A stretch of DNA of 64,000 bases, taken from assembly GCA_902606175.1 (NCBI GenBank), contig CACLEZ010000006.1, forward strand, positions 28,316 through 92,315, given 5' to 3'. Below the pieces are notes generated by a model. The model searched no databases, was not told the origin of the DNA, and worked only from the letters and a program-made list of their open reading frames with translations. The position numbers and the translations under genes are program-made. Of this stretch, positions 1 to 64,000 are shown piece by piece (position 1 is the stretch's first letter; every line of letters begins with the position of its first letter). Origin of the DNA: an uncultured SAR86 cluster bacterium. Lineage in GTDB: Bacteria > Pseudomonadota > Gammaproteobacteria > Magnimaribacterales > Magnimaribacteraceae.

Positions 1-249
1 TTATATGAAGTAAATGAAGCATTCGCTCCAGTTCCATTGGCGTGGGCAAAGGAATTAAATGCTGATTTAGATAAATTAAATGTCAATGGCGGAGCAATGG
101 CTCTTGGCCACCCATTAGGAGGAACAGGAGCAAAACTTATGACTACATTGTTACATGAACTAGAAAGAAGGGAAGCTAGGTATGGTTTACAAGCGATTTG
201 TGAAGGCGGAGGCACTGCCAACGCAATGATAATTGAAAGGATCAGTTAA
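1..249 (+). CDS. thiolase / acetyl-CoA acetyltransferase, C-terminal fragment (5' truncated by window edge)
   Basis: Frame 1 open from base 1: [19 protein letters not shown]...[20 protein letters not shown]...[15 protein letters not shown], typical thiolase C-terminal motifs (NEAFA, GGAxALGHPxGxTGA, CxGGG). Confidence 0.93.
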
Positions 250-1520
250 CCTTTAATAATTGAGACAAGATCTTGATGAGAAACTAATTTAGGTTTCTCA
301 TCTTGTCTTTCCTTCAATTCAATTTCACCCGTTTCTAAAGTTCTTTCGCCGATGATTATTATGAAAGGAATTCCTGTAACTTCCATGTCAGCAAACTTAA
401 CTCCGGGCCTTTTATCTCTATCATCCCAAAGCACATCAATATTATTATCTTTAAGTAATTGATAAATTTCTGAACATTTTTTCTTTATTTCCTCTTTACT
501 CTTTTGATTAACTTCAACTATAGCTACTTCAAAAGGTGCTAGTGATTTTGGCCATATAATTCCCTTGTCATCATAATTTTGTTCAATCGAGGCTGCCACG
601 ATTCTCGAAGCGCCGATTCCGTAACATCCCATTTCAGGATATATATCTTTATCCTCGCCTTGTATCCTTAGATTAAGAACTTCAGAATATTTCCTTCCTA
701 GTTTGAAAATATGTCCAACTTCAATTCCTTTTTTTAACTTTAACAAACCTTTTCCATCTGGACTGGGCATACCCTCCAGAGAAGCAGGATCTTGTCCTTC
801 TTGAAGTTCGGCCAACAGCTCTGCATTAATCGCATAATCACTTTTGTCGCTGAAAGCTAGAAGATCTTCTCCCGAATCTGCAAGAACATGAAATTCTTCC
901 GAATCAGAGCCTCCTATAGCGCCACTATCTGCTTTGACAATTCTATAATCTAATCCAATGTCATCGAATATTTGTATGTATGCTTCCTTCATATTTGAGT
1001 AGCTTTTATCCATACCTTCTTTATCAAGATCAAAAGAATACGCATCTTTCATAATGAATTCTCTTGATCTCATTACACCGAATCTAGGTCTTATTTCATC
1101 TCGAAATTTGGTTTGAATTTGATATAAATTCACAGGCAGTTGTTTATAACTTGTTATGAGGTTTTTACATAAATCAGTAATTATTTCTTCGTGAGTTGGT
1201 CCAAGGCAGAATTTATTTTCGTGACGATCAAAAAATATTAGAAGTTCTTGTCCGTACTTATCGATTCTTCCAGATTCTTCCCACAGCGAAGCTGGCTGGA
1301 CCATAGGCATTAAAATTTCTTGTGCACCCGCATCATCCATACCTTTTCTAATGATATTTTCTACTTTTTGAAGTACTTTCTTTCCTAATGGAAGCCAGTT
1401 ATATATTCCAGATGCAACTTGCCTGATCAAACCCGCCCTAATCATTAGTTGATGGCTAATTATCTCTGCATCGGCAGGATTTTCTCTTTGAGTGCCTAAG
1501 ATTAAGTGTGAAGCTTTCAT
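246..1520 (-). CDS. proS: prolyl-tRNA synthetase, short form lacking the INS editing insertion
   Basis: [46 protein letters not shown], class II motifs, [13 protein letters not shown]; 424 aa with direct transition from [17 protein letters not shown] to [21 protein letters not shown]. Confidence 0.95.
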
Positions 1521-1633
1521 AAAGTGTCTTTGCTAATACTAACATATAGCTAGTTTTCGAGAATCTATATAATTAAAATTGCTATAATTACTGTTTGAGC
1601 TGTAATTCAACTTTAGTTATTTAGTAATCGTTT

Positions 1634-1912
1634 ATGCCGACATATATTTTTAAGAATACAAAAACAGATGAGATTTTTGAAAAACAAATGCGAATTTCAG
1701 AGTTGGACGAATTTAAGAAAGAAAATCCTGATCTCATTCAAATGCCTACAGCGCCATCATTTAGACTAAAGGGAACAGGATGGTATGAAACAGACTTTAA
1801 AACAGGAAACAAAAAAAATATTGCTAAAAGCGATAATGAAACTCAGTCATCTCCAAAGCATAAAGAAAAAAAGGAATCGCCAACAAAAAAAGTACCATCT
1901 GAAAAGAAATGA
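1634..1912 (+). CDS. FmdB-like small protein without zinc-ribbon cysteines
   Basis: Starts MPTYIFKN and contains PSFRLKGTGWYETDFK as in FmdB-family proteins, but no cysteine at all; Lys-rich tail. Confidence 0.6.
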   Translation: MPTYIFKNTKTDEIFEKQMRISELDEFKKENPDLIQMPTAPSFRLKGTGWYETDFKTGNKKNIAKSDNETQSSPKHKEKKESPTKKVPSEKK

Positions 1913-3684
1913 AAAGAACACATAAATGTAATCAAGTTACCACGGATTTAATTGGTCAAGAGATTACCGTCTCGGGTTGGATCCATAGGAGGCGGGATCA
2001 TGGTGGGGTAATATTTTTTGATGTAAGAGATGAACACGGATTGGTTCAAGTTGTCTATAACCCAGAATCTAAAGATACATTTTCTTTAGCTGAGACCTGT
2101 AGAAATGAATTTGTAATATTCTCAAAAGGGATTGTAAACGAGAGGCCAGTCGGTACAGCTAATGATAATTTAATAACAGGAGAGGTTGAGATTATTGCTT
2201 CAGATCTTGAAATTCTTAACTCGTCTTTGCCAATACCTTTTCAATTAGATGAATATTCATCTGTTGGAGAAGAGACTCGCTTGAAATATAGATTCTTGGA
2301 TTTGAGGCGGACTGAAATGCAAGATAATCTCAGACTAAGATCAAAAGTTTCAACCTCGCTCAGAAACTATCTTGATAATGAAGATTTTATTGAAATCGAA
2401 ACCCCTCTTTTAACAAAAGCAACGCCTGAAGGTGCAAGAGATTATTTAGTTCCCAGTAGAACATTTCCAGGTCAATTCTTTGCTTTACCTCAGTCTCCAC
2501 AATTATTTAAGCAAACACTTATGGCATCCGGCTTTGAAAAGTATTTTCAATTCGCTAAGTGTTTCAGAGATGAGGATCTTAGGGCCGATCGACAGCCAGA
2601 ATTTACACAATTAGACATAGAGATGTCCTTCGTAGATTCCAAAGAGGTTATGAGCTTAATTACTAAAATGATTAAACAAGTATTTAAAGAATCTCTGTCA
2701 GTTGATCTGGGAGAATTTGTTGAGATTACATACCGTGAGGCTATTGAGAAATATGGTGTTGATAAACCAGACCTAAGAAACCCTCTAGAGTTAATTGAAG
2801 TAAAAGAATTGTTTAAAGAATGTGATTTTAAGGTTTTTAATGAACCAGCAAATGATATAGATTCAAGAATTGCCGCGATTAAAGTGCCTAATGGGAAATT
2901 ATTAACTAGAAAACAAATAGATGAGTATACGGAGTTTGTTGGAAACTATGGTGCAAAAGGACTTGCTTATATTAGAGTAGAAGACCCCTCAAAAGGAAAA
3001 GAGGGACTTCAATCGCCAATTATAAAATTTATAGAGGATTCCATCATAGAATCTTTATTATCAACCTTAAAAGTTCAGGAAGGAGATATAATTTTCTTTG
3101 GAGCAGGAAAAAGAAATATTGTGAATGATTCATTGGCTGCATTACGGGATCTTGTCGCAAAAGATCTAGATTTACTTACTTGTGAATGGGCACCATGTTG
3201 GGTGGTAGATTTTCCAATGTTTGAGAAAAATAAAAGTGGAGATTTAACACCATTACATCATCCATTTACTGCTCCGAATTGCACTGCAGATGAACTAAAA
3301 AATGATCCGCTTGGTGCATTAACAGAGGCATACGATATTGTTTTAAATGGTACTGAGCTTGGAGGAGGCTCTGTAAGAATACATGATAGATTAATGCAAG
3401 AGACTGTATTGAAGCTTCTCAACATTAATGAGAAAGAAGCAGAAGAGAAATTTGGTTTCTTAATTTCAGCATTACAGCATGGCTGTCCTCCGCATGCAGG
3501 CCTGGCAATAGGTTTTGATAGAATGATCATGCTAATGACTGGTTCAGATTCTATAAGGGACGTAATCGCCTTCCCTAAAACTCAAACAGCATCTTGTTTA
3601 CTTACTGAGGCACCAGGACAAGCTGCGGACGAACAACTTGAAGAATTACATATCAGGTTCCATGGACTAGACAAGGAGGATTAA
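1909..3684 (+). CDS. aspS: aspartyl-tRNA synthetase
   Basis: MKRTHKCNQ...VSGWIHRRRDHGGVIFFDVRDEHGLVQVV; QSPQLFKQTLM; FRDEDLRADRQPEFTQLDIEMSF; GLAIGFDRMIMLMTG. Confidence 0.97.
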   Translation: MKRTHKCNQVTTDLIGQEITVSGWIHRRRDHGGVIFFDVRDEHGLVQVVYNPESKDTFSLAETCRNEFVIFSKGIVNERPVGTANDNLITGEVEIIASDLEILNSSLPIPFQLDEYSSVGEETRLKYRFLDLRRTEMQDNLRLRSKVSTSLRNYLDNEDFIEIETPLLTKATPEGARDYLVPSRTFPGQFFALPQSPQLFKQTLMASGFEKYFQFAKCFRDEDLRADRQPEFTQLDIEMSFVDSKEVMSLITKMIKQVFKESLSVDLGEFVEITYREAIEKYGVDKPDLRNPLELIEVKELFKECDFKVFNEPANDIDSRIAAIKVPNGKLLTRKQIDEYTEFVGNYGAKGLAYIRVEDPSKGKEGLQSPIIKFIEDSIIESLLSTLKVQEGDIIFFGAGKRNIVNDSLAALRDLVAKDLDLLTCEWAPCWVVDFPMFEKNKSGDLTPLHHPFTAPNCTADELKNDPLGALTEAYDIVLNGTELGGGSVRIHDRLMQETVLKLLNINEKEAEEKFGFLISALQHGCPPHAGLAIGFDRMIMLMTGSDSIRDVIAFPKTQTASCLLTEAPGQAADEQLEELHIRFHGLDKED

Positions 3685-4431
3685 GTGGCCGGTCATTCAA
3701 AGTGGGCAAATATTAAGCATCGAAAAGGGAGACAAGATGCTAAGAGAGGAAAGATTTTTTCTGTATTGATCAGAGAACTTACAGTTGCGGCAAAGCTTGG
3801 TGGCGGGGTAACAGACGATAATCCAAGACTGCGTACTGCAGTTGATAAGGCCTTAGCTGCAAATATGACTAAAGATACTATTGAAAGAGCTATTCAAAGA
3901 GGAGCTGGTGGCTTAGAAGGTGAAAACTTAGAAGAAGTAAGTTTTGAAGGATATGGACCAGGTGGAATAGCGATAATTGTAGAATCTATGACAGATAATA
4001 ATAATCGTACTGTAGCTGAAGTAAGACATGCATTCACAAAATCAGGTGGTAATCTAGGAACTAACGGTTCCGTATCTTACCTGTTCGAAAAAAAAGGTTT
4101 AATAAATATTACTTCTGATCAAGATGCAGACCAAGTAATGGAGATTTCAATTGAAGCTGGAGCTGAAGATATTGAAGTAAACGAAGACGAAAGTATAACA
4201 GTGAGCTCTTCACCAGAAGACTTTGAAAATATAAAGAAAGCTCTGCTGGAGAAGGAAATTGATCTTATTGATTCTGATGTAGCCTTAATTCCAGAGACAA
4301 CTGTCAAAGCTGATTTAGATACTTCTTTAAAGGTTTTCAAGCTGCTTGAAATGCTTGAAGACCTTGACGATACTCAAAATGTTACCTCCAATATAGAGTT
4401 CGCTGAAGGTATGCTGGATCATCTGGACTAA
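3685..4431 (+). CDS. yebC: YebC/PmpR-family protein
   Basis: MAGHSKWANIKHRKGRQDAKRGKIFSVLIRELTVAAKLGGG; GTG start directly after aspS stop. Confidence 0.96.
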   Translation: MAGHSKWANIKHRKGRQDAKRGKIFSVLIRELTVAAKLGGGVTDDNPRLRTAVDKALAANMTKDTIERAIQRGAGGLEGENLEEVSFEGYGPGGIAIIVESMTDNNNRTVAEVRHAFTKSGGNLGTNGSVSYLFEKKGLINITSDQDADQVMEISIEAGAEDIEVNEDESITVSSSPEDFENIKKALLEKEIDLIDSDVALIPETTVKADLDTSLKVFKLLEMLEDLDDTQNVTSNIEFAEGMLDHLD

Positions 4432-4432
4432 T

Positions 4433-4849
4433 ATGACAAATTCTAGAAATAAAGGCGCTTCTTTCGAAAGAGAAGTGGCTAATTTGCTTACTAATGATTT
4501 GAATTTAACAAATAATATCAGAAGAATACTCGAGCAAACCAGGGAGAAGCATTTACCAGATTTAATGTTGGGAAGGTGGTATCTTGAATGTAAGAGATAC
4601 GGATCTGGAGCTGAACCATTGGACGCTTGGTGGAAGCAAGTATTAGAGGCTACAAAAAATAAAGGAATCCCTGCTTTAGTCTACAAATTCGATAGAAGGC
4701 CAATTAAAGTTAGAGTGCCTCTGGGAGCCATAAATCCTTCACTCCATTTAGATTCGCCTTTTACAGCAGATCTTTTATGGGATGACTTTATTTTTCTCCT
4801 AAAAGAACTTTATGCCAACGATATAGCTGATCACGAACAAATAGACTAA
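4433..4849 (+). CDS. PDDEXK-type nuclease, phage/archaeal Holliday-junction-resolvase-like
   Basis: NKGASFEREVANLL...PDLMLGRWYLECKRYGSG...ALVYKFDRRPIKVRVPL: E, PD and ExK motifs of PDDEXK nucleases; lies between yebC and ybgC. Confidence 0.7.
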   Translation: MTNSRNKGASFEREVANLLTNDLNLTNNIRRILEQTREKHLPDLMLGRWYLECKRYGSGAEPLDAWWKQVLEATKNKGIPALVYKFDRRPIKVRVPLGAINPSLHLDSPFTADLLWDDFIFLLKELYANDIADHEQID

Positions 4850-5247
4850 TGAAGGATTATCATTTAAGAATTTATTACGAAGATACTGATGCACAAGGTG
4901 TTGTGTATTATGCTAACTATCTGAAATTTTTTGAAAGAGCCAGAACTGAGTATTTAAGAGAAGTTGGTTACGAACAAATGAAGCTTATGCAGGAAGGTAT
5001 TATATTTATTGTCAGGAGTCTGGAGCTAAAACTTATCAAGCCAGCAAAATTAGATGACTCTGTCAAAGTGAAAACTGAACTGTCAAAGCTTGGAAAAGTA
5101 AGTTTCGATTTTAAACAAACCGCTTATGTCAATGATTCCTTGATTATCGAAGCGAATATAAAATGCGGTAGCTTAGATCCGAAAACTTTTACTCCTTCAG
5201 CACTTCCTGAATATTTATATAACGGAATGAAAAAACTACTTTTATAA
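4849..5247 (+). CDS. ybgC: acyl-CoA thioesterase YbgC (Tol-Pal associated)
   Basis: RIYYEDTDAQGVVYYANYLKFFERARTEYLRE hot-dog thioesterase signature; immediately upstream of tolQ. Confidence 0.93.
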   Translation: MKDYHLRIYYEDTDAQGVVYYANYLKFFERARTEYLREVGYEQMKLMQEGIIFIVRSLELKLIKPAKLDDSVKVKTELSKLGKVSFDFKQTAYVNDSLIIEANIKCGSLDPKTFTPSALPEYLYNGMKKLLL

Positions 5248-5251
5248 TTAT

Positions 5252-5926
5252 ATGGATCTCTCAATTTTAGAATTATTTTTAAATGCAAGTATTGTAGTTA
5301 AATCCGTCATAGTGATTCTAATTCTTGCATCTCTTCTCTCTTGGATGGTAATTTTCGAGCGTTGGATTTACATAAAAAAAGTAAATCAGGAATTCTTCAA
5401 CTTTGAAACTAGATTCTGGTCAGACTCAGGACTAGAAGCTTTACTTTTAACAAGTCAAGAAGGGGAACATGAACCAATTGGTGCTGAATATATCTTTCAA
5501 GTCGGATATCTTGACTACAAACGTCTCATAGCTGAAAAAATTGATTCAGATACGATCATGTCGAGTGTGCAGAGAAATATGCAGGCTGCTTTAACAAAAG
5601 AGCAATCATTACTTGAAAAACATTTACCTTTTTTAGCCACTGTTGCTTCTGTGAGTCCTTACATAGGTTTGTTTGGAACAGTTTGGGGCATAATGAACTC
5701 ATTCAGAGGGCTAGCCGGTTCATCTCAAGCAACATTATCTGCAGTAGCTCCCGGTATCTCTGAAGCTCTTATAGCAACGGCAATAGGACTTTTTGCAGCT
5801 ATACCTGCTTTAATCGCTTACAACAAGTATATATCTGATTCTGATCGTCTCATTTCAAGTTTTGAAGGTTTTAAAGAGGAATTTTCTTCGGTTCTTCATC
5901 GCGATATACAGTCTGGTAAAAAATGA
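5252..5926 (+). CDS. tolQ: TolQ, Tol-Pal proton channel subunit
   Basis: MotA/TolQ/ExbB family (SVSPYIGLFGTVWGIMNSFRGL..APGISEALIATAIGLFAAIPA); operon context. Confidence 0.95.
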   Translation: MDLSILELFLNASIVVKSVIVILILASLLSWMVIFERWIYIKKVNQEFFNFETRFWSDSGLEALLLTSQEGEHEPIGAEYIFQVGYLDYKRLIAEKIDSDTIMSSVQRNMQAALTKEQSLLEKHLPFLATVASVSPYIGLFGTVWGIMNSFRGLAGSSQATLSAVAPGISEALIATAIGLFAAIPALIAYNKYISDSDRLISSFEGFKEEFSSVLHRDIQSGKK

Positions 5927-6339
5927 AACGAAGAAATCTAATATCTGATATCAATGTTGTTCCTTATATTGATGTAATGCTGGTTTTGTTAGTTATTTTT
6001 ATGATATCTGCTCCTTTGATGGTTCAAGGAATTCAGATAAATCTTCCCGAAGCGTCCTCTGAAGCTCTGCCAGTCAAGAATAATGAACCTCTCATTATTT
6101 CCATTAAAAAGGATGGCGCTATCTTTTTGGAAACTGATTCAACTAGAGATAGATCTTTGAGTCTTGAGGAGATGAACAATTTAGTCTCGAAGATTTTTGA
6201 AGCTAGTCCTGGTTTACAAGTCGTCATAAGAGGGGATGGTGAAGTGAAGTATGAGAGAGTTATGACTGTTATGGCTGAGTTACAAATAGCCGGAGCTAGT
6301 GACATAGGATTAATCTCACAACCAATATCATCTAAGTGA
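5923..6339 (+). CDS. tolR: TolR
   Basis: ISDINVVPYIDVMLVLLVIFMISAPLM, ExbD/TolR family; follows tolQ. Confidence 0.95.
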   Translation: MKRRNLISDINVVPYIDVMLVLLVIFMISAPLMVQGIQINLPEASSEALPVKNNEPLIISIKKDGAIFLETDSTRDRSLSLEEMNNLVSKIFEASPGLQVVIRGDGEVKYERVMTVMAELQIAGASDIGLISQPISSK

Positions 6340-6941
6340 ACTATTTTGCTCCACTCTTTTTATCAGTATTTATTCATTTTGGTTTAGTTCTATCCTTTTC
6401 AAATTTTTTTACCATAGACTTTGATAAATATAATATTGAAGCGAAAAAACCTATTACTGCTTATATTGTCTTTGCTGAAAGTAAAAAGACTCAAAAAAAA
6501 CCCATTAAAATTAATCAAGATCTTCAAAATAAGACTATTTTGGAAATCGAGGCTGAAAAGATACAAATCACTAGCAGCACTTCAGTCATAGAAGCAATTG
6601 AAGCTCTGGAAAATATAAAAACTTCCGATACTCAAGAAAGAGCGGAAGTATTTCAATCTGATGTTGAGAAATACTCTTATGTAATCAAAAAACAAGTTAT
6701 GGCAAACTGGAAAAGACCTAAAAATCTAAATTCAAATTTAAAGACTGAAATCCAAATTAATCTTGTGCCTACGGGTGAAATTATATCTTCAACAATAATC
6801 AAAGGGAGTGGCAACAAAATTTTTGATGATTCAGCTTTGTCCGCAGTTTCAAAGGTTAGATCTTTTGAAGGTTTAAACATGCAAATGAATCTCTTTGATG
6901 AGCACTTTAGAGAATTTATATTAATATTTAGCCCTAATTAA
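6336..6941 (+). CDS. tolA: TolA, short form
   Basis: N-terminal TM segment, short linker, C-terminal TonB/TolA-like domain (VMANWKRPKN...GSGNKIFDDSALSAV); tolR-tolB context. Confidence 0.85.
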   Translation: MNYFAPLFLSVFIHFGLVLSFSNFFTIDFDKYNIEAKKPITAYIVFAESKKTQKKPIKINQDLQNKTILEIEAEKIQITSSTSVIEAIEALENIKTSDTQERAEVFQSDVEKYSYVIKKQVMANWKRPKNLNSNLKTEIQINLVPTGEIISSTIIKGSGNKIFDDSALSAVSKVRSFEGLNMQMNLFDEHFREFILIFSPN

Positions 6942-6942
6942 T

Positions 6943-8247
6943 TTGAATGACGCAATGTTTTACAAAAATATTATCTTAATAACTGCATCATTATTTTTTC
7001 TTTCAACACTTTCCGGACAGCTCAGAATAGAGATCAAAGGTGGGCTAGAGGACCCAATCAATCTAGCAGTAGTTCCTATGCAATGGAATTTAGATAGCCC
7101 TCAAGATTTATTTGTTCATGAAGTAATAAAGTCTGATCTAGAATCATTCGGAGAATTCTATGTATTGCCTCCTAAGAATATGTTGAGTCTACCTAGTTCT
7201 AAAGAAGAAGTTTTTTTTAAAGACTGGAGAATATTAGGAACAGATTTCTTGGTGATAGGAGATATAGGTCTTTCGGAGGTGGAGAATGAAATAAAAGTTT
7301 CATTTTTCATTTTTGATATTGTGAAAGAAAGATTAATACATAAAGGAGTAGTATTTGGTACTAAAAAGTCTTTGAGAAGAATCAGTCATAAAATCAGTGA
7401 TATTATTTATTCAAAGATATATGACATCCCAGGTATTTTTTCAACTCAAATAGCCTATATAGATAAGCCATCTGCCAGTGATCCTAACTATAACTTAATG
7501 ATTTCAGATCTAGATGGATTTCAGAGCTTATCTCTTTTTTCTTCTCCTCAGCCTTTGATGTCTCCAAGTTGGTCTCCTGACAAGAAGAAAATTGCATATG
7601 TATCTTTTGAAGAAGGAACTTCGCGTATCTTCATACAACAACTTTCTAATGCCCAAAGGTTTGGTCTTAAACTCGAGAGAGGTATTAATAGCTCGCCAAA
7701 TTGGTCACCAAATGGTGATAAATTGTCTGCTGTCCTATCCAGGACAGGTAATCCTGATATTTTTATCTACGATCTTAAGCTTTCTACTTGGATCCAAATT
7801 ACGAATCATTTTGGAATTGATACTGAACCAGATTGGTCACCTGATTCTAATAAAATTTTATTTACCTCAAATAGATCTGGTTCACCACAGCTATATGAAG
7901 CAAATGTAAAAACGAACAGAATAAAAAGAATTACCTTCGATGGAACTTATAATGCGAGGGGTAGGTATCTACCCAACGGAAAGGATATTGTTTTTGTTCA
8001 CAGAAGAAATGGTGTCTTCCACATAGCCAAGCAGAACTTGAGATCTGGAAATATAAATATATTAACCGATACTTCATTAGATGAATCGCCAACAGTTTCA
8101 CCTAATGGAAATGTGGTTATTTATGCAACTAAGGACGGGGATAAGGATATATTGGCTGGTATAACTTTAGATGGTAAGACGAAATTTATTATGCCTTCAT
8201 TAAAGGGAGAGGCAAGAGAACCATCCTGGTCTCCTCTGATAGATTAG
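6943..8247 (+). CDS. tolB: TolB periplasmic beta-propeller protein (start may be the ATG at 6955)
   Basis: Repeated SPxWSPDGxKIxF-type blades (MSPSWSPDKKKIAYVS, SSPNWSPNGDKLSAV, TEPDWSPDSNKILFTSNRSG); operon position. Confidence 0.95.
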   Translation: MNDAMFYKNIILITASLFFLSTLSGQLRIEIKGGLEDPINLAVVPMQWNLDSPQDLFVHEVIKSDLESFGEFYVLPPKNMLSLPSSKEEVFFKDWRILGTDFLVIGDIGLSEVENEIKVSFFIFDIVKERLIHKGVVFGTKKSLRRISHKISDIIYSKIYDIPGIFSTQIAYIDKPSASDPNYNLMISDLDGFQSLSLFSSPQPLMSPSWSPDKKKIAYVSFEEGTSRIFIQQLSNAQRFGLKLERGINSSPNWSPNGDKLSAVLSRTGNPDIFIYDLKLSTWIQITNHFGIDTEPDWSPDSNKILFTSNRSGSPQLYEANVKTNRIKRITFDGTYNARGRYLPNGKDIVFVHRRNGVFHIAKQNLRSGNINILTDTSLDESPTVSPNGNVVIYATKDGDKDILAGITLDGKTKFIMPSLKGEAREPSWSPLID

Positions 8248-8284
8248 AATCAAAATAGAAGTATAATAGAAACAGGAGGCTTAA

Positions 8285-8749
8285 ATGAACATCATACAAA
8301 AATCTTTAATAACTTTTCTCGTAATTACTGTAGCTTCATGCAGTTCTGTCTCAATGGATAGAACAAGCGATTCAACAGCCATATCTGCATCTGCATCAGA
8401 TGCATACTCAGACAGCGGTCTTACGTCTAACAATATTCTTTACTTTGCATATGATAGATCAGATATAAATTCTGAAGGCAGGGCGAAAATTAGATCCCTC
8501 GCTAATGTTATAAAAGACAATAATTTAAGTGTAAGGGTTGAGGGACATTGTGATGAGAGAGGAACACGTGAATATAATTTGGCCCTTGGAGAACAAAGAG
8601 CTAAAACAGTTGCTGAATTATTAATTATCAATGGTGTTTCTTCAGAAAAAATTTCTACTGTAAGTTATGGTGAGGAAAAACCAGCTTTATCTGGATCTAA
8701 TGAGAGCTCTTGGTCAAAGAATAGAAGGGCACTAGTTAAAACATTCTGA
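8285..8749 (+). CDS. pal: Pal, peptidoglycan-associated lipoprotein
   Basis: Lipobox VASC; OmpA-like domain (YFAYDRSDI...VEGHCDERGTREYNLALGEQRA). Confidence 0.95.
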   Translation: MNIIQKSLITFLVITVASCSSVSMDRTSDSTAISASASDAYSDSGLTSNNILYFAYDRSDINSEGRAKIRSLANVIKDNNLSVRVEGHCDERGTREYNLALGEQRAKTVAELLIINGVSSEKISTVSYGEEKPALSGSNESSWSKNRRALVKTF

Positions 8750-8754
8750 TTAAT

Positions 8755-9426
8755 TTGAAAAATATTTTTCTTAGTTTTTTTCTTCTATTTTCCTTTACGA
8801 TTTTTTCTGAAGAAAATGAAAGTTTAGAACTTCTCTATAAAAAGATAGAAGTCCTTGAAGAAGAAATTAGAGATTTAAGAAACATACTAGAGGAAAATTC
8901 TATTTTGGTTGATAGGTCTCTTGAACTTCAACAGCAGAGATATTTAGATTTAGATGCAAGAATATTAGAAATATCGAAAATCTCATCCGAAAATCTAAGC
9001 TCAGTTTATGAGGAGGACCAGTATTTAGATACTGAAGAAAAAGAATTATATAAGTCAGCATTAATTTTATTTGAAGAATCAAGATTCGCTGAGGCTCTAG
9101 AAATTTTCTCTCAAATTATAATTACTTTTCCTAATGGAGCTTTTACGGCTGATGCATATTTTTGGTCTGGAGAATTATTTTTGGCTCAAGAGATGTTCGA
9201 AGATGCCAAACTAAGCTTTAAAAATGTAGTAGATAATTTTTATCAACATTCTAGAACGCCAGATTCTTTATTTAAATTAGGCGAAATTTATAGAATAGAA
9301 GGCGATATTGAGAGGTCGTATGAATTTTATGAAAAGGTCAAAAAAGATTTCCCTGATTCTGGAGCTTTTCAATTATCAAAAAAATCTCAAGAAATTTTAA
9401 AAGAAGAGTCGAATTTAGTTGAGTAA
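8755..9426 (+). CDS. cpoB: CpoB/YbgF, Tol-Pal system TPR protein
   Basis: Signal peptide, coiled coil, TPR repeats (FPNGAFTADAYFWSGELFLAQ); directly after pal; TTG start. Confidence 0.9.
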   Translation: MKNIFLSFFLLFSFTIFSEENESLELLYKKIEVLEEEIRDLRNILEENSILVDRSLELQQQRYLDLDARILEISKISSENLSSVYEEDQYLDTEEKELYKSALILFEESRFAEALEIFSQIIITFPNGAFTADAYFWSGELFLAQEMFEDAKLSFKNVVDNFYQHSRTPDSLFKLGEIYRIEGDIERSYEFYEKVKKDFPDSGAFQLSKKSQEILKEESNLVE

Positions 9427-9448
9427 ACCTTTAAACTACGCATCTTTC

Positions 9449-9524
9449 GGGCCGTTAGCTCAGTCGGTAGAGCAGTTCGCTTTTAACGAATTGGTCCTGC
9501 GTTCGAGTCGCAGACGGCCCACCA
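9449..9524 (+). tRNA. tRNA-Lys (anticodon TTT)
   Basis: 76-nt cloverleaf: acceptor GGGCCGT pairs ACGGCCC, anticodon loop CTTTTAA, T-loop GTTCGAGTC, genomically encoded CCA. Confidence 0.97.
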
Positions 9525-9531
9525 ACCTTTT

Positions 9532-9897
9532 ATGAATATCTTTTTAATTTGTTTAGGAGGTTCTCTAGGAGCACTAAGCAGGTTTTACTTATCTAGTTTA
9601 TTTCAAAAGTCGGAGAATTTTGAAATACCCTTGGGAATTTTAGTTGTAAATATTTCAGGCTGTTTTTTGTTGGGTTTGTTCTATCACCTAATGGATTCAA
9701 GTCTAGAAAGATACTTAACACCATTCCTTTTCATCGGATTCTTGGGTGCTTTTACAACCTTTTCGGCCTTTTCAAAGGAGTCTTTAGAATTGCTATATCA
9801 AGGTAATTTTTTGATGGCCTTTTTGTATGTAATATTATCAGTTTCTTCGTGCTTAGTAGCAACATGGTTAGGAATGAACCTTACAAAAATTAGTTAA
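9532..9897 (+). CDS. crcB: fluoride channel CrcB/Fluc
   Basis: GGSLGALSRF..., GILVVNISGCFLLGL, GFLGAFTTFSAFSKE motifs. Confidence 0.93.
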   Translation: MNIFLICLGGSLGALSRFYLSSLFQKSENFEIPLGILVVNISGCFLLGLFYHLMDSSLERYLTPFLFIGFLGAFTTFSAFSKESLELLYQGNFLMAFLYVILSVSSCLVATWLGMNLTKIS

Positions 9898-10453
9898 CTT
9901 TTAGCCCTCTTGTATCCCGCATTATTTGTCTATAACTATATCCCCTATAACCTTCAGAGGTTAAAAGTTTTGATGCCTCCTTGCGTAGCCATGTAATACC
10001 TTTTCCTGGATTATCTGTTTGCAACTCCTTTATAACATTTACTGCCCTTTCTTTTTTTAGAGCCGATTCCATTGAAAGACTGTTGTTATTGAGCTCTTTA
10101 TATTTGGGAGAGGACTTATCATTCATATAGCCCTTCAAATTTGAGACTTCGAGTGCATCCATCATCAACATAGTATTGTAGACAATGGTTTTTGATATTG
10201 GATTCCTATCCACTTCATCAAGTACAAGTCTTGCCCGAAAGATTATATGGGCTGCTAGCCTTAACCTCTCCGATATATTTTCACTATCTAACATTTTTAT
10301 AATATCATCCCATTTAGTAGAAAAATCAGATTCAGCTAAAATTTCAGCTGCTGTTGCGGCAATATTTTGTAAGTTCTTTTTTGGATCAAGATCTTCAACT
10401 GCTTCTTGGAGTTGAGTTAAAGAAATATCAAGATGTGATTCTTTAGATTCCAT
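9890..10453 (-). CDS. hypothetical protein, 187 aa, no recognised family
   Basis: Long ORF filling a convergent/divergent gap; 8-bp stop overlap with crcB; no motif recognised. Confidence 0.65.
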   Translation of the reverse strand: MESKESHLDISLTQLQEAVEDLDPKKNLQNIAATAAEILAESDFSTKWDDIIKMLDSENISERLRLAAHIIFRARLVLDEVDRNPISKTIVYNTMLMMDALEVSNLKGYMNDKSSPKYKELNNNSLSMESALKKERAVNVIKELQTDNPGKGITWLRKEASKLLTSEGYRGYSYRQIMRDTRGLKVN

Positions 10454-10501
10454 ATATCTTCTTTTATCTTAACTATTGTTGTTTAATTATTAAATAACTT
10501 T

Positions 10502-10852
10502 ATGTACACACTAATTAAGATTATTTTCACCGCCTTAGTGATAGTTATCATTTCTGAAATAGCTAAGAGGTCTTCACTCATTGCGGGTATTGTAGCTTCC
10601 ATTCCATTAACGTCTTTGTTAGCTTTTATGTGGCTATATTTTGATACACAAGACCCAAACTCCATAAGAGACTTGTCTAGAAATATTCTTTTAATGATAC
10701 CTCCTTCTTTGACATTCTTTATCGCTTTATACAGCTTAATAGGATGGAATATATCTTTCTATTCAAGTCTATCTATATCAATTTTACTTACGGCCTTTGT
10801 GTATTGGATATATTTCTTTATATTAGGATTCTTTGGAATCAATTTAAAATAA
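10502..10852 (+). CDS. DUF3147-like small membrane protein
   Basis: Hydrophobic, AKRSSLIAGIVASIPLTSLLAFMWLYFDT resembles DUF3147 proteins. Confidence 0.65.
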   Translation: MYTLIKIIFTALVIVIISEIAKRSSLIAGIVASIPLTSLLAFMWLYFDTQDPNSIRDLSRNILLMIPPSLTFFIALYSLIGWNISFYSSLSISILLTAFVYWIYFFILGFFGINLK

Positions 10853-10860
10853 AAAATAGT

Positions 10861-11130
10861 ATGAAATTATTTATGGTACATGTTGGATTTTATGACAGAT
10901 CTATTGGGGAAGGGCTCTACGAGACCCATGTGAATTATTTTATAGCCGCTGAGAATGCCAAAGAAGCCAAAACCAAGGCACATTCCTTAGAGGAATTTCA
11001 GGCAAAATCTATGCACATTGATGGAATAAAAGAAATTTCAAATGTTCAAGGCTATGAAGTTATTTTGAAGGAAGGTTCCGAATCAGAGAAGGGAAAGGTC
11101 ATTTCATATGATGAAGCAAAGGAGTTATAA
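10861..11130 (+). CDS. DUF1543-like protein
   Basis: ATG at 10861; MKLFMVHVGFYDRSIGEGLYETHVNYFIAAENAKEAKTKA resembles DUF1543. Confidence 0.6.
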   Translation: MKLFMVHVGFYDRSIGEGLYETHVNYFIAAENAKEAKTKAHSLEEFQAKSMHIDGIKEISNVQGYEVILKEGSESEKGKVISYDEAKEL

Positions 11131-11132
11131 GA

Positions 11133-11474
11133 GTGAGCGATACAATTTTTCAAAAGATCATCGATAAGGAATTACCTGCAGATATAATTTATGAAGATGA
11201 TAAATCTTTAGTTTTTAGAGACATTAATCCTGTTGCGCCTACTCATCTATTAATAATTCCAAAAAAACAAATAGAAAAAATATCTGATGCACAAAAAGAA
11301 GATCAGGATCTTATTGGTCATTTGTTTCTTGTAGCCGGAGAAGTGGCAAGACAATTAGGAATACAAGATGCTTTTAGACTTGTTGTGAATAACGGTGCAG
11401 GAGCACAACAAACTGTTTTTCATCTCCATATACATCTTATAGCTGAAAGAGATTTTTCCTGGCCTCCTGGTTAA
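11133..11474 (+). CDS. HIT-family (HinT-like) nucleotide hydrolase
   Basis: TIFQKIIDKELPADIIYEDDKSLVFRDINPVAPTHLLIIPKK; HIT triad HLHIHL. Confidence 0.95.
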   Translation: MSDTIFQKIIDKELPADIIYEDDKSLVFRDINPVAPTHLLIIPKKQIEKISDAQKEDQDLIGHLFLVAGEVARQLGIQDAFRLVVNNGAGAQQTVFHLHIHLIAERDFSWPPG

Positions 11475-12913
11475 GAGAAGGACTTGAGGGCTTCAATAGA
11501 TTTATGAGATCTTTCAATCTTATTATGGATAGACTCTGTTAGTTGGAAATTATTACCAGTTAAATCCAATGCCATCCTTAAATGCTTTATTGATGTTTCG
11601 TAAGACCCAGTTAAGAAAAAATATTCTGCTCTAGATAGGTGCAATCCTATTACATTCTTATCTAGCCCTTGCACCTCAGCTAACCAATACCAAACTTGAG
11701 GATCTTTAGGTCTTTTCAATGTGAGATCCTTTAGTATCTTTTCTCCCAATTTATAATCACCTTTGTTCATCAGAACTCTGTTATAAAGCATTGAGATAGG
11801 ATAATTATAAGGATTAGTGCTTAACAGAGATGATGCCAATGCTTCTGCCTCAAAATAATTTTCTGCTTCAATATGAAGTTCTAAGAGACCTATTTGAAGC
11901 ATGAGATTTTCACTGTCCATTTCCAATGCTTGCCTCATGCTATTTAATGCTTGAGAGTGTTTGTTGTCTCTAGAATATGCTAGAGCAAGTCCATAGTATG
12001 CTTCTAATTTTTCTCTTTCATCGGATGAATCTGTAAGTTCTTTTTGAAATATTGTTACAGCTTGTCGAGGTACTTCAGAAAAATGTACGATTGTTCTATT
12101 CCTTACGAGATCATAATCAAGTGAATTTCTATAGTTTTTATTTTCAAAGCCTTGTGCCCTGGATTGAGCATCCGCGATTCTATTTTTAGTAAGAGGGTGA
12201 GACCTTAAAAACTCCAGTTCGTTCGAGCCAGAAAGCCTACTTAAAGACTGTAATTTTTCAAACATGTAAGAAGTGCTTTTTGGATCGAAACCTGCCGATA
12301 CCATATTTTTAAATCCAATTCTGTCAGCTTCTTGCTCATCTCCTCGACTAAAGGAGAGGTTCTGCTGAGTGATTGCTTGTTGACCTACTAGTAGAGCATT
12401 TGGATTACTTGTTGCTCCAGCAAGGGCTATACTTCCTAATATCATGAGGGAATTGGCTAAACTCCTATCTTTTTGTCTCTGCATTCTCCTTGCGAAATGT
12501 CTCTGACTTAAGTGAGCTAATTCATGAGATAGGACAGAAGCAAGTTGACCTTCAGTGTCTGCATGAAAAATAAGACCAGCATTGATGCCGATAATACCGC
12601 CAGGTGCAGCAAAAGCATTAACAGACTTTTCATCTATTAGCGCAATCTCCAATCTTCTATCACTTAATTCACTAAATTCGGATAATCTGTAAACTAAATG
12701 TTCGGAATAATCCTGAGAAACCGGATCGATATATTCTGGTAAAGTTCTGCGGAGTTGGGCCATATATAGCCTTCCTAAATTATATTCAGAGGCAATAGAT
12801 ATAACCGAAGACGAGCTATCTCCTATAATAGGGAGGTCTTCCTCGGAAGAAGATAAGTTGCTAGATACCAAGATCAACAAATAGATTATGAATTTCGCTA
12901 TAATACTTTGCAT
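11471..12913 (-). CDS. bepA: M48 metallopeptidase with TPRs, BepA-like
   Basis: Signal peptide; zinc motif SHELAHLSQRH; FSRGDEQEADRIGF; C-terminal TPR region. Confidence 0.9.
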   Translation of the reverse strand: MQSIIAKFIIYLLILVSSNLSSSEEDLPIIGDSSSSVISIASEYNLGRLYMAQLRRTLPEYIDPVSQDYSEHLVYRLSEFSELSDRRLEIALIDEKSVNAFAAPGGIIGINAGLIFHADTEGQLASVLSHELAHLSQRHFARRMQRQKDRSLANSLMILGSIALAGATSNPNALLVGQQAITQQNLSFSRGDEQEADRIGFKNMVSAGFDPKSTSYMFEKLQSLSRLSGSNELEFLRSHPLTKNRIADAQSRAQGFENKNYRNSLDYDLVRNRTIVHFSEVPRQAVTIFQKELTDSSDEREKLEAYYGLALAYSRDNKHSQALNSMRQALEMDSENLMLQIGLLELHIEAENYFEAEALASSLLSTNPYNYPISMLYNRVLMNKGDYKLGEKILKDLTLKRPKDPQVWYWLAEVQGLDKNVIGLHLSRAEYFFLTGSYETSIKHLRMALDLTGNNFQLTESIHNKIERSHKSIEALKSFS

Positions 12914-12987
12914 ATAATTTTTATAACGCTAATTATATTAAATTAAAGAATTAGATTAATTAAAAAATCATTAGTTCCACAATTATA

Positions 12988-14025
12988 ATGCAGAGTTTAT
13001 TAGATAAATTTATAAAAAGATTTTTCTCCAATGAGGAATCTGTATATTTTGCCATCCTCCTAATATTTTCTTTCCTTTTTATAATTTTCTTTGGTGATAT
13101 CTTATTACCAGTAATAATCAGTGTAGTCATAGCATTTCTTTTAAATGGGTTGATGAATACCTTGTTGAAGATGGATATTTCTCAACAACTATCGTTGACC
13201 ATAACCCTAATAGTCTTTTTTGGCTGCTATATGAGTTTATTTTTAGCCCTGCCTTCAATTGGGACAGAAATTAATAATTTATTGCAAAATCTTCCGACAA
13301 TTGTGAGTTCTTTTCAACAGACTCTGGTTGAGATGAATAATTATTTTTCAAAAGAAGATATCGATTTGATTTTCGCCAATTTGAGCAATCAGATTAATAG
13401 TTTATTGAGCTCAGCTTTAGGTCAATTAGCTGGAACAATTTCTTTAATGTTTAATGCTATCCTTTACGCAATAATGATCCCTTTGATGGTCTTCTTTTTC
13501 CTTAAGGATAAAAGTGAATTACTACCAATTGCCTCATTTTTACTACCAAAAGAAAATGGATTCATGCAATCCGTTTTTTCAGAAATGAATGATCAACTCT
13601 TTAATTATGTTACTGGAAAATTTTTGGAAATGATTATTGTTGCTAGTGCTTCATATATCTTATTTGCTGCACTAGGACTTCCTTATGCTGTATTGATTGC
13701 AATACTTGTTGGTCTTTCAGTAATTATCCCAATATTTGGTGCAATTTTAGTGACTATCCCAGTTGTTTTGATTGGTCTCTATGAGTGGGGTGTATCTGAG
13801 AATTTCTACTGGCTACTAGGATTCTATTTATTAATACAAATTTTAGATGGTAATGTTCTTGTTCCTATACTTTTTTCGACTAGAAATAATCTTCACCCGG
13901 CAGTTATTATTGTTGCTATTCTATTTTTTGGAGGAATTTGGGGTTTTTGGGGGCTATTTTTTGCTATTCCTTTGGCAACATTCATAAAAGCAATTATTAA
14001 TTCGTGGCCAGACCCAATTGATTAA
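12988..14025 (+). CDS. AI-2E family transporter / PerM-like permease
   Basis: Multi-TM; DGNVLVPILFSTRNNLHPAVIIVAILFFGGIWGFWGLFFAIPLATF typical. Confidence 0.9.
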   Translation: MQSLLDKFIKRFFSNEESVYFAILLIFSFLFIIFFGDILLPVIISVVIAFLLNGLMNTLLKMDISQQLSLTITLIVFFGCYMSLFLALPSIGTEINNLLQNLPTIVSSFQQTLVEMNNYFSKEDIDLIFANLSNQINSLLSSALGQLAGTISLMFNAILYAIMIPLMVFFFLKDKSELLPIASFLLPKENGFMQSVFSEMNDQLFNYVTGKFLEMIIVASASYILFAALGLPYAVLIAILVGLSVIIPIFGAILVTIPVVLIGLYEWGVSENFYWLLGFYLLIQILDGNVLVPILFSTRNNLHPAVIIVAILFFGGIWGFWGLFFAIPLATFIKAIINSWPDPID

Positions 14026-14495
14026 GTCTTAAGAAGTTTTGCTGCCTCAAGAACTTCTTTGGCATGACCAGTAACTTTAACTTTTCTCCATTCACTTACT
14101 AATTTCCCTTTTGAATCTATCAAAAATGTACTTCTCTCTATTCCCATATATTTTTTACCATACATGCTTTTTTCCTTTATAACATCGTATTGTTTGCAAA
14201 TTTTTTCATCGGGATCGGATATCAGTTCGAAATTGAATTTCTCATTCTTTTTAAATTTTTCATGGGATTTTATTGATTCCCTAGATAAACCAAAAATTAC
14301 AGTATTTGCTCTGGTAAATTGCGCTTTTAAATCTCTAAAGTCTTGACCTTCTGTAGTGCAGCCAGGAGTGCTATCTTTCGGATAAAAATACAACACTACA
14401 TTCTTACCTTTAAAATCAGAAAGGCTTACATTCTTATTTCCAGTACATTCGCCCTTAAAGATTGGGGCTTTGTTATTTATTTTAGGTGTTGGCAT
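14022..14495 (-). CDS. bcp: thioredoxin-dependent peroxiredoxin (Bcp/PrxQ)
   Basis: GKNVVLYFYPKDSTPGCTTEGQDFRD catalytic motif. Confidence 0.95.
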   Translation of the reverse strand: MPTPKINNKAPIFKGECTGNKNVSLSDFKGKNVVLYFYPKDSTPGCTTEGQDFRDLKAQFTRANTVIFGLSRESIKSHEKFKKNEKFNFELISDPDEKICKQYDVIKEKSMYGKKYMGIERSTFLIDSKGKLVSEWRKVKVTGHAKEVLEAAKLLKT

Positions 14496-14558
14496 ATCTC
14501 CTCCGTAAGAAACATTCTATAATATTGAGATTCTAACATTGAGTTAAAAAAATTATTA

Positions 14559-15455
14559 ATGTTTAATCTAAAAGGCTCTATTACAGCTCTTGTGACTCCG
14601 ATGGAATCGGATGGTGAGATAAATTGGGAAGGATTGCAAGATCTGATTGAATGGCACATTAGCTCTAGCACGTCTGGACTAGTAGTGGTTGGAACAACTG
14701 GAGAGTCAGCTACCTTAGATGTTTCAGAACATGTGCAGCTTATAGAAAGAACTGTAGATATATCGAATGGCAGAATAAAAGTTATAGCAGGCACGGGAGC
14801 CAATTCTACAAAAGAAGCTATTTATCTTACATCTTCAGCTAAATCTGCAGGTGCTGATGCTGCACTTTTAGTTACACCTTATTACAATAAGCCTACACAA
14901 GAAGGCTTATATCTCCATTATCAGTTAATTGCAGATGAAGTCGATTTCCCTCAAATTCTTTATAATGTGCCTTCAAGAACAGGATGCGATCTGTTGAATG
15001 AAACTGTTCTGAGATTAGTGGATCATCAAAATATCGTTGGTTTGAAAGATGCTACTGGCGATCTTGGTCGTCTAGAAGATTTTATGACCCATTTAGATTC
15101 AGATCAAAAAGATAACTTTGCTTTATATTCCGGAGATGATCCAACTGCTACTGAATTTATGATAAATGGTGGAACAGGAACAATTTCAGTAACTTCCAAT
15201 ATTGTTCCTAAAACAATATCAAATATATGCGATTATGCTCTTAGCGGAGAAGCCAAGACAGCCAGAGAGTTAGACACAACGCTAGTCAGACTCAATCAAA
15301 TGCTATTTATAGAATCTAACCCAATTCCAGTAAAATGGATGCTCAATCGAATTGGAAGGATAACTGACGGAATAAGATTGCCCCTATCTCATTTGGATAC
15401 AAAGTTCCATGGTGAAGCTGAGGAAGTTTTAGCAGAATTAAACTTATTAAATTAA
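14559..15455 (+). CDS. dapA: 4-hydroxy-tetrahydrodipicolinate synthase
   Basis: GSITALVTPM, GTTGESATL, PYYNKPTQEGLYLHY, YNVPSRTGCDL, GLKDATGDL. Confidence 0.97.
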   Translation: MFNLKGSITALVTPMESDGEINWEGLQDLIEWHISSSTSGLVVVGTTGESATLDVSEHVQLIERTVDISNGRIKVIAGTGANSTKEAIYLTSSAKSAGADAALLVTPYYNKPTQEGLYLHYQLIADEVDFPQILYNVPSRTGCDLLNETVLRLVDHQNIVGLKDATGDLGRLEDFMTHLDSDQKDNFALYSGDDPTATEFMINGGTGTISVTSNIVPKTISNICDYALSGEAKTARELDTTLVRLNQMLFIESNPIPVKWMLNRIGRITDGIRLPLSHLDTKFHGEAEEVLAELNLLN

Positions 15456-16432
15456 TGAATATGAATAAATCTATCTATCTACTTGTTGTTCCTGTCTTTT
15501 TAAGCTCTTGTAGTTACCTTTTAACTGATCATAAGAATGACTACTTGAACGAAAAACAAGAAAAGTCATTAGACTTACCAGAGAATTTGATAACTCGACC
15601 GATCATTGATTACTACCCCATAAATTCTTCTAACTCTGAGACTGTTGGTAATGAATACAACATCCCAATGCCGCAACAAGTCTTTTCTTCAGGTACCTCT
15701 AATGAGGTGAGAATGCATAAATTAGGTGAAATTAGATGGGTTTATGTTGAAACTTTACCCAGCAGCGCCTGGCCAATGATGAACGATTTTTGGATTACAA
15801 GTGGTTATAGTTTGGCAAAATCAGATCCTACTTCAGGAATCATTGAAAGTACTAATCTAGGAGATGGCGAGATAAAATCTAAACTTGTCATGAAAGTTGA
15901 ACATGGTATCAGGCAAGCTAGTTCCGAAATTTTTATTACTCATTTGGAAGAAATCGAAGGTCAATGGATACGAGTAGTAGGAGATAATAATCTTGAGGAA
16001 GAAACTATGCGAAAGGTATTGGATTACTTCGCAACTACACCGCCAAGTGGAGGTACTTCACTAGTAGCCTTAAACCTGAACTATGGTCAGAAAGCCGCTC
16101 TCTTACAAGATGATAGTCAAGTAAGTTTTATCGAGCTAAATCTTGAATACGCGCGTGCTTGGGCAGCTGTTGATAGGGCCCTTAAAGAGGCTTTGATAAA
16201 TGTAAATGACCTTGATAGAGATGAAGGAGTTTTTTATGTAAACTTTTCAAGAGAAGAGCAAAAGGGTTTCATTAGAAGAATCTTTTCTAGTGACTCATTC
16301 AATGGAGACTTTAAAATCTTAGTTACAGAAATTGATGAAAAAACCTGCAGAGTTACAATAAGCTCAGAAGCGGAAGAGGCTAAATCTTATGAGCGAGAGC
16401 TTCTTTCAGAAATCAACCAATCATTGTCTTAA
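15455..16432 (+). CDS. bamC: BamC outer-membrane assembly lipoprotein
   Basis: Lipobox [10 protein letters not shown]; NlpB/BamC-like C-terminal repeats; dapA-bamC-purC synteny. Confidence 0.88.
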
Positions 16433-16437
16433 ATTTT

Positions 16438-17154
16438 ATGGAAAATACAGAAAAAGGTGAACTAATAACCACAGGAAAGGCTAAATCATTGTATGAGTCT
16501 AATGAATCAGATTACCTCATAATGCATTATCGAGATGATACTTCTGCCTTCGATGGCAAGAAAATTGAAAGTTTAGATGGTAAAGGTACCATTAATAATA
16601 AATTTAATGCTTTCATAATGGAGTATCTTGAAGGGGAAGGAATCCCTACTCACTTTGAAAAACTTCTAAGTGAAACAGATAGTTTGGTTAAAAAACTCGA
16701 TATGGCGCCTGTAGAGTGTGTCATAAGAAATGTAGCTGCTGGAAGTATTTGCAAAAGATTGGGTTTGGAGGAGGGTATGGACTTAAATCCTCCTACATTT
16801 GAATTCTTTTATAAAGATGATGATCTTGGCGATCCAATGATCAACGAATATCATATTAAATCGTTTGGTTGGGCTACCGAAGATCAAGTGTCTCAAATGC
16901 AAACAAAAACTTTTCAAGTTAATGATGCTCTAAAGAAATTATTTTCTGAAGCTGGAATGATTTTAGTAGATTACAAGTTAGAATTTGGAGATTTCAAAGG
17001 TGAGCTTTTGTTAGGAGACGAATTCACGCCAGATGGTTGTCGAGTTTGGGATGCAGAAACTAGAGAGAAACTTGATAAAGACAGATTTAGACAAGGCCTT
17101 GGAGATGTTGTGGAGTCCTATCAGATTATGGCAAAAAAACTAGGAGTCATTTAG
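16438..17154 (+). CDS. purC: SAICAR synthase
   Basis: GKAKSLYES...[43 protein letters not shown]. Confidence 0.97.
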
Positions 17155-17156
17155 GG

Positions 17157-18212
17157 CTATTTGAGACCAGAATTTATATCCTTTAATTTTTCAGAACCAG
17201 GACATAAATCATTAAGATTCATCTCATTTAGAGGTTTGTCCGAGACATTTAAAATTTCTTTTAAATCTTTTGCTTCTGGATCTGCGTAAAGAAGACCAGT
17301 TAAAACCTTTCCATCTCTTTGAGATTCTTGAATATTTTGTATAGCCTTGATTTTATCCGCAGGATCATAATTCTCTGAGATTTTTTCTAAAGAAAGTAAC
17401 GAACCATCATGCAAAGGAACATCAACAGTTGAACCTTTTGGATAATCTGTAAGTATTTCCTTTCCTGATGGTACAAAGTCAGGCCTAGACAGGGCGTCAT
17501 TATGTTCTCGAATGTAGTCATAACTTTTAGTAGAAGAATTATGATTATTAAAAGTTACACAAGGAGAGATTATGTCTAAAAAAGAAAAACCTTTATGGGA
17601 TAGAGCAGCTTTTAGCAAGGGAACTAGTTGTTCTTTATCTCCAGAAAAGCTTCTTGCAACAAAACTTGCACCTAACTGAATAGCCATAGATGGTAAATCT
17701 ATTGAAGGAAATAAATTATCATCTCCATATTTACTCTTGGATTCCAAATCATTTGTAGCTGAAAATTGACCCTTTGTAAGTCCGTAGGTGCCATTATTTT
17801 CTACTATGTATGTCATATTAAGTTGTCTTCTAGCGCAGTGAATAAATTGACCAATGCCTATTGATGCGCTGTCTCCATCTCCAGAAATCCCTAAATAAAG
17901 AAGCTCATGATTGGCCATAGCAGCACCAGTGGCAATTGATGGCATCCTTCCATGAACTGAATTGAATCCATGTGATTGGTTCAAAAAGTAAGCGGGTGCT
18001 TTGGACGAACAACCTATACCTGACAATTTTGCGACCTTGTAAGATTCTATACTGAGTTGGAAGCAAGCCTCAACTATTGCTGAGCTAATTGAGTCATGCC
18101 CGCATCCTGCACAAAGGGTAGAAACTGCACCTTCATAATCTCTTCGAGTTAGCCCTAATTCATTTTTTTCAAGAAGTGGATGATGATTCTTTGGCTTTAC
18201 TATATAAGTCAT
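17157..18212 (-). CDS. korB: 2-oxoacid (2-oxoglutarate-type):ferredoxin oxidoreductase beta subunit
   Basis: LCAGCGHDSISSAIVEAC, LSGIGCSSKAPAYF, HGRMPSIATGAAMA, GDGDSASIGIGQFIHCARRQLNMTYIVENNGTYGLTKGQ (TPP-binding beta subunit). Confidence 0.9.
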   Translation of the reverse strand: MTYIVKPKNHHPLLEKNELGLTRRDYEGAVSTLCAGCGHDSISSAIVEACFQLSIESYKVAKLSGIGCSSKAPAYFLNQSHGFNSVHGRMPSIATGAAMANHELLYLGISGDGDSASIGIGQFIHCARRQLNMTYIVENNGTYGLTKGQFSATNDLESKSKYGDDNLFPSIDLPSMAIQLGASFVARSFSGDKEQLVPLLKAALSHKGFSFLDIISPCVTFNNHNSSTKSYDYIREHNDALSRPDFVPSGKEILTDYPKGSTVDVPLHDGSLLSLEKISENYDPADKIKAIQNIQESQRDGKVLTGLLYADPEAKDLKEILNVSDKPLNEMNLNDLCPGSEKLKDINSGLK

Positions 18213-18221
18213 TTCAATTCC

Positions 18222-20039
18222 TTAAGAAGCTACTAATGCCGGTTTACCGGAAATATGAGCATTTATTTTATTTGTAATATGTTCTGCGGTTATAGGTTGA
18301 CCATCAAAACAAAGAATCGATACTAGTTTGTCAGGAATTATTCCACCTTCAGCCATAATTAATGTTCTCATTTGACCATCTCTATTTTGTTCAACTATAA
18401 AAAGTAGATCATGATCTTCAATGAATTCCCAAACTTCAAGATTAAATGGGAAAGCCCTAATTCTCATTGCATCTATATTTAGATTTTGTTGATCGAGTAC
18501 ATCTAGAGCCTCTTGCATAGAGCAATCTGTACTTCCAAAATAAATAATTCCCATCGAACTAGTACTCTTTTCTTGATTAAATACTGGACTAGGAACTAAA
18601 GAAGAGGCTGTTTGAAATTTCTTTACAAGTCTTGTCAGCATCTCAGCATTTTTGACCCCATCTTCAGTGTAACCCGCATATTCATCATGTGAGGTACCTC
18701 TTGTAAAATATGCACCTTTTTCAGGATGTGTTCCAGGATATGTTCGATAAGGTATACCATCTCCATCGACATCTAAATATCTTCCAAATTTCTCTATTCC
18801 ATCTAAATCTTCTTTAGAAAGAACCTTTCCTCTGTCATATTGATTATTATCATCCCACTCGAATTCTTTGGTAGACCAATCATTCATACCTAAGTCCAAG
18901 TCCAGAAGCACAATAACAGGTGTCTGAAGTCGATCTGCGAGATCAAAAGCTTCCACAGCAAAATCGAAACATTCCTTAGGATCTGATGGTATCAACAAAA
19001 TATGTTTTGTATCTCCATGAGATGCGTATGCTGAACATAAGATATCCGACTGTTGTGTCCTTGTTGGCATGCCTGTTGAAGGCCCACCTCTTTGTACATT
19101 AAATAAAACAGTAGGAACTTCAGCAAAATAGGCTAATCCAATAAACTCGCTCATCAACGAAACTCCCGGTCCACTAGTGGCAGTAAAAGCCCTCGCTCCG
19201 TTCCAATTTGCTCCAATAGTCATACCCATGGCTGCTAATTCGTCTTCAGCTTGAATAAATGCAAATTTATTTTTTTCAGTGCCTATTTCAACTCTCATTT
19301 TTTCACTATATTTGCTGTAAGATTCTGCAAGAGAAGTGGAAGGTGTAATAGGATACCAGGCACAAACAGTGGCACCACCATAGACACAACCCAGACCAGC
19401 AGCATCATTTCCACTAGTTAAGATTAATCCATCAGTTTTATTTGATTTGTTAACTTTGATATCACAATAATCTTTGAAGTTTTCTTCTGCATAGTTATAC
19501 CCAATATTCAGAGCTTTTACATTAGGTTCAATGAGTTTTTCTTTGCCTTTAAATTGTTCTTCTATGAGAGATATATATATTTCTTTATCCATTTCAAGTA
19601 TGGAAGCTAACAAGCCTACATATCCAAGATTTTTAAAGAGAAGTCTTTGCTTCGGATTGGTAAATTCTTGGACACATAATTTCGTGAGCGGAATTTCTAA
19701 GATATTTATATCTTCCCTACCAAAATCTCTTTTCCAAGAAGAATCATAGATAAGGTAACCGCCTTCTTTGAGCTCTTCTACATCCTTTTGATAAGATTGA
19801 GGATTCATGGCGACAAATAAATCAATACCTTCTCTTCTGCCGAGATATCCGTTTTCGTTGACTCTCACTTCGAACCAAGTCGGTAAGCCTTGTATATTTG
19901 ATGGAAAGATATTTTTTGGACTTACTGGGATTCCAGATCTAAAGACTCCTTTTGCAAACATTTGATTAGCGCTTGCAGAACCGGAGCCATTAACGTTTGC
20001 AAATTTTATTACAAAGTCATTTACAGATTTTATCTTCAT
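18222..20039 (-). CDS. korA: 2-oxoacid:ferredoxin oxidoreductase, fused gamma-alpha subunit
   Basis: N-terminal gamma domain (FANVNGSGSASANQMFAKGVFRSGI), alpha domain (AWYPITPSTSLAE, QAEDELAAMGMTIGA, TATSGPGVSLMSEFIGLAYFAEVPTVLFNVQRGGPSTGMPTRTQQSD). ATG at 20039 overlaps the upstream TAA (TAATG); the track's 20102 start is inside the upstream gene. Confidence 0.9.
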   Translation of the reverse strand: MKIKSVNDFVIKFANVNGSGSASANQMFAKGVFRSGIPVSPKNIFPSNIQGLPTWFEVRVNENGYLGRREGIDLFVAMNPQSYQKDVEELKEGGYLIYDSSWKRDFGREDINILEIPLTKLCVQEFTNPKQRLLFKNLGYVGLLASILEMDKEIYISLIEEQFKGKEKLIEPNVKALNIGYNYAEENFKDYCDIKVNKSNKTDGLILTSGNDAAGLGCVYGGATVCAWYPITPSTSLAESYSKYSEKMRVEIGTEKNKFAFIQAEDELAAMGMTIGANWNGARAFTATSGPGVSLMSEFIGLAYFAEVPTVLFNVQRGGPSTGMPTRTQQSDILCSAYASHGDTKHILLIPSDPKECFDFAVEAFDLADRLQTPVIVLLDLDLGMNDWSTKEFEWDDNNQYDRGKVLSKEDLDGIEKFGRYLDVDGDGIPYRTYPGTHPEKGAYFTRGTSHDEYAGYTEDGVKNAEMLTRLVKKFQTASSLVPSPVFNQEKSTSSMGIIYFGSTDCSMQEALDVLDQQNLNIDAMRIRAFPFNLEVWEFIEDHDLLFIVEQNRDGQMRTLIMAEGGIIPDKLVSILCFDGQPITAEHITNKINAHISGKPALVAS

Positions 20040-22060
20040 TATGAATATGCCTTCGCTTCTTGATAAAGGAAATTTTGCATATCCCAAGCTCCTGTAGGAC
20101 ATCTCTCAGCGCATAAGCCACAATGAAGACAGACATCTTCATCTTTTACCATGACACGTGAAGTTTGCTCTAATTCTTCAGAAACCAAAATTTGTTGGTT
20201 TAAGTTAATGGCAGGGATTCTTAATTTATTTCTGAGATTTTCTTCGGTGTCATTGTGAACAAAACTTATACAATCTGTAGGGCAAATATCTACGCATGCA
20301 TCACACTCAATACAAAGATCTTCTGAAAAGACGGTCTGAATATCGCAGTTTAAGCAACGCTCTGCTTCTTCAAGGGCTGTGATTTCATCAAATCCCAACT
20401 CAACTTCCATCTTAAGATCTTTTAAAGCATTTTTTTGGTCTGCATGAGGCACTAAAAACCTTTTGGCTTGTGAAATATCATTATTGTAAGACCATTCATG
20501 GACTCCCATTTTCTGACTTATAAGTGTAGTTGTTGGCTCTGGCCTTTCGTACAGATCTGAACTTTTACAGAATTTATCGATTGAGATTGCGGCTTGATGA
20601 CCATGAGCGGCTGCCCAAATTATATTTTCTGGTCCCCATGCGGCATCTCCTCCAAAGAAAATCTTTTCATTTGATGATTGAAAAGTCACCTTATCAACAA
20701 TTGGCATATCCCACTCACCAAATTCTATTCCAATATCCCTTTCAATCCACTCAAACGCATTATCCTGTCCAATTGCAACTAATACATCATCACATTCAAG
20801 AATAATCGGATCATCACCTGTGGGAACAAGACTTCTTTTACCTTTTTCATCAAATACAGCTTCTACTTTTTCAAATTCCATTCCGACTAGCTTCTCGTCT
20901 TTAATTAAGAAGCGTTTTGGTACATGATTATCTAGGATAGGTATTCCTTCTCCGAGAGCGTCTTCTATCTCCCATTCTGAAGCTTTCATTTGGTCGAAAG
21001 GACTTCTTACTGCAACCTTCACTTCTTCAGCACCGAGTCTTATGGCCGTCCTGCAACAATCCATTGCAGTATTTCCACCGCCCAATACTATTACTTTTTT
21101 CCCTACTGATTTAGTATGTTCAAAGGCTATGCTTGTTAGCCAATCTATCCCTATGTGTATATTTCTATGAGCGTCTTCTCTACCTTCGATATTTATATCT
21201 CTACCTTTAGGTGCTCCTGTTCCAACGAAGACTGCATCAAAATCTTTTCCTAAAAAATCTTTCATACTTTTTATTTCAGAATTAAATTCAGTTTTGATAC
21301 CCAAGTTCAAGACTTGATCAACTTCCTCATTTAAAACCTCTTCCGGAAGTCTAAATGAAGGTATATTAGTTCTCATCAAACCCCCAGCTTGAGGATCTCT
21401 TTCGAAGATGGTGCATTGATAACCCATCATTACTAAATCTCTTGCCACTGTTAATGATGCAGGACCACCTCCTATTAAACCAACTTTCTTTCCATTGCCG
21501 GTTTCAGGAGTAGGTATTAGATTCGCAATATCATCTTTATGATCGTAAGTAACTCTTTTGAGCCTACAGATTGCTACCGCTTTTTCATGAGTTCTGGTTC
21601 TCCGGCATGCAGGCTCACAGGGTCTATCGCATGTTCTGCCGAGTATTCCTGGAAATACATTTGACTCCCAATTGAGCATGTACGCTTCATTATAATTTCC
21701 TTGAGAAATTTGTCTTATGTACTCAGGTACAGGTGTATGAGCAGGGCAGGCGTGCTGACATTCTACAACTTTATGATAATACTGGGGATTTGCAGTATCT
21801 GTGGGAGGTACATATTGAGTAACTGCTTGATCAGGTACAGAGAAAAGATCGAGACTCTCTTGGCTTTTCGCTTGATTTATTTTAGCCTTTAGTTGTTCAA
21901 CTACTTGCCATCTTAGTTCTTGAGCTTTGTCTAAATCATGAGTCTGAAGCGACTTTCTCAAATCGTATCCTAATTCCTCTCTTAGAGTTTTAGGTACAGC
22001 TACTTTAACCCACCAAGTGTTGTACCTTTTAAACAAGTACCTTGTGTCTGCGTTACTCAT
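20039..22060 (-). CDS. glutamate-synthase-small-subunit-like NAD(P)H:ferredoxin oxidoreductase with C-terminal 4Fe-4S domains and an N-terminal recombinase-type (DUF6538-like) extension
   Basis: VECQHACPAHTPVPEYIRQI..RTCDRPCEPACRR, GLIGGGPASLTVARDL, VIVLGGGNTAMDCCRTA, CIECDACVDICP and CLHCGLCAERCP; N-terminus TRYLFKRYNTWWVKVAVPKTLREELGYDLRKSLQTHDLDKAQELRWQVVEQLKAKI. Confidence 0.88.
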   Translation of the reverse strand: MSNADTRYLFKRYNTWWVKVAVPKTLREELGYDLRKSLQTHDLDKAQELRWQVVEQLKAKINQAKSQESLDLFSVPDQAVTQYVPPTDTANPQYYHKVVECQHACPAHTPVPEYIRQISQGNYNEAYMLNWESNVFPGILGRTCDRPCEPACRRTRTHEKAVAICRLKRVTYDHKDDIANLIPTPETGNGKKVGLIGGGPASLTVARDLVMMGYQCTIFERDPQAGGLMRTNIPSFRLPEEVLNEEVDQVLNLGIKTEFNSEIKSMKDFLGKDFDAVFVGTGAPKGRDINIEGREDAHRNIHIGIDWLTSIAFEHTKSVGKKVIVLGGGNTAMDCCRTAIRLGAEEVKVAVRSPFDQMKASEWEIEDALGEGIPILDNHVPKRFLIKDEKLVGMEFEKVEAVFDEKGKRSLVPTGDDPIILECDDVLVAIGQDNAFEWIERDIGIEFGEWDMPIVDKVTFQSSNEKIFFGGDAAWGPENIIWAAAHGHQAAISIDKFCKSSDLYERPEPTTTLISQKMGVHEWSYNNDISQAKRFLVPHADQKNALKDLKMEVELGFDEITALEEAERCLNCDIQTVFSEDLCIECDACVDICPTDCISFVHNDTEENLRNKLRIPAINLNQQILVSEELEQTSRVMVKDEDVCLHCGLCAERCPTGAWDMQNFLYQEAKAYS

Positions 22061-22154
22061 GCTTTGATTTTAAATTCATTCCATTTAAATTTGGAATATA
22101 TGGTACATGTATTAACTTTATATACCAATACTTTTTATAAATATTATCTATATG

Positions 22155-22177
22155 TTAATGATAATCATTATCATTAA
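22155..22177. promoter_or_regulatory. putative Fur box (23-bp perfect palindrome)
   Basis: TTAATGATAAT-C-ATTATCATTAA, 11-1-11 perfect inverted repeat, very close to the Fur consensus GATAATGATAATCATTATC. Confidence 0.85.
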
Positions 22178-22178
22178 T

Positions 22179-22190
22179 GGTACATGTACC
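22179..22190. promoter_or_regulatory. 12-bp perfect palindrome GGTACATGTACC, possible operator; related copy at 22102-22113
   Basis: Self-complementary; ATGGTACATGTA occurs identically at 22100-22111 and 22177-22188. Confidence 0.5.
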
Positions 22191-22220
22191 TGTTTTTTTG
22201 TTTTTTTGGATACATAATTC

Positions 22221-22248
22221 TTGACTAATTTACTCGGGAACATATAAT
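22221..22248 (+). promoter_or_regulatory. iscR promoter with overlapping IscR type-1-like site
   Basis: TTGACT (22221-22226) - 16 bp - TATAAT (22243-22248); TTGACTAATTTACTCGGGA resembles IscR autoregulatory sites in gammaproteobacteria. Confidence 0.75.
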
Positions 22249-22255
22249 TCCGGCC

Positions 22256-22708
22256 GTGAACTTAACTACCAAAGGTAAATATGCTGTCACAGCAGCACTT
22301 GATTTAGCAATGCAACAAACAATTGCAGATGGCTTTACAAAGATTTCTGATGTTGCAAAACGTCAAGATATACCTGCTTCTTACCTAGAGCAAATATTTA
22401 GCCGTTTACGAAAGGCCGGTATTTTGCATGCAGCGAGAGGACCTAATGGTGGATTTAAGCTTTCTAAACAAAGAGATGAAGTGATGATAGGTGAGATCAT
22501 AACTGCAGTTGAAAGAAATATGGATGCTACCCAATGTTCTGGTGAGGGTATTTGCAACAGTGGTACCAAGTGTATCGCACATAATTTTTGGATAGACTTT
22601 AATGACAATGTTAATGAATTTTTAATGTCTAGATCTCTAGACGATGTCATTACAAATAGGAGAGGTAGTGTTGAACAAACGGGCCAAGCCCTTATAGCTA
22701 CAGGATAA
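22256..22708 (+). CDS. iscR: Fe-S cluster regulator IscR (Rrf2 family)
   Basis: MNLTTKGKYAVTAALDLA; ligand cysteines CSGEGICNSGTKC; GTG start; upstream of iscS. Confidence 0.95.
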   Translation: MNLTTKGKYAVTAALDLAMQQTIADGFTKISDVAKRQDIPASYLEQIFSRLRKAGILHAARGPNGGFKLSKQRDEVMIGEIITAVERNMDATQCSGEGICNSGTKCIAHNFWIDFNDNVNEFLMSRSLDDVITNRRGSVEQTGQALIATG

Positions 22709-22711
22709 AAT

Positions 22712-23926
22712 ATGCAATTACCTATATACCTAGATTATGCCTCTACTACACCAGCAGACCCTCGAGTGGTCAAGAAGATGCAAGAATGCTTATCTCTCGA
22801 TGGAAATTTCGGAAATCCTGCATCAAGATCGCATGCTTTTGGATGGAAAGCTGAAGAGGCAACTGAAGAGGCGCGACAGCACGTTGCAGATTTGGTTAAT
22901 TGTGATCCCAGAGAGATTGTTTGGACCTCTGGTGCTACAGAATCTGACAATCTAGCTATTAAAGGAGCAGCTAGATTCTACAAGACTAAAGGAAATCACA
23001 TCATAACCTCAAAAATAGAACATAAAGCTGTTCTAGATAGTTGTAGGCAATTGGAAAGAGAAGGCTTTGATATCACTTACCTAGATCCAGACAGTAATGG
23101 AATAATATCACCAGACCTAGTTAAAGAATCATTAACAGATAAAACAATTTTAGTTAGCTTAATGCACATAAATAACGAAATTGGAGTCGTTAATGACATA
23201 AAGGCTATAGGAGAAATAACTAGGGAAGCCGGTATAATATTTCATGTAGATGCTGCACAAAGCACAGGTAAGCTTCCAATTGACCTTTCGGAAATAAAGG
23301 TTGATCTTATGTCTTTCTCAGCGCACAAAACTTATGGACCTAAAGGAATAGGAGCTATGTACGCAAGCAGAAAACCCAGGGTAAGGCTAGAAGCTCAAAT
23401 TCATGGCGGCGGGCATGAAAGAGGCATGAGATCCGGCACTCTGGCTACCCATCAAATTGTCGGCATGGGCGAGGCCTTTAGAATAGCAAAGGTAGACATG
23501 GATGAGGATAATAAGAGAATAGAAAAGCTTAGAAATAAGTTCTGGGGTGCCATTAAAGATATGGAAGAAGTCTATTTAAACGGAGATGAGATATCCAGAG
23601 CCCCTGGTTTCTTAAACGTGAGCTTCAACTATGTAGAGGGTGAATCACTAATAATGGCACTTAAAGATATAGCAGTATCTTCAGGTTCGGCTTGTACTTC
23701 AGCCAGCTTAGAGCCTTCGTATGTTCTCAGAGCTTTAGGGCTAAAAGACGAACTCGCACATAGCTCTATTAGATTTGCTATAGGAAGATTCACTACTGAA
23801 GAAGAAGTAGAATATACAATAGATTTGGTTAGAGATTCGGTGGAAAAATTAAGGACTCTTTCTCCTTTATGGGACATGTATAAAGATGGTGTCGATCTGG
23901 ACACAATTGAATGGGCGGAAGGCTAA
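22712..23926 (+). CDS. iscS: cysteine desulfurase IscS
   Basis: [47 protein letters not shown]. Confidence 0.97.
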
Positions 23927-23952
23927 TTTAGTAATTATAAATGAGGTAACTT

Positions 23953-24357
23953 ATGGCATATAGCAAGAAAGTAGTTGAGAAGTTTGAAAACACTCTTAAC
24001 GAACCAGAAAAAAACAGTGTTGGAAGATGGGATCCCTCTGATTTGGATATCGGAACAGGTATGGTTGGTGCTCCAGCTTGCGGTGACGTAATGCGACTTC
24101 AAATTAAGTGTAAACCAGAAAAAAACAGTCATGTAATAAGTGATGTCAAGTTCAAGACATATGGCTGCGGCTCGGCGATTGCTTCCTCTAGTGAATTAGT
24201 TGATATGCTAATTGGTAAAACACTTGAAGAAGCCAGAGAAATCAAAAATAAAGATATTGCAAATGCCCTTGATCTTCCTCCAATAAAAATTCACTGCTCT
24301 GTTTTGGCAGAAGATAGTATTCACAAAGCTATCGAGGATTACGAATCAAAGCTCTAA
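23953..24357 (+). CDS. iscU: Fe-S scaffold IscU
   Basis: GMVGAPACGDVMRLQIK, KTYGCGSAIASSS, LPPIKIHCSVLAEDSI. Confidence 0.97.
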   Translation: MAYSKKVVEKFENTLNEPEKNSVGRWDPSDLDIGTGMVGAPACGDVMRLQIKCKPEKNSHVISDVKFKTYGCGSAIASSSELVDMLIGKTLEEAREIKNKDIANALDLPPIKIHCSVLAEDSIHKAIEDYESKL

Positions 24358-24358
24358 G

Positions 24359-24715
24359 ATGTCTTCGGTAAACTCATACACACCAAATGAATTCAGCTTG
24401 TCCGAGACTGCAATTAATCACTTTTCCTCTAACTTGGCAGGGAAAGATTCTAAAGGAATAAGGTTGTCAGTATCAGAATCTACAGGTTGCTCAGGATATA
24501 CTTACCAAATTGATTATGTAGAAAAACAAGAGTCTGATGATTTAGTTTTTAAATTTGAAGATATATCTGTATTTATTGATGCAAATTCTTTCAAATACTT
24601 AAAAGGAACAAAAGTAGACTTCCTAGTTGAAGGTGTCAATGAAGGCATAAAGTTTTTAAATCCAAATGTCAAAGCTATCTGCGGATGTGGCGAAAGCTTT
24701 GAGGTAGATATTTAG
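24359..24715 (+). CDS. iscA: IscA-type Fe-S carrier
   Basis: STGCSGYTYQIDYV ... CGCGESFEV; operon position. Confidence 0.93.
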   Translation: MSSVNSYTPNEFSLSETAINHFSSNLAGKDSKGIRLSVSESTGCSGYTYQIDYVEKQESDDLVFKFEDISVFIDANSFKYLKGTKVDFLVEGVNEGIKFLNPNVKAICGCGESFEVDI

Positions 24716-24721
24716 AGTCTT

Positions 24722-25060
24722 ATGACCAAAATCAAAGTCTTCCCACACGAAGAGCTTTGTCCGGAAGGAGCAGAAATCGAAGCAGAACCTGGCAAGACGC
24801 TTGCCGAAGCATTGCTTGATAATAAAATTAAAATAGAACATGCATGTGAGCTTTCATGTGCCTGCACAACATGTCATGTAATTGTAAGAAATGGATTTGA
24901 AACCCTTTCTGATGCATCTGATGATGAAGAAGATATGCTTGATAAAGCATGGGGTTTAGAGGCGGAGTCAAGGCTAAGTTGCCAAGTAGAGATCTCTGAA
25001 TTTGATTTAGAAATAGAGCTTCCAAAATATACTATCAATATGGTTTCGGAGAATCATTAA
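24722..25060 (+). CDS. fdx: ISC-type 2Fe-2S ferredoxin
   Basis: CELSCACTTCHVIVRNGF ... SRLSCQVEI. Confidence 0.95.
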   Translation: MTKIKVFPHEELCPEGAEIEAEPGKTLAEALLDNKIKIEHACELSCACTTCHVIVRNGFETLSDASDDEEDMLDKAWGLEAESRLSCQVEISEFDLEIELPKYTINMVSENH

Positions 25061-25254
25061 TGCTGTGGACCGATGTAAATGAAATAGCTATTGAACTCGA
25101 GGAAAAGCATCCAGATATCGATCCTACCTATATTTTATTTACGGATTTAAGGAGATTAGTAATGGAACTGGAAGGTTTCATTGATAGCCCGGAAAAGACA
25201 AATGAAAAAATATTAGAGGCTATTCAAATGCTGTGGATTGAAGAGAGAGAATAG
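25060..25254 (+). CDS. iscX: IscX
   Basis: WTDVNEIAIELEEKHPDIDPTYILFTDLRRLVMELEGF. Confidence 0.93.
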   Translation: MLWTDVNEIAIELEEKHPDIDPTYILFTDLRRLVMELEGFIDSPEKTNEKILEAIQMLWIEERE

Positions 25255-25308
25255 CTATTATTTTCTTCGTAAGTATAATGCGTTTCTTTAAAAACTAGGG
25301 GAAATAAG

Positions 25309-25713
25309 ATGGCTTTAGAACGCACTCTTTCGATAATAAAACCAGATGCTGTTGCCAAAGGGCATGTAGAAGAAATCTGTAAGAGACTAGAAGATGCTGG
25401 CCTATCAATCACTGAGAAAAAAAGTATTCATCTGGATGATGCTTTAGCAGAGGGATTTTATATTGAACATAAAGGAAAGCCTTTCTTTGAAGACCTGATT
25501 AAATTCATGACTTCAGGGCCCATTCAGGTTCAAGTTCTAGAAGGCGATAATGCTATTATTAATTATAGAGAAGTCATGGGTAGTACTAATCCTAAAGAAG
25601 CAGCACCTGGAACTCTAAGGGCAGACTTCGCTGAATCAATAGATGCTAATGCAGTTCACGGTTCTGACTCTCCGGAATCTGCAAAAAGGGAAATTGACTA
25701 TTTCTTTGGCTAA
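25309..25713 (+). CDS. ndk: nucleoside diphosphate kinase
   Basis: [38 protein letters not shown]. Confidence 0.97.
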
Positions 25714-25726
25714 ATGAAATTAAGCT

Positions 25727-26590
25727 GTGACTGATGCTCAAGATATTTCTGTAGGACAGATATTAGCTTCTGCGAGGAAGAAAAAAAGGTTACGTTATAA
25801 AAAACTTTGTTCGGAATTAAATATTGACGAAATTTATCTTGTTGCTCTAGAAGAGGGTAACTTTGATCTCATTCCAGGAGGCGAGGCTTACGTAAAAGGT
25901 TTTCTCAGATCGTATGCTAAAAAGTTAGATTTAAATCCAGATGATGTTATAGATAATTACCTAAGCTCAAGGAAAGGTTCTTTAAAAGCTGCAAAAAAAT
26001 TATCTCCAAAAGATCAAATAAATAGTAATCCTAAAAATCTCTCCAAAATTGGATTTATAGCAACCTTTTCAATAATTTTTCTTTTATTACTAGGAATAAT
26101 ATTTCGAGAATACGAAAGTGATAACCAAGCAGTTACAGATACAATTGAAACCTCTACAACCATTACTTCAAATGATTCTAATGAGACCGATTATGAAAGT
26201 AATCTTCTTGTCTTAACACCCAATGAGAATCAATCTTCAGAATCTAATGGAGACCTAATTAAAGATATAAGTAATGATCTTGACTCTCAAGTAAGTGCAT
26301 TACACTCAGAAGAAACTCCTTTAAACAGAATTCATATAAAGGTTTATGGAGATTGCTGGCTTGAAGTTTTTAATGAGAATAAAAGAGTGATTTACAAGCT
26401 ATCTAAGGAAGGAGAAGAATTTACATTTAATGAATCAAAAGTAAAAATTATTGCTGGAAATTTTAAGAATGTTGAAGTCTCTTTTAATGATAAAATAGTA
26501 AATCTAGAAGATTATGCCAATATCAATCAAGTAAGTTGTATTGTATTACCTTCAGGGGATTGTAGTGATTTCAGAACAGCAGATAATTAG
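25727..26590 (+). CDS. rodZ: RodZ-like cytoskeletal protein
   Basis: N-terminal HTH ([37 protein letters not shown]...[21 protein letters not shown]), one TM, C-terminal DUF4115-like domain. Confidence 0.88.
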
Positions 26591-27677
26591 AAAGCAAACA
26601 AGAAAGATATACGTCGGTAATGTTCCTGTTGGCGGTGATTCACCTATTTCAGTTCAAAGTATGACAAATACTCTAACTGCTGATTCAGTCTCTACAATCA
26701 GGCAAATCCAACAATTACATGAAGCAGGTGCGGATATTGTAAGAGTATCGGTTCCTGATCAAGAAGCAGCTGACTCTTTTCATGTCATCAAAAGTAAGTC
26801 ACCGGTTCCGTTAGTTGCTGATATTCATTTTGATTACACAATGGCTCTTGAAGCGATTAAAGGAGGAGCCGACTGTATAAGGATTAATCCAGGTAACATT
26901 GGAAAAGAAGAAAAAATAAAAGAAGTAATATCCGCAGCTAAAGATACTAATACTCCTATACGAGTTGGCATAAATGCTGGCTCTCTAGAGAGGAAATTAC
27001 AAATAAAGTATGGTGAACCCAACTCAGATGCCTTGGTAGAATCAGCCTTAAATCATATAAATATATTAAAAAGATTAAACTTCGAAGATTTTAAATTAAG
27101 CATCAAAGCTTCAGATGTTCAAATGACCATTGAGAGTTATAGAAAAATTTCAGAATTGATTGATCAGCCGCTTCATTTAGGAATTACTGAAGCAGGTGGT
27201 TTCAGATCTGGTACTGTCAAATCTGCAATGGGTCTGGGCTCTTTATTGATGGATGGCATAGGGGATACTATCAGGATATCGTTGGCCTCAGATCCGGTCG
27301 ATGAAATCAAAGTAGGTTGGGATATCTTGAGAGGCTTGAAAATAAGGTCTAGAGGTATAAATTTCATTGCTTGTCCAAGTTGTTCTCGAATGAACTTTGA
27401 CGTGATTGGAACAATGAATCAACTTGAGTCGAGACTGGAAGATATTAAGGAAAATATTGATGTGGCTGTTATAGGTTGCTATGTAAATGGTCCTGGAGAA
27501 TCAAAACATACTGATATAGGGGTTACTGGTGGATCTCCAAAAAATCTCATTTACATAGACGGCAAACCAGATCATAAGGTAGAAAGCGCTGACCTCGCGG
27601 ACCATCTTGAGAAAATGATTCGAGAAAAGGTTAAAGAAAAATCTAAAATCGAAGAGAACTTAATAGCAAAAACATAA
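26565..27677 (+). CDS. ispG: 4-hydroxy-3-methylbut-2-enyl-diphosphate synthase (start uncertain; ORF open from 26541)
   Basis: [49 protein letters not shown]. Confidence 0.95.
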
Positions 27678-28945
27678 TGTCTAAAATACAAACCCTGAGA
27701 GGTATGAATGACATCCACCCTAAACAAGTCAAGGAGTGGTCTTATGTCGAAGAGGTTATTAAGTCCGTGGTTGAATCTTATGGATATGAAGAAATCAGAT
27801 TTCCAGTTGTTGAAAAAACAGAATTATATACAAGGTCAAACGAAGCTGCAGACATCGTCACCAAAGAAATGTACACCTTCAATGACAAAAGTGGAGAAAG
27901 CATTTCATTAAGACCAGAAGGAACTGCAGGATGTGTTAGAGCGGCTATTGATAATGATTTATTAAGAACTGATAAACCAAGACTTTGGTATTCGGGGCCA
28001 ATGTTTAGATATGAACGTCCTCAAAAAGGGAGGTCAAGGCAGTTTCATCAATTTAGTGCAGAAGCGTTTGGATTGAGCTCTCCGGAAATAGATGCTGAGC
28101 TCATTATGATGTCCGCTCGATTATGGAAAGAGCTTGGAATATTCGAAGACTTAAGACTGGAAATTAATAACTTAGGAGACGAAAAAACAAGAAAATCTTA
28201 TTCAAAAGCGCTTGTAGACTTCCTGAAAAAATTTAATTCAGATCTTGATGAAGAAGCCAAAAGAAAGTTAACTGAAAATCCATTGAGAATACTAGATTCT
28301 AAATCAACAGCAATTCAAGAAATACTGAAAGATGGCCCCTTAATTGAAGATTTTATCAATCAAGACTCAAAAAATTATCAAGCAAATTTATTGGATATTT
28401 TAGATGAAATGGGTATTGGCTATTTAGTAAATCCAAGACTAGTTAGAGGGTTAGATTATTATAATCAGACTGTATTTGAGTGGAAAACTGATCTTTTGGG
28501 ATCCCAAGATACTATATTAGGTGGGGGCAGGTACGATAACTTAGTACAAGAGTTAGGTGGGAAACCATGCCCAGCTATTGGATTTTCAATTGGACTGGAG
28601 CGTTTAATTTTATTACTTAATCAGGAAGATAAGATAAAACTAGAAACGAATTTAGATATTTACTTCATCTGTTTTTCTGAAAGTACAGCTCAAGAAGCTA
28701 TAATATATGCAGAGAAATTGAAAGATGAGATTCCATCTCTAAGCATCAAAACTAACTTAGGTCTTGAAAGTGCGGGTTCGCAATTTAAGAAGGCTGATAA
28801 ATCGGGAGCTAAAATAGCTTTAGTTATAGGCGAAGAAGAATTAAAAGATAAAAAAATAACTTTTAAAGATCTTAGATCAAAATCAGATCAAGAAACTCTA
28901 ACTTTTGAAGATTTAGTTGAAAAAATAAACAAAATAAAGAATTAA
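27677..28945 (+). CDS. hisS: histidyl-tRNA synthetase
   Basis: LRGMNDIHPKQ, LRPEGTAGCVRA, RPQKGRSRQFHQF, GLDYYNQTVFEW, PAIGFSIGLERL. Confidence 0.97.
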   Translation: MSKIQTLRGMNDIHPKQVKEWSYVEEVIKSVVESYGYEEIRFPVVEKTELYTRSNEAADIVTKEMYTFNDKSGESISLRPEGTAGCVRAAIDNDLLRTDKPRLWYSGPMFRYERPQKGRSRQFHQFSAEAFGLSSPEIDAELIMMSARLWKELGIFEDLRLEINNLGDEKTRKSYSKALVDFLKKFNSDLDEEAKRKLTENPLRILDSKSTAIQEILKDGPLIEDFINQDSKNYQANLLDILDEMGIGYLVNPRLVRGLDYYNQTVFEWKTDLLGSQDTILGGGRYDNLVQELGGKPCPAIGFSIGLERLILLLNQEDKIKLETNLDIYFICFSESTAQEAIIYAEKLKDEIPSLSIKTNLGLESAGSQFKKADKSGAKIALVIGEEELKDKKITFKDLRSKSDQETLTFEDLVEKINKIKN

Positions 28946-28947
28946 TC

Positions 28948-29574
28948 ATGTCAAATTTTTTTTCGGCCTCGCAAGAAGAACAACAAGAAATAATCCTATC
29001 TTTTTGGGAGAAATTTAAATATTTAATAATTTTCGCTCTAGTTTCTGTTGTTGCTATTATTGCTGGTAGAGATTATTTTATTTCTTCCTCTAACGAGAGA
29101 GACTTCACAACTGCATCGTTATATCAAAGCTATCTAGAATCTGATGATATGGAAATGGGAACACAGATTTTGAATTCCTATCCCGATTCTATTTACTCTG
29201 ATTTTGTAAGATTAAATGAAGCCAAAAGAAGTTTTGAAAATAAAGAATCTAATGAAGCCATAGATTTACTAAAAATTGTCATAGAGAAGAATTCTGGAGA
29301 TCAATTTAATCCTCTTCAAGTAGCAGCAAAAACAAGGTTGGCAAAAATTTACTTAAATGATGCAGATTATGACCAAGTAATCTCCTTATTTGAAAGTAGT
29401 GATGAACTAACTTCGACTATGTATGAACTTAAAGGCGATGCTGAAAAAAAATTAGGGCTGTCATCAGAAGCACGCATGAGTTACATGCTAGCGCTGCAAA
29501 CTAATACTAATCAAGCTTCAAAAGCTTTGATCAATATGAAAATATCAGACTTAGAAGGTGAAACTTTTGAATAA
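28948..29574 (+). CDS. yfgM: YfgM-like TPR membrane protein
   Basis: N-terminal TM, TPR-like region, hisS-yfgM-bamB synteny. Confidence 0.85.
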   Translation: MSNFFSASQEEQQEIILSFWEKFKYLIIFALVSVVAIIAGRDYFISSSNERDFTTASLYQSYLESDDMEMGTQILNSYPDSIYSDFVRLNEAKRSFENKESNEAIDLLKIVIEKNSGDQFNPLQVAAKTRLAKIYLNDADYDQVISLFESSDELTSTMYELKGDAEKKLGLSSEARMSYMLALQTNTNQASKALINMKISDLEGETFE

Positions 29575-30727
29575 TTTCAAGCCATATTTCATCCTGGTTT
29601 TCTTGTTGATTTTATCGAGCTGTTCCTCGCTGGGCTCTTTAAAATTTTGGGGGGATGATGACGAAGATGAAGAAATTCCAGCTGAGTTGTATTCCATTAG
29701 TGAGAATAGATTTGTAGAGAGAGTTTGGACGGTTTCAAATGGAAACGACATTTCTTATGGTCGTTTAATACCTGTTATATATGAAGGGCAAGTTTTTTAT
29801 ATAAATTCATCTGGTTATATATCCTCAGTTGATTTTGATTCAGGCAAATTACTTTGGTCAAAAGATACTCAAGATTTAGTATCTTCTGGTTTAGATGTTA
29901 GTTTTAAAACAATCAGTTATGGAACTCTTGATGGAGATATAGTTGCTCTTGATAGTAAGAATGGTGATGAGATCTGGAGGTCATTAACTTCAAGCGAAAG
30001 TCTATCTCCTCCAGTAAACTCTGGTAGCCACATCATCATCCAAACCGTGGATGGGAGAATATCTGGATATAACCTCAAATCGGGAAAAAGAGATTGGTTT
30101 CATCAAACTGTCTTACCGACACTAACTTTGAGAGGAACTTCTAGACCATTTATAGATCAAGGATTTGTATTTACAGGATTTGCTAGCGGTAAAGTAGCAA
30201 TGTTTTACCCTGATTCAGGAGCAATTAGACTAGAACTTCCGATTACATTGAATGAAGGGAAATCCGAACTTGAAAGAATAATCGATATCGATGGAAAGTC
30301 AGTTATCGTAAATGATTTATTGATAGCAGCAACTTATCAGGGCAATATCTCAGCAATAAACTTGAGAGACGGAAGGCCAGTTTGGCAAGAAGACATTTCA
30401 ACAGTTAAAGATCTTACTTCAAATGGCAACAGAGTCGTATCAGTTGATAGTAAAGATGTGATTAAAGCATTTGGGACAGCTACTGGAGCAATTCTCTGGG
30501 AGCAAGATGATTTGAAATTGCGTAAGTTAACTTCACCGGCTTCCATCAGCAATCTCATAGCTGTAGGAGATTTTGAAGGATACATTCATTTATTAAATGC
30601 TCAATCAGGAGCCTTTGAAGGTAGAGAGAAAGTTTCGAGGGATGCAATATCTGAAATTGAGTCAGTAGGAAATCATCTTTTGATAGCTGATACTTCTGGG
30701 CGTGTTCAAAAGTTATCCATTAAATGA
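29558..30727 (+). CDS. bamB: BamB outer-membrane assembly lipoprotein
   Basis: Lipobox ILSSCS; PQQ-like repeats (DSGKLLWSKDT, KNGDEIWRS, RDGRPVWQED, ATGAILWEQDD). Confidence 0.95.
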   Translation: MKLLNNFKPYFILVFLLILSSCSSLGSLKFWGDDDEDEEIPAELYSISENRFVERVWTVSNGNDISYGRLIPVIYEGQVFYINSSGYISSVDFDSGKLLWSKDTQDLVSSGLDVSFKTISYGTLDGDIVALDSKNGDEIWRSLTSSESLSPPVNSGSHIIIQTVDGRISGYNLKSGKRDWFHQTVLPTLTLRGTSRPFIDQGFVFTGFASGKVAMFYPDSGAIRLELPITLNEGKSELERIIDIDGKSVIVNDLLIAATYQGNISAINLRDGRPVWQEDISTVKDLTSNGNRVVSVDSKDVIKAFGTATGAILWEQDDLKLRKLTSPASISNLIAVGDFEGYIHLLNAQSGAFEGREKVSRDAISEIESVGNHLLIADTSGRVQKLSIK

Positions 30728-30751
30728 AGATCCAAAGGTATTTAATTAGTC

Positions 30752-32131
30752 ATGTCTGTTGTAGCAATTGTTGGTCGTCCTAATGTAGGAAAATCGACAA
30801 TCTTTAATATCTTAACTGCGTCAAAATCAGCTATCGTTGCTGATTTTTCAGGGCTAACTAGAGATAGAAAATATGGTCGTCTAAAAGATAGCCAATTAAC
30901 TCTAATCGATACCGGAGGGTTGAATGAAGATACCGATGATATGTCTCAAGCTATCAAAGAGCAGACAGACTTAGCTATTGAGGAGGCTGATTATCTTCTG
31001 TTCGTTGTTGATGCAATTGATGGTCTTTTACCAACAGATAAAGAAATTGCTAAGTCTCTCAGAAAGCAAAACAAAGCAATTACTTTATTGATAAATAAAG
31101 CTGACAATACAAGGCTCGAAGAGTCTTCAGCAGAATTCAATAGTTTAGGATTTAAAAAATCAATTTTTTTATCTGCGTCTCATAATAAAGGCTTTGGAGA
31201 TTTACGTGACTTATTGAGCAACTATGACGAACTAGTTATTACTGAAGATTCTATGAATGAAGATAGCTCAATAAAAATTTCAATAATTGGAAGACCAAAT
31301 GCCGGTAAATCAACTCTTGTAAATGCTTTAATAGGGGAAGAGAGGTTAGTTGTCTCTTCAGAATCGGGTACTACTAGAGATTCGATCGATGTACCGTTGG
31401 AAATAGGAAGTAAAAAATTTACCTTGATAGATACAGCCGGAATGAGGCGAAAGCGTTCTATTAAGGAAGAGACAGAGAAGTTTTCTGTATCAAAGTCAGT
31501 CGATTCCATAAAAAGGGCTGATCTAGTTGTTATTCTGCTCGATGCTTCCGAAAATATTGTTGATCAAGATATACATCTGTTAGGGCTAACATTAGCCATA
31601 GGTCGACCTGTTCTCGTGGTCGCCAATAAAATTGATCTTTTAGATAAATCAGATAGAGAAAATCTTGAAAGCAAGATTAATCGAAAACTAAAATTCGCGA
31701 GTTATATAAAATTGCACTATATTTCAGCAAAAAATCAGAGAGGTCTAAAAAAACTCCTTAAGTTGACAGATACTATTTATAAAGAATCACTTAGAGATTT
31801 AGATACATCTATTGTAAATAAAATACTGAAGTCTGCACTTTACAATCAGCAACCTGCTATGTCGGGTAGATTTAGACCTAAATTAAGATATGCACATTCT
31901 GGTGGAAAGAATCCTCCAAGAATTATCATTCATGGCAATAACCTTAAAGAAATCCAAGATAGCTATACACGATATTTGGAAAACTATTTTAGGAATGAAC
32001 TTGAATTAGGATCTACTCCACTTGAAGTAGTCTATAAAGACCAAGTAAATCCTTTCAAAAACAAACCAAATCAATTAAACGAACGACAATTAAAAAAGAG
32101 AAAAAGGATGATAAAGCGGAGAAAAAAATAG
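30752..32131 (+). CDS. der: GTPase Der (EngA)
   Basis: Two G domains: GRPNVGKSTIFN and GRPNAGKSTLVNALIGEER; KH-like C-terminus. Confidence 0.97.
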   Translation: MSVVAIVGRPNVGKSTIFNILTASKSAIVADFSGLTRDRKYGRLKDSQLTLIDTGGLNEDTDDMSQAIKEQTDLAIEEADYLLFVVDAIDGLLPTDKEIAKSLRKQNKAITLLINKADNTRLEESSAEFNSLGFKKSIFLSASHNKGFGDLRDLLSNYDELVITEDSMNEDSSIKISIIGRPNAGKSTLVNALIGEERLVVSSESGTTRDSIDVPLEIGSKKFTLIDTAGMRRKRSIKEETEKFSVSKSVDSIKRADLVVILLDASENIVDQDIHLLGLTLAIGRPVLVVANKIDLLDKSDRENLESKINRKLKFASYIKLHYISAKNQRGLKKLLKLTDTIYKESLRDLDTSIVNKILKSALYNQQPAMSGRFRPKLRYAHSGGKNPPRIIIHGNNLKEIQDSYTRYLENYFRNELELGSTPLEVVYKDQVNPFKNKPNQLNERQLKKRKRMIKRRKK

Positions 32132-32135
32132 AATA

Positions 32136-34265
32136 ATGATTAAGTATCTACTTACTTTTCTGTTAATCTTCGCAACCTTACTTTTTTCTAGTGAAACTAA
32201 GATTGAAACCTTGAAAGATTTAAAACCCTCTCCAAAAAAACTACCTGTAACCTTTGAAGCTCATGGAGTCAAAAGGATCGATAACTATTATTGGATGCGG
32301 GATGATTCTAGAAAAGATCCAGAGATCATTTCTCACCTAAATGAAGAAAATAGTTACCTGGAAAATTGGTTCGTTTCAGGAAATGACTTTAGAGAATCTC
32401 TTTTTGAAGAAATAACAGATCGTATTCCAAAGAATGAAGACTCTGTTCCAGTTAGATTAAAAAATTACGAATATTTTAGACGTTACAAACAAGAAAATGA
32501 GCACGGCATATACATTAGAAGGAAAGATAAAAATTCTGAAGAAAAAATTCTCCTCGATGTAAATGAACTCGCTAAAAATAAGGATTTTTATCAGTTAGCT
32601 AATTGGAGCATTTCACCTAAAGAAAATTTAATGGCTTATGCGGAAGATACAAGTGGTAGGCGGCAATACACAATAAAATTTAAAAATCTAGAAAATGAAG
32701 AAACCTCAAGTTTTTTCATAGAAAATACCTCTGGAGATATGGCTTGGTCTTCAGACGGAAGATACCTTTTTTATGTAATCAGAGATGAGGAAACTCTTCT
32801 TCCTTATAAGTTATTCAGACACGAGATAGGTACTTCTCAAATGAAAGATGTAGCCGTTTATGAGGAAAAAGATACTACATTTTATCTATCGGTTGGTAAT
32901 ACGCGATCAATGGAATACATAGAAGTAAATATTTCTTCTACAACTAGTTCAGAAGTTCGTTTAATAAATTCAGATAGTCCCAATATGAATCCTCAAATCT
33001 TTTTACCTAGGGAAGAGGATCATCTATATTCTGTCGATCATGATCCAGCTAGCTCAAGATTTTTGGTAGAGTCTAATTGGAAGGCTTTAAACTTCCGTTT
33101 GCTTGAAACTAATTTAAATAATTCTTCCGATAAAAATGAATGGAAAGAGTTAATTCCTCATAGAGAGCAAGTATTACTCCAATCTGTAGTACCATTTCCA
33201 GAACACTTAGTCATTATGGAAAGGGAAAATGGTTTAAGAAAACTTAAAATTCTCCATAAAGAATCTAAAGCAGAAAAGGAAATTAATTTTAATGATCCTA
33301 CATACACTGCTTATTTAGCTTCAAATCCAGAATATTACGTTGATAGATTCTATTTTGGTTATTCAAGTATGCGAACCCCTGATAGTTTATTTTCGGTAAT
33401 GCTATCAAATGGTCGTAAGAGGCTTCTCAAAGAGGCAGAGGTTAAGGGAGGTTTTTCTAGTAGTGACTATAAGGTAGATAGAGAATTTCTTACCGCCAGG
33501 GACGGGACTCAAGTTCCCGTTTCTATTGTTTATAAAAAAAATAAATTTGTAAAAAATACAAATCCTATATTTCTGTATGGTTATGGATCCTACGGAAATT
33601 CTATTGATGCAGGATTTAGTTCTTCTAGACTTTCGTTGCTCGATAGAGGATTTATTTTTGCAATTGCGCACGTTAGAGGTGGTCAAGAATTAGGAAGGTC
33701 TTGGTATGAAGATGGCAAAATCTTTAATAAATTAAATACTTTTTATGACTTCATTGATGTAACGAAAGGACTCTTAGATAAAGGTTATGGAAATAAAGAT
33801 AGAGTCTATGCTGGTGGAGGAAGTGCCGGAGGATTGTTGATGGGCGCCATTGTAAATATGGAACCTAATTTGTATAAAGGTATTATTTCCAATGTTCCTT
33901 TTGTTGATGTGATTACTACTATGTCTGATCCTAGTATTCCGCTTACAACTGGAGAATATAGCGAATGGGGTAATCCAGACATCAAAGAAGAATTTGAATA
34001 CATCATGCAATATTCACCCTATGATAATATTTCTGAACAAGAATACCCTAGCATTTTGGTGACTGCAGGTTTATGGGACTCTCAAGTTCAGTATTACGAA
34101 CCAGCTAAATATGTCGCTAAGTTGAGAGATTACAATAAAGGTAAAAATCCCATTTTGATGAAGGTCAACATGACAGCAGGCCATAGTGGTGTCAGCGGTA
34201 GATTTGAAAGTTTAAAAGAGTTAGCTATGGAATATGCTTTCCTTCTTAGGCTGGATTCTAATTAA
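32136..34265 (+). CDS. S9 family prolyl oligopeptidase / oligopeptidase B-like
   Basis: KLPVTFEAHGVKRIDNYYWMRDDSR, RGGQELGRSWYEDGK, GGGSAGGLLMGA. Confidence 0.93.
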   Translation: MIKYLLTFLLIFATLLFSSETKIETLKDLKPSPKKLPVTFEAHGVKRIDNYYWMRDDSRKDPEIISHLNEENSYLENWFVSGNDFRESLFEEITDRIPKNEDSVPVRLKNYEYFRRYKQENEHGIYIRRKDKNSEEKILLDVNELAKNKDFYQLANWSISPKENLMAYAEDTSGRRQYTIKFKNLENEETSSFFIENTSGDMAWSSDGRYLFYVIRDEETLLPYKLFRHEIGTSQMKDVAVYEEKDTTFYLSVGNTRSMEYIEVNISSTTSSEVRLINSDSPNMNPQIFLPREEDHLYSVDHDPASSRFLVESNWKALNFRLLETNLNNSSDKNEWKELIPHREQVLLQSVVPFPEHLVIMERENGLRKLKILHKESKAEKEINFNDPTYTAYLASNPEYYVDRFYFGYSSMRTPDSLFSVMLSNGRKRLLKEAEVKGGFSSSDYKVDREFLTARDGTQVPVSIVYKKNKFVKNTNPIFLYGYGSYGNSIDAGFSSSRLSLLDRGFIFAIAHVRGGQELGRSWYEDGKIFNKLNTFYDFIDVTKGLLDKGYGNKDRVYAGGGSAGGLLMGAIVNMEPNLYKGIISNVPFVDVITTMSDPSIPLTTGEYSEWGNPDIKEEFEYIMQYSPYDNISEQEYPSILVTAGLWDSQVQYYEPAKYVAKLRDYNKGKNPILMKVNMTAGHSGVSGRFESLKELAMEYAFLLRLDSN

Positions 34266-35500
34266 TGGAATCAAATAGTCCTGTCTTAGAAGAAAATAAT
34301 TCAAAGATTCTCTCAGTACTTATGCTCATAATTTTATTTGTGAGTATGGGACAGTCCGTCTATTGGCAAACTATGCCCATTATTGGAAGGGAATTTAACT
34401 TCACAGAGGTAGAAATTAATACAGTGGTTTCGATTTCTGCTGCAATGTTTATTGTATTTACCCCTTTTTGGGGAAAACTGAGTGACAGGATAGGCAGGAA
34501 GGCAGTTCTCCTAATAGGTTTATTAGGTTATGTATTATCCAATATCCTATTTCTTTACTCTGCCTCATTAGGCTTGATAGGTACTTTTACAGGCCTTTCC
34601 TTGCTAATGATTTTGTTGATGGCTCGTATAGTTAATTCTGCAATTGGTGCTGCTTCGAGGCCTGCTTCTGGCGCATATGTTGCCGATGTTACTTCAGAAG
34701 AAGAGAGATCATCTGGAATGGGGAAGTTTGGAGCGGCAAATAATATTGGAACTATATTAGGACCTGTAATGGTGGGTTCTTTAGTTGGTATTAATATTTT
34801 TAATGTTCAGATACCTGAATTTGGCCTTCTTACGCCACTTATTGTCATGTCTTTCGTCATGGCAATTGCAACATTTCTTGTATATTTATTTCTACCAAAC
34901 AGGCCCATGTCATCAAATATTGATACTGAAAGCGAAAAGATTGTTTTAGACAAAAACTTAAAGATACTTATCTCAATTGGAGTAATTATTTTTACGGCTT
35001 TTGCATTAGTGCAGTCGATTACAGCCTACTATGTGCAAGATAGATTTGATATAAGCCTTGATGAGACTGCGAAAACAACCGCATTACTTTTAGGAACTAT
35101 GGCATTTATGGCCATCATTTCTCAATTAACATTTGTCCAAAAATATAAAGGCAACCCTTTAAACTTAATAAAATTCTCACTCCCTCTTTTCATAATAAGC
35201 TGTTTGTCCATCATATTCTCACCGAATTTCTTGTTTCTTTACTTAGGCATGGCTCTTATGGGTCTTGGAATGGGTCTTGCTTCTCCAGGATACACATCTG
35301 CAGCTTCTTTAAATGCTGATAAAGACAATCAAGGAGCGGCAGTCGGTCTGGCAATGATAGCTCCAGGCATAGGTTTTGCTCTTGGGCCGTTGATAAGTGG
35401 ATTTCTTTATAGCATCTCAATGAACTTACCTTTTATTTTTATACTTCCGCTTTTTATATTACTTGCAATTTTAATAAAGCGATTAGAACAATTAATTTAA
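34265..35500 (+). CDS. MFS transporter (drug-efflux-like)
   Basis: 12-TM pattern; FTPFWGKLSDRIGRKAVLLIGLLGYVL MFS signature; TetA-like. Confidence 0.88.
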   Translation: MESNSPVLEENNSKILSVLMLIILFVSMGQSVYWQTMPIIGREFNFTEVEINTVVSISAAMFIVFTPFWGKLSDRIGRKAVLLIGLLGYVLSNILFLYSASLGLIGTFTGLSLLMILLMARIVNSAIGAASRPASGAYVADVTSEEERSSGMGKFGAANNIGTILGPVMVGSLVGINIFNVQIPEFGLLTPLIVMSFVMAIATFLVYLFLPNRPMSSNIDTESEKIVLDKNLKILISIGVIIFTAFALVQSITAYYVQDRFDISLDETAKTTALLLGTMAFMAIISQLTFVQKYKGNPLNLIKFSLPLFIISCLSIIFSPNFLFLYLGMALMGLGMGLASPGYTSAASLNADKDNQGAAVGLAMIAPGIGFALGPLISGFLYSISMNLPFIFILPLFILLAILIKRLEQLI

Positions 35501-35583
35501 CCAAGAATCTGGTATTTGCTAATCCAAATAACTATAATAGTCAGGCTTTTACGCGCTCAGAAAGCAGATTCTTAAACAGACAA

Positions 35584-35970
35584 GTGATTGAAAACGATAA
35601 CCGACCAGTAAATCTCAATTTACTAACCATTAGCCTGCCCATCATAGGGCTTTCTTCTATATTGCACAGAATATCAGGGGTAGCTATTTTTTTTAGTTTT
35701 CCGTTAATTGTATGGATGCTTAGCATTTCTTTGAAATCAGAGGAAAGTTATTCCTTACTTTCTAGTCTTTTTCAAAGCTCTGCTATTTTAAAGATTATGA
35801 TTTATCTTTTTTTAGTAGGATTTAGCTATCATTTGCTCGCAGGTTTTAAGAAACTCTTGAGCGATGCCTTTGGGATAGGTGAAACATTGGCTTCTGGAAG
35901 AATCTTATCTTGGATAGTTTTCGGTGCAACCTTTCTTATGGCTATTTTATTTATTTTTTATATCTTCTGA
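35584..35970 (+). CDS. sdhC: succinate dehydrogenase cytochrome b556 subunit (start uncertain)
   Basis: RPVNLNLLTISLPIIGLSSILHRISGVAIFF; H in FSYHLLAGFKKLLSD; sdh operon. Confidence 0.92.
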   Translation: MIENDNRPVNLNLLTISLPIIGLSSILHRISGVAIFFSFPLIVWMLSISLKSEESYSLLSSLFQSSAILKIMIYLFLVGFSYHLLAGFKKLLSDAFGIGETLASGRILSWIVFGATFLMAILFIFYIF

Positions 35971-35972
35971 TT

Positions 35973-36323
35973 ATGTTTACACGACTAGGACATGGATCGT
36001 TAGAATTTTTGACCGTAAGAGTTTGCGCTATCCTTCTTTTACTTTATACCCTTTATCTGAGCGGATTTGTTTTACTGACAGATGAAGTGAATTTTAATCA
36101 ATGGTCAGCATTTTTTGACAATACAATAAATAAAATCTTTACATCAATATTCTTCTTAGCCTTTGCAGTGCATACTTGGTTTGGAACTTGGGCTGTAGCA
36201 AGCGATTATCTTACACCCAGAATATTTGGGAGTTTCGGTAGAATTTTATATGTTGTTTTTAGAGGTGTTGTTGCTGCCATAATTGCCCTAGTATTGACTT
36301 GGGCCATAATAATAATTTGGTGA
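35973..36323 (+). CDS. sdhD: succinate dehydrogenase membrane anchor subunit
   Basis: ATG at 35973, [42 protein letters not shown]; sdhC-sdhA context. Confidence 0.88.
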
Positions 36324-36327
36324 ATAT

Positions 36328-38121
36328 ATGTTAGTTAATGAAGTTATAAATGCTAAAGACCTTCCTGTAATGGAATTTGATGGGATTATTGTAGGAGGAG
36401 GAGGAGCAGGTATGCGGGCTTCACTTCAGCTTGCAGAGTCAGGATTAAATACTGCTGTCATATCAAAGGTATTTCCCACTCGGTCACATACAGTCTCAGC
36501 TCAAGGTGGCATTACCTGTGCAATCCAAAGTGATGACCCTGATGATGATTGGAGATGGCACATGTTTGACACCGTTAAAGGGTCAGACTACATAGGCGAT
36601 CAAGAAGCTATCGAATATATGTGTAGTGAAGGTCCTAAAGCTGTCTTTGAACTGGAGCATATGGGTTTACCTTTCTCAAGAACTGAAGAAGGACGAATCT
36701 ATCAAAGACCTTTTGGCGGCCAATCTAAGGATTATGGTAAAGGTGGTCAAGCTACTAGAACATGTGCTGCAGCCGACCGAACTGGACACAGTCTTTTGCA
36801 TACTCTTTTTCAAGCCAATCTCAAAGCTGGTACTAACTTTCTAAATGAATGGTTCGCAGTAGACTTGGTTTTAAACGCAGACAAAGCAGTTGTAGGAGTC
36901 ATTGCTTTCAAAATCGAAACAGGTGAGATTTATTACATAAAATCAAAGGCAACTGTCCTCGCAACAGGAGGGGCAGGCAGAATTTATTCATCCACTACTA
37001 ATGCTCTAATAAATTCAGGAGACGGAATTGGAATGGCTTTAAGAGCTGGTATGCCGGTTCAAGATATAGAAATGTGGCAGTTTCACCCAACTGGAATCCA
37101 TGGGGCAGGAACTTTAGTAACTGAGGGGTGCAGAGGCGAAGGCGGATATCTTTTAAATAAGGATGGCGAAAGATTTATGGAAAGGTATGCTCCTAATGCA
37201 AAAGATTTAGCTAGTAGAGATGTAGTAGCAAGATCTATGGCTTTGGAAATTTTAGAAGGACGAGGGTGCGGACCAAATGCTGATCATATTTTCCTAAGAT
37301 TAGATCATTTGGGACCTGAAGTAGTTCATAAAAGATTGCCTGGAATTACTGAACTTTCTAAGACCTTTGCAGGAGTTGATCCTGCTGTTCAGCCAATACC
37401 AGTTGTACCTACATGCCATTATATGATGGGAGGAATACCTACGAATATAAATGGACAAGTTATTTCGGTAGAGCACGGGGAAGACAAGATAGTTGACGGT
37501 TTATATGCAGCTGGTGAAGTAGCTTGCGTATCAGTTCATGGAGGAAATAGATTGGGTGGAAATTCTCTTCTAGACTTAGTTGTCTTTGGAAGGGCCGCTG
37601 GTCTTTACATAGAAGAGAGCATGAAACAAGGTGTTGAAGTAAAAGATGCTTCTAACGATGATATTGAAAAAGCTTTAGAAAGACTAAATAGATTAAATGC
37701 CTCAACAGAAGGGGATCAAGTAGCTGTTCTTAAAGAAAAGATGCAACAAAATATGCAGAATAATTTTGGTGTATTTAGGAGAGGGGATCTGATGGAAAAA
37801 GGTATCGAAGAATTAGCCAAGACTAGAGAAGAAGTAAATGACATTTTTCTTCAAGATAAGTCCGCAACCTTTAATACAGCCAGGATAGAAGCTTTAGAGA
37901 TGCAAAACCTTTTTGAAGTAGCAGAAGCAACTGCGATAACTGCCAATGAGAGAAAAGAAAGCAGGGGTGCTCACGCAAGAGATGACTTCACTGAACGTGA
38001 TGATGAAAATTGGCTGAAACATTCAATTTACTATGCCGATACAAAGGAAGTTAGCAAAAGAGATGTGAACTATAGGCCTAAAACAGTTCAAGCTTTCCAA
38101 CCAATGGTTAGGAGTTACTAA
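36328..38121 (+). CDS. sdhA: succinate dehydrogenase flavoprotein
   Basis: [82 protein letters not shown]. Confidence 0.98.
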
Positions 38122-38867
38122 TGAGTGCCGCATCAATACCAGTAGCTCAAATTAAGACAATAACGATGAGTATTTATCGTTATGATCCAACTTTGGATAA
38201 GAAACCTTACATGCAAGATATCATTGTAGAAGTACCTACTGACAAAGACATTATGGTACTAGACGCTCTTCATCTTGCAAAAGCACAAGAACCATCCTTG
38301 TCTTATAGGAGGTCATGCAGAGAGGGAGTTTGTGGTTCAGATGGGATGAATATAAATGGAAAAAATGGACTAGCTTGTGTTACTCCATTATCTGAAGTAA
38401 TTAAGAGAAATAAGATCACATTACGCCCTATGCCTGGTCTTCCTGTTGTAAGAGATCTGATAGTCGATATGAAACAATTCTATGATCAATTAGAAAAGGT
38501 TAGACCTTATTTAATAACTAAGAGCGATTCACCTGACACTGAAAGGACACAGTCACCTGAAGACAGAGAACAGTTAGATGGTTTATATGAGTGTATTCTT
38601 TGCGGTTGTTGCTCAACTTCATGTCCTTCTTTTTGGTGGAACCCTGACAAATTTTTAGGACCCGCAGCTTTATTACAATCATGGAGATTCATAGCTGATA
38701 CTAGAGATGAAGCAACTGACGAAAGGTTAGATGACTTAGAAGATGCCTTCAGTCTCTACAGATGTCATGGGATTATGAATTGCGTATCCGTATGTCCAAA
38801 AGGGTTGAATCCAACAGAAGCTATCTCCAATATCAGAAATAAACTTCTTACACGAAAAAAAGCTTAA
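38121..38867 (+). CDS. sdhB: succinate dehydrogenase iron-sulfur subunit
   Basis: SYRRSCREGVCGSDGMNINGKNGLAC; CILCGCCSTSCPSFWWN; CHGIMNCVSVCPKGLNP. Confidence 0.97.
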   Translation: MSAASIPVAQIKTITMSIYRYDPTLDKKPYMQDIIVEVPTDKDIMVLDALHLAKAQEPSLSYRRSCREGVCGSDGMNINGKNGLACVTPLSEVIKRNKITLRPMPGLPVVRDLIVDMKQFYDQLEKVRPYLITKSDSPDTERTQSPEDREQLDGLYECILCGCCSTSCPSFWWNPDKFLGPAALLQSWRFIADTRDEATDERLDDLEDAFSLYRCHGIMNCVSVCPKGLNPTEAISNIRNKLLTRKKA

Positions 38868-38977
38868 GAAAATTTCTCTTTTGATAACACACTCCTAAGT
38901 TTTTCATTTATCCTCTACAATGCATTGCAGCGATGCTACGTATAAACATTCTTTAGATTGAATTTAAGGGAGAAAAG

Positions 38978-40150
38978 ATGAATCTACATGAATATCAAGC
39001 CAAACAGCTATTTAGGGAATATGACATATCAGTTTCTGAAGGCTTGTCTGCCTCTTCTAGTCAGGAAGCTGAAAAGATAGCTTTATCTCTCAATGTAGAT
39101 AAGTGGGTAGTAAAAGCGCAAGTCCATGCGGGAGGTAGAGGTAAGTCTGGAGGAGTGGAGGTAGTTGACAGCATAGAGAAAGTTAAAGCTTTTGCTGATA
39201 AATGGCTTGGAAAAAATTTAGTAACTTTCCAAACAGATGAGAAGGGTCAACCTGTAAACCAAATCCTAATTGAAACAGTAACAAATATTGATAAAGAACT
39301 TTATTTAGGTGCTGTTATAGATAGAGCTTCCCAAAGGCTCGTTGTTATGGCTTCAACTGAGGGAGGAGTGAATATCGAAGAGGTTGCCGAACAGACACCT
39401 GATAAAATATATAAAGCTGAAATAGATCCTATTCAAGGTCCAAATCAACTTCAAGCAGAAAAATTAGCTATCTGCATGAACTTAAATGAAGTGCAAACTT
39501 CACAATTTATAGATATTTTTAAAGGTCTAGTGAGATTATTTATAGATAAAGATTTATCCTTAGTTGAGGTGAATCCTTTAGTAATTACATCCTCAGGGGA
39601 TTTAATTTGTTTGGATGCAAAAATCAATGTTGATTCAAATGCTCTTTATAGGCAGGAACAAATCTTGGAATTAAGAGATCCCTCTCAAGAAGATCCCAGA
39701 GAGGCAAGTGCAGCAGAGTGGGATCTAAGTTACGTGGCTTTAGAAGGAAATATCGGTTGTATGGTCAATGGAGCAGGTTTGGCAATGGGTACCATGGATA
39801 TCATCAAGTTACATGGTGGCGAGCCTGCTAATTTCTTGGATGTCGGCGGCACAGCTGATTCAAAAAGAGTTGCTGAGGCATTTAAAATAATTCTTTCAGA
39901 TGAAAATGTTAATACGGTATTGATAAATATCTTTGGTGGGATTGTTCGCTGTGATGTTATTGCTGACGGGATAGTAGAGGCTTTAACAGTAATGGGAGTT
40001 TCAGTCCCTGTCATAGTTAGATTGGAAGGAAATAGTGCTCAAAAAGGATTGAAGATACTTGACGAATGCGAGCTGAATATTATCCCTGCATCAAATTTGG
40101 AGGAGGCTGCAAGTTTGGCTGTAAAAGCATCAAACGGAGATATAACGTGA
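38978..40150 (+). CDS. sucC: succinyl-CoA synthetase beta subunit
   Basis: [66 protein letters not shown]. Confidence 0.98.
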
Positions 40151-41019
40151 GTATTCTTATTAATGAAAGCACTAAGGTTATATGTCAAGGATTTACTGGA
40201 GGACAAGCTACGCAACACTGTATTCAATGCATTGACTACGGAACACAGCTTGTGGGAGGGGTGACACCTGGTAAAGGTGGTCAAATTCATCTCGATCTTC
40301 CTGTCTTTAATTCGGTAAAAGAAGCTGTAGACGCTACTGGTGCATCAGCAAGTATAATTTTTGTCCCTGCAAAATTCTGTAAGTCCTCAATTCTTGAGGC
40401 TGCTGAATCTGGTATTTCATTAATTGTTTGTATAACTGAAGGCATTCCTACTATAGACATGTTAGAAGTGAAGCTAAGGTGCGATCAACTAGGTGCCCGC
40501 TTAATAGGACCTAACTGTCCTGGCATAATCACACCAGGTAAAGCAAAGATGGGCATTATGCCTGGAGATATACATTTGCCTGGTAAGGTTGGAATTATAT
40601 CTAGATCAGGGACTTTAACTTATGAAGCTGTAAAACAGACAACAGATCTAGGATTTGGACAAACAAGTTGTGTCGGAATAGGAGGGGATCCGATTCCTGG
40701 AACCAGTTTTATAGATGTTCTGGATTTATTTGAAAAAGATAATTCTACTGAGGCTATTGTAATGGTGGGTGAGATTGGAGGAACAGCTGAAGAAGCAGCA
40801 GCAGAGTTTATACAATCTAATGTTACAAAGCCTGTTGTATCTTATATAGCAGGTGTAACAGCTCCTCCTGGCAAAAGAATGGGACATGCAGGGGCCATAA
40901 TCGCTGGAGGTAAAGGAACAGCAGAAGATAAATTTAAGGCTCTAGAGGCAGCAGGTGTTTATACCGTAAAGAGTCCTGCAGAAATAGGTAAGGGTATTGC
41001 TGAGGCTACAGGATGGTAG
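40147..41019 (+). CDS. sucD: succinyl-CoA synthetase alpha subunit
   Basis: GTG start overlapping sucC stop; [62 protein letters not shown]. Confidence 0.98.
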
Positions 41020-41846
41020 ATAATTTTAATCATTTAAGTATTGAAGATAGAGGTCATTATATGATTTGTTATCTTTCTAATCCGCCCTCACATACCTTAA
41101 ATTCATCTGGAGTCGCAGAAGTACATAAATTTTTAGATATCGCTGAAAAAAAAGATGACTTACGTGTTCTAGCTTTTACAGGCGAAGGCGAAAATGTATT
41201 CATAAAACATTATGAAGTGGGAGAACTAGCTGACTCAGCTGAAAAGAACATTGAATCCAATAAAAATACTAAGGATCCTGAAGAGCTTCATGCATTTCAT
41301 AGAATGCTCTTAAGACTTAGGGAGTTAGACGCAATAGTAGTGGCTGGGATTAACGGAAATACAGCAGGAGGAGGGTGTGAATTTTCTTTGGGTTGTGATT
41401 TGAGAGTCATGTCGGATGGAGACTTTTTAATTGGCCTCCCTGAGACATCAGTAGGTATTCTTCCTGGAGGAGGAGGGACTCAAAGACTATCGAGACTGAT
41501 TGGCTCCTCAAGGGCATTAGACTTAATTTTACATGCTAAACTTTTGAAACCTTTGGAAGCTTATAATTTGGGAATAATTAATAAACTTTTAACTGAGAAA
41601 AACTTTAAAGAAGAGCTAGATGAGTATTGTGAAGATCTTGCTAACAGAGCACCAATAGCATTGAGCCAGGTAAAGAAAATCATTCACCAAGGATTAGAAA
41701 TGACTTTAGAAGATAGCCTACTTTTAGAGCAGAAAGCATTCGATGTGACAATGAATTCTAAAGATGCAGCTAGAGCGATGAGGTCCTTACTCAATGCTCA
41801 GGAAAACATTGAGAACGAAATAAAATTCAAATGGGAAGGAGAATGA
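41013..41846 (+). CDS. enoyl-CoA hydratase/isomerase family protein
   Basis: [53 protein letters not shown]. Confidence 0.92.
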
Positions 41847-42869
41847 TCACTCTTCAGCAACTTTTATAAGTTGTTTACCAAAATTCTTTCCACTTAAAAC
41901 GTCTCTAAGACCTTGTGGAGCATTTTCAAAACCTTCTGTAATCGTCTCTTCGTATTTAATTTTTCCTTCGGATATCCACTGAGATAATTCTTCTGTAGCT
42001 TCTCTCCATTCTTTGAACCATTCTGTTACGACAAAGAATCTATGTTCAGGTGCAGGATCTAATGCTCCAAAAATATGAAAAGGTGTTTCTTCTTTAGTCA
42101 TATCTTCAGAATTGTAAGCTGATATAAATCCACAAATAGGAACACGAGATCCTTCATTTAAAAGCGTCGCTACCGCTTTACTTACCGGACCTCCTACGTT
42201 CTCAAAATAAATATCAATTCCGTCAGGACAAGCTTTAGCAAGATCTTCTTGAATATTTCCTGCTTTATAATCTATACATTCATCAAAGCCTAGCTCATCT
42301 TTCACATAAGCACATTTCTTCTCACCTCCAGCAACTCCTACAACTCTACATCCGAGTATCTTGCCCATTTGTCCAACTACCGTTCCAACAGCTCCCGATG
42401 CTGCAGAAACTACGATTGTTTCACCTGATTTTGGAAGGCCAACTCTCAAGAGTCCAAAATATGCAGTTCTTCCTGGCATTCCAACAGTGCCAAGATAAGT
42501 TTGCAGAGGTACAATAGAAGGGTCAGCTTTAAATAAAGCAGGCTCTTCATCGCTTGCTATAATATAAGTTTGCCAACCTTTATGAACGCAAAGGTAATCA
42601 CCTTTCATGAACTTGTCTGATTCACTTTCGACTACAATTCCAACTGATTCGCCTGTCATAGGCTCTCCTAATGCTGCTGGATCAGCATAAGACTCGCCGT
42701 CGTTCATTCTTCCTCTCATATAGGGATCAATTGAGAGATATAGTATTTTTATCAACACTTCTCCTTTTTCTAAAGGTCGAACTTCTTCTTCATTAAGTTT
42801 CCAGCACTCATCCCCAGGCATTCCTTTAGGTCTTTGATCAAGTAACCATTGTTTGTTTGTATATGTCAT
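41847..42869 (-). CDS. NADP-dependent MDR oxidoreductase (curcumin/leukotriene-B4-reductase-like)
   Basis: LYLSIDPYMRGRMND, VVSAASGAVGTVVGQMGKILGCRVVGVAGG, DIYFENVGG. Confidence 0.92.
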   Translation of the reverse strand: MTYTNKQWLLDQRPKGMPGDECWKLNEEEVRPLEKGEVLIKILYLSIDPYMRGRMNDGESYADPAALGEPMTGESVGIVVESESDKFMKGDYLCVHKGWQTYIIASDEEPALFKADPSIVPLQTYLGTVGMPGRTAYFGLLRVGLPKSGETIVVSAASGAVGTVVGQMGKILGCRVVGVAGGEKKCAYVKDELGFDECIDYKAGNIQEDLAKACPDGIDIYFENVGGPVSKAVATLLNEGSRVPICGFISAYNSEDMTKEETPFHIFGALDPAPEHRFFVVTEWFKEWREATEELSQWISEGKIKYEETITEGFENAPQGLRDVLSGKNFGKQLIKVAEE

Positions 42870-42882
42870 TTAACTCTCCTTC

Positions 42883-43119
42883 TTAAATTATATTCTTATC
42901 TTTCTTTTGAACAACAAAATAAAGACTTTCCTTTGTAATTTCTTTTTCTATTAATTTGTGACCAAGAAACTCACAAAATTTTTCTACATCTCTTTCGGTA
43001 CTTTTATCAGAGGCAACTAACTCAATTAAATCTCCTGCGTCTGAATCTCTAATAGCCTTATGTAAAAGCATAATAGGTTCAGGACATACTAACCCAATCG
43101 CATTTACTTCAATTTTCAT
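42883..43119 (-). CDS. tusA: TusA-family sulfurtransferase
   Basis: NAIGLVCPEPIMLLHKAIRDSDAGDLIELVASDKSTERDVEKFCEFLGHKL. Confidence 0.88.
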   Translation of the reverse strand: MKIEVNAIGLVCPEPIMLLHKAIRDSDAGDLIELVASDKSTERDVEKFCEFLGHKLIEKEITKESLYFVVQKKDKNII

Positions 43120-44494
43120 CTATAAATTTTGTAGATATTTTTCTTACCCTTCTTACCATCAATATGGCGGCAACTAATAAGCCTGAAGCCATACCAGTCC
43201 ACATGCCTACTGCTCCCATTTGAGTAGTAACAATATCTGTAATAGAAAGGATAATCCCTAGAGGCAATCCAACACCCCAATATGAAACAGCCATAATCTT
43301 CATGGGTCCAAAGGTATCTTTATAACCTCTCATGCTTCCAATACTTGCCATTGCTAAACCATCCGCAAGCTGAAAGAAAGCTGCAAAACTAAGCAGTATT
43401 ACTGCTAAGGCTATTACCTCAGGATTATTATTCAATAAACTCGACATAAACTCGGCATTTAAGATAATAATTAAACTCATTGTCAGAGCACTAACTGTAG
43501 CTAGTCTCAAAGAGAAATAAGAACTGTATTTAGCTCCTTTCATATCATTTGCACCAACATTATTTCCAACCCTCACTGCGGCTGCATTTCCTATGGATAA
43601 GGGAATCATAAAAAAGAGCCCGCCTATTGTCATTGCTATACCGTTAGCAGCAATAACCTCACTTCCAAATCTTCCAAGGATGATTCCAGCTCCACTAAAC
43701 ATACTTAATTCAATGAAATTTCCAAACCCAACAGGAATTCCTCCTCTAAGTATTTCTCCAAGAATCTTTATATTTGGCAGGTCAAATCGTGAGAAAAGTT
43801 CTGTGCCAAAGCCTGATTTATATTTGAGATAAATGATTAGCAGTACAAAAGTAGTCCACGTTCCGATGATAGCTGAAAGACCAGCTCCTTTTGCTCCCAT
43901 CTCAGGAAAGCCGAAGTTTCCATAGATGAATGTGTAATTTCCAATGATAGCGATAATCAACATTAAAATATTTAATAAAGTTATTGGTAGAGGTCTAGTA
44001 ACACCCTCGCATAAAGAGCGAAGAGGCTGACTCAAAAGAATCGCTGGTAGCGCAAACATAAAGTAACTGAGATATTCTTCAGAGTATTTAATTATGGAAG
44101 GATCAACTTTTGCGATTGTTAGTATGAAAGAAGACTGAGATAGAATAAACATTCCTAGTAATATTATTGGAATTGATAACCATATTGCCTGCCTTGCTAA
44201 GGGCCCTATATCTTTAAGATTCCTTGCGCCGTAGAGCTGAGCCACCATAGGTGTTACGAAGAAAAGCACTCCACCAACTCCTACCATTATCGGAAACCAG
44301 AGATTACCAGCTAACATAATGCCAGCCTGCACATCAGTAGAATAGTTTCCGCTTTGTATAACTGAGTTAACTTGAATGAATTGAAGGGCTAGCTGAGTAA
44401 GGAACATAGGTATGGCCAGCTTAAAAAAACTACTAGCTTCTGTAAGAGATCTTTCAGAAAAAAAGCTCTTTTTTGAGTCCAAGGGTTGTTCCAT
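43109..44494 (-). CDS. MATE family efflux transporter (ORF open to 44548; MEQPLDSKK start likely)
   Basis: 12-[18 protein letters not shown]...[27 protein letters not shown]...[33 protein letters not shown]. Confidence 0.93.
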
Positions 44495-45256
44495 AGAAGG
44501 TGGGTATCTTATCATGTACACAAGAGGCAAGACATCAGAAAAGATCACAGACCATATTGGCTAAAAAAGCTATTTGCCAGATACAATAATTTCTATGTAG
44601 ATAACTATTTAGCTCCCCAATTCGAGTATTTCGGAAAAGGTCATAATATTATGGGAGCTCGATATTTTGATGTCTATGGAGGTAATATATCGATTGATGA
44701 TTATCCTACTATGGTAGCTTCTCCTGATAATTATATTCACCTAACCACTTGGAACCTTGAAGACCATGAAGGAGAAATATTAATAGGAAAATATTGTTTA
44801 TTAACTCCAGGTGTAAGAATAGCTTCAGCTTCAAAGATTTCAATTGGTGATGGATGTATGTTTGCAAATAGCGCCTATGTTTCTGATGCCGATTGGCATG
44901 GGATTTATGACAGGGCAATACCAGTTGGAAAATCATCTCCAATAACACTTGAAGATAATGTATGGATTGGAGACAGAGCCATGATTGGTAAGGGCGTGAC
45001 TGTAGGAAAAAATAGTATAGTGGCCGCAGGAGCTGTTGTTGTAAAGGATGTTCCAGATAATGTAGTAGTTGGTGGAAATCCTGCAAAAATTATTAAAGAA
45101 CTTGATCCAAGCATAGATGGTTTAACACGAATGAAACTCTTTGAAGATCCGGATGGATTGAAAGATCTATATGATCAAATAGATAACTATACTTTAAAAA
45201 ATAATACGCTCTTAAATTTTATAAAAAGTAAATTTTGGAGAAGCAAAAAACACTAA
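44486..45256 (+). CDS. hexapeptide-repeat (left-handed beta-helix) acyltransferase
   Basis: [22 protein letters not shown]...[52 protein letters not shown]; start codon uncertain. Confidence 0.85.
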
Positions 45257-45265
45257 ACAAAAATA

Positions 45266-45294
45266 TTGACGAGACTTTAAAAACCAAATAATGT
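45266..45294 (+). promoter_or_regulatory. sigma70-like promoter upstream of secreted-paralog operon
   Basis: TTGACG - 17 bp - TAATGT, about 80 nt before the ATG at 45378. Confidence 0.55.
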
Positions 45295-45377
45295 AACGAT
45301 CGGTCAGAGATAGTTGGGGAGCATTCTCATTAGACTTAGAACTCAAGGAATAAACCGTGAGTTAAATGGAGAGGTAA

Positions 45378-46136
45378 ATGCAACTCAAATTAAGTGCAGC
45401 TATATCTGCTGCTTTATTATTTTCTTTTAATATTCATTCGGATGATCATATCCAGCCAACTTTTATCCCAGTTGAGAGTTTTGCTTGTAATTATGCTGAT
45501 GGCAAAGATATGGATGATTTATTAAAGGTTACCGAAGAATGGAATGAATATGCCGACGAGACTGGTTTTCAATACAGTGCTTGGATCTTTTCAGTAAATT
45601 TTTATAGCGATGAAGAAGCTGCTGATTTTTTCTGGGTCGGAGCTTCACCAACTTGGGAAGAGCTTGGTAAGGCGCAACAATTGATGAGAGAGCCTGAGGG
45701 AGTAAAAATTAATTCCAAGTTCGATAGAGTCACTCCTTGTATTGACCATGTAAATTGGGGTTATGAGAGTGTAAGACAATCAGAATCGGCTGACGGTGAT
45801 GATACAGGAGTATCAACTATTGTTTGGTGTACTCTTACTGAAGGGACAACTTATGATCAAGTCTTAGCTGCTGATAAAAAATATAACGACTACTCTGATT
45901 CTCAAGAAATGGCGGGAGGAGCTGGACGCTGGTGGCCTGGGTCTGGTCTGCCTTCTCGCTTCACTGCAGATTTCTTGTGGAGCCAATCTGCAGATAACCT
46001 CGTAGAATGGGGTAAAGCAGTTGACATGGCAGTAAACGGTGGCGGAAATCAAGCCATGCAATCAATATATGGAGATCTCATGACTTGTGATAACAGGGCT
46101 GTTTATGATGTTCTTCAGGTTAGATCAAATAATTAG
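45378..46136 (+). CDS. secreted four-cysteine paralog A (internal duplication)
   Basis: Signal peptide then SDDHI; cysteines FACNYADGKDMDD, VTPCID, VWCTLTEG, LMTCDN; motif AGGAGRWWPGSG. Confidence 0.88.
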   Translation: MQLKLSAAISAALLFSFNIHSDDHIQPTFIPVESFACNYADGKDMDDLLKVTEEWNEYADETGFQYSAWIFSVNFYSDEEAADFFWVGASPTWEELGKAQQLMREPEGVKINSKFDRVTPCIDHVNWGYESVRQSESADGDDTGVSTIVWCTLTEGTTYDQVLAADKKYNDYSDSQEMAGGAGRWWPGSGLPSRFTADFLWSQSADNLVEWGKAVDMAVNGGGNQAMQSIYGDLMTCDNRAVYDVLQVRSNN

Positions 46137-46144
46137 GAAAAAAA

Positions 46145-46903
46145 ATGAAAAAAATAATCTTAGTATTAACAATAATATTTACCTTTTCTTTCAATATTTT
46201 AAAAGCAGATGATCACATTCCTACTATTGGAGCAATGGAAATGTTCGCATGCAACTACAATAAATCAAAAGATATATCAGATAGTATGAAGGTGGTTGAG
46301 GAGTGGAACGAGTATATAGATTCAACTGAAGTCTCCTATTCTGCCTGGATTTTGGAACCTTACTATACAAATCCTGAAGAGCAATATGATAGTTATTGGA
46401 TAGGTTTTTCTCAGTCATTTGAGGAAATGGGTTTAGCTCAAGAAACTATGTTTACGGATGAGGGAATAAAGTTGGATGAAAAATTTGCGAAAGTTTCAAC
46501 TTGCGAAGCTCACAGTCTTTGGGGATTTCAATCTGTTAGAGAAAATAAAGACCCTTTTGGAGACGGATTTTTAGCAGCTTCGAGATGTAAGTTAATGGAT
46601 GGCGCTACGCCCCAGATGATAATGGCTGCGGATGTAAAATGGAATGAATTTATGGACTCATCTGGCATGTCAGGTGGAATATTTAGATGGTATGCAGGCC
46701 CTGGAGTTTCGAGTGAATTTTCAGACGATTACGATTTTGTAAATATTAATACAATTGATTCGCTTTCGGCGTTCGGAGCTGGAGCAGATATAAATGTAAA
46801 TGGCGGTGGAAACATGGTCGCTGCAAGTATTTATAGTGAATTGATGCAGTGTGAGGATATGAGAGTATACACAGCAAAGGTAGCAAGAGCACCTGGTAGT
46901 TAA
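46145..46903 (+). CDS. secreted four-cysteine paralog B
   Basis: Signal peptide, ADDHI; FACNYNKSKDISD, VSTCEA, SRCKLMDG, LMQCED; SGGIFRWYAGPG. Confidence 0.88.
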   Translation: MKKIILVLTIIFTFSFNILKADDHIPTIGAMEMFACNYNKSKDISDSMKVVEEWNEYIDSTEVSYSAWILEPYYTNPEEQYDSYWIGFSQSFEEMGLAQETMFTDEGIKLDEKFAKVSTCEAHSLWGFQSVRENKDPFGDGFLAASRCKLMDGATPQMIMAADVKWNEFMDSSGMSGGIFRWYAGPGVSSEFSDDYDFVNINTIDSLSAFGAGADINVNGGGNMVAASIYSELMQCEDMRVYTAKVARAPGS

Positions 46904-46929
46904 GTCTCAGTAAAAAATAAGGAAATATT

Positions 46930-47667
46930 ATGAAGAAATTACTTATAACTTTTTTGGCTCTTGGTGCTTGTATTGTTTCTGCGGGGCAAGTCTGGACACA
47001 ATTTGATTTTCAAGTTGACTCTCCAGAAGCCCAAGCAAAAATAATTGCTGCAAGCAATGAGCTGATGAGCACTAATTTTGCTAAAGAAAATTTAAAGGGT
47101 TCAGTGCATCTGGATGTATACATATCAAATGGAAGTAGTCCTGCAACTCATTCTTTTGCTGTTTTACAACCTAGTATGGCTGCACATCAAGAGTGGATGA
47201 TGGCGTTACAAAACAATCCAGAAGGTCAGAAATTCTTTCGTGCTCTTAATGAAAACTCTACTCCTGTTAATGAGAGAATTAACTCATTTATAGGCTCTTA
47301 TGGCACGGCTTCTAATAGCGATAATGTATGGCTTATTCATCAATTAAGCATAGATCCAGCTGATACACAGAGACTCATCAAGGCATTTGAGCAAGTTGAT
47401 AAGGATATTGAAGGCCAATTTCCCGGACAATTTGGACTGTCAGCAGTCGCATTTGGCCAGGATGATGTTACCCATCTTTTATCTGTAGGGTATGAATCAG
47501 TAGCTGAGATGGAATCATGGGAAGATCAAGTGGCTACTAATGAAGGAACACAAAAGTTTCTTAAAACTATGTCTAAATTTGCTGAATGGAAGGGCAATGA
47601 CCTACTTTTCAATGCCTTAATATTTGATGATGCTCAGACAAAAGAAGACTTTTTATTAAATAAATGA
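46930..47667 (+). CDS. secreted protein C, two alpha-beta-barrel-like modules, no mature cysteines
   Basis: Signal peptide MKKLLITFLALGACIVSAG; two similar halves (VWTQFDFQVD...; VWLIHQLSID...); between paralogs B and D. Confidence 0.8.
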   Translation: MKKLLITFLALGACIVSAGQVWTQFDFQVDSPEAQAKIIAASNELMSTNFAKENLKGSVHLDVYISNGSSPATHSFAVLQPSMAAHQEWMMALQNNPEGQKFFRALNENSTPVNERINSFIGSYGTASNSDNVWLIHQLSIDPADTQRLIKAFEQVDKDIEGQFPGQFGLSAVAFGQDDVTHLLSVGYESVAEMESWEDQVATNEGTQKFLKTMSKFAEWKGNDLLFNALIFDDAQTKEDFLLNK

Positions 47668-47675
47668 GGAAAATT

Positions 47676-48428
47676 ATGAGAATTAAAATATTACTGATTT
47701 CTATTTGTATTTCTTTTTTGAGCTTTACAAGTGCAGATGATCACATCGAGATAGGTGGAATGGCTGCATTACAATGTCAATATGCAGATGGCAAAGATAT
47801 GGATGATGTTATGAAGGTGCTTGATGAATGGAGTGAATATGGTGATGAAAATTTTTCTGAGCCTTTTAGTGCTTGGGTCATGACACCAGTTTATATGTCA
47901 AATGCTGATTTCGATCTAGATTTTGTATTTTTAGGGTTTGCAGAAACTCTTGCAAGTGTAGGGAAAGCAGAAGATGAATTTAGAGATGGTGGTCAAAAGA
48001 TTGGCGAAAAATGGGAACGAGTAACTGACTGTTCAGGAATGTCTCTTAATCTTAATGTAGAAGGAAGAGCCCCAAAAAATGAATGGGTTGAAGGTTCTAC
48101 AGGTTACACAATGATCCAGTCATGTTCTTTCAAAGAAGGTAAGTCTGTTTCTGACCTGGAATCAAATGATAAGGTCTGGAATAAATATTTAGATGACTCA
48201 GGATTTGAAGGTGGATATTGGAGATGGTGGCCTGAAACTGGATCTCCAACCGAATCAGATTATGACTATTTAGTGGCTGTAAGTTTTTCTAGCATTGAAG
48301 AATATGGAGCATCAAGAGATAACAGGCTTGTAGCTATGATGAATGATACAAGACCAGAGGAAGTTCACAACTGCAATACGCCAAGGCTTTACGAGTCAAC
48401 TAACGTAAGACTAAGATTAGCTGAATAA
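47676..48428 (+). CDS. secreted four-cysteine paralog D (start at second ATG, after GAGGA)
   Basis: Signal peptide, ADDHIEIGG; LQCQYADGKDMDDVMKVLDEWSEYGD, VTDCSG, QSCSFKEG, VHNCNT; EGGYWRWWPETG. Confidence 0.88.
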   Translation: MRIKILLISICISFLSFTSADDHIEIGGMAALQCQYADGKDMDDVMKVLDEWSEYGDENFSEPFSAWVMTPVYMSNADFDLDFVFLGFAETLASVGKAEDEFRDGGQKIGEKWERVTDCSGMSLNLNVEGRAPKNEWVEGSTGYTMIQSCSFKEGKSVSDLESNDKVWNKYLDDSGFEGGYWRWWPETGSPTESDYDYLVAVSFSSIEEYGASRDNRLVAMMNDTRPEEVHNCNTPRLYESTNVRLRLAE

Positions 48429-48444
48429 ATTAACAGGATAAATT

Positions 48445-49185
48445 ATGAGAAAATTTTTACTAATATTTGCCTTAAGCTCTCTGAGCTTTATAGGTTTTGC
48501 TGATGATCATGAATGGACAACTTACACAGGAGAAGTTCTGCAGTGTAATTTAAAGGACGGTAAGAGTGTTGAAGATGTAATGGACATGGTTAGGACCGAC
48601 TGGTATGAATTAGATTATCCCATTCCTTACGATGGCTGGGTTACTACTCCAACATTATTTGCCGATAATGATGGCGGATATGATTTATTCTGGGTCGGAT
48701 TTACAACAGATAATGCAGATATGGGTACTTCACTTGATTGGTTTTTTGAAAATGGAACTAAAGTATTCAGTAAATGGGAGAATCTAGTTGAATGCGCCTC
48801 TTGGAGTCATTGGGACATTTGGGAAGCAAGAGAACCTTCATCAAGTCTTGAAGAAGGAGATACAAATATCTGGGCTTTTCATAGCTGTAGTTTTAAGAAA
48901 AGAAAAGGTGCTTCTGACTTTAAAGATAATGATGAAGAATGGAATACATTTTTCGACAAAATTGGACATTCAGGAGGAGCTTGGAGATGGTGGGCTGCAG
49001 GCGGATCAGACACTTCAGCTACCAATGACTTTTATATAAATATCTCTTTCAGCAGCATGAACGAGTATGGAAAATATAGAGATGCTCGAAAACAAGCAAT
49101 GTCTGATGGTTCTTTACCAGAACAGATAACCGATTGTGAAGCTCCTAGAGTTTACACAGCTAATAATATAAAAGTAATGAATTAA
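48445..49185 (+). CDS. secreted four-cysteine paralog E
   Basis: Signal peptide, ADDHEW; LQCNLKDGKSVEDVMD, LVECAS, HSCSFKKRKG, ITDCEA; SGGAWRWWAAGG. Confidence 0.88.
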   Translation: MRKFLLIFALSSLSFIGFADDHEWTTYTGEVLQCNLKDGKSVEDVMDMVRTDWYELDYPIPYDGWVTTPTLFADNDGGYDLFWVGFTTDNADMGTSLDWFFENGTKVFSKWENLVECASWSHWDIWEAREPSSSLEEGDTNIWAFHSCSFKKRKGASDFKDNDEEWNTFFDKIGHSGGAWRWWAAGGSDTSATNDFYINISFSSMNEYGKYRDARKQAMSDGSLPEQITDCEAPRVYTANNIKVMN

Positions 49186-49204
49186 TATTTTTTTATCAAA
49201 TAAG

Positions 49205-49231
49205 ACGGTCACTTTAGTGGCCGTTTTTTTT
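49205..49231 (+). terminator. Rho-independent terminator closing the secreted-paralog operon
   Basis: ACGGTCAC-TTTA-GTGGCCGT followed by a T run (one G-U pair). Confidence 0.9.
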
Positions 49232-49329
49232 ATTTAATATAATCAATTTTTTAGAAAATTTAGAATTATCAGATATTTATCTTTGTAGAAATATTTTTAA
49301 GACTCGCTTGCCTTAGTTATAATTATCAA

Positions 49330-50256
49330 ATGGATAGTTCCAGAATTAAGCCTTCTGATATTCTTAACGAACAACAGTTAGCCATCATTAGATCAAAAAG
49401 TGATCTGAAGAATGTTTTCGCCCTAATTTTTGATTGGGTATTAATTGTTTCTTCACTTGCTCTTTTTTACTTATACCCTGGCTTTATCACTTTTATTGTA
49501 AGCGTGATCATAATTGGTTCTAGACAGTTTGCTTTAGCAGTACTTGTCCATGATGGAGCACATAACCTTTTATTTTCAGATCCAAAAGTAAATGATTTCA
49601 CTTCACAATGGCTTTGTGCATACCCCATTTTCCAAGATAATAGAGTTTATAGGCCATATCATCTGAAGCACCATAGGTTTACGGAAACAAAAGATGACCC
49701 AGATTTAACATTGAGCGCACCTTTTCCTATAAAAAAAGAAAGTTTTTACAGAAAAATTGTTAGAGATTTAACCGGAATAACAGGATACAAAAGGTACTCT
49801 CAAGCTCTGAATTCAATCTTGAATACTGAAGCTAAAAATTCTAAGGAAAAACTAAATAAAGTATGGCATAAAGTACATGGATTTTTGATTACAAACACGA
49901 TCATATTTTTCGTGATTTCTATCTTCTTTCACTGGTCTCTATTTTTCTTACTATGGTGGCTTCCCGCATTTACATACTATAGTTTAATAATCAGGATTAG
50001 AAATATTGCGGAACACTCCGTAACGCCCGGTAACAATAACTTTGATAATACAAGAACAACATTAACAAACCCTTTAGTAAGGTTTTTAATGGCTCCGCAT
50101 AGAGTGAATTATCATCTTGAACATCACTTATTTATGATGTGTCCATGGTATAACTTACCGAAGGCACATTCCATGATGATTGAAAATGGATATGAAGATA
50201 GAATGTGTATCGCAAATTCCTACAGAAGTGTTTTAATGAAAGCAGTGAGTACCTAA
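49330..50256 (+). CDS. membrane fatty-acid desaturase family protein
   Basis: Histidine boxes HDGAH, HLKHHRF, HLEHH; multi-TM. Confidence 0.9.
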
Positions 50257-50258
50257 CT

Positions 50259-50651
50259 ATGAGTCAAAATAAAGATAATCTTAAAGATAAGCTAACGCCT
50301 GAAGAGTATTATGTAACTCAAAATCACGGGACTGAACCTGCTTTTAGTGGAAAATATGATTCTAATAAAATGTCTGGCACATATCACTGTGTAGTATGTG
50401 GATCAGAAATATTCAGTTCCAAAGAAAAATATGATTCCGGATCTGGTTGGCCAAGTTTTTTTCAGCCTTCGGTAGAGAGTAATATTGAAACTCAAGAAGA
50501 TCGCTCAGCTGGTATGGTTAGAACAGAAGTTCATTGTAATAACTGCAAAGCACATCTTGGACATGTTTTTCCCGATGGACCTCAGCCTACAGGGCTTAGA
50601 TATTGCATCAATTCAGTCTCAATGGATTTTACACCTTCCGAAGAGGACTAG
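50259..50651 (+). CDS. msrB: peptide-methionine (R)-S-oxide reductase
   Basis: [70 protein letters not shown]. Confidence 0.96.
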
Positions 50652-52216
50652 GCCTGAGCCAAGACGACCCATCTCAAAAAAAATCTTTAAAGCTCTTAGC
50701 TAGCAGCGGACTAGTTTCATTCTGGACTTTTGTATCAAGAATACTCGGATTGATTCGAGATATAGTCATTACCGGCTTGCTTGGAGCAGGAGTGGCATTA
50801 GACACCTTTGTGGTCATCATGAAAATACCAAGTGTTTTCAGGAGATTATTCGCTGAGGGAGCTTTTAATCAAGCATTTGTTCCAGTACTTTCAGAGTATA
50901 AAGAAGATAACCCCAACCAAATCAAAAACCTCATAAATAATACCTTTGGAGCTTTATCTGCTATTTTATTATTAGTAACCACTTTAGCTCTTTTATTTAC
51001 ACCAATTTTTGTAATGATCTTTGCACCTGGTTTTTATGTGGAGCCTTTGAAAAAGGATTTGGCTATAGATATACTTCAGATTACATTTCCTTATTTATTT
51101 TTGGTTTCTTTAGTGGCTTTTTCCGGGTCAATATTAAATTCTTATCAGAAATTTTCGCTACCTGCGCTTACACCTTTATTTTATAACCTTAGTCTTATTG
51201 CAGCTGCTGTCTGGTTTGCGCCTAAATTTGAACTTCCAATCTATGCTATTGCATGGGGAGTATTTGCTGCGGGTATCATTCAAGTCTTAATCCAAATACC
51301 TACTTTAGTAAGTATGGGTTTATTGCCTAAATTCAAATTAAATATGAGTCATCCGGGCGTAAAGAAGGTGATGTATTTAATGATTCCAGGAATTATTGCT
51401 GGAGGAGTAAGCCAAATAAATATGCTTGTCGACACGATACTGGCTTCACTACTACCTACAGGAAGCCCAAGCTGGCTTTATGTTTCTGATAGGCTAATGC
51501 AATTGCCTTTGGGAATATTTGCTATTGCTATAGGAACGGTGATTCTGCCCAGACTATCATCATTATTTGTGATAGAAGATAAAACATCCTTCTCCAATAC
51601 TTTAGATTGGTCTATCAGATTAATATTGCTCATAGGGATACCTGCAGTTGTAGGCTTAATTATGCTTGCAGAACCAATAATCCTAATTCTTTTTGAACGA
51701 GGGGCTTTTAATTCTCAAGATTCTTTGCAAGCTTCATATAGCTTGATTGCTTTAGCGTTTGGTTTAGTTGCATTTATGCTCATAAAAATTCTGACACCCA
51801 GTTTCTTTGCTCGACAAGAGCCTAAAAAACCAATGTACGTAGCTTTGGCTTCAATGATTTTGAATGCATTTCTAGCTTGGTTTTTAGGCTTTAATCTTAG
51901 TTATGGTCATGTGGGTCTTGCACTAGCGAGTTCCATATCAGCTTTTTTCACTGTATTAACTTTATTAATTCTTCTTAAACGCGATGATGTTTATAGGCCT
52001 TCAGAAGGGTGGCTTATATTTTGGTTAAGATTAGTCTTCGCCTCTCTACTGTTAGTTCTATTCCTAAGTTTTTTTGGTCAAGAAGCTGCCTATCTAAGAA
52101 ACTACAGTGATTTTGAACAAATATTCTTTCTCTTAAAGATGATCATCATTGGTATAGGTTTATATTTGATTGCTCTAAGATTAACAGGATTAAAAATTAA
52201 GAGCTTTGTGAATTAG
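50603..52216 (+). CDS. murJ: lipid II flippase MurJ (start uncertain)
   Basis: [65 protein letters not shown]. Confidence 0.94.
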
Positions 52217-52217
52217 C

Positions 52218-53165
52218 ATGTATCTAATAAGAGGAATACAGAATATAGATCTTTATCTTTCTAAATATAAAGATGTTGATCTCATAGCAACTATAGGTAA
52301 CTTTGATGGACTTCATCTTGGGCATCAGCACATCATTAAGAATATGAAAAAAGATGCTGCTCAAAATAATTGGAAGACTCTTGTAATTTTTACTGAGCCG
52401 CATGCAAAAGAGTTTTTTGCCGAGGCCTTAGGAACCGAAGAAGAAAAACCACCTAGAATCTTCCCTTGGCCTGAAAAAGTAAGAAGATTAAAGGAATTAG
52501 GTGTGGAGTTCTCATTTTTCCTGCACTTTAATAATCAGCTTAGAAAAATGACTCCTGAAGATTTCATAAGTGAGGTTTTATCAAGATTATCGATTAAAAA
52601 GATTGTTATAGGCGATGACTTTAGGTTTGGTGCAAATAGAGAGGGTGATTTTAATTTCTTAAAGAGCTGGGGCAAAGAAAACGATATCCTAGTTGAAAAT
52701 ACAGAAACCTTTGAAGCCAATGGAGAAAGAGTAAGTAGCACTAGAATTAGAGATTCCCTTATTGCAGGGAATTTTGATGATGCGAAAGAACTCTTAGGAA
52801 AGCCCTACACTTTCTGTGGGAATGTAGTCTATGGACAACAACTTGGCACTCAACTCGGTGTACCCACAGCAAACTTATGGCTTCCTAAAAATAAACTTCC
52901 TATTGCAGGGGTTTATATTGTTAGCGTAGATTTAGATGATAAGAAATATGGCGGTATAGCTAACATGGGCATAAGACCAACAGTCGATGGCCAAAATCCA
53001 GTCTTAGAGGTTCATATTCTTGAATTTTCAGGAAATTTATATGGTAAAAAGATTACAGTTGAATTCTTAAAGAAAGTTAGAAATGAAAAGAAATTCGATG
53101 GTTTGGAAGCTTTGAAAGAGCAAATTTTTAAAGATATTTCTTCCGCAAAGGAATATTTCAGTTAA
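52218..53165 (+). CDS. ribF: bifunctional riboflavin kinase / FAD synthetase
   Basis: TIGNFDGLHLGHQHII, IGDDFRFGANREGDF, RVSSTRIRDSLIAG, GVPTANLWLP, GIANMGIRPTVDG. Confidence 0.97.
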   Translation: MYLIRGIQNIDLYLSKYKDVDLIATIGNFDGLHLGHQHIIKNMKKDAAQNNWKTLVIFTEPHAKEFFAEALGTEEEKPPRIFPWPEKVRRLKELGVEFSFFLHFNNQLRKMTPEDFISEVLSRLSIKKIVIGDDFRFGANREGDFNFLKSWGKENDILVENTETFEANGERVSSTRIRDSLIAGNFDDAKELLGKPYTFCGNVVYGQQLGTQLGVPTANLWLPKNKLPIAGVYIVSVDLDDKKYGGIANMGIRPTVDGQNPVLEVHILEFSGNLYGKKITVEFLKKVRNEKKFDGLEALKEQIFKDISSAKEYFS

Positions 53166-53182
53166 AGTGCCAAAAATTAAAT

Positions 53183-55972
53183 ATGTCTGACTATAAAGAA
53201 ACACTAAATCTACCTGATACTGGATTTGCTATGAAGGCAAATTTGCCTTCCAAGGAACCTAAAATGATTGAATTTTGGGAAAAAATGGACCTTCGCAAGG
53301 AAGTTGCTGCGGCTAGAGAAGGTAGGGAAAAATTTATACTTCATGACGGTCCACCTTATGCTAATGGGCAAATTCATATTGGACATGCCGCCCAAAAAGT
53401 TCTCAAAGATATAGTTATAAAATCTCAGACTTTAAATGGAAAATATGCTCCTTATGTACCTGGATGGGATTGTCATGGCTTGCCCATTGAATTAAATGTT
53501 GAGAAGAAGAAAGGCAAAGCAGGTCATAAGATTTCAGTATCCGAATTTCGACAAGCTTGCAGGGAATATGCCCACTCACAGATAGACTTACAAAAGAAAG
53601 ATTTCAAGCGATTGGGTATTATTGGAGATTGGGACAATCCATATATAACCATGGACTTTGCTTTTGAAGCGAACATTATCAGGTCCTTAGGTAAAATAAT
53701 CGAAAAAGGACATCTTCAAAGAGGAGATAAACCTGTTCACTGGTGCGTTGATTGTGGATCGGCTTTAGCTGAAGCTGAAGTAGAGTATCAAGACAAGATA
53801 TCGACTTCTATCGATTTTATTTTTCCTTTTGATAATAAAAATGTCTCAGAGATTTTTTCTTGCTCCTCCACTAATAATTCTTATGTTGCAAGTTGGACGA
53901 CCACTCCATGGACCTTACCTGGAAATCTAGCCCTGACGATAAATGAATCATTTACCTATGAGTTAATCGAGATACTTCATGATAACAAGCCAATAAATAT
54001 AATTCTTGCTGAAGATTTAGTGGATTCGACCTTAGAAAGAATTGGTGTGGATAAGTTTACTTCCCTCGGGACTTGTAAAGGTGCTGATCTCCTCGGTTTT
54101 AATGCTACGCACCCCTATCTTGATAGAAATTCTCTAATAATATCTGGAGACCATGTTACAACTGATGCAGGAACAGGAATAGTGCATACCGCACCAGGAC
54201 ATGGGTTAGAAGATTATGCTGTATGCAAGCAAAATGGTATTGATGTGCTGAATCCAGTAAAAGGAAATGGAACTTATAATGAGGACGTAGAATATTTTGC
54301 AGGGCAATTTGTTTTCAAAGCTAACGACAACATCACAAATCTCCTCGAAGAGAAAGGGGTTTTATTATCTAAATCGTCTTACGAACACAGTTACCCTCAC
54401 TGTTGGAGGCATAAAACGCCAGTTATGTTTAGGGCAACACCTCAATGGTTTATTTCTATGGAGGAAAAAAATCTTTTACAACAGGCTCAAGATTCTGTCG
54501 ATTCTGTTAACTGGGCACCAACATGGGGTCAGGCAAGAATGAGTTCAATGCTGTACGAACGTCCAGATTGGTGTATTTCTAGACAAAGGTCCTGGGGCGT
54601 GCCAATTGCCTTGCTGATACATAAAGAAACAGGACAGCTTCATCCAGAAACTAGAAAAATTATAGAAAAAGTAGCTGATTTAGTTGAATCTGAAGGCATC
54701 CAAGCTTGGCATGATATAGAAATTAAAGATCTAATTGATGATCATGAGTTTTACGAAAAAATAACAGATTGCCTAGATGTCTGGTTTGATTCTGGAGTTA
54801 CTCATGCTTGTGTATTAGATGAAAATGAAGATTTGCAGTTTCCAGCTGATCTATACCTCGAAGGTTCTGATCAGCACCGAGGATGGTTTCAGTCATCCTT
54901 GCTTACAAGTATTGCTATGAAAGAGGTTCCGCCTTACAAGGCGGTATTAACTCATGGCTTTGTAGTTGATTCTGATGGCAAGAAGATGTCTAAATCTCTG
55001 GGAAATGTCATTTCTCCTCAAAAAGTATGGGAGACTATGGGTGCTGATGTCTTGAGAACATGGGCGGCATCTACTGACTACACTAAAGAAATTGTTCTTT
55101 CCGATGATATTTTAAAAAGATCATCTGATTCTTATAGGAGAATAAGAAATACAATAAGATTTTTATTAGGAAACTTAAGTGATTATTCTGGCCAAAAACT
55201 GGCTCCTGAAAAACTTACAGAATTAGATAAATGGATGATTCTTAAAACTAAGAATCTTCAAGAGGAGATCATAGAAGACTATCTAAATTATGATTTTCAT
55301 CATGCGTTTCAAAAAATCCATAATTTTTGTGCCAATGATTTAGGTGGTTTTTATTTAGATATACTAAAAGATAGACTTTACACAGCTAAATCAACTTCAG
55401 ATGCTCGTCTATCTTCACAGATTGCTCTTTCCAATATTTTGCAAGCATTATTAAGATGGATTAGCCCAATTCTTTCTTTTACTGCAGAAGAAGCATGGCA
55501 GCTATTGAATAATGAAACTAAATCAGTGCATCTACTTGAGTGGTTTGAGGACTGGGACGAGATAGGCAATTTAAAGTTCTCTAATGATGAATGGAACAAG
55601 ATTTTAGATATCAGATCAGAAGTGAATAAGCATATTGAAGAAGCAAGAAATAATGAAATCATAGGATCTTCATTAGAAGTGGAGTTGGAGTTATTTTGTG
55701 AAAAAGATATTAAAAGTCTTCTTGATAAATTTTCTAGTGAATTAAGGTTTATTTTCATCACTTCCGAAGCAAAAGTCTCAGATATAGGGCAAGAAGGTAA
55801 TCATTCGGCCATTCAAGGAATGAGAGTTCAAGTTAAGAGGACTAATCACCAAAAGTGTGTTCGTTGCTGGCATAGCAGACCAGAAGTTGGAACAATTAAA
55901 GGACATGAATCTATTTGTCAGAGATGCTATGACAACGTCAAAGGAAATGGTGAAATAAGGATTTTTGCCTAA
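53183..55972 (+). CDS. ileS: isoleucyl-tRNA synthetase
   Basis: DGPPYANGQIHIGHA, GWDCHGLPIE, SWTTTPWTLPGN, DGKKMSKSLGN, C-terminal zinc site CVRCWHSRPEVG...CQRC. Confidence 0.98.
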   Translation: MSDYKETLNLPDTGFAMKANLPSKEPKMIEFWEKMDLRKEVAAAREGREKFILHDGPPYANGQIHIGHAAQKVLKDIVIKSQTLNGKYAPYVPGWDCHGLPIELNVEKKKGKAGHKISVSEFRQACREYAHSQIDLQKKDFKRLGIIGDWDNPYITMDFAFEANIIRSLGKIIEKGHLQRGDKPVHWCVDCGSALAEAEVEYQDKISTSIDFIFPFDNKNVSEIFSCSSTNNSYVASWTTTPWTLPGNLALTINESFTYELIEILHDNKPINIILAEDLVDSTLERIGVDKFTSLGTCKGADLLGFNATHPYLDRNSLIISGDHVTTDAGTGIVHTAPGHGLEDYAVCKQNGIDVLNPVKGNGTYNEDVEYFAGQFVFKANDNITNLLEEKGVLLSKSSYEHSYPHCWRHKTPVMFRATPQWFISMEEKNLLQQAQDSVDSVNWAPTWGQARMSSMLYERPDWCISRQRSWGVPIALLIHKETGQLHPETRKIIEKVADLVESEGIQAWHDIEIKDLIDDHEFYEKITDCLDVWFDSGVTHACVLDENEDLQFPADLYLEGSDQHRGWFQSSLLTSIAMKEVPPYKAVLTHGFVVDSDGKKMSKSLGNVISPQKVWETMGADVLRTWAASTDYTKEIVLSDDILKRSSDSYRRIRNTIRFLLGNLSDYSGQKLAPEKLTELDKWMILKTKNLQEEIIEDYLNYDFHHAFQKIHNFCANDLGGFYLDILKDRLYTAKSTSDARLSSQIALSNILQALLRWISPILSFTAEEAWQLLNNETKSVHLLEWFEDWDEIGNLKFSNDEWNKILDIRSEVNKHIEEARNNEIIGSSLEVELELFCEKDIKSLLDKFSSELRFIFITSEAKVSDIGQEGNHSAIQGMRVQVKRTNHQKCVRCWHSRPEVGTIKGHESICQRCYDNVKGNGEIRIFA

Positions 55973-55987
55973 TTGTGACTCATTCAC

Positions 55988-56464
55988 ATGAAAAAGATTA
56001 TTCTCCTTGTATCTCTCATTTTTACAGATCAACTTAGTAAGTACCTTGTAGTAAAAAATTTCTCCATTGGAGAGAGCTTAAACTTGTTACCCATTTTAGA
56101 TATTTATTTAATATTAAATACTGGTATAGCCTTCAGTTTGTTTGATGATGGAGGAGACTTGGGGAGATGGATTCTAGTCACTTTAGTTTCATTTGTTTGT
56201 TTATATCTGGTTTATATTTTGGTTTTTGAAACTTTAAATAAATATGAATCCCTAGCATTATTATTCATACTATCAGGAGGGATTGGAAATTTAATAGATC
56301 GTAGCTTTAGAGGTCATGTAATTGATTTCATAAATTTCTACTACGAAAGCTACTCTTTCTATATTTTTAATTTTGCGGATTCATTTATAACAATTGGAGT
56401 AATAATTTATATTCTTGATATAGTAATTTCAAAACTTAGACCAAATGGAAATAAGACTAGCTAA
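55988..56464 (+). CDS. lspA: signal peptidase II
   Basis: FTDQLSKYLV, LNTGIAFSLF, GGIGNLIDRSFRGHVIDFINFY, FNFADSFITIG. Confidence 0.96.
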   Translation: MKKIILLVSLIFTDQLSKYLVVKNFSIGESLNLLPILDIYLILNTGIAFSLFDDGGDLGRWILVTLVSFVCLYLVYILVFETLNKYESLALLFILSGGIGNLIDRSFRGHVIDFINFYYESYSFYIFNFADSFITIGVIIYILDIVISKLRPNGNKTS

Positions 56465-57380
56465 TACTCGTGGTTTCTGTGCAGGAGTAGACAGAGCCAT
56501 AGAGATCGTTAAAAAGGTTATCGAAATACATGGCGCCCCTGTATATGTAAAACATGAGGTAGTCCATAACAAAACTGTTGTTGAAGAATTGAAGAGTTTA
56601 GGTGCAATTTTTGTAGAAGATATTAAAGAGATACCAGAAGGGGAGGTTGTTGTTTACAGTGCTCATGGTATTTCTAAAGCTGTTGAATCTGAATCTGGAG
56701 TAAGAAAACTAGATGTTTTTGATGCGACATGTCCTTTGGTAAGTAAGGTACATGCTGAAGTTAATACATATGCAAAGATGGGATTTGATTGTTTACTAAT
56801 AGGTCATAAGAATCATCCCGAGGTTGAGGGAACAATGGGACAGTTTGATACATCATTTGGCGGAACAATTACCCTTATTGAAGACATATCAGATGCTAAA
56901 AAGCTAAATTTTAAAGATTCATCTCGTTTGGCATTTGTGACTCAGACTACTTTATCTGTAGATGATACAAAAGAAATAAAAGATTTTCTGATTGATAGAT
57001 TCCCAGATATCAAGGGTCCAAAGAAAGATGATATTTGTTATGCAACCCAAAATCGACAGGATGCAATTAAGCAATTGGCTCTTGAGTCGGATCTAGTGTT
57101 AGTTATTGGTTCTGAAAATAGTTCGAACTCCAATAGACTCAGAGAAATAGCTGAGCGATCAGGCGTAGAGGCTTATCTTATTGATACTATTGAAGATTTA
57201 CCTTTAGATTGCTTAAAAGGCAAATCTAAAATTGGCCTTACTTCAGGAGCTTCCGCTCCAGAACATCTTGTGTCAGAAGTTATTGATAAACTTACCTCAT
57301 GTTATGGCTTTAGTTTAGTAGGAAATAAAAAAAGAACCGATGAAGGAATATCTTTTAGATTACCTAAAGGCTTAAGATAA
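56445..57380 (+). CDS. ispH: 4-hydroxy-3-methylbut-2-enyl diphosphate reductase
   Basis: LANTRGFCAGVDRAIEIV, HEVVHNKTVVEEL, DATCPLVSKVH, TQTTLSVDDT, GLTSGASAPEHLV. Confidence 0.97.
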   Translation: MEIRLANTRGFCAGVDRAIEIVKKVIEIHGAPVYVKHEVVHNKTVVEELKSLGAIFVEDIKEIPEGEVVVYSAHGISKAVESESGVRKLDVFDATCPLVSKVHAEVNTYAKMGFDCLLIGHKNHPEVEGTMGQFDTSFGGTITLIEDISDAKKLNFKDSSRLAFVTQTTLSVDDTKEIKDFLIDRFPDIKGPKKDDICYATQNRQDAIKQLALESDLVLVIGSENSSNSNRLREIAERSGVEAYLIDTIEDLPLDCLKGKSKIGLTSGASAPEHLVSEVIDKLTSCYGFSLVGNKKRTDEGISFRLPKGLR

Positions 57381-57435
57381 GCTACTAGGAACTTTCTTGA
57401 ATACAAGATGCCTAAGAATTAAAGAGGTGAAGAAA

Positions 57436-57801
57436 ATGAAATTTATATATTTTTTGGGGACATTATTAATTGTAGTGCTCTCTTTCAAGGTTAGCACAGC
57501 TCCTGATATGTCAGGACAACTTAAAGAAATGGATATTGATAAAGATGGATCTATCAGTCTTGAAGAGTTTAATTCAATTACTTTAAATCGTTTTAGATTG
57601 ATTGATCTAGATAGCGATGGAACTCTTTCAAAAGAAGAGTTTCTTGCATCAAGCAATTTACGTTTTGGAGAAATGGATTTAAATTCTGATGGAATACTCA
57701 AAAGAAGAGAAATTAGAAAAAGTTTAAAGCAAGCTAGAAAAGATAAGAAGACTAATGACATTAGAGAAAAAAAACAACCAAAGCCTTTCATAAAACAGTA
57801 G
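57436..57801 (+). CDS. secreted EF-hand domain protein
   Basis: N-terminal signal-like segment; EF loops DIDKDGSISLEEF, DLDSDGTLSKEEF, DLNSDGILKRREI; Lys/Arg-rich tail. Confidence 0.85.
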   Translation: MKFIYFLGTLLIVVLSFKVSTAPDMSGQLKEMDIDKDGSISLEEFNSITLNRFRLIDLDSDGTLSKEEFLASSNLRFGEMDLNSDGILKRREIRKSLKQARKDKKTNDIREKKQPKPFIKQ

Positions 57802-57811
57802 AGGAGTTCCT

Positions 57812-58354
57812 TTGCAGATCGATCAATCATTTAATTTAAAAGAAGCGAAAATCTGCTTGTCTGAAAATTGCTCTGAGAGGAAGACAGAAGAAATTTCACT
57901 TCTTGTAATTCATAACATCAGCCTTCCTCCCGGTGAATATGGAGGAGGTTATATCGAAAAACTTTTTACTAATAACCTAGATCCAAATGACCATGCTTAT
58001 TTTAGTGAAATATATGATTTAAAGGTTTCTAGTCATCTTCTGATAGAGCGAGATGGATCACTAGTTCAGTTTGTACCATTTAATAAGAAAGCTTGGCATG
58101 CAGGTGTGTCATCATTTAAAGGTCGCGAAAATTGTAATGAATTTTCCATAGGAATTGAGCTTGAGGGTACAGATGACAATAAATACACAGAGGATCAGTA
58201 TCGGGCCTTAATAGACATAACTAAAGAATTGATGCTTGTTTTTCAAGATATAAAAAAAGAAAACATAGTTGGGCATTCTGATATTGCACCTGGCAGAAAG
58301 ACAGATCCTGGAAAGGCATTTGACTGGCATTATTACTTGTCTAACCTAGTGTAA
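57812..58354 (+). CDS. ampD: 1,6-anhydro-N-acetylmuramyl-L-alanine amidase AmpD
   Basis: LLVIHNISLPPGEYGG, SSHLLIERDGSLVQFVPFNKKAWHAGVSSF, IVGHSDIAPGRKTDPGKAFDW; TTG start. Confidence 0.94.
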   Translation: MQIDQSFNLKEAKICLSENCSERKTEEISLLVIHNISLPPGEYGGGYIEKLFTNNLDPNDHAYFSEIYDLKVSSHLLIERDGSLVQFVPFNKKAWHAGVSSFKGRENCNEFSIGIELEGTDDNKYTEDQYRALIDITKELMLVFQDIKKENIVGHSDIAPGRKTDPGKAFDWHYYLSNLV

Positions 58355-58458
58355 ATCTTTTTGGTAACTCACGAGAGTGTTACACTTCGATAGTTTGTTA
58401 ATTATTTTCATAATGTGATTGGCAGACTTTTACTAAAAGTAATTTGGAGGTAAGGATT

Positions 58459-58941
58459 ATGGCTTCTTTTGATATTAAATCTGAGCTTGATCATCATGAG
58501 GTTACTAATGCCGTAGATCAGGCTAATAGAATTTTACAAAATCGATTTGACTTTAAAGGTACTGGAGCTGAGTTTAGTATAAGTGAAAAACAAATAGATT
58601 TATCTGCCAATGAAGAATTCCAAATTCATCAAATGTCTCCTTTACTTAACGAATCTCTTGCTAAAAGAGGAATTGATCTAAAAAGCCTAAAACCAGGAGA
58701 AATTCAAGTTTCTGGAGGATCGGCCCAACAAACTATAGATTTGCAAGAAGGGATTGATAAAGAGCTAGCAAAAAAAATAACTGCTTTGGTTAAGCAATCA
58801 AAGTCAAAAACTCAAGCCTCTATTCAGGGAGATAGCATAAGGATTACTGGAAAAAAAAGAGATGAACTGCAAGCTATTATCCAGCTTATAAAAGATCAGA
58901 GTTATGATATTCCTTTGCAGTTTGTAAACTTCAGAGACTAA
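58459..58941 (+). CDS. yajQ: YajQ family nucleotide-binding protein
   Basis: MASFDIKSELDHHEVTNAVDQANRILQNRFDFKGT. Confidence 0.95.
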   Translation: MASFDIKSELDHHEVTNAVDQANRILQNRFDFKGTGAEFSISEKQIDLSANEEFQIHQMSPLLNESLAKRGIDLKSLKPGEIQVSGGSAQQTIDLQEGIDKELAKKITALVKQSKSKTQASIQGDSIRITGKKRDELQAIIQLIKDQSYDIPLQFVNFRD

Positions 58942-58949
58942 TTTTCTAA

Positions 58950-60188
58950 ATGTTAAAGAATTTTACCATAGGTAGCTTAGGCTTCTCGTCGGGCTTGCCT
59001 TACATTCTAATTTTTTCAACTTTGGGTGTTTGGTTGGCGGATATTGGTATTGACCTTTCACTGATAGGTTTTTTTGCATGGATAGTCTTAACATATTCCC
59101 TAAAGTTTCTATGGGCACCATTGGTAGATAATTTTTCGGTACCTTTTCTTAATAGACTTGGCTATAGAAAGAGTTGGATATTGTTATCACAAATATCTAT
59201 AGCGATTTGTCTTCTACTTCTTTCTATTGTTAACCCACTTGATAGTTTGCAGGTTTTTGCATTTATTGCCTTTCTAGTAGCCTTTTCTGGGTCGGTACAA
59301 GATATTGCCATTGATGCTTTTAGAATTGAGCTTGCTGATTTAAATCAGCAAGGCAACTTAGCAGCTAGTTATCAATTTGGTTACAGAATGGCGATTCTAA
59401 TTTCAAGCTCATTCGCATTAATCTTTGCTTCAGACTATGGTTGGACTTTAACTTATCAAGTAATGTCTCTTCTGATGTTGATCGGCATCATAGGTGTTTT
59501 GATTTGTCCTGAAGAAGTAAATGTTAATCTAAAAAGATTAACGCTACAGAATTCTATAGTCGAACCTTTAAAAGATTTTGTTAGACGATTTGGACTATAT
59601 TTTGCGTCCTTTCTTCTCATGATTGTTGCAACATATAGACTAACGGATATCGTTATGGGTCCTATGGCTAGTCCATTCTATTTAGAAAAGGGATATACGC
59701 TTAAGGAAATTGGTTATATCGTTAAAGTTGTTGCCGTGATTGCTTCGATAGTCGGATTTTTTTTAGGTGGCCTTTTAGTTAAAAGGCTAGGAGTAAAAGT
59801 GACACTTATTATCGGCGCTTTTCTTGTATTGATGACTAATCTATCTTTTTCGTTGGTAGCCGTACTTGAAAAGGACTTATATCTTCTTGGCTGGGTCGTT
59901 GGAGCGGATAGTTTGGCAGCTGGAGTCGTAGGCACAGCAAATATAACTTTTCTTACAAGCCTAGTTTCAAAAAAATACACGGCTGTTCAATATGCTCTTT
60001 TGACTTCCTTTATGATGTTACCAGGTAAATTATTTAGTGGTTTCTCAGGAATATTAGCGAATTTTTTTAAATATGAATTTGGTGAAGAAAATGGATGGAT
60101 GGCTTTTTTTATATTCACATCTTTTTTAACACTACCCAGTTTATTGTTGTTGTTTTATTACATTAAACGTAATAATCTCAATGATTAG
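58950..60188 (+). CDS. AmpG-like MFS muropeptide transporter
   Basis: LGFSSGLPYILIFSTLGVWLADIGIDLSLIGFFAWIVLTYSLKFLWAPLVDN; GSVQDIAIDAFRIE. Confidence 0.88.
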   Translation: MLKNFTIGSLGFSSGLPYILIFSTLGVWLADIGIDLSLIGFFAWIVLTYSLKFLWAPLVDNFSVPFLNRLGYRKSWILLSQISIAICLLLLSIVNPLDSLQVFAFIAFLVAFSGSVQDIAIDAFRIELADLNQQGNLAASYQFGYRMAILISSSFALIFASDYGWTLTYQVMSLLMLIGIIGVLICPEEVNVNLKRLTLQNSIVEPLKDFVRRFGLYFASFLLMIVATYRLTDIVMGPMASPFYLEKGYTLKEIGYIVKVVAVIASIVGFFLGGLLVKRLGVKVTLIIGAFLVLMTNLSFSLVAVLEKDLYLLGWVVGADSLAAGVVGTANITFLTSLVSKKYTAVQYALLTSFMMLPGKLFSGFSGILANFFKYEFGEENGWMAFFIFTSFLTLPSLLLLFYYIKRNNLND

Positions 60189-60519
60189 AATATACAGACT
60201 TGTATTTCTGCTCTTAGTTTTATTTATAAGTTATGCCGCAGTTACCCCCATGGAAGGTGGTGCGTCTTTACCCTACATTGATAAGTTACTTCATTTTGTT
60301 GCATTTTTAATACTGACATTTTTTATGGACCTTTCTATAAAAAAACCTCTTTTACTGAGTAAAGCAGCATTAATTTTTCTTTTCTTATATGCGTTCTTAA
60401 TAGAATTAGTGCAATATTTTTTATCTTATAGATCTGCAGAGGTTTTCGATTTCATCTCGGATTTATTGGGAATACTTGTTTATTTATATTTCGCCCCAAA
60501 AATAAAATATAAGGCATAG
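60181..60519 (+). CDS. VanZ-like small membrane protein
   Basis: LPYIDKLLHFVAFLILTFFMDL...FLIELVQYFLSYRSAEVFDFISDLLGI. Confidence 0.8.
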   Translation: MIRIYRLVFLLLVLFISYAAVTPMEGGASLPYIDKLLHFVAFLILTFFMDLSIKKPLLLSKAALIFLFLYAFLIELVQYFLSYRSAEVFDFISDLLGILVYLYFAPKIKYKA

Positions 60520-60522
60520 GTA

Positions 60523-60945
60523 ATGAGATACTTTTTTTTATTTTTAATAATATTTCCTTTTATAGAAATTTATACCCTTATAGTTATCGGAGGAAGTATT
60601 GGTGCTTTCAACACCATGCTCTGGATCTTCTTTTCAGGAATAATGGGATTGTATTTATTGCGCAATCAAGGCTTAAGAACAATATTGGATATAAAATCCA
60701 AAAAATCTGTATTTGAACCAACTGCAAATAATTTTCTAAAGACAATTTTTACACCTATTGGTGGAGTTTTTATTTTAATTCCAGGTTTTATAACAGATTT
60801 TATCGGTATTCTGATTCTTTTACCTATAACTCGAATATTTATATTAGGGCTTATCTTCAGCTATCTAAGGCCTCTTGGGCAGGGAACTGTTAAAAATAAG
60901 TTTAATGAGGACTGGATAGAGGGTGAATATAGGAAAGATAAATAG
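60523..60945 (+). CDS. fxsA: FxsA family membrane protein
   Basis: FPFIEIYTLIVIGGSIGAFNTMLWIFFSGIMGLYLLRNQG; LIPGFITDFIGILILLPITR; upstream of groES. Confidence 0.9.
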   Translation: MRYFFLFLIIFPFIEIYTLIVIGGSIGAFNTMLWIFFSGIMGLYLLRNQGLRTILDIKSKKSVFEPTANNFLKTIFTPIGGVFILIPGFITDFIGILILLPITRIFILGLIFSYLRPLGQGTVKNKFNEDWIEGEYRKDK

Positions 60946-60953
60946 AAAAAAAA

Positions 60954-60981
60954 CTTGAAAAATCTTTGAACACCCCAACAT
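60954..60981 (+). promoter_or_regulatory. sigma32-type heat-shock promoter for groES-groEL
   Basis: CTTGAAA - 12 bp - CCCCAACAT, close to the RpoH consensus CTTGAAA...CCCCATNT. Confidence 0.8.
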
Positions 60982-61101
60982 ATTCAGAGTGAGAGGTTAG
61001 GACTTATAAAATTCAGCATTGACGTGTGCTTTCAACTGATTAGAATGACGATCCTTTCATAATAACAATTTAAATTTTTATTAAATTTTTGGAGAAACTA
61101 G

Positions 61102-61395
61102 ATGAAATTTAGACCACTAGCAGATCGTGTCCTAGTTAGACGCACTGATGAAGAGCAAACTACCGAAGGTGGGATTGTTCTACCTGGATCAGCAGCAGAA
61201 AAACCGTCACAAGGTGAAGTTATAGCTGTAGGGCCTGGAAAAACTTTAGATAACGGCGAATCACAAGCTGTTTCAGTGTCCGAGGGCGACTTAGTCGTGT
61301 TCGGTCAGTATGCCGGAAGTAATACGGTAAAGGTTGATGGGGATGAGCTTGTAATTCTTAATGAACAAGACATCCTTGGTGTTTTAGAAAATTAA
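61102..61395 (+). CDS. groES: co-chaperonin GroES
   Basis: [40 protein letters not shown]. Confidence 0.98.
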
Positions 61396-63069
<1,674 letters not shown>

Positions 63070-63071
63070 AG

Positions 63072-63094
63072 AAAAAGCCCTTCGGGGCTTTTTT
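63072..63094 (+). terminator. Rho-independent terminator after groEL
   Basis: AAAAAGCCC-TTCG-GGGCTTTTTT. Confidence 0.95.
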
Positions 63095-63164
63095 CTTGCC
63101 TGAAAGAAATAATTTATAAGTTCTAGCTAATTAGGTATCATTTACTTTTTATAAGGGAGGGATT

Positions 63165-63656
63165 ATGGACGAACTATTTAATATGTTATTCAGATTCGGT
63201 CACATACTGGTCGGAATAGCCTGGATTGGCCTTTTGTACTATTTTAATTTCGTACAAACAGAATACTTCAAAGAAGCTGAAGATGACGCAAGAAAGGACG
63301 CAGTTGCAAAATTAGCACCAAGAGCGCTTTGGTGGTTTAGGTGGGCAGCATTTCTAACTTTCTTAACGGGGTTAGCACTTTTGCATTATATTTCTGTAAA
63401 AATAACTCTCGAAATTATTCTAGGAGCAACGATGGGAACATTGATGATGCTCAATGTTTGGGGAATAATTTGGCCTAATCAGAAAATAGTAATTGGTATT
63501 AAAGAAGGAGATGCTGCAGTAGCCGGTCCTAAAGCAGCTTTAGCCTCTAGGACAAATACACTTTTTTCTGTTGGAATGCTTTATTTCATGGTCGCTTCTG
63601 CTCATTATCCAGCCTCCGGTCAGATTTTGCTTTCCCAAGCAGGTCGCTATATATAG
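63165..63656 (+). CDS. membrane protein resembling the N-terminal urate-hydroxylase (PuuD) domain, no cytochrome c part
   Basis: FRFGHILVGIAWIGLLYYFNFVQTEYFKEA...LAPRALWWFRWAAFLTFLTGLALL...LNVWGIIWPNQKIVIG. Confidence 0.65.
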   Translation: MDELFNMLFRFGHILVGIAWIGLLYYFNFVQTEYFKEAEDDARKDAVAKLAPRALWWFRWAAFLTFLTGLALLHYISVKITLEIILGATMGTLMMLNVWGIIWPNQKIVIGIKEGDAAVAGPKAALASRTNTLFSVGMLYFMVASAHYPASGQILLSQAGRYI

Positions 63657-63674
63657 AAAAACAAGACTAGTTTC

Positions 63675-63998
63675 TTATAAAGGAAATCTCAACATACTAG
63701 TAATCGGTTGAATAGAATCGTCCTTATCTAAAATAAAGTTTTGGGCTGTTAAAAGCAATGCACGCTCATGATCTCCCATGAACTTTGAAACGAAGTATTC
63801 TTCGGCCTCCTCTTCATCAGCTAAGCTCTCCAATTCTTCGTAAAGCGGGAGATAATGATTCTCAATAGATTTCTCCACATCTTTCATTAATTCCTTAAAG
63901 GGAATCTCTTTCAGTGAAAGTCCAATTTCAATACCTCGTTCGCGAGAAACTATCTCCTCTCCTATTGGCAGGTCTAGTTTGAGAAGCAAAGGTCTCAT
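63675..63998 (-). CDS. hypothetical protein, possibly N-terminally truncated by window edge
   Basis: Open frame to the window edge, acidic helical composition (ENHYLPLYEELESLADEEEAEEYFVSKFMGDHE); no family recognised. Confidence 0.5.
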   Translation of the reverse strand: MRPLLLKLDLPIGEEIVSRERGIEIGLSLKEIPFKELMKDVEKSIENHYLPLYEELESLADEEEAEEYFVSKFMGDHERALLLTAQNFILDKDDSIQPITSMLRFPL

Positions 63999-64000
63999 AA

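Follow-up and report, generated by a model that had tools for sequence, protein, structure and literature searches.

Five consecutive open reading frames, A to E, were found on the + strand at positions 45378-49185 of the window (the whole 64,000-nucleotide stretch of SAR86 DNA that was analysed), and four of them (A, B, D and E) encode members of a single family of putatively exported proteins, hereafter the Cys type. The predicted fold of this family is the fused dimeric alpha/beta barrel. The superfold is already known; what is new is a lineage-restricted variant that appears to be exported and tied by disulfides. The explanation that we favour, with roughly even confidence, is that the array supplies an exported paralogue set of fused alpha/beta barrels for the binding or conversion of small molecules outside the cytoplasm.

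Organisation of the array

The annotated features of the array and of the associated genes in related genomes are listed in Table 1. The array genes are separated by gaps of 3-29 nt or overlap, and because of this close spacing they are likely to be transcribed as a single transcript. The open reading frame of D, when opened at 47664, shares 4 bases with the end of C; the start of D is probably the second ATG at 47676, as a GAGG lies just upstream of it. The terminator placed at 49205 by the earlier note is present as a pattern, namely an 11-bp stem followed by a T-run. The promoter that it placed at 45266 was not recovered by a consensus scan, and promoter-like sites across the region were no more frequent than in shuffled sequences.

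Table 1. Positions of the array genes, of short patterns within and beside them, and of associated genes in relatives (L, loci outside the window).
Feature	Position	Strand	Basis
A, Cys-type protein, predicted exported, 252 aa, two homologous halves	45378..46136	+	
S-D-D-H codons of A, likely cleavage site, mature start D-D-H	45438..45449	+	pattern search; predicted cleavage
B, Cys-type protein, predicted exported, 252 aa	46145..46903	+	
A-D-D-H codons of B	46205..46216	+	pattern search; predicted cleavage
C, second-family protein, predicted exported, 245 aa, no mature Cys	46930..47667	+	
D, Cys-type protein, predicted exported	47676..48428 (ORF opens 47664)	+	
A-D-D-H codons of D	47733..47744	+	pattern search; predicted cleavage
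E, Cys-type protein, predicted exported, 246 aa	48445..49185	+	
A-D-D-H codons of E	48499..48510	+	pattern search; predicted cleavage
Intrinsic-terminator-like hairpin with T-run, 3' of E	49202..49227	+	pattern
Hydrolase / FG-GAP-like genes in relatives	L039:10529-11524, L040:9015-11320, L041:9076-11432, L067:235-2594, L068:922-3269, L078:280-2627		
Third family 'QGLNVITITTDDP' members	L039:6697-7398, L040:6704-7417, L041:6781-7494, L042:967-1674, L078:4240-4953		

Homology and internal duplication of the Cys-type proteins

The four Cys-type proteins can be aligned end to end with 26-43% identity to A, and this full-length alignment confirms the homology that the earlier note had claimed for four secreted four-cysteine paralogs. 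They share four aligned mature cysteines (a fifth cysteine of D sits within its signal peptide), the DDH sequence and the GG-x2-RW[WY] motif in the second half. The [GTA]G ending formerly given to this motif does not hold since the residue preceding the glycine is S, P, T or G, and the corrected pattern is GG-x2-RW[WY]-x3-G. The view of a strongly diverged, old array is borne out by D of the window, whose orthologues in other SAR86 species are 61-92% identical to it, against just 31-37% for A, B and E of the window.

Each Cys-type protein appears, from profile comparison, to be an internal tandem duplication, a feature that had been overlooked. Profiles of the first and second halves match each other with an hhalign value of 97.9% (E=4e-13) when built from 24 sequences and 97.2% when built from four, and the spacing between cysteines 1 and 2 and between cysteines 3 and 4 is 83-88 residues, with the same domain around each pair. 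The count of four mature cysteines is therefore right, whereas the picture of a simple four-cysteine protein is not, as the pairs are split over two homologous halves. Elsewhere in the same genome there is a gene for a 127-aa, apparently exported protein that comprises a single half, and this protein matches half 1 at 99.4%. The simplest history would be that a single-domain ancestor was duplicated and then fused. A single-domain relative, apparently exported, was also observed, as a weak match, in a distant proteobacterium (L108:1399-1803, + strand); it resembles a 124-aa SAR86 protein (L006:966-1340), and this likeness suggests an older single-domain family outside SAR86.

Searches with single proteins and profiles against Pfam, NCBIfam and PDB sequences gave nothing above threshold, in agreement with the earlier statement that no known family was recognised; no strong match to any characterised family emerged when one was looked for. 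Pfam families of the fused dimeric alpha/beta-barrel fold gave sub-threshold profile matches only. The missing Pfam match lowers the case for membership of any named family and leaves the fold call as it is. A match to 7PVP was discarded as a repeat artefact of a designed protein. No match for D was found in viral contigs, and the literature yielded nothing on this family, on the structure 2PGC discussed below, or on SAR86 together with an alpha-beta barrel.

Predicted fold and cysteine pairs

Structure prediction gave a confident result for D and a weak one for C (described below). The AlphaFold2 model of D, computed with 24 sequences, has a pLDDT of 91.6 and a pTM of 0.86 and consists of two beta-alpha-beta-beta-alpha-beta units with the elements in the expected order. 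The residues conserved in the family (D62, R111, N149, R163, W164, D177 and Y219 in the numbering of this model) could be structural in role. A Foldseek search with the model found 109 PDB chains with E<=0.001, the top match being 2PGC (E=2.4e-7, TM 0.67/0.74), an uncharacterised marine metagenome protein (JCVI_PEP_1096685590403) that is classed in SCOP as a marine-metagenome dimeric alpha/beta-barrel family. This protein has the two-domain fused alpha/beta-barrel layout and the marine origin of the array proteins but is only 12-13% identical to them in sequence, and profiles of all types gave no sequence match to it up to E=10. A viral fold library returned a best TM of about 0.3, which is not meaningful.

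The next matches after 2PGC were chlorite dismutase, coproheme decarboxylase and DyP peroxidases (E about 1e-6 to 1e-5, TM about 0.5), which have the same fused two-domain layout. This ranking raises the reading that the Cys-type proteins are heme or tetrapyrrole proteins akin to those enzymes, which we regard as very improbable. The enzymes need a proximal histidine, whereas in 62 homologues of the Cys type the only histidine column above 25%, other than the N-terminal one, reaches 29%; with no conserved proximal histidine, membership of the heme enzymes was rejected. The Cys type moreover differs from that superfamily in its apparent export and its paired cysteines, and no sequence match between the two was found.

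In the model of D, the first half has C14 close to the end of strand 1 and C99 close to the start of strand 4, and C130 and C213 occupy the corresponding places in the second. All four cysteines are kept in 54 of the 62 non-redundant homologues, and six lack C1 and C2 jointly while retaining C3, although these six may reflect few independent loss events. The loss of the first pair together, with the second pair kept, makes two intra-domain disulfides (C1-C2 and C3-C4) likely, and this arrangement is favoured by the position of the pairs in the model, by their joint loss and by the presence of a gene for DsbB in the genome.

The mature N-terminus

The shared ADDH-like mature N-terminus described earlier was recovered by pattern search as a D-D-His start in A, B, D and E. 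A start with D-D-His, D-G-His or D-N-His corresponds to the ATCUN motif for Cu(II)/Ni(II), so that a copper/nickel site in the Cys-type proteins is possible. Of the 62 diverse homologues, 66% have a histidine aligned here, this residue is constant where position 2 varies between D, G and N, and the four array genes are the only ones in the genome with [AS]DDH at the N-terminus after a signal peptide. Histidine occurs at mature positions 1-5 in none of 109 other putative exported proteins; this background set came from the window together with 400 kb of a relative and was picked by a home-made signal-peptide rule under which membrane proteins pass as well. Outside the membrane, the proteins might accordingly serve as buffers, carriers or users of copper or nickel, the barrel being a scaffold or a partner site, and such a role may coexist with the small-molecule explanation. 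We nevertheless hold it to be unlikely as an account of the family, as the histidine is missing in about a third of the members (e.g., D-D-D, D-D-E and N-D-D starts), neither C nor the third family described below has it, the cleavage sites come from a crude predictor, and none of the neighbouring genes is metal-related.

Protein C and further exported families

C shares neither the cysteines, DDH nor GG-x2-RW[WY] with the other four proteins, and the description of it as unrelated-looking stands at the level of sequence. The description does not extend to architecture, as C is probably also a two-half protein of the same general layout as the Cys type: its halves align (hhalign, 86%, E=5e-6), and its model, weak as it is (pLDDT 62.6), again has 2PGC as best fold match, at low TM. 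C matches the profile of a C-like SAR86 family (A7) at 2e-26 to 3e-26, and at 3.3e-25. The Pfam entry DUF6854 (PF21614) gave a sub-threshold match to C (E=0.01) and to a relative of C from another SAR86 genome (21.9 bits against a cut-off of 27, E=2e-4), and no match to the Cys type.

A third exported family of about 237 aa ('QGLNVITITTDDP' type, 'QGLNVITI') occurs in the same arrays of relatives and has no Pfam match. No sequence link among the Cys, C and 'QGLNVITITTDDP' types was found by hhalign, and a single common origin of the three is not supported. More exported families of similar length were found in similar clusters of other SAR86 families.

Distribution, turnover and selection

The Cys family is nearly universal in SAR86 and nearly absent from the other Proteobacteria sampled. 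Profile searches, from which the copy numbers were also derived, found it in 166 of 199 genomes of the SAR86 order, with every one of the 22 genera represented, and in 35 of the 40 genomes that are at least 90% complete; outside the order there was one genome (G226) in the class sample and one weak single-domain match (G657) in the phylum sample. In a class sample, the profile of the C-like family matched only SAR86 genomes.

In addition to this survey of copy number, which had been proposed as a check together with operon context, ten arrays were compared. They contain 3-6 genes each, drawn from at least ten orthogroups whose relative order is conserved, the D and E types being the most constant. 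Orthologues of A occur in five other arrays (60-95% identical), those of B in two (51-54%) and those of E in eight. The flanks that were read in relatives consist of a MATE/acetyltransferase pair on one side and a desaturase-MsrB-MurJ block on the other (functions assigned by eye).

For the orthologues of A, D and E, dN/dS is about 0.03-0.07, with the synonymous sites of some pairs near saturation, and selection on the orthologues compared is strongly purifying. This bears on a further explanation, that the proteins are surface-exposed and variable recognition proteins (phage or grazer decoys, or adhesins) whose turnover is driven by arms-race selection. Close relatives do carry different paralogue subsets in the same slot, and the mature proteins are strongly acidic (pI 4.1-4.5), as this explanation would have it. 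We consider it improbable because the fast change of a recognition surface was not seen under such strong purifying selection, and no membrane or cell-wall anchor was found in the sequences of the array members.

Several associations with other genes were observed. A beta-lactamase-like serine hydrolase gene, an FG-GAP-repeat-like gene or both lie 3' of the array in relatives (Table 1) and are absent from the window. In another SAR86 family (L071:1-5900; L069, L070) Cys-type genes are interleaved with PDZ-like, cyclase-like, esterase-like and FAD monooxygenase-like genes, and two f2 arrays have esterase-like and FAD monooxygenase-like genes alongside (functions again by eye). The genome that contains the window also encodes a divergent member of the family whose signal resembles that of a lipoprotein (L007:1429-2241, + strand), with an ammonium transporter gene on one side and a glnK/PII-like gene on the other; a study of SAR86 ammonium transporters (PMC9277239) makes no mention of operons or hypothetical neighbours.

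Proposed function and significance

Under the favoured explanation, a beta-alpha-beta-beta-alpha-beta domain of about 100 residues would have been duplicated and fused into a one-chain pseudo-dimeric alpha/beta barrel in which one disulfide per half ties strand 1 to strand 4, with C representing a second family whose architecture is probably similar. The proteins would act beyond the cytoplasmic membrane, with the periplasm as the most likely compartment. Small-molecule binding is common among alpha/beta barrels of this kind, and small organic molecules may be bound or converted in the barrel or in an inter-domain pocket. The paralogues would differ in specificity, which would explain why different subsets of them are found at the same locus in different SAR86 species. 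The periplasmic or surface ligand-binding or enzyme role that the earlier note held possible agrees with this explanation, which we infer from the fold; no ligand, set of enzyme residues or genetic link to a transporter came to light. A broader proposal, which we rate as rather unlikely, is that SAR86 has a large exported superfamily of its own, made up of fused alpha/beta barrels that are tied by disulfides, have a copper/nickel site at the N-terminus and form a mix-and-match set of extracytoplasmic receptors or enzymes.

SAR86 is one of the abundant lineages of the surface ocean. Its genomes are very small (about 0.7-1.8 Mb among those sampled), yet most of those sampled keep these exported proteins, many with several genes in tandem. 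Such conservation in an abundant ocean lineage suggests that the proteins probably have an important role at the cell boundary.
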